Assembly: GCA_040289475.1 (NCBI GenBank)
Contig: PSLF01000005.1
Coordinates: 1 to 49,445 of the forward strand
Direction: 5' to 3'
Length of the DNA: 49,445 nt
Source of the DNA: Acidimicrobiia bacterium
Lineage (GTDB): Bacteria > Actinomycetota > Acidimicrobiia > ATN3 > PSLF01
The notes below the pieces were generated by a model. It made no database searches, was not told where the DNA came from, and saw only the letters and a list, made by a program, of their open reading frames with translations. Positions 1-49,445 of this stretch are shown here, in pieces. The position numbers were made by a program, and so were the translations under genes. Every line of letters begins with the position of its first letter. Within the stretch, counting starts at the first letter, position 1.

Positions 1-214
1 GTCCTGTAGCTGGAGGGCATGTCCAAGACGCAACGAGGGGCTAGGGAGAGGAGGTGTTCTCTTCCGAGAGGAAGTCTGCGCTTGGCGGGCGGCTTTTCGG
101 TACCAAACGTTTTAGAAGAGCGATCGTTCTATCGCAGCTGTTTGTAGGGAGGCTTAGGCGATGAAGCTAGAGTACGGGGCTCACGGTCAAGAGCCACGTA
201 ATTGAGTCGTTAAT
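1..214. other. Upstream region with no supported gene
   Basis: No reading frame here looks like a recognisable gene. Frames entering from the left edge stop at bases 7-9, 42-44 and about 110, so the 3' end of a preceding gene could lie in the first bases but cannot be identified. There is a purine-rich AGAGGAGG run near 47-54 with no start codon at a useful distance, and a small GGAAG/CTTCC hairpin at 61-74. I assign no function to either. Confidence 0.4.
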
Positions 215-241
215 TTGACGCTAGGTAGAGCGACTTATTAT
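215..241 (+). promoter_or_regulatory. Candidate promoter of the ATP synthase operon
   Basis: TTGACG at 215-220 resembles a -35 box, and TATTAT at 236-241 is one mismatch from the -10 consensus. The spacer is only 15 bases, shorter than the ideal 17. Transcription from it would begin near 248, before the ATG at 282 chosen for atpZ. It is the best match in the leader, but it is a consensus match only. Confidence 0.35.
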
Positions 242-281
242 TGTGCATTGCTTCATAAGCGCGTTTAGGTGTTTCGGTGTC

Positions 282-650
282 ATGAACCACCTGTCAAGAG
301 TTGGGGCCCCGGGACCATTGACGGCCAAAGACGAACAAGCGAGGTCTGGTAGGCCGAGGTTCGCACCGCCCTCGCGCCGGCCAATCGAGGGCTTTGGTAA
401 TGCTCTTACCACTGCCGTGGAGATTGTCGTAGTCACAATTGTCGGATACGTTATTGGGCAGCGGGTGTGGGGAGCGTTTGGTGGCGGCGTAGGGCTGGTG
501 TTGGGGGCTGTCGCGTCCTTCGTACGCTTGTACTACAGAGCGGGGTTCTACGAGTCACCCCTTGCGCGGTTGAAGCACGAGGGGGAAGGGCGAGATGCGT
601 CAGTACCGGGAAACAGGCGTGATGAGTTCCCCAGAGATTCGAATACTTAA
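282..650 (+). CDS. atpZ: AtpZ/AtpI-family ATP synthase accessory protein
   Basis: A small membrane protein of 122 residues at the head of the ATP synthase operon. After a Pro/Arg-rich cytoplasmic N-terminus it has two hydrophobic segments separated by a Gly-rich turn, the layout of the AtpZ-type family (F0F1 ATPase gene 1). The family is proposed to help assemble the c-ring or to carry Mg2+/Ca2+ with AtpI. I chose the ATG at 282, which has TAGGTG about ten bases upstream. An in-frame ATG at 243 would overlap the candidate promoter and adds a poor, Cys-rich leader. The 3' end overlaps atpI by 56 bases, so the two are probably translationally coupled. The family call rests on position and topology, because the sequence is not strongly conserved. 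Confidence 0.6.
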   Translation: MNHLSRVGAPGPLTAKDEQARSGRPRFAPPSRRPIEGFGNALTTAVEIVVVTIVGYVIGQRVWGAFGGGVGLVLGAVASFVRLYYRAGFYESPLARLKHEGEGRDASVPGNRRDEFPRDSNT

Positions 651-1044
651 AAAGATAAGCATTGCCGCGGCGATTATGCTGCCTAGCGCAATTTTGGTCT
701 CGGTTGTGCTAGGAGGGCGGCGAACAGTAGTTTCGGTTGCAATCGGGGGCCTTGTAGCCTTCCTTGTCCTAGCAGTCACTGCATATAGCGCGGCCATTTT
801 TAGTGGGATAGATGACAGAGCTATTGCTGCATCCTATACACTGGGCTTCTTTGTGAAGCTCGCTATTTTGACCGCCTTGTTGGTTTTCATAAAAAAACTT
901 GAGTATGTTTCAATTCATATTTTGGCAGTGTCGATGGGTGTTTCTTACTTAGCATTACTGGGGGTAGGAGCCATCGGGTATGGACACCGAGTTGAAAAAA
1001 CGGAGTCATCCGTATCAGGTGAACCAGAGGTCGAAAGAACATGA
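595..1044 (+). CDS. atpI: AtpI-like ATP synthase assembly protein
   Basis: A 149-residue integral membrane protein with four predicted helices (about residues 21-40, 46-68, 78-98 and 103-127) and a charged C-terminal tail. Size, topology and position directly before atpB match AtpI, which assists c-ring assembly and is not part of the final enzyme. The ATG at 595 has a strong purine-rich Shine-Dalgarno (GGGGGAAGGG) inside the end of atpZ. A second ATG at 622 (MSSPEIR) is possible but has a weak site. The stop overlaps the atpB start by 4 bases (ATGA). Base composition from here through atpB is visibly more A+T-rich than in the rest of the operon. AtpI sequences diverge greatly, so the assignment leans on context. 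Confidence 0.65.
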   Translation: MRQYRETGVMSSPEIRILKKISIAAAIMLPSAILVSVVLGGRRTVVSVAIGGLVAFLVLAVTAYSAAIFSGIDDRAIAASYTLGFFVKLAILTALLVFIKKLEYVSIHILAVSMGVSYLALLGVGAIGYGHRVEKTESSVSGEPEVERT

Positions 1045-1805
1045 AGATTCCTTCAATACAAGAGCTCTTCAATTTCCCACCGCTGGTTGAGGTCCACATA
1101 GGGCCATTGGATTTTTCTATCAATAGAATCGTCGTATTAATTTGGCTGGCAACGTGTTTTACTGCTGCCTTTTATCTGATTGCTTTTCGAAGGCCGAAGA
1201 TTGTGCCAACTGGGTTACAGAATCTGGCTGAGGCAGTCGTTGACTTCGTTCGCCAGGGTATCGTGTTTCAAGTAATGGGACCAGAGGGAGAGCGGTTCGT
1301 ACCTTTCCTGACGACACTGTTCAGTTTCATATTTACTCTCAACGTTTTTGAGATCACACCTCTTATCAATATGCCAGTTTCGAGTCGCATGGCTATCCCC
1401 ATGCTCCTAACTCTCGTTGTTTATGTAGTTTTCAATTTCGTTGGATTCTCCAGGGGGCCAATCTCCTACCTCAAAGGCGTTCTCTTTCCTCCGGAAGTGC
1501 CCCTTCCTCTCTATCTGCTTGTAACCCCTATTGAAGCAATATCTGTTTTTGTTATGCGACCAGTTAGCCTTGCGGTTCGACTGTTTGCCAATATGGTGGC
1601 TGGTCATATTATTCTTGCAATATTTTTTGCTACTACGGCGGCCACTTTCTGGCCGATAAAAATCACTTCTCTATTCACACCACTGCCCTTAGCATTCTCG
1701 ATAGTCCTTGTAGGCTTTGAGCTGTTTGTTTCCGCCCTTCAGGCGTATGTATTTACAATTTTGTCAGGCCTCTATATTGCTGACGCAATGCATCCGGCCC
1801 ACTGA
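1041..1805 (+). CDS. atpB: ATP synthase Fo subunit a
   Basis: Subunit a forms the proton half-channels against the c-ring in the membrane. The 254 residues contain the diagnostic helix SLAVRLFANMVAGH. R180 matches the essential stator arginine (E. coli R210), and N184 follows. The last conserved helix FELFVSALQAYVFTIL carries Q234, the usual partner residue (E. coli Q252). Five to six hydrophobic helices are visible and the length is normal for actinobacterial subunit a. The ATG overlaps the atpI stop by 4 bases, so expression is coupled. A 137-base spacer separates it from atpE, where a separate ribosome entry region would allow the high level of c subunit. Codon choice is A/T-richer than in atpA and atpD. 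Confidence 0.95.
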   Translation: MKIPSIQELFNFPPLVEVHIGPLDFSINRIVVLIWLATCFTAAFYLIAFRRPKIVPTGLQNLAEAVVDFVRQGIVFQVMGPEGERFVPFLTTLFSFIFTLNVFEITPLINMPVSSRMAIPMLLTLVVYVVFNFVGFSRGPISYLKGVLFPPEVPLPLYLLVTPIEAISVFVMRPVSLAVRLFANMVAGHIILAIFFATTAATFWPIKITSLFTPLPLAFSIVLVGFELFVSALQAYVFTILSGLYIADAMHPAH

Positions 1806-1915
1806 TCGCAGCAGGATTGTGGTGTCAATGGTGAGGGACATGGAATCGGGTATACAGCGAAGGAACTTTTTGTAGACCGACCCATTGACTCGAGACTTAT
1901 GTGGCGGAGAGCTAG

Positions 1916-2173
<258 letters not shown>

Positions 2174-2185
2174 GTTTGTGCCAGA

Positions 2186-2206
2186 TTGTTCCAGCTAGAG
2201 GAACAA
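2186..2206 (+). promoter_or_regulatory. Hairpin immediately downstream of atpE
   Basis: A perfect 7-base inverted repeat, TTGTTCC / GGAACAA, with a 7-base loop, 13 bases after the atpE stop in the 131-base atpE-atpF spacer. No T-run follows, so it is unlikely to be a strong terminator inside the operon. A stem here could protect the 3' end of a processed atpB-atpE message, or partly attenuate transcription, and so favour c-subunit excess. The function is inferred; the repeat is directly visible. Confidence 0.45.
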
Positions 2207-2304
2207 CGTTGGGTAGCGCAGTGTGCAGCTTTTGGAAACAAACTTTCAAACGCGTTTTGATATGCACAGATATGTGAGATCATAGCTTATACAGGAGCAA
2301 TTCT

Positions 2305-2871
2305 ATGCGATCTGCTTTAGTAGTATTAGCGGCTGCTGCGGAAGGAAGTGCAGGAGGCGGAGGAGCCGATTTACTGCTGCCCCATACCGAAGAGCTTATC
2401 TGGGGAACTATTTCTTTTTTAGTTCTCTTAGGTGTCTTGCTCAAAATAGCTTTTCCAGCGGCAAAAAAAGCACTCCAACAACGTGAGGATAAAATCCGTA
2501 CCGACCTCGAAAAAGCCGAAGAGGCGCGCCAGGCAGCTGACAGCTTGCTTGATGAGTATAGGTCGCGAATAGCTAAAGCGCGCGAGGAGGCAAACACAAT
2601 TCTGGAAGAGGCCCGAAAGACTGCTGAGGGGTTGCGCAAAGAGATCCTCGCTAAGGCAGAGGCTCAGGCCAACGAAATTGTCCAGCGAGCAAGGGTCGAA
2701 GCTGAGAATGAGCGTCGACAAGCTATGGCCGACGTGTATCGGGAGGCAGGAAAAGTTGCCGTTGAGCTGGCTGAAAAGATAGTAGGAGAAGTGATAGATT
2801 CAGACCTCCAACGCCGGCTAGTAGAGCAGTACATCAGAGACGTTGAGGCATTAGCATCGTCGACAGAGTGA
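2305..2871 (+). CDS. atpF: ATP synthase Fo subunit b (peripheral stalk)
   Basis: Subunit b links the membrane sector to F1 as a stator. The 188 residues begin with a short Ala/Gly-rich periplasmic segment, then one membrane helix (about 29-50, IWGTISFLVLLGVLLKIAF). A long charged heptad-like coiled coil rich in Glu, Lys, Arg and Ala follows (about 55-160). This is the standard single-gene b architecture; there is no b-delta fusion of the mycobacterial kind, because atpH is separate. ACAGGAG lies about seven bases before the ATG. The next gene, atpH, starts 35 bases after the stop. Confidence 0.93.
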   Translation: MRSALVVLAAAAEGSAGGGGADLLLPHTEELIWGTISFLVLLGVLLKIAFPAAKKALQQREDKIRTDLEKAEEARQAADSLLDEYRSRIAKAREEANTILEEARKTAEGLRKEILAKAEAQANEIVQRARVEAENERRQAMADVYREAGKVAVELAEKIVGEVIDSDLQRRLVEQYIRDVEALASSTE

Positions 2872-2906
2872 ATAGACAGAGTGAATAAGGGATCAAGCAC
2901 AGATTA

Positions 2907-3452
2907 ATGATGGATACGTCAAGCAAGGCTTACGCATCAGCAATACTGGCTATCGCAAAAGCCGAGGGCGAGGTGAGTCAAGTTCAAGATGAACTGTTCA
3001 GGTTTGCCCGAATCCTGCAGCAGCAGGGAGAGTTGCGCATGGCGCTTACTGATTCAACTAGACCTGTGGCAGATCGTCAAAACCTCCTCTCGCAGCTGTT
3101 GGAGGGTAAGGTTAGCAAGTCATCAATGGCGGCTTTGAGCCTTCTTCTAGGATCCAATCAGATAAAAAAGCTAGATGAGATAGTGGAAGCCCTAGTGCAA
3201 CTTGTCGCCGACGAGATTGATTGTGTTCCTGTTGAAATTGTAGTTGCAACACCCATCTCTGACGATGAGCTTGATCGGTTGGTTCGCGCACTTTCGAAAG
3301 TGTTGGGCAAAAAACTCACTCCCCACGTGTCGGTAGATCCTTCGATTTTGGGCGGCGTAAAAGCTCGTGTGGGAGATGAGATCTTTGACGGATCTGTGAG
3401 AGGCCGTTTGGAACGGGCCAAGCTGGCGATGGCATCGGTCCGAATGGAGTAG
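2907..3452 (+). CDS. atpH: ATP synthase F1 subunit delta
   Basis: Delta caps the top of the alpha3beta3 head and joins it to subunit b. The 181 residues fit the OSCP/delta family. The N-terminal helical part opens with [17 protein letters not shown], a typical delta start. The C-terminal part has the conserved [22 protein letters not shown] segment, shown here only to locate it at about 149-170. The length is normal. The start could be either of two consecutive Met codons (2907 or 2910). Only two bases separate its stop from atpA, whose ribosome-binding site lies inside the last codons of this gene. Confidence 0.94.
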
Positions 3453-3454
3453 AG

Positions 3455-5056
3455 ATGGCTGAACTAACGCTCAAACCTGACGAAATCGGGAAAGCACTTA
3501 GACGATATGTGGAGGACTATAAGCGTGGTGTCGAGGCCGAACAGGTCGGATTCGTAAGAGAGGCCGGTGACGGCATCGCCCGCATCACTGGACTTCCTAA
3601 CGTGATGGCCTCCGAGCTTCTGGAGTTCTCGAACGGGGTAATGGGATTGGCCCTCAATCTAGAGGAGGACTCTGTCGGGGCAGTCATCCTCGGGGATGAC
3701 TCCGGAATCGAAGAGGGAGACGTCGTCCGCTCGACCGGGCGCATTTTATCGGTGCCGGTTGGGGATGGTTTATTGGGACGGGTGATCAACCCTCTAGGAG
3801 AGCCTCTCGATGGCAAAGGGCCTATTGAGGCATCCGAGTACAGGCGGCTCGAAATTCAAGCTCCTGGCGTAACCGATCGTCAGCCGGTAAAAGAACCCCT
3901 TCAAACTGGAATAAAGGCCATCGACTCCATGACTCCTATTGGTAAGGGGCAGCGAGAGCTCATTATCGGAGACCGCCAGACAGGTAAGACGGCTATAGCG
4001 ATCGATACGATCATCAATCAGAGGGACAAGAACGTAAAGTGCATCTACGTGGCTATTGGGCAGAAGGCATCTACGGTGGCCGGCATAGTAGATGCTCTGG
4101 TCGAGAACGGTGCCATAGATTACACGGTAGTAATTAACTCGCCTGCATCGGACCCGGCCGCCTTTCAGTATCTGGCACCGTATGCTGGGTGTGCCATTGG
4201 GAACCATTGGATGTACAACGGCGAACATGCATTAGTGGTCTACGACGACTTGTCCAAGCAAGCCGTTGCATATAGACAACTTTCGCTGTTGCTGCGCCGT
4301 CCCCCAGGAAGGGAGGCCTACCCTGGCGATGTGTTCTACCTCCACTCCCGGCTTTTAGAGCGGGCGGCCAAGCTCTCTGATGAGATGGGCGGGGGGTCGC
4401 TGACAGCTTTACCAATCATCGAAACCAAAGCCGGGGACGTGTCGGCTTACATTCCGACTAACGTGATCTCTATTACTGATGGCCAAATTTATCTGGAACC
4501 AGACCTTTTTTACGCCGGCGTGCGTCCTGCAATCAACGTAGGAATTTCTGTTTCCAGAGTTGGAGGCAACGCGCAGATCAAGGCGATGAAGCAGGTCGCT
4601 GGAAGACTCCGTCTCGACCTTGCTCAATACCGCGAGCTCGAGGCGTTTGCCGAGTTCGGATCCGAGCTCGATAGAGCTAGTCAAATGCAGTTAGAGAGAG
4701 GCAAACGGGTAGTCGAAGTGTTGAAGCAGCCCCAGTTTCAGCCTATGGCTGTTGAGGACCAAGTTATATCTCTTTATGCGGTTACAAACGGACACTTTGA
4801 CAGCTTACCGGTCGAAGAGTGTCGCAGGGCTGAGGCAGAGCTGTTGGAGTTCGTACACCGTAACTATCCCGAGATCCCGAGTCACATCGCTACCGAGGGG
4901 ACGCTACCAGATGATGTCTGTGCAACGCTTAACAAAGCCATTGAGCAGTTTCTAGGGTCGTTCACATATGACCAGACGGTTCCTATGACCCCATCTCAGG
5001 AAGAGCCCGAAGTAAGGGAAGAACTGGATCCTGGCCCGAGGCTTGGGCAAATCTGA
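3455..5056 (+). CDS. atpA: ATP synthase F1 subunit alpha
   Basis: The non-catalytic nucleotide-binding subunit of the F1 head. The 533 residues show the Walker A loop GDRQTGKT (172-179), the Walker B region [13 protein letters not shown] (258-270), and the signature ISVSRVGG. R368 in that signature is the arginine finger reaching into the neighbouring beta site (E. coli alphaR376). The Q-loop [13 protein letters not shown] is present. A C-terminal acidic tail of about 25 residues extends beyond the conserved helical domain and is not conserved in the family. GGAG within the end of atpH acts as the ribosome-binding site at five bases spacing. Conservation makes this call certain. Confidence 0.98.
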
Positions 5057-5128
5057 CCCGAACGAGCCACCTCGGTTGGTAGCAACCTTTGCTAGATAAC
5101 TCAGTAGATTGGTAACCCTGTAGATAAA

Positions 5129-6034
5129 ATGGCGACGGCGAAGCTAAGGCAGATTCGCAGGCGCATCCGGTCGGTCCAGTCGACCAGGAAAATTACTCGT
5201 GCCATGGAGCTAATTGCAGCGAGCCGAATTAGGAAGGCTCAGGCACGTGTCGAGGCAGCCCGTCCTTACGTACAAAGACTGGTAGAGGTTGTGCGCGATC
5301 TCGCCGCTCAGAGCGGTGTGGCCCAGCACCCGCTCTTGAGCGAGCGTGAGGATTCATCGGGAGTTCACGGGCTGGTTGTCGTGACTTCTGACAGGGGCCT
5401 TTGCGGGGCATACAACGCCAACGTTATGCGCCTATTAGAGGGGGCCATTGAGCGACTCGGTGGCATAGAGAACGTGTCGATATATGGTGTAGGTCGAAAG
5501 GGCCTCATGTATACGAAGTATCGAGGGTACCCGGTCGCGTACGAGATGGTTGGAGTTACTGACAAGCCTTCCTACCAGCAAGCTAAGTCACTGGCGGAGG
5601 TTCTCGAATCGGCGTACTTGTCTGGAAAGCTCTCTAGAGTAACCGTAGTGTATACGGAGTTTTACAATTTGGTTGTTCAACGTGCCGAGGAGTTCCAGCT
5701 TCTCCCCATTCCCAAGTCGGAGCTCGCTGGAGGAGAGGGTTTCAAAGGAGAGTTCCTATTCGAGCCATCCCCCCAAGAGATACTCAGTGCCTTGCTCCCA
5801 CGCTATGTCGAGAGCCGCCTCTTTGCTGCTTTTCTCGAGGCCTCGGCATCCGAGCATGCTTCTAGGCGGAAGGCTATGAAAGCAGCAACGGACAACGCAG
5901 ACGAGCTTCTTCGAGTCTTGGGGAGGATTCATGCTCGTGAGCGTCAGGCCGAGATCACGACCGAGATAGTGGAAGTAGTGAGCGGAGCTGAGGCACTGAA
6001 AGAGAAGCAGCTTGAGGCAGCTGGGCGAAGATGA
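5129..6034 (+). CDS. atpG: ATP synthase F1 subunit gamma (central stalk)
   Basis: Gamma is the rotating central shaft. The 301 residues open with the family signature RQIRRRIRSVQSTRKITRAM (7-26), the N-terminal coiled-coil helix, and close with RIHARERQAEITTEIVEVVSGAEAL, cited for position at about 267-291, the C-terminal helix that enters the alpha3beta3 cavity. The central Rossmann-like part contains VVTSDRGLCGAYNANV (84-99), another gamma hallmark. The length is normal. It is preceded by a 72-base spacer with no strong Shine-Dalgarno, so the ATG at 5129 is chosen because it is the only start before the conserved N-terminus. Confidence 0.96.
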   Translation: MATAKLRQIRRRIRSVQSTRKITRAMELIAASRIRKAQARVEAARPYVQRLVEVVRDLAAQSGVAQHPLLSEREDSSGVHGLVVVTSDRGLCGAYNANVMRLLEGAIERLGGIENVSIYGVGRKGLMYTKYRGYPVAYEMVGVTDKPSYQQAKSLAEVLESAYLSGKLSRVTVVYTEFYNLVVQRAEEFQLLPIPKSELAGGEGFKGEFLFEPSPQEILSALLPRYVESRLFAAFLEASASEHASRRKAMKAATDNADELLRVLGRIHARERQAEITTEIVEVVSGAEALKEKQLEAAGRR

Positions 6035-6140
6035 CTAGCTGGAGACGGTGGAGCATTCTGGGCAAGTGTAAATGATATGGGTGAAGTCCGGGGTGCAACG
6101 GCGGAGACGCTCCGCTGGCTTACTCCGTGCGCGCTAGTGA

Positions 6141-7649
<1,509 letters not shown>

Positions 7650-7760
7650 TATAGACCTGACTCTTTTGCCCGAGACTAGTTGTTCCGCAGCCTCCTTCGA
7701 TCATGTCCTTTCCGGCCTTGGACGATCGCTTGAACGCACAAGAGAGCGAGAGCTGGATAG

Positions 7761-8165
7761 ATGAGCTTTAGAGCTGAGGTAGTGACTCCCGAGTCCACGG
7801 TCCTCTCCGATGAGGCCGTCTTCGTGTTAGCTCGGGGTCTTGCCGGAGATGTCGGTATCTTGGAGGGACACGCCCCAATGCTCGTAGGATTGGGGACCGG
7901 TAAGCTCGAGGTTCACCGCCAAAACGGATCGGTAGAGAGATTCCTAGTTGATGGGGGATTCATGGAGGTTTCTCCTAATAAAGTCATTGTCTTAGCGGAT
8001 GTGACCGAACACGAATCCGAGATAGACGTCGAGCTGGCGAAAAAAGAGCGAGATCGCCTTTTATCCCTGTTGGCAAGCGAGGAATCCGACATAAATCGGC
8101 GAAAGCTAAAAATGGCAGAAGCGAGAGTTGCATTAGCCGAGGAAGCTCGGGCCAGAGGCAAGTGA
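7761..8165 (+). CDS. atpC: ATP synthase F1 subunit epsilon
   Basis: Epsilon couples gamma to the c-ring and can inhibit ATP hydrolysis. The 134 residues have the N-terminal ten-strand beta sandwich with the hallmark GDVGILEGHAPMLVGL (29-44) and FLVDGGFMEVSPNKVIVLAD (61-80). A C-terminal two-helix region rich in Glu/Lys/Arg/Ala follows (about 85-134). The full length of the C-terminal helices means the inhibitory domain is retained. It is the last gene of the operon. A convergent gene ends 27 bases downstream and I see no classical terminator in between. Confidence 0.95.
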   Translation: MSFRAEVVTPESTVLSDEAVFVLARGLAGDVGILEGHAPMLVGLGTGKLEVHRQNGSVERFLVDGGFMEVSPNKVIVLADVTEHESEIDVELAKKERDRLLSLLASEESDINRRKLKMAEARVALAEEARARGK

Positions 8166-8191
8166 GGCCCGGACCGAACAGCCACTGCTTT

Positions 8192-8686
8192 TCAGCGGAT
8201 CTCTATGGTCTCTATCTTCCATGAGCTTCCTTCGTAGGCAAGAGTTGAACGGATTTGTGCCTTGCCTGTGAATCCTCCCACCGTCACTGACAAAAAAAGC
8301 TTTTGACGGGGGCCGGTTCGTAGGACCTGCTGGTCCGTACGGTGAAATCCGGCAGGCGTACCCACCTTGGTTTGCACGTACTCTGCTATGGCCGAGAGAA
8401 CTTTGTCGTCCATTGTTCCCTTTGCCTCTCCGGTGAGTAGCCCCGCCATCGATACAGTGTCTTTTCGGGAAGCAGCATCGATGAACTGTTCGACCACATC
8501 TTGAGCCCCTTCGGTTGTCGCCTTTTCTGGCGGCAGCCGGTGGGTAAGAAGAAGCAAGCACGAGCCTGTTGTTGCCCCTACAACCACGAGAGATGCAGCC
8601 AACGCTATTCGTAGCTTCATAGGAGTCGATGGTGTTGGCAGTCGTTCGATGTCGGTGTCTTTGGTAGTAAGCTTCACTGTACGCAT
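8192..8686 (-). CDS. Hypothetical membrane-anchored or secreted protein
   Basis: I do not recognise this 164-residue protein with certainty. It has a hydrophobic segment (about 24-48, LRIALAASLVVVGATTGSCLLLL region) that would act as an uncleaved anchor or signal peptide. Residues 60-164 form a soluble domain with an early helix (AQDVVEQFIDAASRKD) and late beta strands ending SSWKIETIEI. That order resembles NTF2-like/DUF4878-type lipoprotein domains. The Cys at about 43 has a poor lipobox, so lipidation is doubtful. The start may be the ATG at 8620 (MKLRIALAAS), which would put the hydrophobic segment at the very N-terminus. Neither start has a good ribosome-binding site. It lies convergent to atpC. 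Confidence 0.6.
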   Translation of the reverse strand: MRTVKLTTKDTDIERLPTPSTPMKLRIALAASLVVVGATTGSCLLLLTHRLPPEKATTEGAQDVVEQFIDAASRKDTVSMAGLLTGEAKGTMDDKVLSAIAEYVQTKVGTPAGFHRTDQQVLRTGPRQKLFLSVTVGGFTGKAQIRSTLAYEGSSWKIETIEIR

Positions 8687-8737
8687 GTTTTTTGAAGCCA
8701 GGGTCTTGACGCCAGTTCGAGAATCCTTTCGAGAGCC

Positions 8738-10051
8738 ATGATCTCACAGCAAAAGCCCAGGGCAACGGGGGCCATCGGGATACTCACCGCGTTCATGCTC
8801 CTTCATCAGGCAGATCGTTTTCTAGTGGCACCACTGACTACTCCGATCATGGAGACTTTCGGTATCGGGGAAGATCTCATGGGGTTGACGGCGACTGCCG
8901 CAATAGCAGTCAGCATAGCTTTGCTTCCCCTTTGGGGATACTTCGGTGACAGGTTGTCGAGACCTTATGTAATCGCTGCTGCTTCATCGATTTGGGGAGT
9001 AACGACTGCGGCGAGCGCAATGGCGCCTTCATATAGATATTTTTTGGTTGCCAGGGCTTCCACTGGAATTGATGATGGTGCCTATCCCGCTGTACGCAGC
9101 TTGGTGGCTGATTATGTTTCGCCCGGGAAGAGGGCTCTAGCTTATGGAGTCTTGTCAGCGACTGCTCCGCTCGGGTACCTCCTTGCCGTAGTACTGGCTT
9201 TGGCGTTGCGGAAGCAGTTGGGCTGGAGGGGCTTGTATCTTCTCACGGGGGCTGCCGGGATACTCGTCGCCATCGTGATAGCCGTTCGTCTGCGCGAAAT
9301 ACGGCGTGGGGCTGCAGATGCCTTGGCTTTAGGAGTCCACCAACAAAAGGGACAAGTAGCTCGGGAACTTCCGACCGATCCTGATCCTGTGAACCAGTTT
9401 TCCTGGGCGGAAGTTGGCAAACTCGTTAGGAGACCGACGTTTTTGATCCTGGTGGCCCAGGGATTTTTCGGAGTCTTTCCTTGGAACGTCATTGCTTTTT
9501 GGTTCTTTAGGTATTTGGAGGTAGAGCGAAGACTTTCTGAATTAGCGATATTGACGGTGATGACAACCGCCATTTTGGCTATGTCGGCGGGAAATCTCAT
9601 CGGGGGATGGATTGGAGATGCCGCAGACTCGCGAGTTCCAGCCGGCAGGATAGCGGTGTCGATGACTGCAGTGTTGTCGGGTTCGGCGCTGCTGTGGGCC
9701 ACGCTGTCTGTGCCACATGAAAAACTCGTTTTATTCGTGTGGATGACAGCACTTACTGCCTTTGTAATCCCAATTGCCGGGCCAAATGTTCTAGCGACTC
9801 TGATGGAAATCTGTCCACCCGAGATACGAAGTACAGCCTCTGCGGTGCAGAGCTTCATGGAAGGGAGTGGCGCATCCTTTGCTCCACTCGTTGCAGGTGT
9901 CGTAGCCGTGCGCAGCTCCCTTGAGACAGCCATCGGCGTGGTTTCAATTGTCGCTTGGCTGGTGTGTGGCCTTCTGTTCGGACTGGCATTCTTTACGCTT
10001 GCGAAAGATAGACAGGCGGTAAGAGAACAACTTTTGGCTCGTCTAGAGTAG
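8738..10051 (+). CDS. Major facilitator superfamily transporter
   Basis: A 437-residue polytopic membrane protein with about 12 helices in two six-helix halves, split by a hydrophilic loop at about 185-225. Motif A of the superfamily is clear between helices 2 and 3 as GYFGDRLSRPYV (67-78), and a second degenerate copy, GGWIGDAADS, sits in the second half. HQADRFLVAPLTTPIM in helix 1 resembles the spinster-like/organic-anion branch, which often reads N-Y-x-D-R at this point. The substrate cannot be told from the sequence. It stands alone on the plus strand, ends 20 bases before a strong inverted repeat, and is 173 bases ahead of the acyl-CoA mutase gene. Confidence 0.85.
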   Translation: MISQQKPRATGAIGILTAFMLLHQADRFLVAPLTTPIMETFGIGEDLMGLTATAAIAVSIALLPLWGYFGDRLSRPYVIAAASSIWGVTTAASAMAPSYRYFLVARASTGIDDGAYPAVRSLVADYVSPGKRALAYGVLSATAPLGYLLAVVLALALRKQLGWRGLYLLTGAAGILVAIVIAVRLREIRRGAADALALGVHQQKGQVARELPTDPDPVNQFSWAEVGKLVRRPTFLILVAQGFFGVFPWNVIAFWFFRYLEVERRLSELAILTVMTTAILAMSAGNLIGGWIGDAADSRVPAGRIAVSMTAVLSGSALLWATLSVPHEKLVLFVWMTALTAFVIPIAGPNVLATLMEICPPEIRSTASAVQSFMEGSGASFAPLVAGVVAVRSSLETAIGVVSIVAWLVCGLLFGLAFFTLAKDRQAVREQLLARLE

Positions 10052-10071
10052 GCTAGCCTCAGTGTCGTGAC

Positions 10072-10106
10072 CCACTATTCACCTAGACCTCCAAGGTGAA
10101 TCGTGG
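10072..10106 (+). terminator. Strong 13-base inverted repeat after the MFS gene
   Basis: CCACTATTCACCT and AGGTGAATCGTGG are complementary at 12 of 13 positions around a 9-base loop, starting 21 bases after the MFS stop. No T-run follows, so it would be a U-tract-less terminator or an RNA-stabilising stem. It also lies 119 bases ahead of the mutase start and could instead be an operator for that operon. Position after a stop codon makes termination the simpler reading. Confidence 0.45.
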
Positions 10107-10224
10107 ACATATTGAATAAGACTTCCCGAGCAGTCTAGCTGGTGTTGCATACGGAAATGGCTGATAGCATCGAAACAGGCTTAGCGCTTCCGGCGAGCTG
10201 CTGGATGTCAGGGGATGATCGGCG

Positions 10225-11901
10225 ATGAGCGTAGAGAAATACTCAGAAGATCAGGCATATGCGAGATGGAAAGAGCGCTACGACAGCTCCCCAAAGCGGG
10301 ACGACGTTGAGTTCTCGACGCTGTCGGGTATTTCTCTCGAACCTCTCTACACGGTGGCTCACCTTGGCGAAGACCTAGTCGCTCGACTCGGATTTCCAGG
10401 AGAGTTTCCGTACACGAGGGGGGTGTATGCATCCGGTTACCGGACCAAACTGTGGACGATGCGGCTGTTTTCTGGTTTCGGTACAGCCGAGGATACTAAC
10501 GAGCGGTACAAGTTTTTGCTGGCACATGGGGGAAGCGGTCTGTCGGTCGCATTTGATCTCCCTACGTTGATGGGGAGGGACTCGGACGATCCCCATTCTC
10601 TGGGTGAAGTGGGGCGCTGCGGCGTGGCGGTGGACACCGTAGAAGACATGAGGGTCCTCTTCGACGGGATCCCTCTCGGCAAGATAACTACTTCGATGAC
10701 CATCAATTCGCCGGCGGCGATCTTGTTGGCTATGTACGTCGTCGTGGCTAACGATCAGGGATTCGGCGCCTCTGAGCTGGGTGGGACTATTCAAAACGAC
10801 ATTCTAAAAGAGTACATCGCGCAAAAGGAGTACTACTTTCCGCCAAGACCATCACTGCGGATTGTGGCGGACATGATCGAGTGGTGTTACCAGGAAATGC
10901 CCAAGTGGCATCCCGTTTCGATATCCGGCTACCACATCCGGGAGGCAGGATCTACTGCACCACAAGAGCTAGCCTTTACTTTGGCCGATGGCTTCGCGTA
11001 TGTAGAGGCAGCCCTTGCGCGCGGTATGAAAGTCGACGACTTTGCTCCGCGACTTTCGTTTTTCTTCAACTCCCACATCGACTTCTTCGAGGAGATTTGC
11101 AAATTTAGGGCTGCGCGGCGGCTATGGGCGAGATGGATGCGGGATCGCTACGGCGCACAAGACCCCCGATCGCAGATGCTGCGGTTTCACACCCAAACTG
11201 CGGGGTGCTCTCTTACGATGTCCCAACCTGAAAACAACATTGTGCGAACGACTGTCGAGGCGTTGGCGGGAGTGCTGGGCGGTACCCAGAGTCTGCATAC
11301 TAACTCGATGGATGAGGTGTACGCTCTTCCTACCGAGAGTGCTGCAGAAATTGCACTACGGACCCAGCAGATTCTGGCTTACGAAACGGGCGTTGCCTCT
11401 GTTATAGACCCGCTCGGCGGCTCTTACTTCATTGAGTCCCTGACTGACGAAGTAGAGAGGCTTGCCGAAGATTATCTGAAAAAGATCGATGAGATGGGTT
11501 CTGGGTCGATGCTAGAGGGGGTAGTGAGGGGCATAGAAAACAACTACTTCCAAAAAGAAATTGCCGATGCTGCTTACGAGTACGAGAGACAGGTTGTGTC
11601 GGGTAGGCGGGTTGTGGTTGGAGTTAACGCTTTCACTGAATCTGCCAGGCCCCCGATAGAGATCCTCAGGATAGACGATGACGCCGAGATAAAGCAGCAG
11701 AAGCGGCTAGCGGAGGTGAAGGCATCGAGAGATCCGAAGACACTAGAAGTTTCTCTGAAGAAGGTTGAAGAGTCCGCTAGGCAGGGGAGTAACCTCATGC
11801 CACCGATCATCGAGGCGGTGAGGGCGCAGGCAACCATTGGAGAGATCATGGAAACACTCGCCAAGGTATTCGGGCGCTACGTGGAGGATCCTGTATTGTG
11901 A
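10225..11901 (+). CDS. icmA: B12-dependent acyl-CoA mutase large subunit, isobutyryl-CoA-mutase type
   Basis: Member of the adenosylcobalamin-dependent acyl-CoA mutase family, which interconverts branched and linear acyl-CoA through radicals. The 558 residues are only the substrate-binding TIM barrel; the cobalamin domain is absent and must come from a separate small subunit, not found in this window. In methylmalonyl-CoA mutase, Tyr89 and Arg207 bind the substrate carboxylate. The aligned residues here are F82 (in [13 protein letters not shown]) and Q200 (in [12 protein letters not shown]). Phe/Gln at these two sites is the known signature of isobutyryl-CoA mutase. A109 matches the Ala of MCM and ICM and argues against 2-hydroxyisobutyryl-CoA mutase, which has Asp. 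The size also fits IcmA (about 566). The stop overlaps the next gene by 4 bases. Automated tools would probably call it methylmalonyl-CoA mutase. Confidence 0.85.
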
Positions 11902-12761
11902 TCGTAGGAAAGCCCGGAGCGGCGATTGCAGAAACAAAAGATGGCGTTGCCTGGGTTGCCCTAGACCGCCCCGACAAGCGAAACGCTCTCGATGGCAGTG
12001 TCTGGACTGCACTGGGAGAGATAGGACAAGAGCTCTGTCAAGATTCTTCGGTTCGCGTAGCAGTCGTCTACGGAAAAGGAAAAAGTTTCTGCGCCGGCCT
12101 GGATCTTTCGGTTTTTGGGTCTCCAAGCTCAATGCTACTTTCTGGTGTCTTTCGGGAGTCCTCTGTTGAGGCTCCGAGTCCAGAAGAGACAGGGGATTCG
12201 ATCGAGAGGTCTATCCAGAGCCTTCAAAATTCGATAACCTGGCTTTCCACAGCTCCCTTTCCAACCATTGCCGCGGTGCATGGCCATGCTCTAGGAGCGG
12301 GATGGCAGTTGGCGTTGGCTTGTGACTTCATCGTTGCGGCACGGGGCAGCCAATTCGGGATGTTGGAGACGCGCCTCGGGCTAGTTCCCGATATGGGAGG
12401 AACCGCTAGGCTCGTCCGAAACGCGGGAATCGCTGCAGCGAAATACTTGATTTTTACAGGAAAAAAGGTAAGAGCCGAAGATCTGTTGTGCCTGGGGCTG
12501 GTTGCCGAGATTGTAAACGAAGACGTTCTTATGAAGCGGGTCGGAGAGATCGCTCAAGACTTCTGCGAAAGATCCCCCACAGCGCTCAGAGAAGCCAAGC
12601 GCCTCGTAGAAGAAGCATTCTTGCAGTCTCTGCACCAAGCTTTGAAATCGGAGGCGGCTGCTCAAAAGTTGTGCTTACGATCCCCGGACTTTGCAAAGGC
12701 TGTCTCGGCATTCTTGCAGAAACAACGGGCGACCTTTTCTTCAGAGCCAGCAGAACGCTGA
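11898..12761 (+). CDS. Enoyl-CoA hydratase/isomerase (crotonase) family protein
   Basis: A 287-residue crotonase-fold acyl-CoA enzyme. The oxyanion-hole segments are visible: [11 protein letters not shown] (61-71) and HGHALGAG (128-135). The first catalytic glutamate of true hydratases (rat Glu144) is replaced by Q137. The second is kept as E157, and an Asp, D165, lies exactly eight residues after it, as in dienoyl-CoA isomerase (Glu196/Asp204). It is therefore more likely an isomerase or a divergent crotonase than a standard hydratase. An insertion at about 74-105 (Ser/Pro/Glu-rich) is unusual. The GTG start overlaps the mutase stop (GTGA), so both act in one coupled operon, probably on branched acyl-CoA. 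Confidence 0.82.
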
Positions 12762-12785
12762 ATAGGAGCTAGCTCCCGAGGTTGG

Positions 12786-12791
12786 TAAAAT
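12786..12791 (+). promoter_or_regulatory. Candidate -10 box for the fluoride-riboswitch transcript
   Basis: TAAAAT is one mismatch from the -10 consensus. Transcription would start at about 12797-12799, which is exactly the 5' edge of the riboswitch aptamer. No good -35 box is visible 17 bases upstream. The agreement of predicted start and aptamer edge is the main support. Confidence 0.45.
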
Positions 12792-12795
12792 TTTT

Positions 12796-12843
12796 GCGGC
12801 GATGGAGTCCGCCCCCAACTGCCCTGTGCTGATGACTCCTAGC
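12796..12843 (+). ncRNA. Fluoride riboswitch (crcB motif)
   Basis: The aptamer senses fluoride ion and controls the downstream fluoride exporter. The segment reads GGCGATGGAGTCCGCC at 12798-12813 and GCTGATGACTCCTAGC at 12828-12843, with AACTGCCC between, closely matching the structurally known Thermotoga petrophila aptamer. Visible pairings are helix P1, GGCG (12798-12801) with CGCC (12810-12813), and the long-range helix GGAGTC (12804-12809) with GACTCC (12834-12839). The internal stem-loop is very short here (GC...GC). It sits 29 bases before crcB, the usual partner gene, which makes the call firm. Confidence 0.93.
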
Positions 12844-12863
12844 AGATCGAAGCGTTTTAGGAG
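12836..12863 (+). promoter_or_regulatory. Alternative hairpin masking the crcB Shine-Dalgarno
   Basis: CTCCTA (12836-12841) can pair perfectly with TAGGAG (12858-12863), the crcB ribosome-binding site, across a 16-base loop. Four of those bases (12836-12839) are also needed for the ligand-stabilised aptamer helix with 12804-12809. The two structures exclude each other, so fluoride binding should free the ribosome-binding site. The pairing is seen; the switching is inferred. Confidence 0.6.
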
Positions 12864-12871
12864 GTGTCAGC

Positions 12872-13255
12872 ATGGGCTATCTCTTATACGTCGCCGTCGG
12901 GGGTCTAGTCGGCTCTGTTTTGAGGTATCTCGTCAACCTAGCGGTGATGCGGGTTGGAGCCCTTGGCGGATTTCCTGTGGCGACCGCATGTGTCAACATC
13001 TTGGGCTGCATGGCGATCGGGGTGGCCTCTCACCTCGCTGCAAATGGGGGGATCCCCTCTCCGGCAGCGAGAACCTTCATATTCGCGGGCCTTTTAGGTG
13101 GTTTCACAACTTTCTCGGCATTCGCTAACGAGACAGGAATCCTTTTTAGCGATTCAGCTCCCTCTCTCGGGCTGTTGAACATTTTGGTAAACGTTGGAGG
13201 TGGGCTGAGTGCCGTGTGGATTGGAAGAGCTTTAGCTTCGATTTTTTTTGAATGA
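12872..13255 (+). CDS. crcB: Fluoride ion channel CrcB/FluC
   Basis: Small dual-topology membrane channel that exports toxic fluoride. The 127 residues have four hydrophobic helices and the family signatures GGLVGSVLRY (10-19), VNILGCMAIG with N42 (41-50), and GLLGGFTTFSAF (73-84), whose Phe and Thr/Ser residues line the fluoride path. The length is normal for a Fluc protomer, which works as an antiparallel dimer. Only one copy is seen; some Gram-positives carry two paired genes. TAGGAGG at 12858-12864 gives a good ribosome-binding site. The fluoride riboswitch directly upstream confirms the function independently. Confidence 0.95.
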   Translation: MGYLLYVAVGGLVGSVLRYLVNLAVMRVGALGGFPVATACVNILGCMAIGVASHLAANGGIPSPAARTFIFAGLLGGFTTFSAFANETGILFSDSAPSLGLLNILVNVGGGLSAVWIGRALASIFFE

Positions 13256-13396
13256 GACCATTTCTTAGTCTTGTTCGAATCGTTGTAGTGTCGGGAGGCA
13301 GTGTTGTGCCCAGGTTGGCTCGCTGGTGGTTCTGGGCCGTCATGCAAGCCGACCGGAGCTGCTTTTTCTTGCTGGCCCAACCCTTTGGGAGGTGAT

Positions 13397-14566
13397 ATGA
13401 CGCCAGTAATCTACGAGCCTCTAGAAGTCGCTGCCGCTGCTTTGTTGGAGGAGAAAAGGGACCTAAGTTTCGACGAGGCGATGGCCGTAGCTGAGCTGCC
13501 CGACGAAGCGCTTCCGTCCATAGTTGCCCTCGCTCACGCGGTTCTCATGGATTCGTGTGGACCGGGCGTTGCGCTCGAGTCCATTATCTCGGCGAAGACA
13601 GGCGCATGCCCAGAAGACTGCACTTTTTGTTCGCAGAGCGCTCACTACAGTACTCCGATCAAGGTTCATCCGATGCTCGATGCTGACACACTGCTGGCTG
13701 CTGCTCTGGACTCTCAACGGTTGGGAGCGACTCACTTCTGCATTGTAGTTGCGGTGCGCGGCCCCGACAGGAGACTGTTCGACAAAGTTCTCGAGGCTGT
13801 AGCTAAGATAAGGTCCGAGACTTCGATTGAGTTGGCCTGTTCGTTAGGGATTCTCACACGCGATCAAGCCGTCTCTTTAGCCGAGGCGGGGGTTGCGACG
13901 TACAACCACAATCTGGAGACTGCTCGCTCGTTCTTTCCCAATATCTGCACGACGCACACGTACGAAGAGAGAGTTATGACATGTCTATATGCAAAAGAGG
14001 CGGGGATGGACTTGTGTTCAGGCGGGATTCTGGGCATGGGGGAAAGTCTTCGTCAACGAGTGGAGTTCGCATTCGAACTGCGGAACCTTGATCCAGTAGA
14101 AGTCCCTATCAATTTTTTGGATCCCAGACCGGGGACGCCCTTAGCTGGAATGCCGCTTGTGCGTCCTACGGACGCCGTGCGAGCCATTGCCCTCTTCAGA
14201 CTTGTCATGCCAGAGGTTCTACTTAGGTATGCAGGCGGTAGGGAGGTCGTTTTGCGTGAGCTGCAAGCGTATGGGCTAGTAGCCGGAGTCAATGGACTTA
14301 TCGTAGGAAACTATCTGACCACACTGGGGCGTCCTGCAAACGAAGACCTTCAGCTTCTCGAGGATTTGGGGAGGCCAGCAATTAGCCAGGATTCGATGTC
14401 CTCGCGCATCAAGTCGGAGAAGAACCGTAGGATGCGTCATTTGAGGGTGGAACCTCGAAAGGAGGATCTCGTGACGTCCGAAGGCGTAGTTCTTGTCGAG
14501 CCGGGAAGGCCGGTGCGCTACATTCCGCCGGGGATCCCTGCTTCGACCAGCCAAACGGAGAGGTAG
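13397..14566 (+). CDS. bioB: Biotin synthase
   Basis: Radical-SAM enzyme that inserts sulfur into dethiobiotin to make biotin. The SAM-cluster motif CPEDCTFC (C71, C75, C78) follows SAKTGA, as in known BioB. The [2Fe-2S] cysteines are also conserved: one in THFCIVVAVRGP, one in LACSLG, one in LCSGGILGMG. With the ATG at 13397 (GGGAGGTG at 13387-13394) the protein is 389 residues; an upstream in-frame start at 13301 is not needed. E. coli BioB has 346, so a C-terminal extension of about 40 residues (from about HLRVEPRKEDL on) is extra. It is the first gene of a bioBAFD operon, with 13 bases before bioA. Confidence 0.95.
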   Translation: MTPVIYEPLEVAAAALLEEKRDLSFDEAMAVAELPDEALPSIVALAHAVLMDSCGPGVALESIISAKTGACPEDCTFCSQSAHYSTPIKVHPMLDADTLLAAALDSQRLGATHFCIVVAVRGPDRRLFDKVLEAVAKIRSETSIELACSLGILTRDQAVSLAEAGVATYNHNLETARSFFPNICTTHTYEERVMTCLYAKEAGMDLCSGGILGMGESLRQRVEFAFELRNLDPVEVPINFLDPRPGTPLAGMPLVRPTDAVRAIALFRLVMPEVLLRYAGGREVVLRELQAYGLVAGVNGLIVGNYLTTLGRPANEDLQLLEDLGRPAISQDSMSSRIKSEKNRRMRHLRVEPRKEDLVTSEGVVLVEPGRPVRYIPPGIPASTSQTER

Positions 14567-14579
14567 CACACGATCTGTG

Positions 14580-15944
14580 ATGAAACCTAACAGCCGCACT
14601 CAGCGGCTCCAGCATAGCGACAAGCGTTACTTGTGGCACCCCTTCACCCAGATGAAGGAGTGGCTCGAGAGCGAGCCTTTGGTCATCGAGTCCGCCGAAG
14701 GATGTCGTCTCCTAGATTCTGAGGGTAATTCATATCTCGACGGCGTCTCGTCGCTTTGGTGCAATGTCCATGGACACCGACATCCTCGGCTCGACGCAGC
14801 ACTACTGGGGCAGGCTAACAAAGTTGCTCACTCCACACTCCTGGGACTTACCAACCCCCCGGCCATCGAGCTTGCGGAGAGGCTCGTTGAATTGGCCCCC
14901 GAGGGGTTGACTCGGGTTTTTTACTCGGAGAACGGTGCGTCTGCGGTTGAAGTAGCTCTGAAGATGGCTTTCCAGTACTGGCGCAATCTCGGCGAGAAAC
15001 GACGATCCCGCTTCGTGGCACTGGAACTCGCCTACCACGGAGACACTCTCGGAGCTGTGAGTGTGGGGGGTATAGAGGAGTTTCACGCTATATACAAGCC
15101 TATGCTTTTCGAGGTGCTGAGAGCTCCGACGCCCTATGTTTACCGTTCGACCCTCGGCTCCGGCGATCCGGAAAGCTGCCGGGACGCGTGCCTTTCGAGA
15201 CTGGAAGCGACTCTAGAGGCCCACCAAGAAGAAGTTGCCGCTGTCATAGTCGAGCCTTTGGTACAGGGGGCAGCAGGAATAGTCGTCCACCCCGATGGAT
15301 TTCTTGCAGGCGTCAGGGACCTGTGTGACAGGTATGGAACCTTACTGATCTGCGACGAGGTCGCTACAGGCTTTGGAAAGACCGCTCGCATGTTCGCTTG
15401 CGAGCACGAGTCGGTCTCTCCTGACCTGATGGTTCTCGGCAAAGGGATAACTGGAGGATATCTTCCACTGTCGGCAACCATGTGTACCGAGGCGATATTC
15501 GAAGCGTTCCTCGGTCCCTACGAGGAGATGAAGACTTTCTTCCATGGGCACACCTACTCTGGAAATCCGTTGGCATGTGCGGTGGCTATTGCCAGTTTGG
15601 ACGTGTTCGTAGAAGAACGAGTCTTGCAGTCCTTACCGGCAAAGGTGACAGCTCTCGCAGACAAGCTAGCCAGGTTCGATAGCCATCCCAATGTGGGAGA
15701 CGTCCGGCAGAAAGGGCTCATGGCAGGTGTGGAACTGGTCAGAGATAAGCTCACCAAAGACCGCTTCGACATCTCGCAGCGGGTAGCGTGGCGGATCTCT
15801 ATGGCGGCGAGAAAGCGCGGGGTCGTAGTAAGGCCCTTGGGAGACGTACTCGTTTTCATGCCGCCGCTCTGCATCTCAGAGCCAGAAATCTCCGAGCTTG
15901 TCGAAGCTGTGTATGATTCGCTCGAAGAGGTGCTCCCTGTATGA
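14580..15944 (+). CDS. bioA: Adenosylmethionine-8-amino-7-oxononanoate aminotransferase
   Basis: PLP-dependent class III aminotransferase; it transfers the SAM amino group to KAPA, giving DAPA, the third step of the biotin ring pathway. With the ATG at 14580 it is 454 residues. The BioA-specific N-terminal motif YLWHPFTQM is present, along with ENGASAVEVALKMA for PLP-phosphate binding, CDEVATGFGKT with the PLP-binding Asp, and the Schiff-base lysine in LGKGITGGYLPLSAT. An adjacent in-frame GTG at 14577 is possible. A frame open back to 14493 overlaps bioB and adds a non-homologous leader. The stop overlaps bioF by 4 bases. Confidence 0.95.
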   Translation: MKPNSRTQRLQHSDKRYLWHPFTQMKEWLESEPLVIESAEGCRLLDSEGNSYLDGVSSLWCNVHGHRHPRLDAALLGQANKVAHSTLLGLTNPPAIELAERLVELAPEGLTRVFYSENGASAVEVALKMAFQYWRNLGEKRRSRFVALELAYHGDTLGAVSVGGIEEFHAIYKPMLFEVLRAPTPYVYRSTLGSGDPESCRDACLSRLEATLEAHQEEVAAVIVEPLVQGAAGIVVHPDGFLAGVRDLCDRYGTLLICDEVATGFGKTARMFACEHESVSPDLMVLGKGITGGYLPLSATMCTEAIFEAFLGPYEEMKTFFHGHTYSGNPLACAVAIASLDVFVEERVLQSLPAKVTALADKLARFDSHPNVGDVRQKGLMAGVELVRDKLTKDRFDISQRVAWRISMAARKRGVVVRPLGDVLVFMPPLCISEPEISELVEAVYDSLEEVLPV

Positions 15945-17182
15945 CTTCTCTCGAGCGCACTAGCCCCACGGCGTGGATAGGCGCTGAACTAGCTTCGCTC
16001 AAGGAACAATCATTGCTTCGCGTATCGTACGAGATCGAGCACCGCTTTGGATGCGAGATCTCCTTGGGCGGAAGAAAGCTGTTGCTCGCCGCTTCCAATG
16101 ACTACCTAGGGCTGTCAACCGATCCACGTGTGCGGGAGGCCGCAGCCGATGCAGCAAGGCGGTGGGGCGGTGGCTCGTCGGCATCCCCGCTGGTCTCTGG
16201 GTATAGCGAGCTGCAGAGCCAGTTAGAAAGTGAAATTGCATCCTTCAAGGGATGCGATGACTGTGTGGTCTTTTCCTCCGGATATCTGGCTAACATCGGT
16301 ACCATTACAGCGCTCGTGGGCAAAGGAGACGTCGTCTTTTCGGATGAACTAAACCATGCCTCCATCATCGACGGCTGCCGGTTGTCCGGGGCGGAGATCC
16401 GGATTTTCCGCCACTCTGACCCAGAGAACCTTGACACTCTTGCGAAAAAGGGCGGCTATCGTCGAGGTCTGATCGTGACCGACGGGGTTTTTTCAATGGA
16501 TGGCGACTTGGCGGATCTGCCGGCTATCACAGAGGTCGCCGAGCGCTATTCCCTCATGACAATGGTGGACGATGCCCATGGGACGGGTGTGGTGGGTCCG
16601 ACGGGGAGAGGGACCGCGGAGGCGACGGGGCTCGAAGGCCAAATCGACATAGTCATGGGAACGTTGTCAAAAGCGCTCGGGTCCGCGGGCGGATTCGTAT
16701 GCGGCTCGAGCGATATCGTGTCTTGGATTAGAAACCGTGCTCGCTCTTTCATCTTCGATACTGCTCCTGCCCCAGCAGCACTGGGAGCGGCTCGCGTCGC
16801 CCTTAGGATCGCAGAAGAAGAGGAGTGGCGCCGCGAGCGGCTGCGCAGCATGAGAGATGAGATCACACGCTCTCTTAGCGCCGAGGGCATCGAGCTACCA
16901 GCCTTGGCGGCTGCCATCGTTCCTCTCGTAATAGGCGATGCTGAACGTGCACTACGCGCGGCTGATTACCTCCGGGAGTTGGGAGTGTTCGCTCCTGCGA
17001 TTCGTCCTCCTTCAGTTCCCGAAGGCACCTCTCGCATAAGACTTAGCCTTATGGCCACATTTGACAACTCCCATAGGGAACTGCTCGTTACGGCAGTAAC
17101 AGAACTCGCACGAAGGTACATGACCGAGCCAGCGGCTCCCGTGTGTGGCGCTACCGGGCTCAAAGGAACCAATACATCTTGA
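15941..17182 (+). CDS. bioF: 8-amino-7-oxononanoate synthase
   Basis: PLP-dependent alpha-oxoamine synthase condensing pimeloyl-ACP or pimeloyl-CoA with L-alanine, the first committed step of biotin ring formation. The 413 residues show SNDYLGLS near 50, ELNHASIIDGCRLSGAE (about 130-146), VDDAHGTGVVG with the PLP Asp, and the lysine in GTLSKALGSAGGF that binds PLP. The length is close to the family norm of about 385-400. Start and stop overlap both neighbours, indicating tight coupling. No bioC, bioH or bioW is seen here, so the source of the pimeloyl thioester lies elsewhere. Confidence 0.95.
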   Translation: MTSLERTSPTAWIGAELASLKEQSLLRVSYEIEHRFGCEISLGGRKLLLAASNDYLGLSTDPRVREAAADAARRWGGGSSASPLVSGYSELQSQLESEIASFKGCDDCVVFSSGYLANIGTITALVGKGDVVFSDELNHASIIDGCRLSGAEIRIFRHSDPENLDTLAKKGGYRRGLIVTDGVFSMDGDLADLPAITEVAERYSLMTMVDDAHGTGVVGPTGRGTAEATGLEGQIDIVMGTLSKALGSAGGFVCGSSDIVSWIRNRARSFIFDTAPAPAALGAARVALRIAEEEEWRRERLRSMRDEITRSLSAEGIELPALAAAIVPLVIGDAERALRAADYLRELGVFAPAIRPPSVPEGTSRIRLSLMATFDNSHRELLVTAVTELARRYMTEPAAPVCGATGLKGTNTS

Positions 17183-17988
17183 CCGACAAGCCTGCTTCTC
17201 CGGTGCTCAACGCTGGGAAGGCGATCTCAGAACCGGCGGTGTTCGTTACAGGAACAGACACGGGTGTGGGCAAGACAGTGGTCTCTGCAGTGCTCGCGGT
17301 CGCGGCTGCAGCGAGAGGTGCCCAAGCCGGTTATCTAAAACCTATCCAGACTGGAGTGATAGACCGCGCGGACGATAGTAGCTTCGGGCATCCAATTGAG
17401 GGCCTTGAGGGCTCTTATTCACAAAGCTCGGACGCTGCTTTCGTAGCCGCTGCTGCTAAGTCTGCGGGAGTGTATGTGGAGACTAGAACGACATTTTCCT
17501 TTCCTCTCCCAGCAGCACCATCTGTTGCCGCTCGTCAGGTTGGTAAAAACGTGGAGCTGAGCGAGGTTTTCAAAGACTTCGAGGAGCTGCAGCAGCGTTG
17601 TGACTTTGTTGTTGTAGAGGGGGCAGGAGGTCTGTTGGTACCGCTAGCGGACGGCTTTACAATGGCGGATCTTGCCTGTGAACTAGGTCTTGCGTGTCTA
17701 GTAGTTGCAAGGCCGGGTCTCGGTACTCTGAACCACACTCTATTGACGGTGGAAGCAGCACTTAGAAGAGGAGTATCGGTAGTAGGAATAGCGTTTTCCC
17801 GGGTACCTTCTAAGCCAAATATAGTGGAGCGAACCAACCTTGAGCTCGTTCCAAAGCTAACCGGGTTGGAGACCCTTCTTGTTGTTCCCGAGGACCCAGG
17901 ACTGGATGTGGATTCCCCGCGTGTGGGCTCTGTTGTAGAGCTAGCGCGCCAGATGCCCAAAGGATTCAGCTCTCCCAAAAATGCCTGA
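17179..17988 (+). CDS. bioD: Dethiobiotin synthetase
   Basis: ATP-dependent enzyme closing the ureido ring: DAPA plus CO2 gives dethiobiotin. The P-loop GTDTGVGKT and the substrate-lysine segment YLKPIQTG are present, followed by VVVEGAGGLLVPLADGFTMAD, cited for position near the middle and typical of BioD. The start is uncertain. The TTG at 17179 overlaps the bioF stop as TTGA, with AAAGGA about ten bases upstream, giving 269 residues. A GTG at 17143 would overlap bioF by 40 bases, and a GTG at 17200 is also in frame. It is the last gene of the biotin operon; a 193-base gap follows. Confidence 0.92.
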   Translation: MTDKPASPVLNAGKAISEPAVFVTGTDTGVGKTVVSAVLAVAAAARGAQAGYLKPIQTGVIDRADDSSFGHPIEGLEGSYSQSSDAAFVAAAAKSAGVYVETRTTFSFPLPAAPSVAARQVGKNVELSEVFKDFEELQQRCDFVVVEGAGGLLVPLADGFTMADLACELGLACLVVARPGLGTLNHTLLTVEAALRRGVSVVGIAFSRVPSKPNIVERTNLELVPKLTGLETLLVVPEDPGLDVDSPRVGSVVELARQMPKGFSSPKNA

Positions 17989-18013
17989 AAGACTGAAAAG
18001 CCTTAGTGCATAT

Positions 18014-18025
18014 GCGAGCGCTCGC
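18014..18025. repeat. 12-base perfect palindrome downstream of bioD
   Basis: GCGAGCGCTCGC is a perfect palindrome 26 bases after the bioD stop. The arms touch, so it is a poor hairpin but a possible protein-binding site. The rest of the 17989-18181 gap has a C-run facing a G-run (about 18091-18102) and a TTGACA at 18114-18119 without a convincing -10 box. I assign no function. Confidence 0.3.
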
Positions 18026-18181
18026 TGAACACGTCGATACAGAAGCGGGGTAGAGTATACCCGTATCAGTCAAAAGTATTAGTTCCGGTGTCCCCCCCGG
18101 GGTCTTGGGAGGCTTGACAGGGTTGCGGCTGCGGCAGACTCGATCTGTCCTCAATCAGTCTTAGAGAGGAGGCAGACTACA

Positions 18182-18595
18182 ATGAGCGACTCGGTTAAAG
18201 ACGTCGAGTACCGATACACCGTTGTACAGGACGAGCCGGGAGAGGGACTTCGAGTGTTGGAGGCTTTGAGAAACGGTGGTGTCAACCTTTTGGCCGTGCT
18301 CGGATTTCCTCTTGGGGATGGTCGATCTCAGATTGATCTGGTTCCGGAAGACCCGGAAGCTCTAGTCGCCGTGGCTGAGCAAGCGGGAGTGCGTCTTAGC
18401 ACGCCAAAAAAGGCAATTCTCATCCAAGGTGACGACAGAATCGGCGCAGCCGAGGAACATTTGCGTAAGCTAGCGGAGCACGAAATAAACGTGACGGCAG
18501 TGGCTGCTGTGGCGGCTGGCTCGGGCCGGTACGGCATGGTTCTGTGGGTCAAGCCAGAAGATTACGAGCGGGCCACCAGGGCACTGAGCGAATAG
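18182..18595 (+). CDS. ACT-domain protein, function unknown
   Basis: A soluble 137-residue protein with two ACT-like halves. The first (about 9-60) runs YRYTVVQDEPGEGLRVLEAL, then a strand pair ending RSQIDLVPED. The second (about 74-132) runs KKAILIQGDDRIGAAEEHL, then VTAVAAVAAGSGRYGMVLWV. ACT domains bind small ligands, usually amino acids, and regulate metabolism. There is no catalytic or DNA-binding domain attached, so this is a stand-alone sensor or structural protein. AGAGGAGG about nine bases before the ATG gives a very strong ribosome-binding site, suggesting good expression. The ligand and partner are not known. Neighbours give no functional hint. Confidence 0.7.
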   Translation: MSDSVKDVEYRYTVVQDEPGEGLRVLEALRNGGVNLLAVLGFPLGDGRSQIDLVPEDPEALVAVAEQAGVRLSTPKKAILIQGDDRIGAAEEHLRKLAEHEINVTAVAAVAAGSGRYGMVLWVKPEDYERATRALSE

Positions 18596-18677
18596 CCTAC
18601 GCGTTTGAAGATCTCGAAGTTTGTTTCGACCTCTGTTTTAGATCTCAGGGATCGACTTGTTTTTTCATCTCCGGGTT

Positions 18678-18706
18678 TTGGAAAGCGGGGGTCATTTCTA
18701 TAGAAT
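18678..18706 (+). promoter_or_regulatory. Candidate promoter for the cupredoxin/nitrite reductase pair
   Basis: TTGGAA at 18678-18683, a 17-base spacer, and TAGAAT at 18701-18706 give a good sigma70-like match (4/6 and 5/6). Transcription would begin near 18713, leaving a leader of about 94 bases that holds a CA repeat (18774-18785). Confidence 0.45.
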
Positions 18707-18806
18707 GTCAACGTACTTTATTGTAGTTGGAGTGTCCGTGAATCACTCAGGCTTGACGAGTGTCGCTAGCTCAAACACACACACACGATCGAAAGGAAGA
18801 GATCCC

Positions 18807-19181
18807 ATGCGCAGACTCTCAGCAGCATCACTGTTGATAGCAGTACTACTACTAGTGGGTTGTGGCGGACAAAAACCGCAAGCTTCACAAGGGACGACTC
18901 AAGGGGGAAGCGGGTCATCCATTACCGTTGAGGCCACGGAATTTGCTTTCAAGCCCAAAGAGATAAGCACGTCGGCCGGGACGAAGACGATCGTTCTCAG
19001 CAACAAAGGTTCGATAGAGCACGATCTCACGATAGATTCACTGAACGTACACCTACCGCACGCCAGCCCAAACTCTACCCAGACGACCACCGTCGATCTC
19101 AAGCCCGGCAAGTACGAGTTCTACTGCAGTGTCCCTGGGCACAAAGAGGCTGGCATGATCGGAACGCTCACAGTGAGCTAA
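18807..19181 (+). CDS. Cupredoxin (plastocyanin-like) lipoprotein
   Basis: A blue-copper electron carrier anchored outside the membrane. With the ATG at 18807 it has 124 residues. A lipoprotein signal peptide ends LLLVGC with the lipidated Cys at 19, a Ser/Gly/Gln linker follows, and then a cupredoxin domain from about 39. The type 1 copper ligands are all visible: H72 in SIEHDLT, then C107, H112 and M117 in FYCSVPGHKEAGM. A longer in-frame start at 18657 would bury the signal peptide and is rejected. AAAGGAAG lies shortly before the ATG. It is 90 bases ahead of a copper nitrite reductase gene and is its likely electron donor. Confidence 0.88.
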   Translation: MRRLSAASLLIAVLLLVGCGGQKPQASQGTTQGGSGSSITVEATEFAFKPKEISTSAGTKTIVLSNKGSIEHDLTIDSLNVHLPHASPNSTQTTTVDLKPGKYEFYCSVPGHKEAGMIGTLTVS

Positions 19182-19271
19182 TGAAGTGGTCACGCTGCTG
19201 AGGTAAGGATCCCCAATTTACTTGGAGAGAGTGCCAGGCAGTTTGTGAGTTCTGGGGATTAGGAGGCAGCT

Positions 19272-20330
19272 ATGGAACCGGAGGTGCGCACGGCAGGGTC
19301 GCTTCGGGCGGAGCGTTGGAGAGTACTCGTCCTTGTGTTGTTTCTAGCGCTTCTTCTCTCATCCTGTGCGCAAAAGGACCGGGTTGCTACTCCGATCCCG
19401 GATGTCACACCTGCAGCTACGATTGACCCGAACGCCAAACCCCCTGAGGGATGGAAGCCTTTCGACCCTAGGCTTCAGCCTTCTCCTGGCGGTAAAGAAC
19501 ATGTTTTGACGATAGAGGCATCCGAAGACGTAATTGAGGTCGCCCCGGGGGTCAAGCAAGAGATGTGGCTGTTCAACCACACATATCCTGGACCCGTTCT
19601 TAGGGGGAAGGTTGGTGATGTTTTTACGATAACGCTCGTGAACAAAGGTAAGCTAGGCCACTCAATCGATTTCCACGCCTCCAAGGTCGCTTGGGATGAC
19701 GAGATGCGTACAATTCAGCCGGGCGAGAAACTTGTGTACCAATTCGAGGCGAAGCACGCTGGGGTGTTCATGTACCACTGCGGCACCCCCCCAGCTCTGC
19801 ACCACATTGGGAATGGAATGCTCGGAGCGGTAATCATTGATCCTCCTGCTTTGCCCCCGGTGGACAAAGAGTTTGTCCTAGTTCAATCCGAACTGTATCT
19901 GGGTCCTCCGGGAATGCCTGGAAGCTACACGAAGATGCGTGACTTCAACTACGACACAGTGGTTTTCAACGGCTACTACAAGCAGTATCTTTTCTCGCCA
20001 ATTCGCGTAGAGCCTGGGGAGCGGATACGAGTCTGGGTAGAAAACGCTGGACCTTCCGAGAACTCTTCTTTCCATATAGTCGGGACGATCTTTGACACTG
20101 TATTCAAGGAGGGATCGTATTTGCTTCAGCCGGGGCCAGCGAAAGGAGGGGCTCAGGCACTCGATCTTCAGCCTTCCCAGGGAGGGTTCGTCGAGTTTAC
20201 TTTTGATGAACCCGGGCAGTATCTGATCGTGACCCACAAGTTTTCTAACGTAGACAAAGGTGCGGTCGGGGTATTCCAGGTTGGAGAACCTGGCGCTCCC
20301 AGAAAAGCTGCTCAGGTCGGTCAAGCCTGA
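19272..20330 (+). CDS. nirK: Copper-containing nitrite reductase, AniA-like lipoprotein
   Basis: Reduces nitrite to nitric oxide at the outer face of the membrane. A lipoprotein signal ends LLLSSC (C32). Two cupredoxin domains follow. Type 1 copper ligands are H130, C170, H178 and M183; the C+8 His and C+13 Met spacing equals that of Neisseria AniA. Type 2 copper ligands are H135, H169 and, from domain 2, H322. Catalytic Asp and His are D133 (in HSIDFH) and H268 (in SSFHIVG). The HCH motif of trinuclear laccases is missing (YHCG instead), which excludes a two-domain laccase. The residue two after H268 is Val, where NirK usually has Ile. The 352 residues are normal for NirK. AGGAGG precedes the ATG. 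Confidence 0.88.
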   Translation: MEPEVRTAGSLRAERWRVLVLVLFLALLLSSCAQKDRVATPIPDVTPAATIDPNAKPPEGWKPFDPRLQPSPGGKEHVLTIEASEDVIEVAPGVKQEMWLFNHTYPGPVLRGKVGDVFTITLVNKGKLGHSIDFHASKVAWDDEMRTIQPGEKLVYQFEAKHAGVFMYHCGTPPALHHIGNGMLGAVIIDPPALPPVDKEFVLVQSELYLGPPGMPGSYTKMRDFNYDTVVFNGYYKQYLFSPIRVEPGERIRVWVENAGPSENSSFHIVGTIFDTVFKEGSYLLQPGPAKGGAQALDLQPSQGGFVEFTFDEPGQYLIVTHKFSNVDKGAVGVFQVGEPGAPRKAAQVGQA

Positions 20331-20359
20331 TAGCCTGCGGCGATTTAGACAGGCGGAGC

Positions 20360-21244
20360 TTAGAGAGGAACCACCCCAGGTCCGTCATGGGTCGCACGAG
20401 AGTCGGGCGTCATGGCTTCCATAATCAATTGGTCTAGCCGCTCGGACAGAAGCGATTCGTACCTCATCTTGACCAATGAGTGGGTCCAGGGGTGGGTGAA
20501 GATGTAAAACTTCTCCTCTCTTAGGGCGTCCACAACAATGGATGCCACTTTGCTTGCGTCCATTCCGGCTGCAATGACCTGCCTGGCAGAGTCCGACGAG
20601 GTCCACTTTGGGGACGCGCTGTGGGACAATTCCGGCGGTCGGTTCCGCTCCGATTCCGCGATGCGGGTGCGCACAAAGCCCGGGCAGAGGACCGAGACTC
20701 CTATGTCATGTCCGGCCATGCGGAGGTCGTAAAAAAGAGCTTCGGAAAGAGCCACGACTCCGAACTTAGAAGTCGAGTAGATTCCCAGCTGTGGCCCCGA
20801 GACAAGACCAGCCACCGAAGCCGTATTGAGGACATGACCTCGTTCCCCTTGCTCGATCATTCGCGGGACGAATGCTTTAACTCCGTGTATCACCCCCCAC
20901 AAGTTCACGCCCAATATCCATTTCCAGTCTTCGAGAGTGCATGACCATAGGGCACACCCAGCACCAACCCCAGCGTTGTTGCACAGCAAGTTCACCGCTC
21001 CAAATCGGTCGTAAGCCAACTCTGCTAGTGCTTCGACATCTTCGTATCGAGAGACATCGGTCTTTTTGGCGACCACGCCGGCTCCCGCTTTCTCCAAGTC
21101 GGCTCGGGCTCTCTCAAGAGCTGGTTCTTCTATGTCGGCGAGCACGAGGCGCATTCCTTCCTCGCTGAATCTCTTAGCCAGCGCGAGCCCGATTCCAGAG
21201 GCAGCGCCCGTGATTACGGCTGTCTTTCCCGCGAATTCTTTCAT
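20360..21244 (-). CDS. Short-chain dehydrogenase/reductase
   Basis: A 294-residue classical SDR, an NAD(P)-dependent oxidoreductase of the Rossmann fold. The cofactor motif TGAASGIG is at 12-19, and D38 after the second strand (LVLADIEE) suggests NAD+ preference. NNAG is at 90-93, and the catalytic residues are N115, S144, Y157 and K161 (YSTSK). The C-terminal 70 residues extend beyond the core, with HPWTHSLVKMRYESLL, as seen in SDRs of actinobacterial lipid and steroid metabolism. The substrate is not predictable. It is on the minus strand, convergent with nirK, separated by 29 bases. Confidence 0.88.
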   Translation of the reverse strand: MKEFAGKTAVITGAASGIGLALAKRFSEEGMRLVLADIEEPALERARADLEKAGAGVVAKKTDVSRYEDVEALAELAYDRFGAVNLLCNNAGVGAGCALWSCTLEDWKWILGVNLWGVIHGVKAFVPRMIEQGERGHVLNTASVAGLVSGPQLGIYSTSKFGVVALSEALFYDLRMAGHDIGVSVLCPGFVRTRIAESERNRPPELSHSASPKWTSSDSARQVIAAGMDASKVASIVVDALREEKFYIFTHPWTHSLVKMRYESLLSERLDQLIMEAMTPDSRATHDGPGVVPL

Positions 21245-21390
21245 TCGAGCATGCTCCTCAACTTATTCCACTACATAAGCGAAGCGTCGCTCCCCATCCA
21301 CATGTGTCAGATAGGAGAGGTACTTTGCAGGCGGATGCGAGACGTAGGTGAAGAAACGCACGCCAAGAGAAACTTTGAAGGTGTCGCCGC

Positions 21391-22341
21391 TCACCTGCGT
21401 AGGAAGAAAGGCGGAGGTGGTTTGAACGGCTCGAATTCCTCCGCTGCTGTGGTCAGGGCGATCTCGTCTTCTTCGGATAAGTCGATGTCCGCCGCCTCAG
21501 CGTTTTTTTTCACTTGTGCCTCGCTAGATGCTCCCGGGATGGCAATTGTGTTGGGTTTTCTTACGAGCCATGCGAGAGCGATCTGAGAAGGCTCCGCGTT
21601 GTATTTTTTAGCGACCTCTCGAAGAAGGTCCAAAAAGGGAGCTGCCATTTCAAGGTTTTCCCTGCGAAACAGATAGTTCGTGCGCCTCACTGCGTTGGAG
21701 GGGAGACTGTCTTTGGTGTACCTGGCTGAAAGAAATCCTTTTGCCAGCGGAGAGTAGGCGAGAATCACCCGGTTGTTTTCCTTTGCAAAAGGCACGAGCT
21801 CCCGTAGGGGATCTCTAGCGACAAGGCTGAATTCGACTTGATTCGAGAAAACCGGTCTCCCTAAGGCTGCATCGGCTTCCTTCCATCGGGATAGGGAATA
21901 GTTAGAGACGCCTGCGTGCCGAACCTTACCCGACCCTAGCAAGCTCCTCATTCCTTGCATTGTGAGTCCTAGCGGTACCAACAAATTCGGCCAATGAAGC
22001 TGGTACAGGTCTATTGTTTCGACACCTAGCCTTCTGGCGCTGAGCCCTGCTCGGAACTGGACAATAGGGGGCACCGGCGCTATAGGAGCGAGCTTGGTGG
22101 CCACGAAAACTTTGTCTCTTATTCCTTGGATAGCCCTCCCTACTGCTCTCTCCGAACGACCCATGCCATAGATCTCCGCGGTGTCGATCACATTTATACC
22201 TGCGTCTACTGCGGCCTTTACGATTTTTGGAGCCTCTTCTTTGAGGTACCGAGAGCCGTACCCCCACTCCACTGAGCCGAATTGCCAGGTGCCTAGTCCT
22301 ATTACTGAGAGTTTCTCGCCATCTACTTCTATGTACTTCAT
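21391..22341 (-). CDS. Aldo/keto reductase
   Basis: An NADPH-dependent carbonyl reductase of the (beta/alpha)8 AKR family, 316 residues. The catalytic tetrad is complete: D53 and Y58 in DTAEIYGMGRSE, K83 in VATKLAP, and H116 in LYQLHWPN. The C-terminal cofactor segment IPGASSEAQVKKNAEA is present. The ATG overlaps the aacS stop by 4 bases (ATGA), and an AGGAGG site lies inside the aacS end, so it is coupled to acetoacetyl-CoA synthetase. The coupling might mean action on a keto-acid or ketone, but the natural substrate is unknown. Confidence 0.88.
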   Translation of the reverse strand: MKYIEVDGEKLSVIGLGTWQFGSVEWGYGSRYLKEEAPKIVKAAVDAGINVIDTAEIYGMGRSERAVGRAIQGIRDKVFVATKLAPIAPVPPIVQFRAGLSARRLGVETIDLYQLHWPNLLVPLGLTMQGMRSLLGSGKVRHAGVSNYSLSRWKEADAALGRPVFSNQVEFSLVARDPLRELVPFAKENNRVILAYSPLAKGFLSARYTKDSLPSNAVRRTNYLFRRENLEMAAPFLDLLREVAKKYNAEPSQIALAWLVRKPNTIAIPGASSEAQVKKNAEAADIDLSEEDEIALTTAAEEFEPFKPPPPFFLRR

Positions 22342-24371
22342 GAGGCCTCCTGGTTGTACTGTTTGGCGATGGCAACGTATTCATTCAAGGCTTCGGGATT
22401 GGCCATTGAGCCTCTGCTCGCAACTTCGTCTCGATCGACGCCGGCGAATATCTTTTTGACCGGAATTTCCATTTTCTTGCCGTTGATCGTCTTGGGAACC
22501 GATCTGACGCTAAAGATGCGGTCGGGGACGTGCCGAGGGGATAACTCGGTCTTTAGGGCCCCCGTGATTTTCTTCTGGAGTGCATTATCCAGCTTCGCAC
22601 CTTCCGACAACACTACAAACAAAAGCAATGAGCCACCTCGCCCAGGCTTTCCTACGTCTATTACGAGGGAGTCTGCAACTTCCTCGAGTGCTTCTACCAC
22701 CCTGTAAAACTCGGCTGTACCCATGCGGACACCCCCTCGGTTGAGCGTGGCGTCAGAGCGGCCGTAGATAACACAGGACCCTCGGGGGGTGATCTTTATC
22801 CAGTCGCCGTGGCGCCAAACCCCAGGGTATGTCGAGAAGTACGCCTCTCGATATCGCTGCATAGCAGGGTCGTTCCAAAAGAAGAGAGGCATAGAGGGCA
22901 TAGGCTCGGTCACGACAAGTTCCCCCACCTCACTGATTAGCGGCTTGCCGTCCTCGCTGTAAGCTTCGACCTTAGCTCCCAAGAACCGACACTGAATCTC
23001 TCCCGCGTGTACCGGAAGGATTGGGCACGAGCCCACGAAGGCTGTACAGACATCGGTTCCACCAGAAATAGAGGCCACCAAAAGATCTCTACCGACGCTC
23101 TCATACAGCCAGGCGAATCCCTCGGGTGAGAGGGGGGCTCCGGTCGAGCCTATGGTGCGAAGCTTGGATAGATCGAATAGTGAAGCAGGACTCGACCCGT
23201 CTTTCATGCACGCGTGGATGTAGGGGCCAGAAACCCCGAAGCACTCTATCTCTGCTAGCTCTGCTAGCTTCCATAATGCTCCTGCGTCGGGCCAGAAAGG
23301 GCTGCCATCGTAGGTGACGATGGTAGCGCCGATAAGCAATGCCGAGACTAAAAAGTTCCACATCATCCAGCCTGTGCTCGTGTACCAAAAGAAACGACTT
23401 CCCTCTTTGAGATCCATGTGAAGAGAGAGGGCCTTTAGGTGTTCTAGCACTATGCCCCCGTGGCCGTGCACGATTGGCTTTGGCAGGCCGGTAGTGCCCG
23501 ACGAGTACAAGATCCAAAGAGGTTGGTCGAACGGTACTTCAGTCACCTCGAGGGTGGCAGCTTCTCTTGAGCTCTCGGCTCTGTACTGCTGCCACGAGAC
23601 AAGGCGAACCTGTTTTTCGTCGAGTACAGATTGCAACCTGCTCGCCGCTGAGGAGATCGACCCGTCCTCTTCGTCCGCCAACACCACGGCTTTTAGCGTT
23701 GGAAGGCCTTTTACGATCTCGGCTAGCGCATCGCAGCGGTCGTGAATCTTTCCCCCATACCGATATCGTGTCGATGCTACGAGAACGACCGGCTCAATCT
23801 GCCCGAACCTGTCCAGAACCGCTCTCGTACCGAACTCTGGCGCACAAGATGACCACACCAATCCCTTTGCTGCTGTTGCCAAGAAAGCGTAAACAGTTTC
23901 TGGAACGTTCGGAAGGTACGCAGCGACACGGTCACCGAGTCCTACGTTCAACTCGTCTAAGAGCAACTGGAACAGAGCTGCTTGTCTGCAAACTTCGGTG
24001 TAAGTAATCTCGCGGAGCGGCTCGCCTTCTCTCGCAGCGACGATAGCAACGCGATTGGGAGCGCTAGCTTTTTCAAAGAACGATGCATAGTTGAGGCGTG
24101 CTCCCTCGAACCAGCGGGTTCCTGGCATTTCTCTCGAGGCAAGAACTTGTCCCTCGAAGCGTTCGGGCCACACTTCGAAATAATCGGCGATGCAACGCCA
24201 AAAGTCCTCGAGCTCCTTTACACTCCATGACCACATATTCGCATAACTATCGAAATCGAGCCCCCGACGCTCTCTCAGCCAATCGCGGAATTTGGAAATG
24301 TTGGAGTTGGATACCCTCTCGGGGGAGGGATTCCAGAGGAGATCTCCTTCATTTATGCTTTTCATTGCCAT
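22338..24371 (-). CDS. aacS: Acetoacetyl-CoA synthetase
   Basis: ATP-dependent acyl-CoA ligase of the ANL superfamily that activates acetoacetate, feeding ketone bodies or PHB breakdown products into acyl-CoA metabolism. The 677 residues begin with the AACS/ACS N-terminal lid domain, including WSVKELEDFW and GTRWFEGARLNYA. The AMP-binding loop YSSGTTGLPKPIVHGHGG spans 289-306 and is read with an aacS-type PIVHGHGG ending. The C-terminal catalytic lysine lies in PKTINGKKMEIPVKKI. Size and motif wording fit AacS better than acetyl-CoA synthetase. Two Met codons (24371, 24365) are possible starts. A 20-codon ORF with a strong Shine-Dalgarno ends 26 bases upstream. Confidence 0.93.
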   Translation of the reverse strand: MAMKSINEGDLLWNPSPERVSNSNISKFRDWLRERRGLDFDSYANMWSWSVKELEDFWRCIADYFEVWPERFEGQVLASREMPGTRWFEGARLNYASFFEKASAPNRVAIVAAREGEPLREITYTEVCRQAALFQLLLDELNVGLGDRVAAYLPNVPETVYAFLATAAKGLVWSSCAPEFGTRAVLDRFGQIEPVVLVASTRYRYGGKIHDRCDALAEIVKGLPTLKAVVLADEEDGSISSAASRLQSVLDEKQVRLVSWQQYRAESSREAATLEVTEVPFDQPLWILYSSGTTGLPKPIVHGHGGIVLEHLKALSLHMDLKEGSRFFWYTSTGWMMWNFLVSALLIGATIVTYDGSPFWPDAGALWKLAELAEIECFGVSGPYIHACMKDGSSPASLFDLSKLRTIGSTGAPLSPEGFAWLYESVGRDLLVASISGGTDVCTAFVGSCPILPVHAGEIQCRFLGAKVEAYSEDGKPLISEVGELVVTEPMPSMPLFFWNDPAMQRYREAYFSTYPGVWRHGDWIKITPRGSCVIYGRSDATLNRGGVRMGTAEFYRVVEALEEVADSLVIDVGKPGRGGSLLLFVVLSEGAKLDNALQKKITGALKTELSPRHVPDRIFSVRSVPKTINGKKMEIPVKKIFAGVDRDEVASRGSMANPEALNEYVAIAKQYNQEAS

Positions 24372-24397
24372 GTCCTAGAACATCTCGATGCCGCTTT

Positions 24398-24460
24398 CTA
24401 TGTGGCACGTGCTAAGCACCGCAATGCTGTGCGGCGGTAGAAGCCGGCTGGGAGGGACAC
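24398..24460 (-). CDS. Possible 20-residue leader peptide upstream of aacS
   Basis: On the minus strand an ideal Shine-Dalgarno AGGAGG (24468-24473) stands seven bases before a GTG (24460) that opens a 20-codon frame ending TAG at 24398, 26 bases before the aacS ATG. The peptide reads MSLPAGFYRRTALRCLARAT. It is out of frame with aacS. aacS itself has only a weak site, so the strong site is otherwise unexplained. It could be a leader peptide that couples or regulates aacS translation. No homology is known to me, and chance cannot be excluded. Confidence 0.4.
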   Translation of the reverse strand: MSLPAGFYRRTALRCLARAT

Positions 24461-24631
24461 TCCGTCACCTCCTTACTTACTATCGCAAAAATCGCTAGGA
24501 CCATCCTTTACGAGGCTATCGCTTAGACAGAGGAGATTTCTTTTCTGCTGCTATCGTTGGTTCCCGCCTAGCGTCTTATAGTTTGAAGCCTACGGTACTG
24601 AGATGTATATGTCGGACACGCTGGGAGAGTC

Positions 24632-27301
24632 ATGATTCGCAGAATGCACAGTACAGACAGGTATCCCCCCGGCAGGATGATGTCGTGGGAGCTTTCCTCT
24701 GATAAGAAGGCTTTGCGAGTACGGTTTGAAGCTGCAACGGTGGAGATCACCGTCGATCGCCACAGTACGGTCAGACTTCGGGCATCAGGAGGCGTAGATC
24801 TGGGTCCAGATCTCGGTACAGCAATCTGCAGGAACCCTTTGAACACCGTGCCTCTCCGGGTCCAAGAGCTAGAAGGAAAATGCACGCTCGTCGTTGCGCC
24901 ATTTAGAAACAGATCTGACAAGCGATCTATGGGGAGCTCCCTTATCGTAGTGGTCGATGGCGCAAGGGGCCGTATAGAAGCACGTCTCGACGGCTCGAAT
25001 CAAAAGCGCATATCCGCCGGGTCTCTCGGGCGGATATGGGGCCTAGACCTGCTCGAGTTTTCGAGCGGTGGAGCTGCTAGCGCTGCTGTCGTCACCGACA
25101 TCTATTCTCGCTATTGGGGGTTCGGCGAGAAAACCGGACCCCTCGACAAGCGGGGCCAGTTTTACACCATGCGCACCCGAGACATGCCCGTCACTAAGAA
25201 CCTCGATCCTTTGTACGCTGCAATTCCTTTTTTCATGTGGTCTCGTCCAGCCTGGCAAATATTCGAGAGTAGGACGAAAAAAGGACCCGCAGCTAACGGT
25301 TGGGAGCTCCCGCGTATAACACTAGGCTGTCTACTCGAGTGCTTCGCACCTTCCACGTTCGACATATCCCGTGCTTACGAGGATCGGGTAGTTATCAGCA
25401 CAGCTTACTGGGGACTGGATCTCACCTTTTTTATGGGCCCTAGCCCAAAAGAGGTCTTAAATCGCTACCTAGCAAGAACGGGACTTCCTCCAATGCCCCC
25501 ACTCTGGGCTTTGGGATATCACCAGTCGAGGTGGTCGTATGAAAACGAGGCAGAAGTTTTGAGGGTCGCCCAGGAGTTTGCGAACAGAGGAATTCCACTC
25601 GACGTTATCCACTTGGACATCGACTACATGGACAACTACAAGGTCTTCACGTGGAACAAGCGAAGCTTCCCAAACCCTAACAATATGGCTAGACGTCTAG
25701 GGGAGATGGGGATCCGCTTAGTTGCCATAGTCGATCCCGGGGTAAAGGTAGAGAAGGGATACGACGTCTTCGATGAAGGTAGGCGTCGCGGCGTGTTTTG
25801 CAGGCGCGACGACGGCGAGTTGTTCACGATGTGGGTATGGCCCCGCAAGGCCGCATTCGTCGACTTCAACGACGAGGAGGGCCGGTCCTTTTGGGGAGGA
25901 CTCCACGAGCGTCTGTTCAACTCTGGAATCTCGGGTATCTGGAACGACATGAATGAGCCAGCAGGATGGCGCCTGGATGCGAGAATTTCCAAGCTGATTC
26001 TCCCACTTGTACCACAAGACACTTCCCGAATGCGCCAGGCTGATCCGACTGATCCCGACGGGAAGGTAATAGAGCATGAGGCCGTCCGCAATATCTATGC
26101 ATATCAAGAGTGCCGAGCACTGGCTGAGCACATCGAGAAGTCTAGGCCTGGTCAGAGACACTTCATCTTGACACGGTCCGGTTACGCCGGTATTCAGCGG
26201 TTTGCTGCAATGTGGACAGGAGACACTGCTTCAATGTGGGATCACCTCTCTCTTTCGGTACGGATGCTTTTGGGTCTTTCGATGTCAGGGGTTGGCTTTT
26301 GCGGGGCCGACATAGGGGGTTTTCTGGGCCGTCCTAGCAAAGAGCTGTTCGCTCGTTGGATACAGGTGGGATCGGTGTACCCCTTTTCGAGAACTCACTC
26401 TCAAGGAATCTGGGGACGCCAAGAGCCTTACTCGTTCGGGCCAGATGTCGAGAGGATATCCAAAGATTACATTTCGATGCGCATGCGGCTGCTAGCGTAC
26501 ATCTACGGGCTGTTCGCTGAGTACTCGCGCGAGGGAGTTCCGCCTTGGCGAGCCGTGTTCGTTGAGTTTCCGGAGGCGGCCGAGGCCTACGAGATCGAAG
26601 ACCAAATCATGCTTGGACGGACTCTTTTGGTGGCGCCAGTGACTTCGAAGAGAAGTCGTTCCCGTACCGTGTATTTTCCCCCGGGTGAATGGATTGCGCT
26701 TGGAAGCGATTTGATGCCGTGGGGAGCCGACCGCTACCTGGGAGCTTCCAGGTACTCGGTAAGAGCTCCGCTCGAGTGGATGCCGGTTTTTATCCGGGCG
26801 GGCTGCGTGCTCCCAGTTCTATGGCCTGCCAAATCGACCGTTGAGATCCTCGGCGAAAACGATCAGGTGGCAGGAGTTACTGAGAGAGAGCTGGTGATGA
26901 AAACCTTCTGTTTTTCCTCGCGCTACTTTGCTGGCGTAGGCGAGTCCGAAGTAGCCAAAGAGGTTTCCCAGTACTACGAGGACGACTTCATGTCTACTGA
27001 CTATCGAGACGGCATGTACGCCCTATACCCAATACGTTTTGAACAGCGTCAACTCGCAAAGGATCGGATGGCTCTGTCAATAGTTGTAAGCGAAAAACAG
27101 GGTACTTACGCACCTAGGATTGCCCCGCTCGTATGGGAAATATGGTGCCCACCTTTTTTTGAGCCCTCTTCAGTGAGGATCGACGGGGAAGATGTCGAGT
27201 GGACCTACAGACTCCCGTCAACGGCCGTACTCCTAAGAACCGAAGGCCCGATAAGGCCGTGCAATATAGAGGTGATATTCACTCCCCGGCGAGCTCTCTA
27301 A
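24632..27301 (+). CDS. Alpha-glucosidase, glycoside hydrolase family 31
   Basis: Retaining exo-alpha-glycosidase. The 889 residues show an N-terminal beta-sandwich (about 1-285) with YWGFGEKTGPLDKRG. The catalytic barrel starts at WALGYHQSRWSY (W292). HLDIDYMD carries a substrate Asp, and the family signature GIWNDMNEP has the nucleophile D439. The acid/base is D531 in WTGDTASMWDHL. Beta-sheet domains complete the C-terminus (about 680-889). No signal peptide is visible, so it is probably cytoplasmic and cleaves maltose, isomaltose or storage-glucan fragments. The exact linkage is not predictable. GGGAGAG lies just before the ATG. The 3' end overlaps the convergent htpX by 23 bases. Confidence 0.93.
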   Translation: MIRRMHSTDRYPPGRMMSWELSSDKKALRVRFEAATVEITVDRHSTVRLRASGGVDLGPDLGTAICRNPLNTVPLRVQELEGKCTLVVAPFRNRSDKRSMGSSLIVVVDGARGRIEARLDGSNQKRISAGSLGRIWGLDLLEFSSGGAASAAVVTDIYSRYWGFGEKTGPLDKRGQFYTMRTRDMPVTKNLDPLYAAIPFFMWSRPAWQIFESRTKKGPAANGWELPRITLGCLLECFAPSTFDISRAYEDRVVISTAYWGLDLTFFMGPSPKEVLNRYLARTGLPPMPPLWALGYHQSRWSYENEAEVLRVAQEFANRGIPLDVIHLDIDYMDNYKVFTWNKRSFPNPNNMARRLGEMGIRLVAIVDPGVKVEKGYDVFDEGRRRGVFCRRDDGELFTMWVWPRKAAFVDFNDEEGRSFWGGLHERLFNSGISGIWNDMNEPAGWRLDARISKLILPLVPQDTSRMRQADPTDPDGKVIEHEAVRNIYAYQECRALAEHIEKSRPGQRHFILTRSGYAGIQRFAAMWTGDTASMWDHLSLSVRMLLGLSMSGVGFCGADIGGFLGRPSKELFARWIQVGSVYPFSRTHSQGIWGRQEPYSFGPDVERISKDYISMRMRLLAYIYGLFAEYSREGVPPWRAVFVEFPEAAEAYEIEDQIMLGRTLLVAPVTSKRSRSRTVYFPPGEWIALGSDLMPWGADRYLGASRYSVRAPLEWMPVFIRAGCVLPVLWPAKSTVEILGENDQVAGVTERELVMKTFCFSSRYFAGVGESEVAKEVSQYYEDDFMSTDYRDGMYALYPIRFEQRQLAKDRMALSIVVSEKQGTYAPRIAPLVWEIWCPPFFEPSSVRIDGEDVEWTYRLPSTAVLLRTEGPIRPCNIEVIFTPRRAL

Positions 27302-28166
27302 GTCGTTGAATCCTCTTTTCGATTGGGGGATGCGTAGAAAAGAGGGCAGCGAATCCTTCACCTGCCAAAGGACTAACGGTATAGAGGTGGGCCTTGGACG
27401 GGGGAACATCTTCGGGCATAACGTGGGCTCCTGCATCGAGTTTTTGGAGAGCGGAAGCAAGAGCTAAAGGATCTCCGGTTATCTCTGCTCCAGATGCATC
27501 TGCTTGGTACTCTCGGGCTCTAGAAATGGCGAGCTGAATGAGCACTGCTGCAATAGGGGCAAGGATAATCATCAAAAGGGAAGCAAGGGGGTTCCGGTCT
27601 TCGTCGTCAGAGCTGCCGAATATAAGGGCGAATTGGGCTATGTTTGCTATCCAGGTGATGATGCCCGCAACGGCAGCCGCAATAGTACCAATTAGGATGT
27701 CCCTGTTCTTCACGTGGGACAACTCGTGAGCTAAAACGCCTTCCAACTCTCTTTCGTCGAGGATTTGTAGCAACCCTTCGTTAACCGCCACGACCGCACT
27801 TCTCGGACCTCGCCCTGTGGCAAAAGCGTTGGGAGTCGGAGAGGGCACGATATATAGCTTGGGTTCGGGAATTCCGGCTTGGCGAGCTAGCCGGCGAACT
27901 ATCTCATAGAGGCCGCGATCTCTGATTGGGTCGGCCTGGTAAGCTCCGGTGCCAGCCAGGGCAAGTTTGTCGGAAAACCAGTAAGCCCCAAGATTGGTTA
28001 GGAGCCCCACAAAGACGAGAAGTGTCATTATTCGCGTTCCGCCTAGCGCGTTGCCGACAAATGCTAAGAAGGCAATGAGAGCTGCCATCAGCGCAGCTGT
28101 TTTGACGGCGTTCTTGGCGGTAGTCAGGAAGTATCGACTTTCCACGATTTGGGTAGTTTTTGCCAT
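27279..28166 (-). CDS. htpX: HtpX-like membrane zinc metalloprotease (M48)
   Basis: Membrane protein quality-control protease. The 295 residues have two N-terminal helices (about 24-41 and 46-63). The zinc-binding motif HELSH is at 147-151, with catalytic E148. Two more hydrophobic segments follow, then the third ligand Glu in SRAREYQADASGA. The PNAFATGRGP segment (112-121) is a strong HtpX marker. The length fits the family. GAGGAGGAAG precedes the ATG. In E. coli htpX responds to envelope stress; regulation here is not visible. The 201-base region upstream holds two inverted repeats (28244-28256 and 28261-28274). Confidence 0.94.
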   Translation of the reverse strand: MAKTTQIVESRYFLTTAKNAVKTAALMAALIAFLAFVGNALGGTRIMTLLVFVGLLTNLGAYWFSDKLALAGTGAYQADPIRDRGLYEIVRRLARQAGIPEPKLYIVPSPTPNAFATGRGPRSAVVAVNEGLLQILDERELEGVLAHELSHVKNRDILIGTIAAAVAGIITWIANIAQFALIFGSSDDEDRNPLASLLMIILAPIAAVLIQLAISRAREYQADASGAEITGDPLALASALQKLDAGAHVMPEDVPPSKAHLYTVSPLAGEGFAALFSTHPPIEKRIQRLRELAGE

Positions 28167-28243
28167 TCGCCACTTCCTCCTCTTCTAGAGGTAGGACCAC
28201 TTAATATCACCGAGAACTATCGCACAACATTCCGTATAAAGAG

Positions 28244-28256
28244 GCGGGATCCCCGC
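28244..28256 (-). terminator. GC-rich hairpin downstream of the alcohol dehydrogenase gene
   Basis: GCGGG and CCCGC pair around a three-base loop, and in the minus direction the stem is followed by CTCTTTATA, a weak T-rich tail. It lies between the dehydrogenase stop (28368) and the htpX start. It may terminate the upstream gene. A neighbouring ACATG-TCGG-CATGT repeat (28261-28274) could be an operator. Confidence 0.35.
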
Positions 28257-28367
28257 TAGCACATGTCGGCATGTCGCCACGATGTTAGGCGCACTATCGG
28301 TAGGAAATACTGCCCTTCTAGACAATATTAGGGCGTCTTGAAGCCGGGTCCATTTGGTGCTGGAGGG

Positions 28368-29375
28368 TTATTGTGGTTTCATCTGCAATACCGCAGCCCC
28401 TCTCACTCGGTCTGTTGAAAGATCTACTAATGCACGGGGTGCGTCCTCAAATGGGTATGGGGTTGTGACGATTCCCAGTTTGGACCGGGATACCACCCGC
28501 ATAAACTCATCACCGTCACGCCGCGTGTTGGCAGTCACCGTCGTCAGGTTTCGCTCGTAGAAGAGGTGCCTCTCATACGCTAGTGGGGGAATGTCGGAGA
28601 GGTAGATTCCAGCTACCGCGAGCGTTCCTCCTCGACGAAGTGCCGCTAGAGCCCGAGGGACCAGCTCCCCAGCCGGTGCGAAGATGATTGCAGAGTCGAG
28701 TAGATCGGGGGGCTCTTCTTCGGGCCCTACCGCCGAGCGGCATCCCAACTCCAGGGCTAGTTTTCTAGCATCCTCCGATCGAGTCACAGCATGGACGGTG
28801 GCTCCTCTTGCAATGGCAAGCTGCGCGGTAATGTGGGCCGACGCCCCAAAGCCATAAATCCCCAATGTCCCACCCTCGGGAACCGAAGCACGCTTTAGTG
28901 CGCGGAAACCGATAATCCCAGCGCACAGGAGAGGGGCGAGTCGTGTTGCAGGGCGGTCCTCGGGCAACAGATATGCGAAGTCTTCCGGAACCACGGCCTT
29001 TTCTGCGTATCCGCCATCGGCGTTCCATCCAGTAAAGCAGGGATCTTCACAGAGGTTTTCCATGCCGTACCGGCAATATGTGCACTTGCCGCACACGGAT
29101 CTTAGCCATGCAATTCCTACGCGATCCCCAACCTTGAACCTGTGCGCGTTTGCCCCGCACTCGATCACTCGACCGACTACTTCATGTCCTGGAATGACAG
29201 CCTGTTTTTTCAGTGGAAGGTCACCCTCGGCGATATGGAGGTCTGTGCGACACACACCACATGCCTCGACTTCTACTAAGACCTCGTCGGGTGCGGGGCT
29301 CGGATCAGAGATCTCGACCAGCTCGAGGGGACCTTGGTCGGCTGGTCGCTGATGCCTGACTGTCCATGCCTTCAC
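28368..29375 (-). CDS. Zinc-dependent alcohol dehydrogenase
   Basis: A medium-chain NAD(P)-dependent alcohol dehydrogenase. From the GTG at 29375 it has 335 residues. Catalytic zinc ligands are the Cys of CGVCRTD (C42) and the His of PGHEVVG (H64). The structural zinc loop has four cysteines in CGKCTYCRYGMENLC (C95, C98, C101, C109). The Rossmann motif is GIYGFGASA, with Ala/Ser where classical ADHs have Gly-Gly. It resembles the AdhA group of actinobacteria, which acts on primary alcohols or aldehydes. GAGGAG six bases before the GTG supports this start. The ATG at 29426 adds 17 poorly conserved residues and has a weaker site. Confidence 0.88.
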   Translation of the reverse strand: MKAWTVRHQRPADQGPLELVEISDPSPAPDEVLVEVEACGVCRTDLHIAEGDLPLKKQAVIPGHEVVGRVIECGANAHRFKVGDRVGIAWLRSVCGKCTYCRYGMENLCEDPCFTGWNADGGYAEKAVVPEDFAYLLPEDRPATRLAPLLCAGIIGFRALKRASVPEGGTLGIYGFGASAHITAQLAIARGATVHAVTRSEDARKLALELGCRSAVGPEEEPPDLLDSAIIFAPAGELVPRALAALRRGGTLAVAGIYLSDIPPLAYERHLFYERNLTTVTANTRRDGDEFMRVVSRSKLGIVTTPYPFEDAPRALVDLSTDRVRGAAVLQMKPQ

Positions 29376-29482
29376 GTGTAGCTCCTCTGTAGCTCCTGTA
29401 GTGGCAAGTACCGCTTGTGCCGTCATATATCTCCGGTCGTATATGTGTTTGGCGAACCAATATTCGGCCCTCAGCTAGATCC

Positions 29483-30694
29483 TCAATCTTTTTCTGACAA
29501 GAAGCGATGTGCTGCGACAGCTATCACTTCTGCTGCCGCAACCATCGAGTCGAGTTCGACATATTCATCCACACAGTGAGCGAGGCCCATAATTCCGGGT
29601 CCGAAGAGGATCGTGGGAATCCTCGCCTCGTTCCTCAAAAACCTCGCATCCGAGGACCCTGGGCTTACGTAATACTCGGGCGGTCCGCCGATGCAGTCTG
29701 TGATGCATTCGGCCACTACTTTTACAATCCTGCTATCCTTCGACTCCACCGACGGTTCGGCAAAGTTCATGACCTCTATCTCGTATCGAGCATCGGGATC
29801 CTCTGCCGTCAGTGCATTGAGTATTTGGCGAATCTCCTCGAGAGCTGACTGCCAGTTCTCGCCTGGGACGAGTCTTCGGTCGATTTGAGCCTCTGCATAG
29901 TCGGCAACCATGTTGACTTTTTCCCCGCCTGCAATGACGCCGACGTTTAGAGTAGGAGAGCCGAAAAGAGGATCGTTTTTCTTGAAGTCTCTGTTGTGAA
30001 GCGCTAGAACAGCTCGGGAAAGCTTCTCTATGGCGCTCACTCCAGCGTTTGGCACTGACCCGTGGGCTGCTCGGCCGAAGGCCTTTATTTTGGCCCAAAG
30101 CGCGCCCCTCTCCCCGATACCTACCATGAGAGAGGTCGGTTCTCCCACTATGGCCGCATCTGCCCGAATATATCCTTCTCTAACTAGGTACTGGGTTCCG
30201 TGAGTGCCAGCGCTTTCTTCGTCTGCTACTAACTGGAAACAAATGGTTCCCTCCAAGGCGAGCTGTGCTCTTTCAATAGCAGCCACTGCCTCGATCATTG
30301 ACGCGATCCCCGACTTCATATCGGAAGTCCCGCGTCCGTAGATTCGCCCCCTCTCGATGTCGCCCCCGAAGGGTGGGTGCGTCCAGGCGCTAGGATCACC
30401 TGCAGGCACTACGTCGAGGTGACCATTGAGCGCCAGAATCCGGTCTTTTTCTGAAACATCACTGTGTCTTCGAGGCCACCAGGCGATCACACTGGGACGG
30501 CCAGGAATCTCGGCGTGAAACTCGATAGGCGAGCAGCCGATTCTTTCTAACCAGCCTGCGGCCACTTCTGCTGCTCGCTGCTCGTTACCGGGTGGGTTCT
30601 CGCTGTCAGCGCGCACGAGATCGACGAGGATCTGGGAAAGCTCCGGCGGGTCAACAGCGCTCCTGACTTTTTGGACATCGTCTTTAAGACTCAC
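29483..30694 (-). CDS. M20 family metallopeptidase (ArgE/DapE-like)
   Basis: A dinuclear zinc amidohydrolase that cleaves N-acyl amino acids or small peptides in the cytoplasm. The 403 residues have the metal motifs LNGHLDVVPAG (H92 ligand, D94 catalytic), GRGTSDMKSG (bridging D125), and ADEES (general base E159, ligand E160). An inserted dimerisation domain (about 190-300) begins GERGALWAKIKAFGRAAHGS. The last ligand His is in GPGIMGLAHCVDEY. Which member it is (acetylornithine deacetylase, succinyl-DAP desuccinylase or another) cannot be decided; no arg or dap genes are nearby. The start is GTG at 30694 with GAGGAG about nine bases upstream. Confidence 0.88.
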   Translation of the reverse strand: MSLKDDVQKVRSAVDPPELSQILVDLVRADSENPPGNEQRAAEVAAGWLERIGCSPIEFHAEIPGRPSVIAWWPRRHSDVSEKDRILALNGHLDVVPAGDPSAWTHPPFGGDIERGRIYGRGTSDMKSGIASMIEAVAAIERAQLALEGTICFQLVADEESAGTHGTQYLVREGYIRADAAIVGEPTSLMVGIGERGALWAKIKAFGRAAHGSVPNAGVSAIEKLSRAVLALHNRDFKKNDPLFGSPTLNVGVIAGGEKVNMVADYAEAQIDRRLVPGENWQSALEEIRQILNALTAEDPDARYEIEVMNFAEPSVESKDSRIVKVVAECITDCIGGPPEYYVSPGSSDARFLRNEARIPTILFGPGIMGLAHCVDEYVELDSMVAAAEVIAVAAHRFLSEKD

Positions 30695-30839
30695 GGCATT
30701 GGTCTCCTCTTCTCAAGGAACGTGCCTCTGCCCCGCTACAGTACTATTGCTTGACGAGAGTTCTATCGGATATGACAGGCGTTGGTCGCGTGCCGGACAC
30801 AGGGCTTGTCCGACCGAGGAGTGCGCACTGCGGGGTGCG

Positions 30840-31808
30840 ATGTATCGAAGGAGAATATTGGTCGCAGATGACCAGCCGACGTTGAGGCGACTTGTGTGCA
30901 AGCACCTTTCAGGCCAAGGTTTTGAGGTCGTTGAGGCTGGCGACGGCGAGGAGGTACTTCGAAAGGTAGCAGAGTTCAAGCCCGATCTACTCGTTCTCGA
31001 TGTCATGATGCCGGTAATGGATGGTTTCGAGGTACTTGAGCGGCTTCAGGCGGTTCCGGGAACGATGAACATCCCGGTGGTGTTCCTGACTGCTAAGTCG
31101 GCGGAGAGCGATAGAATCCAGGGACTGTCTCTCGGCGCGCATGACTATGTCTCCAAACCCTTCAGCCTAAAGGAGCTCAGCCTGCGCATCGACAGGCTGC
31201 TAGAGACAAAAGAGCGCATTGACAGACTGGTTGATTACGGCCAGCGAGACGAAGTGACTGGACTGCCAAGGCGCTCCTATTTCGAGCTCAGCCTCCGGGA
31301 AATGGCCTTGCGGCATGGCTCTAGGTTAGGAATGGTTTTCATTGTTTTCGAGGGATTGGGAGATGTCACGTCGGAGGCTGGCCTGGCTGGTGTTGACAGG
31401 GCAATGACGAGAGCGGCGGAGGTGCTGCAGAAGCACTGTGGTGGGGGGGATAGCGAGGCGTTTTGGGTGGGGCCGGCTCACGCCGCCGTCCTCCAGGGGA
31501 ACGCCACACCTGATCGCCTAGCGGTATTGGCTGAGGTGCTGCAAAAGGAACTTGTCTCAGCCCTGTGTGCCGGGCAAGAACGCCCGACGATAAGCGTCAC
31601 TACAGCTACCGGCCTCTACGATTCGGATGAGACTATCGACCAGTTTGTGGAGAGGGTAACGGGCATGTCCTCGTTCGATGCTGCCAGGATAGCTAAGTGG
31701 GCGGGTGCTTCGGGATCCAACTCCGATCCGACGGAGTCCGAAGCGTCGCAAGGGCGCGCCGAGGTTATTCGGTTTCCTACCGAACGACGCCGACTAAGCG
31801 AAGACTAG
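30840..31808 (+). CDS. Response regulator with degenerate GGDEF output domain
   Basis: A 322-residue two-domain signalling protein. The receiver domain (1-122) is intact: acidic pair D10/D11, phospho-acceptor D54 in LVLDVMMP, T84 and K106 in SKPF. A linker helix leads to a GGDEF-type domain (about 137-280) that opens normally with DEVTGLPRRSYFE. Where the catalytic GG(D/E)EF loop should be, it reads AFWVGPAH, so diguanylate cyclase activity is very unlikely. It could bind GTP or c-di-GMP, or act through dimerisation. No histidine kinase is adjacent. The ATG at 30840 is chosen because the receiver begins there; the frame is open to 30699. murA follows 10 bases after the stop. Confidence 0.85.
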   Translation: MYRRRILVADDQPTLRRLVCKHLSGQGFEVVEAGDGEEVLRKVAEFKPDLLVLDVMMPVMDGFEVLERLQAVPGTMNIPVVFLTAKSAESDRIQGLSLGAHDYVSKPFSLKELSLRIDRLLETKERIDRLVDYGQRDEVTGLPRRSYFELSLREMALRHGSRLGMVFIVFEGLGDVTSEAGLAGVDRAMTRAAEVLQKHCGGGDSEAFWVGPAHAAVLQGNATPDRLAVLAEVLQKELVSALCAGQERPTISVTTATGLYDSDETIDQFVERVTGMSSFDAARIAKWAGASGSNSDPTESEASQGRAEVIRFPTERRRLSED

Positions 31809-31818
31809 GAGGGCGTTC

Positions 31819-33078
31819 GTGACCGCTGACCAGAGGGTCTTGCTTGTTCGGGAGTCACCTCCACTACAAGGCCGTGTTCGCATTTCGGGTGCCAAGAACT
31901 CGGCTCTCAAACTGTTGGCAGCCTCGGTCCTCGTGGAAGGCCGAACAGTTTTGCGAAGAGTCCCGGATATCTCGGACATCGCTACGATGATCGAGTTGTT
32001 GGAGAACATGGGAGCGTCGGTGTCACGGATAGCAGACTCCGTTGTCATCGACTGTCCTGCTTTGATCGAACCCTCGGCACCTTACGAGCTTGTCTCGAAG
32101 ATGAGGGCTTCCATTGCCGTTTTGGGGCCTCTAATAGGGCGGTTCGGTCACGCAAGGGTAGCAATGCCCGGTGGATGCAATCTTGGCTCCCGCCCCATTG
32201 ATCTACATCTAAAGGGTCTAGAGCAGTTGGGAGTGAGATTCGCTTTCAAGCACGGATACCTAGAAGCACGCGCCTCATCGCTAAGAGGCGATCGAGTAGT
32301 CCTGGAGTTCCCCAGCGTCGGGGCGACGGAGAATCTGTTGATGGCTGCTGTGTGTGCCGAGGGTACAACAGTGATTGAAAACGCCGCGAGGGAACCGGAG
32401 ATCACGGATCTGTGCGCGATGCTCAACCGCATGGGTGCCCATATTACAGGGGTGGGCGGTGCTACGTTGGTTATCGAGGGATCATCGAAGCTGCACCCCG
32501 TTGAGCACGAGGTAGTTGCCGATCGAATCGAGGCGGGAACGTTCATTGCCGCCGCAGGGATCACTGGCGGCGAGATCGTACTCGAGGGCGCTCGCTACGA
32601 TCACTTGAACACTCCTATCTCGAAGCTGTGCGAGATGGGGATGTTGATCTCTACGTGTCCTGAGGGGATTTGGGCAAAAGGACCGGACAGGCCGGTGGCA
32701 ACCGACATTGCCACCCTTCCTTATCCAGGCTTTCCCACCGATCTTCAGCCGGTCGCGGTTGCGATGCTAACGGTGGCCGAGGGGATGGCGGTAGTGACCG
32801 AAAACGTCTTCGACTCCCGGTTCTTGTACATATCCGAGCTAAACCGGATGGGAGCTGACATCAGGACGGACGGCAGACATGCCGTAATACGAGGCGTAAA
32901 GAAACTGTCGGGTGCTCCGGTTTCTGCCCCGGATCTCCGGGCCGGAGCGGCTTTAGTGTTGGCCGGGTTGGTGGCCGAAGGCCAGACCGCTGTCAGCAAT
33001 TACCACCATATCGAACGGGGTTACGAGGCTTTCGAAGAGAAGCTTAGGTCTTTGGGTGCCCTCGTGGAGATAGCCTGA
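31819..33078 (+). CDS. murA: UDP-N-acetylglucosamine 1-carboxyvinyltransferase
   Basis: First committed step of peptidoglycan synthesis: enolpyruvyl transfer from PEP to UDP-GlcNAc. The 419 residues have the EPSP-synthase fold. K26 and N27 lie in ISGAKNSALKLLAAS, and the catalytic Cys, C120, is in AMPGGCNLGSRP. Because the Cys is kept (not Asp as in naturally resistant species), the enzyme should be fosfomycin-sensitive. The length equals E. coli MurA (419). GTG start at 31819, with AGGAGGG just upstream at the end of the preceding gene. The 3' end overlaps a convergent HEAT-repeat gene by 35 bases. Confidence 0.95.
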   Translation: MTADQRVLLVRESPPLQGRVRISGAKNSALKLLAASVLVEGRTVLRRVPDISDIATMIELLENMGASVSRIADSVVIDCPALIEPSAPYELVSKMRASIAVLGPLIGRFGHARVAMPGGCNLGSRPIDLHLKGLEQLGVRFAFKHGYLEARASSLRGDRVVLEFPSVGATENLLMAAVCAEGTTVIENAAREPEITDLCAMLNRMGAHITGVGGATLVIEGSSKLHPVEHEVVADRIEAGTFIAAAGITGGEIVLEGARYDHLNTPISKLCEMGMLISTCPEGIWAKGPDRPVATDIATLPYPGFPTDLQPVAVAMLTVAEGMAVVTENVFDSRFLYISELNRMGADIRTDGRHAVIRGVKKLSGAPVSAPDLRAGAALVLAGLVAEGQTAVSNYHHIERGYEAFEEKLRSLGALVEIA

Positions 33079-34036
33079 GGCGTTTTTCGGCTGCTAGGGT
33101 AGCGGCGTTTCGAACGATGGCCGACGGGTCGGTGATCGCAGCTGCCAAGACGGACTCGATTTTTTCCATAGAGGACTCTAGAGATCCGAGTGCAAGCACT
33201 GCTTCTCTTCGCACCTTAGCGTCGGGATCATTGGCGTAGCGGAGGAGCGGAATCAGTGCTTCCTCGGAACCTATCGCTCCGAGGGCCCATACTATAGCGG
33301 CCCTGACCCGAGAATCTTTTTCCCCTAGCGCCGATAAAAGTGGCGCGATCGCTTTTTTATCTTTGAGTTCACCGAGGGCCCAAGCCGCAGCCCGTCTAAC
33401 CCACCACTCGTCGTCGTCGAGCGCGTCGAGTAAGGAAGAGAGAGATGCTTTCCCGAGCTTGCCGAGGGCCCAAGCTGCAGCTGCTCTCACGCTTGGATCT
33501 TCATCCCTTAGCGAATTAATCAATGGGCTTACGCTCTTAGGCGAGCCAATTCTCCCCAGCGACCACGCTGCTGTTCGACGGACACCTTTGTCTTCGTCGA
33601 CAAGAACTCTCGTGAGAGGCGCAACGGCGCGCTCGCCGTGAGTTGCGAGTGTCCATGCCGCAGCCTTTCTCACCCACCAACGGCGGTCACACAGGGCCTC
33701 TAGAAGAGTTCCCTCGTCGACAGCGGCAAGCTGCTCCAGAACGGTTGCAGCTTCTCTTCGCACCATACCCTCTTCGTCGCCCAATGCTTCAAGTAGCGGA
33801 GGGATCACTGACTCGGATGGAATTTGCCCTAGGGCAATGACGGCTTCGAGCCGCGCGGCAGGGTTGTCGGTACAGGCCAGGGTGTCTACGAGGATTGGGA
33901 TGGCCCGTTCTCCTGCTGCAGCAAGGGCGCTGCTGGCTTCCCGCCTTACGCGCCAGTCAGGGTGTTGTAGGTATCGGGCGAGACTTTCAAGCCTGCCAGT
34001 TTTGGCAAGTCTGGATGTCCGCCACCGTGCTAACAT
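33044..34036 (-). CDS. HEAT-repeat protein
   Basis: A 330-residue protein made almost wholly of about ten HEAT repeats of 30-32 residues, with the recurring core VRRAAAWALG and linkers such as AIAPLLSALGE. Such alpha-solenoids bind proteins and have no enzymatic role of their own; PBS-lyase-type HEAT repeats are the nearest group. Several repeats share Trp-Trp and Ala-Ala-Trp patterns, and three repeats share near-identical DNA, pointing to recent repeat expansion. The ATG at 34036 is preferred, because the frame upstream to 34222 runs antisense through the TPP riboswitch. No good ribosome-binding site is seen. Its partner is unknown. Confidence 0.8.
   Translation of the reverse strand: MLARWRTSRLAKTGRLESLARYLQHPDWRVRREASSALAAAGERAIPILVDTLACTDNPAARLEAVIALGQIPSESVIPPLLEALGDEEGMVRREAATVLEQLAAVDEGTLLEALCDRRWWVRKAAAWTLATHGERAVAPLTRVLVDEDKGVRRTAAWSLGRIGSPKSVSPLINSLRDEDPSVRAAAAWALGKLGKASLSSLLDALDDDEWWVRRAAAWALGELKDKKAIAPLLSALGEKDSRVRAAIVWALGAIGSEEALIPLLRYANDPDAKVRREAVLALGSLESSMEKIESVLAAAITDPSAIVRNAATLAAEKRLRLSPRGHPKT
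33279..33475 (-). repeat. Near-identical DNA units inside the HEAT gene
   Basis: The string CCGAGGGCCCA occurs at 33279-33289, 33372-33382 and 33462-33472, spaced 93 and 90 bases, which are 31 and 30 codons. The last two copies extend to CCGAGGGCCCAAGC. Each encodes Trp-Ala-Leu-Gly on the minus strand. Codon-level identity implies recent duplication or gene conversion between repeats. Confidence 0.7.
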
Positions 34037-34054
34037 TTTCGGCAGGAGCGCTTC

Positions 34055-34182
34055 ATTCGGGGAGCCCGGCAGAACCGGGCTGAGAGGCTGGCTGTGCCCA
34101 ACCAAGCAAAAGCTCCATTCGGTCGGGCACCAGGGCCGGCGACCCGCTGAACCTGATCCGGGTAATTCCGGCGTAGGGAGGA
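34055..34182 (+). ncRNA. TPP riboswitch (THI element)
   Basis: Binds thiamin pyrophosphate and represses thiamin synthesis genes. The hallmark CTGAGAG is at 34080-34086, and the second conserved block TGAACCTGATCCGGGTAATT starts at 34148, followed by CCGGCGTAGGGAG to 34180. Between them lies a variable arm of about 60 bases. It precedes thiC, its usual target, by about 180 bases. That distance leaves room for a separate expression platform, though I do not see a clear terminator followed by Ts. Confidence 0.94.
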
Positions 34183-34291
34183 TCTTTGCACGACTCGCAT
34201 GCGGCTGGCTTTTCCTTCGCAATACTTCGATTAAACAACTTATTAGAAAACGCTTATCGCTGGCCGCGGTGGTTTAGGTATTCACCCGTGA

Positions 34292-36239
<1,948 letters not shown>

Positions 36240-36243
<4 letters not shown>

Positions 36244-37154
36244 ACGTACACGAACCGCTCGGTTCCTGAAGGGTCCCGGCGGGCAATGACGATCTTCGAT
36301 TCTTGCGAGTCGATCGCTAGATGGAGAGCTCGGGAAACCCGCTCTATTAGGCTCTCGGGAGTGTCTCCCTCCACGAATCCTGCTGCCCCAAAAAACACCT
36401 CGATCTCGGGGCGGTCGCCCGGTTCCCGAAGGTCCTTTCCAGCACCGAGTATGGTCTCTTTGTTCGATTCGTACAGGCGCTCCAAGTTCTGAGCTACTCG
36501 GGCTGCACCAAATGGGCCTGTCTCGGGAAGAGCGAACAAAAGTGTGTCATGGTCATAGCGGCAGATCACATCGGAAAGACGGGTGTGGCGGCGGCTTATC
36601 CTGCTGATCTCGCGAACTTCGGGTTCGAGCGGATTCCCCGTTATCCTCGCTAGCAACAGTGCCAGGGATCTGCCGTACCGGATCGATCTTGAAATCTCTT
36701 CCTTGAGTCTCTGCTCTCCCGCTACCCGATTCAGAAGCGAAGTTGCCGGATCGACGAGAGTCGCTTCCTGGAGTTGGTCTTGGAAGCGTTTGGTGCGTAT
36801 TGCAGCTGTTAGTCTTGCTGAGATCTCCGCAGGGGAGAATGGCTGGGGCACAATGTCGAAAACTTTGAAGTACTCTGGGAGATCTTTGATTGTAACGGTG
36901 TCGAGCGTGAGGGCTATCACAGGCACCTGCCACGCTGGCAGAGCTAGAGTCACAGTGGCCACTGCCTCTCGCATTGCTAGCTTTTCGGAAGTAGCGTCGT
37001 ACACGATTACCTGGGGCTCTTCGGCTCGGATCAGCATCGCCGCGTCGGCCGGAGAACGAGCAATTAGTGTGTCAAACCCAGAAGCCTCCACGACCGAGGA
37101 GACCTTCTCCACCACTTCGGGCGAATCGCTAACTATGAGGACCTCGTCACTCAT
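36240..37154 (-). CDS. Degenerate receiver plus degenerate GGDEF protein
   Basis: A 304-residue protein built like a response regulator-diguanylate cyclase but altered in both halves. The receiver (1-120) keeps D53 in VIVYDATSE, but the conserved Lys is Q104 (VPQPF) and the early acidic pair is reduced. The second domain (about 134-295) starts with VDPATSLLNRVAGEQRL, recalling DxLTGLxNR, but the active-site loop is RYDHDTLLF (199-207) in place of RYGGDEF. Neither phosphotransfer of the normal type nor c-di-GMP synthesis is expected. AAAGGAG gives a good start. It shares a divergent upstream region with the nifU-like gene and overlaps a membrane-protein gene downstream. Confidence 0.8.
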
Positions 37155-37262
37155 TCGCTAATAACTCCTTTGGATAATTCGAAGTCTACTATTGCACCAA
37201 CCATAGGAAGATCCGCGAACTCGCTGCGTTATTCTTCCTAGAGGTGAGGAGGATTGCCAGCT

Positions 37263-37631
37263 ATGGCAGGAGATACAGACGTACCGAACGCGGGGCCCAA
37301 GATTCCCGTTTCGTTGTCTTTGACGCCAAAGCGTCACGGGGTCTATGAAAAAGGTAGCGATTTTACGAAAACGGAAAGCAGCTCAAGTGGCACAGACCTG
37401 GAGAAGGACGCTGAGATCGAGCGAAAGCTGTTGGAGGTGCTCGAGTCGGTAAGAGCCGCAATCCAGGCGGATGGAGGAGACATTGTCTACAAAGGGATTC
37501 GAAACGGCGTTGTTAGGCTGCAACTTGTCAACTGCCAAACCTGTCTCATCCCTGATATGTCGATTAAAGAGGGTCTGGAGCGGGTGATAAAGAGCAGAGT
37601 CGACGGAGTACGAGGGGTCGAGACCATTTGA
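37263..37631 (+). CDS. NifU C-terminal-domain protein
   Basis: A small Fe-S-scaffold-like protein of 122 residues. The first 45 residues are polar and probably disordered. The rest is an Nfu domain with IQADGGDIVYKGIRNGVVRL and a CxxC pair in VNCQTCLIPDMSIKEGLERV. In typical Nfu proteins this segment reads CSGCPSS, so the residues around the cysteines are unusual. Nfu domains carry a [4Fe-4S] cluster between two subunits for delivery to client enzymes. The ATG at 37263 has GAGGAGG upstream. The stop overlaps the meaB start (TTGA), which couples it to a mutase chaperone. Confidence 0.8.
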   Translation: MAGDTDVPNAGPKIPVSLSLTPKRHGVYEKGSDFTKTESSSSGTDLEKDAEIERKLLEVLESVRAAIQADGGDIVYKGIRNGVVRLQLVNCQTCLIPDMSIKEGLERVIKSRVDGVRGVETI

Positions 37632-38602
37632 GCTCGACCGCAGAGATCGAGAGGTCTCTTATCGAGCGGATTCTCGAGGGAGATCGCCTCGCTATTGCAA
37701 AAGCTATCACACTCATCGAAAACGGATCGGCCGAGAGCGCCGGATTGTCGGCAGACGTTTTTCGATATACGGGCAACGCATATTCGATCGGGATCACCGG
37801 CGCGCCTGGTGCAGGCAAATCGACGCTCACAGATAGGCTCATAGAGCTGATTCGAAAACGCGGCGGGACCGTGGGGGTTATTGCCGTAGATCCTTCTAGT
37901 CCTTTCACGGGTGGGGCCATTCTGGGTGACAGGGTCAGGATGCAGAAGCACGCGACCGACCCAGAAGTGTTCATCAGATCTATGGCGACGAGGGGACACC
38001 TGGGTGGCTTGGCTCTTGCAGCACCACAGGCTATGCGAGTGCTGGATGCTTCAGGCAAGGACTACGTTATCGTCGAGACGGTAGGTGTCGGCCAAGTCGA
38101 GGTGGAGGTGGTAGAGGCTGTCGACACTACCGTGGTGGTCCTAACACCCGGGTGGGGAGACTCTGTCCAGGCATCCAAGGCGGGACTGCTCGAGATCGCA
38201 GATATATTCGTGGTGAACAAGGCAGACCGTCCTGGTGCCGACAGAACGGTGCGAGAGCTTAAGCAAATGTTGGAGCTAGCACCGCCGTCCGAGTGGAAGC
38301 GTCCGGTGATTCAAACTGTCGCCAGCGAAGGGAAGGGGATTCAAGCGCTTTTCGACGCCGTCTTGGAGCACAAGAAATTCCAGGACTCTAGAGGATTGTT
38401 GGATGCTCGCCGCCGTGAGCGCCTTCAGGCCGAACTGAAGAGAACAGTTCGAGAGGTATTGGGAAAGCGTGCCGAGGAAATTTGTAGTGGAAAAGACTTC
38501 GACGCGGCTCTTGAGGCGGTGCTCAACCGCAAAAAGGATCCCCAGACTGCCGCATTACAGCTCGCACACGACCGACTCAACACGGAGACGCGAAATAACT
38601 GA
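37628..38602 (+). CDS. meaB: MeaB/ArgK-type GTPase, acyl-CoA mutase chaperone
   Basis: G3E-family GTPase that protects and reloads B12-dependent acyl-CoA mutases with adenosylcobalamin. The 324 residues show the P-loop GAPGAGKST (58-66), switch I/base-region VIAVDPSSPFTGGAILGDR, Walker B-like VIVETVGVGQVEVEV, and the NKAD nucleotide-specificity motif. A C-terminal dimerisation arm follows (from about 270). The start is TTG at 37628, overlapping the preceding stop. The likely client is the IcmA-like mutase at 10225, since no other mutase is present in this window; a methylmalonyl-CoA mutase elsewhere in the genome is equally possible. Confidence 0.93.
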   Translation: MSSTAEIERSLIERILEGDRLAIAKAITLIENGSAESAGLSADVFRYTGNAYSIGITGAPGAGKSTLTDRLIELIRKRGGTVGVIAVDPSSPFTGGAILGDRVRMQKHATDPEVFIRSMATRGHLGGLALAAPQAMRVLDASGKDYVIVETVGVGQVEVEVVEAVDTTVVVLTPGWGDSVQASKAGLLEIADIFVVNKADRPGADRTVRELKQMLELAPPSEWKRPVIQTVASEGKGIQALFDAVLEHKKFQDSRGLLDARRRERLQAELKRTVREVLGKRAEEICSGKDFDAALEAVLNRKKDPQTAALQLAHDRLNTETRNN

Positions 38603-38608
38603 CAGCGC

Positions 38609-38634
38609 GAGACTTAGCTAGTTCGATAGGTCTC
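38609..38634 (+). terminator. Hairpin after meaB
   Basis: GAGACTTA and TAGGTCTC pair over eight positions (one G-U) around a 10-base loop, six bases after the meaB stop and between two convergent genes. There is no T-run, so it may be a U-poor bidirectional terminator. Confidence 0.4.
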
Positions 38635-38659
38635 AGCAAGAGTGTGTTGCTCAATACAA

Positions 38660-39691
38660 CTAGAGATCGCTTGAGCGAAGCCGGGAGCAAACCTCGAGGG
38701 GATCCACCGTTTGGATGAACACTCCCGTCCCGAGCTCCACACTAGCCAGTTTCGCTATTCTCGGGTAAAGGTGGGCGTGCCAGTGAAACTGGGCGCCCAG
38801 TTCCCTCGCCAGCCCGGTATGGAAAATAGCGTTAAATGAGCGAGTTTTTGTCTCGGCACCGATAGCCCAGGTTAGCGTGGTCAGCGATTCGAGGACCCAC
38901 TCTAGGGCGTCTCCAGAACTAGACATAGAGCGGAGGTGATCTCGAGGGAAGGCGAGTATCTCGTATGGAAACTCTGCCCACGGAGGGCAAACTGCAACGC
39001 ACTCGTCTCCTGCTTTCACCGAAAACTGTCCTAGTGTCAAACTATCTTTGACTAACTCGCACAGCGGGCACAGAGCGGAGCTCTGCAAAGACTCTTTTTC
39101 GACCTTCCAAATTGGTGGCTCGAAGTTGACGGCCAGCAGTTGAGAGTGGGAATGATCGCGGGAGGCCCCAGCATCCCCTCCCTGGTTGAGTCCTGCCTGG
39201 AAATAGACAACAGACGGATCTTGAGAAATGGCTTCTAGCCGAGCGCTCCATGCTTTGGCCACTGCCGACAGCTCTTCTGCACGGAGTTCTTCGAAGAGAG
39301 TTATGTGCCTCGGGGAGTGGACTACGACCTCGTGGTATCGCCCAGGGCCTTCCACAGCGGGGTAAAGATTGGGCACAACTCGCGTTATCCACCCGGGCTC
39401 ATCAGGACCTCCTTTTGCCCGAACAGCGAAAATTTCAGGAGGCGTAAGAGACTCGTTGCCTTGGCAGAAGACACAGGGCTTCTCTTCGCTAGCCCCAGTG
39501 CTCGGATAGGAGTGCCCAGTTAGACTAGTAGAGGTGGTTCTTTTTTCTAGGGTGGATTCGCCAGCTCCGAGGGCTTCTCTCGAAGCGGAAGAAAGTGTCG
39601 GTGGCGAGTTGGTATCGTGCGGTCTGGACGCACGTCCTGGAGCGAAAAGTACATGTCGCCCCGCTAGTGGATTCCATCTAACCTCGCGCAT
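38660..39691 (-). CDS. galT: GalT-family nucleotidyltransferase with HSHSQ active site
   Basis: HIT-superfamily sugar-1-phosphate nucleotidyltransferase, 343 residues. Zinc cysteines are at C73 and C76 (CVFCQGNE), with a second CPLC at 208-211. The active-site motif is HSHSQ (180-184) where E. coli GalT has HPHGQ; the nucleophile would be H182. FHWHAHLYPR near the C-terminus is also typical. HSHSQ occurs in the GalT-like proteins related to plant ADP-glucose phosphorylase, so the substrate may be ADP-glucose or another nucleotide sugar instead of UDP-galactose. No galK or galE is nearby. An inserted Ser/Thr-rich stretch (28-70) precedes the first zinc pair. The symbol is by family. Confidence 0.82.
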   Translation of the reverse strand: MREVRWNPLAGRHVLFAPGRASRPHDTNSPPTLSSASREALGAGESTLEKRTTSTSLTGHSYPSTGASEEKPCVFCQGNESLTPPEIFAVRAKGGPDEPGWITRVVPNLYPAVEGPGRYHEVVVHSPRHITLFEELRAEELSAVAKAWSARLEAISQDPSVVYFQAGLNQGGDAGASRDHSHSQLLAVNFEPPIWKVEKESLQSSALCPLCELVKDSLTLGQFSVKAGDECVAVCPPWAEFPYEILAFPRDHLRSMSSSGDALEWVLESLTTLTWAIGAETKTRSFNAIFHTGLARELGAQFHWHAHLYPRIAKLASVELGTGVFIQTVDPLEVCSRLRSSDL

Positions 39692-39714
39692 ATCGTTCTC
39701 TGATCTCGACGGGT

Positions 39715-39744
39715 TTGGCCGCCTGTGAACCGCCTCGCTATCCT
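39715..39744 (+). promoter_or_regulatory. Candidate promoter of the etfBA operon
   Basis: TTGGCC at 39715-39720 and TATCCT at 39739-39744 are separated by 18 bases, each matching consensus at 4 of 6. A perfect 10-base palindrome CATTCGAATG (39749-39758) sits at the expected start site and could be an operator. Support is modest. Confidence 0.3.
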
Positions 39745-39794
39745 ATTGCATTCGAATGAGGGGCTGTTCACTCGAGGCTGTAGGGAGGATTCTG

Positions 39795-40577
39795 TTGAAC
39801 ATTGTCGTCTGTGTAAAGCAAGTGCCAGACACCGCGGCCGAGAAAAAACTTGAGGAAGACGGAACTTTAGATAGGTCCGTCGACGCCGACCAGATTCTCA
39901 ATCCTCTGGATGAGTATGGCACAGAGGAGGCGCTCCGGTTGAGGGAAGCACACGGGGGCGAGGTGACCCTCTTGTGCATGGGACCACCATCTGCTAGGGA
40001 TACCTTGCTCAAAAAGGGCCTTCCTATGGGGGCCGATCGGGCCATTCTCGTCAGCGACGATGCACTTGCCGGGTCTGATGCGATTGCCACTGCGTACGTA
40101 CTCTCTAAGGCTTTGGAGACTATTGAGTTTGATCTAGTGATCTTGGGGTCGGAGTCGACAGATGCCAGAGGAAGCCTGGTTCCATCTGCTCTGGTCGAGT
40201 TCGCAGGGCTTCCGGGACTTACTTACGCCAAAAAGGTTGAGGTCGACGGTGGAAAGGTCCGAATTCATCGGGAAGGCGATCGTGGCTTTACGGTAGTAGA
40301 GGCAGCGATGCCCGCTATTGTCTCGGTAGTGAAAGGGATTAACGAGCCTCGATATCCATCGTTCAAAGGAATCATGGAGGCCAAAAAAAAGCCTCTCGAG
40401 GTAAAAAGCGCTGCCGACATCGGAGTCGATACCTCTCTGGTGGGTCTGGCTAACGCCAAATCGAAGGTTGGCTCTTGGATTCCCAGACCTCCCAAACAGC
40501 AAGGTACCATCATCGAGGACGATGGCCAGGCCTACCTCAAGCTAGCTGACTGGCTGGAAGAGAACAAGCTCCTCTAG
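39795..40577 (+). CDS. etfB: Electron transfer flavoprotein beta subunit
   Basis: With EtfA it forms the soluble FAD/AMP heterodimer that takes electrons from acyl-CoA dehydrogenases. The 260 residues start MNIVVCVKQVPDTA, a canonical EtfB N-terminus. They contain LNPLDEYGTEEALRLREAHGG-type text (read as NPLDEYGTEEALRL) and the AMP-binding segment VILGSESTDARGSLVP. The recognition loop near ALVEFAGLPGLTYAK is present. The start is TTG at 39795, with GGGAGGA about seven bases upstream; the ATG at 39756 adds 13 extra residues. etfA follows after 104 bases. Confidence 0.94.
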   Translation: MNIVVCVKQVPDTAAEKKLEEDGTLDRSVDADQILNPLDEYGTEEALRLREAHGGEVTLLCMGPPSARDTLLKKGLPMGADRAILVSDDALAGSDAIATAYVLSKALETIEFDLVILGSESTDARGSLVPSALVEFAGLPGLTYAKKVEVDGGKVRIHREGDRGFTVVEAAMPAIVSVVKGINEPRYPSFKGIMEAKKKPLEVKSAADIGVDTSLVGLANAKSKVGSWIPRPPKQQGTIIEDDGQAYLKLADWLEENKLL

Positions 40578-40681
40578 ATACGGCTCCACTGGTCGGCAAG
40601 TGTGGACTGAGAAATCGGTGTATTAGAAATGAGTGTTGGTCAAGAGGAAGCGAGAATTCAGACAAAGACTGAGGTGAGACA

Positions 40682-41659
40682 GTGAAAATCTGGGTATTGG
40701 CAGAAAAAGATGATAGTGGCTTAAAAAAAGTCACGCTTGAGATGCTATCGAAGGCGAGGGAGCTTGCCGGCGGCGACGAGGTTGCCCTTGTCTGGATTGG
40801 TAAAGGTTTCGAGGGCTCAAAAGAGAAAATTGCTTCGGTGGGACCCTCAAAGGTATTCGTCGCAGATGGCAACGAATTGGAGCAGTTTCTTATAGAACCC
40901 CAGGTGGATATCGTTTGCTCTTTGGCCTCCCAAGAGGGGCCCGACGTGTTGTTCGTGGCGTCTTCTTCCAATGGTAAGGACATCGGTGCGAGAGTGGCGG
41001 CACGAATGCGCTCCGGAATCACGAACGACATTACGGCTATCCGTCTCGAGGACTCCCGCCTCGTAGCCACGTATCCGGCTTTTGGGGGCAACCTCTTGGT
41101 CGACTGCTGGAGCGAGGGAAAGCCTGCTGTTTACGTCGTCAAGCCCAACGCTTTCGGGGTGGAAAACACAGGGGGTTCTCCGGAAGTCGTGTCCGTAGAC
41201 ATGTCGTCAGTTCAAGATGGCTCCAAGAAGGCTGTAGTAACCGAGTACATAGAGTCAGAGAAGGCGGATCGTCCGGCGGTTGACGAGGCAGAGATTATTG
41301 TCTCCGGCGGAAGAGGTCTAGGCGGCCCCGAGAATTTTGCACTGATCGAGGCTTTGGCGGATGTTCTCGGAGCGGCCGTCGGAGCGAGCAGGGCGGCTGT
41401 GGATGCCGGGTGGTATCCCCACCAGCATCAGGTTGGCCAGACCGGAAAGACAGTCAGCCCTAACCTCTACATCGCCTGCGGAATATCGGGTGCAATCCAA
41501 CACCGGGCAGGGATGCAGACGTCGAAGCACATAGTGGCAATCAATAAGGATCCAGAGGCACCCATCTTCCAGATTGCCGATTTCGGGATCGTCGGAGATC
41601 TTTTCAAGGTAGTACCGGCCCTTACCGAAGAGCTAAAAAAGCGCAAGGGTGTCGCGTAG
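40682..41659 (+). CDS. etfA: Electron transfer flavoprotein alpha subunit
   Basis: FAD-binding partner of EtfB. The 325 residues have the N-terminal domain starting [11 protein letters not shown] and the C-terminal FAD domain. The latter shows the signature [20 protein letters not shown], then [21 protein letters not shown] and [17 protein letters not shown]; each is quoted in part to mark order from about 205 to 285. The Gly-x-Gly and the GQTGK flavin-binding residues are intact. GTG start at 40682 with GAGGTGAG close upstream. The substrates are probably the acyl-CoA dehydrogenases, two of which lie at 47489 and 48768. No ETF-quinone oxidoreductase is seen in the window. Confidence 0.95.
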
Positions 41660-41683
41660 GATCACAGCACAGATCTGCGCTCG

Positions 41684-42343
41684 TCAATAACTGGAGCCTA
41701 CTGCATCGAAAAAGTACCGAGGTGCTCTCTTTAGAGGGTCCCTGTCGGGCAAGTGAGAGGTGTCGTTTACGGTGACCACCAAGGGCGGTTTGGGACGTAG
41801 GTATATAGATGTCACCGAGGCGTTCTCGGGCGAGACCAATACGAGCCACGGAGATTCGATAGCAATTGCCAGGGCAGCATTGATGATGCCGCCGTGAGTA
41901 AATGCTACAACTCTCTGTTTGGGGTACAGTTCCACTAGCTCCTCCATTACTAAAGTTACCCGCTCGCGTACCGAGTCGTCGCCCTCGGAGCCGGGAAACT
42001 CCGACCACCGCCTCGTCTCTAAAAATCGCATGTAGACCTCGTCTCGCTCTTGCAGCAGGCGAGAAAAACTACGGCCTTCGTACTCGCCTAAATACACCTC
42101 GTTGAGACTAGGGTGGACCATGATTGGTAGCCCTAATGCGTCGGCCAGGGGCTGGGCGGTTTGTTGCGTTCGCATCAGTTCGCTGGCGTAGATAGCTGCT
42201 ATCTCTTGCCCCTCGAACCTCGGTACGAGGCACCGACTTTGTTGCGCACCTAGCTCCCCAAGAGGTTGATCGAAGCGGCCCGACGCGTTGAAGCGTTTTT
42301 CGCCTCCATCGACCCGCCCGTGTCTCACCAAGATCAGCTCCAT
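41684..42343 (-). CDS. Histidine phosphatase family protein
   Basis: A 219-residue phosphoglycerate-mutase-like phosphatase. The catalytic His is in ELILVRHGRV near the N-terminus. The second RHG-family blocks are ASELMRTQQTAQPLADAL and the late FTHGGIINAAL with the second active His. Family members remove phosphate from sugars, nucleotides or cofactor precursors such as alpha-ribazole phosphate; the substrate is not predictable. The ATG at 42343 starts exactly at the conserved N-terminus and overlaps the methyltransferase stop by 10 bases. An upstream frame to 42514 lies inside that gene. It is the last gene of a four-gene minus-strand cluster. Confidence 0.85.
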   Translation of the reverse strand: MELILVRHGRVDGGEKRFNASGRFDQPLGELGAQQSRCLVPRFEGQEIAAIYASELMRTQQTAQPLADALGLPIMVHPSLNEVYLGEYEGRSFSRLLQERDEVYMRFLETRRWSEFPGSEGDDSVRERVTLVMEELVELYPKQRVVAFTHGGIINAALAIAIESPWLVLVSPENASVTSIYLRPKPPLVVTVNDTSHLPDRDPLKRAPRYFFDAVGSSY

Positions 42344-43503
42344 GTCGAAGTCGAAGCTCCATCCTTTCTTGCCACCGCACATATGTTGTAAGCCCAAGAC
42401 GGGACCAACCGCCCAGCTTCCATTGCGAGCTTCAAAAGAATTCTCTTTCCTCGGAATGTGGGCCTGACTCGAAGCAGGTCGATCCACCGCTGTCCGGGAA
42501 GACGCACTGCGCACAAGGCCAAGTACAATCCTTCGACCTTTACGACCGAGAACCCGGCCGACCTCAGCTCTTCTGTGAGTTCGTCGACGGTGTATTCCCT
42601 AAGATGCTCGAGGTTTTCAGGTGTCTCGATCCCAGTCAATCTGGCCATTCGGTGCTTCCGGTTTGGCGTGGTTACGATTAGGTGACCCCCTGGCTTTACT
42701 ACTCGTCTCCATTCTCGAAGTGCTGCTTGCACATCGATCACGTGCTCTATCACTTCCCCAACGTGGACAACGTCGAAGCTGTCGTTTTTGAACGGAAGAT
42801 GTTCCACCCCTGATACAAACCACTCTATGGTGGGATACTCTTTCGCTACTCGAGTTATGGCATCCAAGTCCCAGTCACAGGCGACGAGCCGTCCCGGGAA
42901 TCCCCCAACCGAATCAAAGGCCATTCGTAGTAGCGAGAAACCGCTTCCAGCTTCTAGAACCCGGGTGCTGTGGCCTAGCAAAGGCCCCACAACCCTCCTC
43001 GCCTGGCGGAGTCTGGCTTGATGAAACGCTTCGCCGAAGTGGTCTGGCTCCGGAGTGTAGCTTGTGGCGTGGTGGAGCCGGGAGTAGTGCTTGGAGAGTA
43101 TGTCGGGATGCGCTATTACTAAGTCAAAGCGGTGAATACCAAAAGCTTGGCCCTGCGATCCGACGAGTGACACCCCCATGGATTGTCTGGGCCAGATCCG
43201 GTAGTCGGATCGAACAGAACACTCTACCGACGACCATAGCTCGCCGGCCACTAGTAATTTACAGCTTGTGGATCCTAAGTTTTTCAGGTCTAAGCGGATG
43301 GTAAGCGGCTGGTCGGTGGGCACCGATAGAAATCTCCATATCGCCATGGGCGGCCCCATCCACCCTTGAGCTCTGGGATTGGGTATCCAGACATATACGT
43401 CGAAAGGCCCCACATCATCGTCATCGATTGGATCGAACACGAGCGTGTGATACGGCTCGCTTATGTGGTATTCAGGCTTGGGATTCGGTGCAAGTTTTGC
43501 CAA
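42334..43503 (-). CDS. SAM-dependent methyltransferase with unrecognised N-terminal domain
   Basis: A 389-residue protein in two parts. Residues about 175-330 are a class I methyltransferase: motif I VLEAGSGFS (182-190), an acidic residue after strand 2 (VACDWDLDAI), motif with FDVVHVGEVIEHV, and VKPGGHLIVTTPN. Residues about 10-140 form a beta-rich domain (FDVYVWIPNP, LTIRLDLKNLG, GIHRFDLVIAHP) that I cannot assign. The C-terminal 50 residues are basic. The HPDILSKHYSRLHHATSY linker is also distinctive. The target is unknown. TTG start at 43503, with AGGAG about 11 bases upstream, four bases after the preceding gene. Confidence 0.8.
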   Translation of the reverse strand: MAKLAPNPKPEYHISEPYHTLVFDPIDDDDVGPFDVYVWIPNPRAQGWMGPPMAIWRFLSVPTDQPLTIRLDLKNLGSTSCKLLVAGELWSSVECSVRSDYRIWPRQSMGVSLVGSQGQAFGIHRFDLVIAHPDILSKHYSRLHHATSYTPEPDHFGEAFHQARLRQARRVVGPLLGHSTRVLEAGSGFSLLRMAFDSVGGFPGRLVACDWDLDAITRVAKEYPTIEWFVSGVEHLPFKNDSFDVVHVGEVIEHVIDVQAALREWRRVVKPGGHLIVTTPNRKHRMARLTGIETPENLEHLREYTVDELTEELRSAGFSVVKVEGLYLALCAVRLPGQRWIDLLRVRPTFRGKRILLKLAMEAGRLVPSWAYNICAVARKDGASTSTWS

Positions 43504-43507
43504 TGGC

Positions 43508-44569
43508 TTACGGTACTCCTCTTGTCAATGGTTGGGTTCCTTCCGCCTCCAAGCGAGAGAACTCGCCGGGGCGAGCATACCCCGCTGTGGCCAGGATGCG
43601 ATAAGCGTAGTCCGGCTCGGACAGATATGTCGCAATGAGTGTGACATATCCTGCCGGAGGAAATGCTGTACCGGGTCCTACATGGCGTGGCTGGGGTGCC
43701 TCGATGGGCTTGCGTAACCGCAACAAAATAGGGTTGGAAAAGGCTCCAGCCCCAAGATGCAAAAGAGTAGCCCGATCAGCTTCGGACCATCTCCACCTTC
43801 GCTGAGGGGGCTCGGCGTACTCGACCGTTTGGGGCGGAATACGAAGTGTCGACGAGAACAGAAAAGGGTCGTGGACAATGAGTCCTCGAGGTGCAACCAC
43901 GAGCCAGCGTCGCTCTAGCCTATACGATGAGATGGCGAGAGGAACGGCTAGGACCATCCCCAGCGTGGCGGCTCCAAGCGTAAAGGGCGAGAGTCTTAGA
44001 GCTCCTGTTGCTAACAGGGCTGGCAATCCGAGGGTGAGTCCTGTGAGAAAGGTTGCTGGCGTGAGGAGCAGAGCTCCAAGAAGTAGGGGGACTCTGAGGG
44101 GTAATCTGGTCTCTCCCTCCAAGGCGAGCCTTTGTGCTAGGCGAGTCCGCACCGCGGAGTGGAGCGAGACTAGATAAGAGCAGGCAGAGAACACGGCTGC
44201 TCCGCCCGCTTCGGGCCAGTAACCTTTCCCAGCTAGTAGCAACGACCAGGCAAAAATGAACCCGGCAGCGAGTCGCCAAGCAACGAACGAGCGGATGCCG
44301 GAAAGGGATAGGCCAGAAGATCCTGCCAGCCACAGAGAAGCTGCTTCGATGGCTAAGATCGTACTTGCTGCCGGCCCCCGCTTTTGTTCGATGCTGACAG
44401 CTACGGCTACAAGAAAAACAAAGAGTCCGATCCAGAGTAGACGGAGTACCAGATCGATGATCGAGCGTCGCACTAGAGCCGGGGTGGGTGTAACGGAAGC
44501 CGCGTTATCCGTTGGCCTGCGTAGCACCTTTTTCTTTCTCGGCATCTCCGGTCGAATCGACTGTCTCAT
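43508..44569 (-). CDS. Hypothetical polytopic membrane protein
   Basis: I do not recognise this 353-residue protein. The first 35 residues are basic and polar. About six hydrophobic segments follow (about 36-62, 68-85, 90-112, 118-138, 158-188, 193-212). A soluble C-terminal domain of about 130 residues comes next, beginning YRLERRWLVVAPRGLIVHDP. Its strand-rich text, with LVVAPRGLIVHDPFLF, recalls PH-like (bPH) domains. The start is uncertain: ATG at 44569 or 44545, both inside trxA, or GTG at 44473 just past the trxA stop. It sits between thioredoxin and a methyltransferase and is probably co-transcribed with both. Confidence 0.65.
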   Translation of the reverse strand: MRQSIRPEMPRKKKVLRRPTDNAASVTPTPALVRRSIIDLVLRLLWIGLFVFLVAVAVSIEQKRGPAASTILAIEAASLWLAGSSGLSLSGIRSFVAWRLAAGFIFAWSLLLAGKGYWPEAGGAAVFSACSYLVSLHSAVRTRLAQRLALEGETRLPLRVPLLLGALLLTPATFLTGLTLGLPALLATGALRLSPFTLGAATLGMVLAVPLAISSYRLERRWLVVAPRGLIVHDPFLFSSTLRIPPQTVEYAEPPQRRWRWSEADRATLLHLGAGAFSNPILLRLRKPIEAPQPRHVGPGTAFPPAGYVTLIATYLSEPDYAYRILATAGYARPGEFSRLEAEGTQPLTRGVP

Positions 44570-44891
44570 CTCCGGGAGGTAGACCTAGTTGCTGTTCTAT
44601 CTGCTCGACCGGCATAGCTCCCACGACACGGGCTACCATGTTGCCGCCTGCGAACAGGCCGATCGTCGGAATCCCCATGATTCCATAGGAGTTTGCGATA
44701 AGAGGCGCCTCGTCGACGTTGAGCTTTACAACTTTGATGTCAGGGTGGCGTCTTGCGAGTTTTTCTACTTCGGGAGCTACGTAACGACAGGGGCCACACC
44801 AAGGCGCCCAAAAGTCGACCACCACCTTCTTCTCCGACTTCAATACCTCTTCAGAGAAGGTCGCCTGAGTTACCGATTCAACATTCGCCAT
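44505..44891 (-). CDS. trxA: Thioredoxin
   Basis: Disulfide reductant of the cytoplasm. The 128 residues have the active site WCGPC (31-35) after VVVDFWAP, the buried Asp D26, and the cis-proline loop GIPTIGLF. The core ends near 105; an acidic, low-complexity tail of about 20 residues (GDETVDSTGDAEKEK) is not part of the fold. No signal peptide is seen, so it is cytoplasmic. GGAGGAAG precedes the ATG. It is the first gene of the minus-strand cluster and is divergent from ligA across a 298-base gap. That gap holds a bulged ATCCG/CGGAT repeat (about 45028-45057). Confidence 0.95.
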   Translation of the reverse strand: MANVESVTQATFSEEVLKSEKKVVVDFWAPWCGPCRYVAPEVEKLARRHPDIKVVKLNVDEAPLIANSYGIMGIPTIGLFAGGNMVARVVGAMPVEQIEQQLGLPPGDETVDSTGDAEKEKGATQANG

Positions 44892-45144
44892 TCTTCCTCC
44901 AACGGATCGCGGAATCTACATAGCTCATCAGGTACGAGCTTCGAGACAGTGGCCGGCTATTAGAGTTCGCCCACGACCCTACATCAGCCGGGTGAACTAA
45001 CATTCGCTTCGACAAATGAATTCCATACATATCCGAAAACAAGGGATTGAAGGGTCGGATGGAAAATAAACCTTTGTAGGCAGGAAGTAAAAAGTGAGCC
45101 AAAGGTTGGCCAAACCGATGACCTTAGAGTTCTCTGAATTTTAG

Positions 45145-47322
<2,178 letters not shown>

Positions 47323-47361
47323 GACCTCGAAGAGATGCAATTCTTAGGCCCCGCGTTCGCT

Positions 47362-47383
47362 AACTTGACCGGCTGGTCAAGTT
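47362..47383. promoter_or_regulatory. Palindromic operator upstream of the acyl-CoA dehydrogenases
   Basis: AACTTGACC-GGCT-GGTCAAGTT has two perfect 9-base arms around four bases, a 22-base operator-like palindrome typical of TetR-family sites. It lies 106 bases before the acyl-CoA dehydrogenase start and after the ligA stop. A terminator role is less likely because no T-run follows, though GTTTCG does. The regulator gene is not in the window. Confidence 0.6.
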
Positions 47384-47488
47384 TCGAAAACACTGTTAAC
47401 TGGATGGATTGAGCATCGACCGTTTCGGTGTCGACCTTGGGCCGTTGTCTCGATATCTAGTCTTGAGGAGCCGAGTAGGAGTCGTATC

Positions 47489-48625
47489 GTGTTCGATTTG
47501 TCACCTGACGAAGTGCAATCAGCTGTGGTTGAAACGCTCCAAGAATTTGCCGCCGAAGAAATTCGTCCCTTTGCCAGGGATGCTGAAAAGGCTGGGGAGC
47601 CGCCAGAAGCCGTACTCAAGCACCTCGTGGATATGGGCTTTCATGCCTCTGTTCCGGAGGAGTATGGGGGAGCAGGTGAGTTTTCTAGCGTCACGAAGGC
47701 TTTGATAGCTGAACAGCTAGCGTGGGGAGACCCGGGAATAGCAGCATGCGTACTTTGGTCTTCACAGCCCGCCATTCTGATAGGAATGGCCGGTAGCGAA
47801 GAGCAGCGTGCAGAGTGGTTACCCATTTTCGCATCAGGTGAGTTCATAAAGGGTTCGGTGCTTCTTTACGAACACCCCCCACTCTCGTCTGGCGCACGAC
47901 TTGCAACTACGGCGCGCCGATATGGCAGGGACTGGATATTGGATGGGCACAAGTGCGGTGTCCTATGGCCACGGGGAGCCGATGTCCGAGTAGTGGTGGC
48001 AGGGATCGAGGGTAGCGATCGGTTGGGTGCCTTCTTGCTTCCCAAGGACTCGAAGGTGGACGTGACAAGAGACGATTCCATAGAAGGGAAGATCGGACTG
48101 AGGGCAGCCCCAACGGGCCAAGTGGAGCTGCGCCGAGTGATCGTAAAAGGCGACGCATTTCTTGGCGGAAACGCTGCAGACTCCGGTCGTTTGGAGCGAG
48201 CTTTATGCGCTTGCCGCATAGATACGGGTGCGATCGCGGTTGGCTTAGCCAGGGCGGCGCTGGAATATGCATCGAACTATGCGACCGAGCGAGTCGCTTT
48301 CGGAAAGCCTATCGGTGCTTTTCAGGGAATTTCTTTCATGATCGCGGACATGGCTACTGCCGTCGACGGCGCAAGGTTGGCTGTATGGGCGGCAGCTTCT
48401 GAGATCGATAAAGGCGGAGCACCTACTAGAGCTGTTGCGCTAGCGAACTCTGCCGCGCTCGACACGGCCTTGCTATGCGGAACCGATTCTGTGCAGGTTT
48501 TGGGCGGACATGGCTTTATCACTGACCATCCTGTAGAGAAATGGTATCGGGATGCGATCGCTCTCGATGCATTTGAAGGAGCTCTCGACGCACGGGCATA
48601 TCTTGCTGAATCTTACGCCGACTGA
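47489..48625 (+). CDS. Acyl-CoA dehydrogenase
   Basis: FAD-dependent alpha,beta-dehydrogenation of an acyl-CoA, passing electrons to ETF. The 378 residues keep the all-helical N-domain (FAAEEIRPFARDAEK), a middle beta domain and the C-terminal helices with YATERVAFGKPIGAFQGI and QVLGGHGFITDHPVEKWYRD. The Glu in ALDAFEGALD lies where the catalytic base of medium-chain enzymes sits. The middle domain lacks the usual ALTEPxAGSD text and instead reads LLYEHPPLSSGARLATT, an atypical FAD/substrate loop. GTG start at 47489 with AGGAG at seven bases spacing. It forms a pair with the next gene, downstream of a palindromic operator. Confidence 0.9.
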   Translation: MFDLSPDEVQSAVVETLQEFAAEEIRPFARDAEKAGEPPEAVLKHLVDMGFHASVPEEYGGAGEFSSVTKALIAEQLAWGDPGIAACVLWSSQPAILIGMAGSEEQRAEWLPIFASGEFIKGSVLLYEHPPLSSGARLATTARRYGRDWILDGHKCGVLWPRGADVRVVVAGIEGSDRLGAFLLPKDSKVDVTRDDSIEGKIGLRAAPTGQVELRRVIVKGDAFLGGNAADSGRLERALCACRIDTGAIAVGLARAALEYASNYATERVAFGKPIGAFQGISFMIADMATAVDGARLAVWAAASEIDKGGAPTRAVALANSAALDTALLCGTDSVQVLGGHGFITDHPVEKWYRDAIALDAFEGALDARAYLAESYAD

Positions 48626-48679
48626 GAATCTTGCTGCGTGTGCACGATGCCAGGGATTGGCTTTTGGGCAATGGCAGTG

Positions 48680-48694
48680 CAACTTTTCAAGTTG
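48680..48694. repeat. Short inverted repeat between the two dehydrogenase genes
   Basis: CAACTT-TTC-AAGTTG, six-base arms with a three-base loop, in the 142-base gap between the two acyl-CoA dehydrogenases. Its half-site shares CAAGTT-like text with the palindrome at 47362-47383. It may be a weak related site, or only a small hairpin. Confidence 0.3.
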
Positions 48695-48767
48695 TAGGTG
48701 GGATGGGGCATTTTGGGCACGCCGCCAGGGGTAAAAAGCAGGTTCGAAAGAAAAAGGATAGAGACCA

Positions 48768-49445
48768 ATGATTGACTTTGAGTTGTCGAGTCGGGCGAGG
48801 ATGATTCAGGACATGGCGCGCGCGTTCGCTCTCAACAACATTCGTCCATACGCACGCCAGGCGGACACGGAAGGGAAAATGCCCGAAGAGGTAATCCGCC
48901 AGCTCGCCTCCTTCGGGATGGTGGGGGGCTCCATGCCTCTTGGCCGCGAAAGGGAGGAGCTAGGAGCGGAATCCGAGCCCAAGGAGAACAACCTGCTCGC
49001 TGTCGTCGGTGCCGAGCAGATGGCGTATGGGGATCCCGCAGTAATTATGAACATCCCCGGCCCGGGCTTAGCGGCACCGGCCATAAACGCCATGGGCACC
49101 CCGGAGCAAAAGGAACGTTTTCTCGGCATATTTCAAAAGAACGATGGCAAGTTGCGTTACGGAGCGTACGCGTATACAGAGGCACACTTTGGATCCGACA
49201 CCTCGCAAGTAGCCACGACTGCAAAGCGGGATGGAGACGAGTGGGTGTTGAACGGTCGAAAGATCTTCTGCACCAACGGTGCTCGCGCCGACATCGTTGT
49301 TGTGTTTGCCACAGTGGACAAAAGTTTGGGGCGTGAGGGAATCAAGGCATTTGTCGTCGAAAAGGGGACCCCAGGATTCGAAGTCGGCAAAATTGAAGAC
49401 AAGCTAGGGATCAAGGCATCGGAGACCGCCGAGTTAATTTTGGAC
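48768..49445 (+). CDS. Acyl-CoA dehydrogenase, 3' end beyond the window
   Basis: The first 226 residues of a second acyl-CoA dehydrogenase. It begins MIDFELSSRARMIQDMARAF, has the N-terminal helical domain with NNIRPYARQADTEGKMPEE, and enters the middle beta domain. The FAD/substrate loop is YAYTEAHFGSDTSQVATTA, close to the usual TExxAGSD form, followed by WVLNGRKIFCTNGARAD. The frame is open to the last base, so about 150-180 residues are missing, including the catalytic Glu. A segment at about 56-72 (GREREELGAESEPKEN) is longer and more charged than usual. AAAGGA precedes the ATG. It is probably co-transcribed with the preceding dehydrogenase. Confidence 0.9.
   Translation, partial: MIDFELSSRARMIQDMARAFALNNIRPYARQADTEGKMPEEVIRQLASFGMVGGSMPLGREREELGAESEPKENNLLAVVGAEQMAYGDPAVIMNIPGPGLAAPAINAMGTPEQKERFLGIFQKNDGKLRYGAYAYTEAHFGSDTSQVATTAKRDGDEWVLNGRKIFCTNGARADIVVVFATVDKSLGREGIKAFVVEKGTPGFEVGKIEDKLGIKASETAELILD

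Follow-up and report, generated by a model that had tools for sequence, protein, structure and literature searches.

The crcB (fluC) gene described here is very probably governed by a fluoride-responsive switch that turns its translation on. The window, the whole stretch of 49,445 nt that was analysed, carries a fluoride riboswitch aptamer, and crcB/fluC, a fluoride-resistance gene, follows it directly, starting at ATG 12872. The 3' strand of the aptamer pseudoknot overlaps a segment that can pair instead with the Shine-Dalgarno (SD) sequence of the gene. A translational ON switch had been proposed by an earlier, sequence-only reading of this DNA, and this proposal is supported by the high covariance score of the aptamer, by a competing pairing that is tuned in relatives and by the lack of a U-run after the competing hairpin. 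We infer that fluoride acts on the translation of crcB. The features are collected in Table 1.

Aptamer, promoter and gene context

The RF01734 family was matched over its full length (model positions 1-64) at 12789-12848 (+), and this is the sole match to the family in the genome. The aptamer had been called clear at the outset, with a covariance-model search suggested as the check; Rfam cmscan returned a high score (46.5 bits against a curated cut-off of 34), and the positions given earlier for the four pairing strands (GGAGTC 12804-12809, GACTCC 12834-12839, CTCCTA 12836-12841 and TAGGAG 12858-12863) were all right. In the Rfam alignment the conserved core is kept (GAUG 12801-12804 and CUGAUG 12829-12834), and A12832 and U12840 occupy what we take to be the positions of the A40-U48 linchpin (T. 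petrophila numbering). From its sequence we infer that the aptamer 12789-12848 binds fluoride.

Table 1. Features of the crcB leader and gene in the window
Feature	Position	Strand	Basis
Candidate -10 box TAAAAT, preceded by TGG 12783-12785 (extended -10)	12786..12791	+	Sequence, phylum spacing
Fluoride riboswitch aptamer, RF01734	12789..12848	+	Rfam cmscan 46.5 bits, E 7.9e-10
P1 stem, 12798-12801/12810-12813	12798..12813	+	Rfam alignment, sequence
Pseudoknot 5' strand GGAGUC, within P1 loop	12804-12809	+	Rfam alignment, sequence
Internal stem (P3 in literature naming), GC/GC, loop CCUGU; 12821-12822 with 12828-12829	12821..12829	+	Sequence, Rfam alignment
OFF hairpin 5' arm: GCCC, bulged U12825, GUGCUGAU, GA, CUCCUA	12821..12841	+	Folding
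Pseudoknot 3' strand GACUCC, ON-state partner of 12804-12809	12834..12839	+	Sequence, Rfam alignment
Shine-Dalgarno TAGGAGG, 7 nt upstream of ATG	12858..12864	+	Sequence
OFF hairpin 3' arm: UAGGAG (SD), GU, GUCAGCAU, GGGC; AUG 12872-12874 inside	12858..12877	+	Folding
crcB/fluC, fluoride efflux channel, 127 aa	12872..13255	+	NCBIfam TIGR00494 85 bits, cut-off 80.45
AUCUCUUA, codons 3-5 of crcB, can pair with SD when aptamer folded	12879..12886	+	Folding

Two details of the aptamer stand out against a comparison set of 92 distinct RF01734 loci from the same phylum (with labels in the range L001-L118, the locus in the window being L001). The phylum is taken to be Actinomycetota, since the genome has five WhiB genes and, of 14 control genomes, Corynebacterium glutamicum alone contains this family. 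The six pairs of the pseudoknot, which joins the P1 loop to the 3' tail, are all Watson-Crick. Such wobble-free pseudoknots were found at 14 of the 92 loci, and a U-G wobble is present at 60; position 1 in the window is a C-G pair. The internal stem between the pseudoknot strands is present and consists of two base pairs, as the sequence-only reading had estimated. A stem this short occurs in three of the 92 aptamers, and the usual length elsewhere in the phylum is 4-5 bp.

The candidate -10 box ends 6 nt upstream of P1; a scan for a two-hexamer sigma-70 match gave none. The same spacing recurs in the phylum: at 49 of 92 loci a hexamer TANNNT has its last base 6-10 nt upstream of P1, against a background of 2.8% in windows farther upstream, and the pattern occurs at one or more loci in 31 of 37 families. 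This regularity strongly supports the earlier suggestion that transcription begins at the aptamer edge, here and across the phylum, and the predicted transcript start in the window would be at about 12797-12799, the foot of P1. A -10-like box placed exactly at the aptamer edge throughout a phylum is a simple and testable regularity.

Downstream of crcB, on the same strand, lie bioB, bioA and bioF (13301-17182); the likely start of bioB is ATG 13397, preceded by GGGAGGTG, rather than GTG 13301. The window also contains a TPP riboswitch (RF00059, 34048-34197; 56.4 bits against a cut-off of 54.3), one arm of which is extended by a long insertion; it precedes thiC (34295-35692; NCBIfam ThiC, 689.7 bits).

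Predicted hairpin over the Shine-Dalgarno sequence and start codon

The segment CUCCUA (12836-12841), which overlaps the pseudoknot strand GACUCC, is exactly complementary to UAGGAG (12858-12863) of the SD. The two pairings had been described as mutually exclusive, and both are exact in the sequence. The six-base SD pairing thus stood, but the extent of the OFF state had been understated: the six pairs are the tip of a hairpin of 18 standard pairs, three times longer, in which 12821-12841 pairs with 12858-12877 and the AUG is enclosed. Beyond the SD, GUGCUGAU (12826-12833) pairs with GUCAGCAU (12866-12873), and the outermost pairs join GCCC (12821-12824) to GGGC (12874-12877); the only irregularities are the bulge at U12825 and a GA/GU internal loop. 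The minimum energy of 12824-12880 (57 nt) is -24.4 kcal/mol (z -3.9; none of 200 shuffles was equal), and the SD and AUG are nearly fully paired in the folding ensemble. When the aptamer, SD and AUG were held fixed and only the spacer and codons were shuffled, an equally long flanking helix arose in 0.09% of shuffles, and 0.05% of them reached as low an energy, values that are somewhat optimistic since this test was devised after the helix had been seen. Extension of the helix past the SD by chance is unlikely (p about 0.001), and the OFF helix of the window ranks fifth strongest among the 92 loci of the phylum.

A hairpin of this kind might act mainly on transcription, through intrinsic or Rho-dependent termination, with translation affected secondarily. 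Many fluoride riboswitches use terminators, and at about 20 of 93 loci in the phylum the competing helix is immediately followed by a U-run; moreover, RNA whose translation is blocked can become exposed to Rho. At the crcB leader, however, the terminator scan gave no intrinsic terminator, and the OFF hairpin ends within the coding sequence, followed by UAUCUCUUAUAC and no U-run, so that a translational platform fits rather than an intrinsic terminator. The helix also covers exactly the SD and the AUG, and we consider control mainly at the level of transcription improbable.

The competing pairing in relatives

The consensus 3' end of the aptamer, ...GACUCCUAC, resembles the anti-SD of 16S rRNA, so that six matching bases opposite a strong SD are only half a surprise. 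Because the consensus CUCCUA is intrinsically SD-like in this sense, complementarity to the SD taken alone is weak evidence for a switch. Covariation of the competing pairing had been named as a check on the translational reading, and it was addressed with a swap test, in which the pairing energy of each strand with its own downstream 60 nt was compared with that of strands from other loci. Own strands paired better than swapped ones over all loci (z -6.0), at the 63 loci that lack a U-run (z -4.3, p 5e-5), at the 26 of these that also lack the commonest pseudoknot (z -3.7, p 1e-4) and with each of 31 families represented by a single locus (median z -4.25). The fixed 60-nt window was chosen after a first version, which used longest-ORF starts, had given z 2.1 and no significance without the commonest pseudoknot, a weak result attributable to poor start calls in G+C-rich DNA. 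The locus of the window was itself grouped with the U-run loci, owing to GUUUUAGG between the aptamer and the SD, and the z of -4.3 therefore derives entirely from relatives; GUUUUAGG lies upstream of the SD, inside the loop of the OFF hairpin, and is not a terminator tail. By eye, altered pseudoknots with matching ribosome sites were seen as GGCUUC/GGAAGCU in L024 and L043, GACCCC/GGGGUC in L036 and AACUCC/GGAGUU in L034.

Masking of the ribosome site follows a different pattern from pairing strength. The SD was predicted to be masked with 63% of own and 62% of swapped strands, and the start codon with 45% and 44%, respectively. The competing pairing is thus maintained in relatives and tuned in strength locus by locus, and masking is largely inherent in the aptamer. 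The crcB leader in the window pairs a little more strongly with the most frequent strands from other loci (-21.0 to -22.3 kcal/mol) than with its own strand (-19.8 kcal/mol), so its variable pseudoknot positions show no tuning peculiar to this locus. Burial of the start codon as a lineage-specific adaptation was considered and dropped: 28 of 58 loci show burial, swapped strands do so equally often, and no claim is made. Compensation, in which a wobble-free pseudoknot or a short internal stem would go with a longer OFF helix, was not seen across the 92 loci; the internal stem showed no significant relation to pairing (p 0.38 and 0.47), and pairing at loci whose position 1 lacks the wobble is somewhat weaker rather than stronger.

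No close relative carrying a fluoride riboswitch was found, either in the family of the window or in the rest of its order, so that the comparative support stops short of the 18-bp helix itself. Among named genomes, the CrcB proteins closest to that of the window share 33-52% identity with it and belong to other phyla. The order is represented by one other genome, whose crcB (L031, 1200-1560) lacks a fluoride riboswitch and directly follows an ORF that by eye resembles a LuxR-type response regulator. In several genomes of the phylum (L012, L026, L048, L051 and others) at least two fluoride riboswitches lie near one another, in some cases pointing in opposite directions a few hundred bases apart.

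Proposed mechanism and comparison with known fluoride riboswitches

In the proposed mechanism, the transcript would begin at the foot of P1, and fluoride, together with Mg2+, would be bound while the aptamer emerges, holding GACUCC in the pseudoknot with GGAGUC. The ribosome-binding site would then be made without a competitor. Without fluoride, GACUCC would be displaced, along with the conserved GCUGAU and the two strands of the internal stem, into the 18-bp hairpin with the SD, the spacer and the start codon, and translation would be blocked. Nearest-neighbour energies, which exclude tertiary and Mg/fluoride terms, are about -30 kcal/mol for the OFF hairpin, about -8.3 kcal/mol for the pseudoknot helix and about -6.4 kcal/mol for P1. 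Given the large margin by which the hairpin exceeds the free aptamer in stability, a completed leader should settle in the OFF state unless fluoride has locked the aptamer beforehand, and the decision would probably be one-way and fall during transcription; the switch would then be kinetic, with fluoride having to bind during transcription. The folded aptamer may leave an obstacle of its own in the ON state, as the SD can then form eight pairs with codons 3-5 (AUCUCUUA; -9.2 kcal/mol with the aptamer blocked), which would place the AUG in the loop or close to it; the region does not significantly exceed shuffled sequences in stability (z -1.4).

The same energies could mean that the aptamer is intact and the switch weak or broken, with either the pseudoknot staying folded or the hairpin staying OFF and crcB barely responding to fluoride. 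The C-G pair at position 1 corresponds to the poorly switching I1 variant of B. cereus, in which the U-to-C change gave anti-termination of 75% without and 94% with fluoride and nearly abolished switching (PMC11077080). We judge this highly improbable, however, since the conserved core is retained and wobble-free pseudoknots are natural elsewhere in the phylum; a longer OFF helix could offset the stronger pseudoknot, though no such trend appears across the set. Beyond the translational ON switch as such, a fuller account can be sketched tentatively, and is less likely than not to hold: that a fluoride switch with the wobble-free type of pseudoknot that disables the B. cereus switch works here thanks to an OFF strand that enters at the eroded two-pair stem and zips an 18-bp helix through the SD and start codon, in a one-way, transcription-coupled, translational device of about 80 nt.

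A translational mechanism is already known for the fluoride riboswitch class. Terminators overlapping the crcB motif have been seen before (Weinberg 2010; PMC2864571), the riboswitches of P. syringae and B. pseudomallei have been treated as translational and used as controls, with pseudoknot nucleotides reported to covary with the downstream hairpin (PMC13273304), and a translational fluoride riboswitch has been mentioned for archaeal hyperthermophiles (PMC11077080). Less work has been done on translational fluoride riboswitches than on those with terminators, and a compact natural example whose pseudoknot has a C-G pair at the position found to matter in B. cereus offers a clean test of the balance between competing helix and pseudoknot.

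The P. syringae and B. pseudomallei riboswitches share the aptamer family with the window, show no fluoride-dependent termination and have a platform that acts on translation; relative to them, the window has the 18-bp OFF helix over SD, spacer and AUG and the 2-bp internal stem, in a comparison made at the level of aptamer family and expression platform. The transcriptional crcB riboswitch of B. cereus likewise shares the 3' strand of its pseudoknot between the aptamer and a competing helix (PMC8752731, PMC11077080), and its aptamer folds before it is invaded, an invasion that fluoride prevents by locking the A-U linchpin (PMC11077080). The B. cereus riboswitch works through an intrinsic terminator, and its position 1 is a U-G wobble, whereas the window has no U-run and a C-G pair. 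The RF01734 members of the phylum (L002-L118) resemble the window in the promoter box at the aptamer edge and have a pseudoknot strand tuned to a downstream ribosome site or terminator; they differ in their usual stem of 4-5 bp, in a U-G wobble at most loci and in OFF helices that are mostly weaker. Against these systems, the riboswitch of the window is a well-formed example with unusual details, namely a wobble-free pseudoknot, a short internal stem and a long helix over the start codon.
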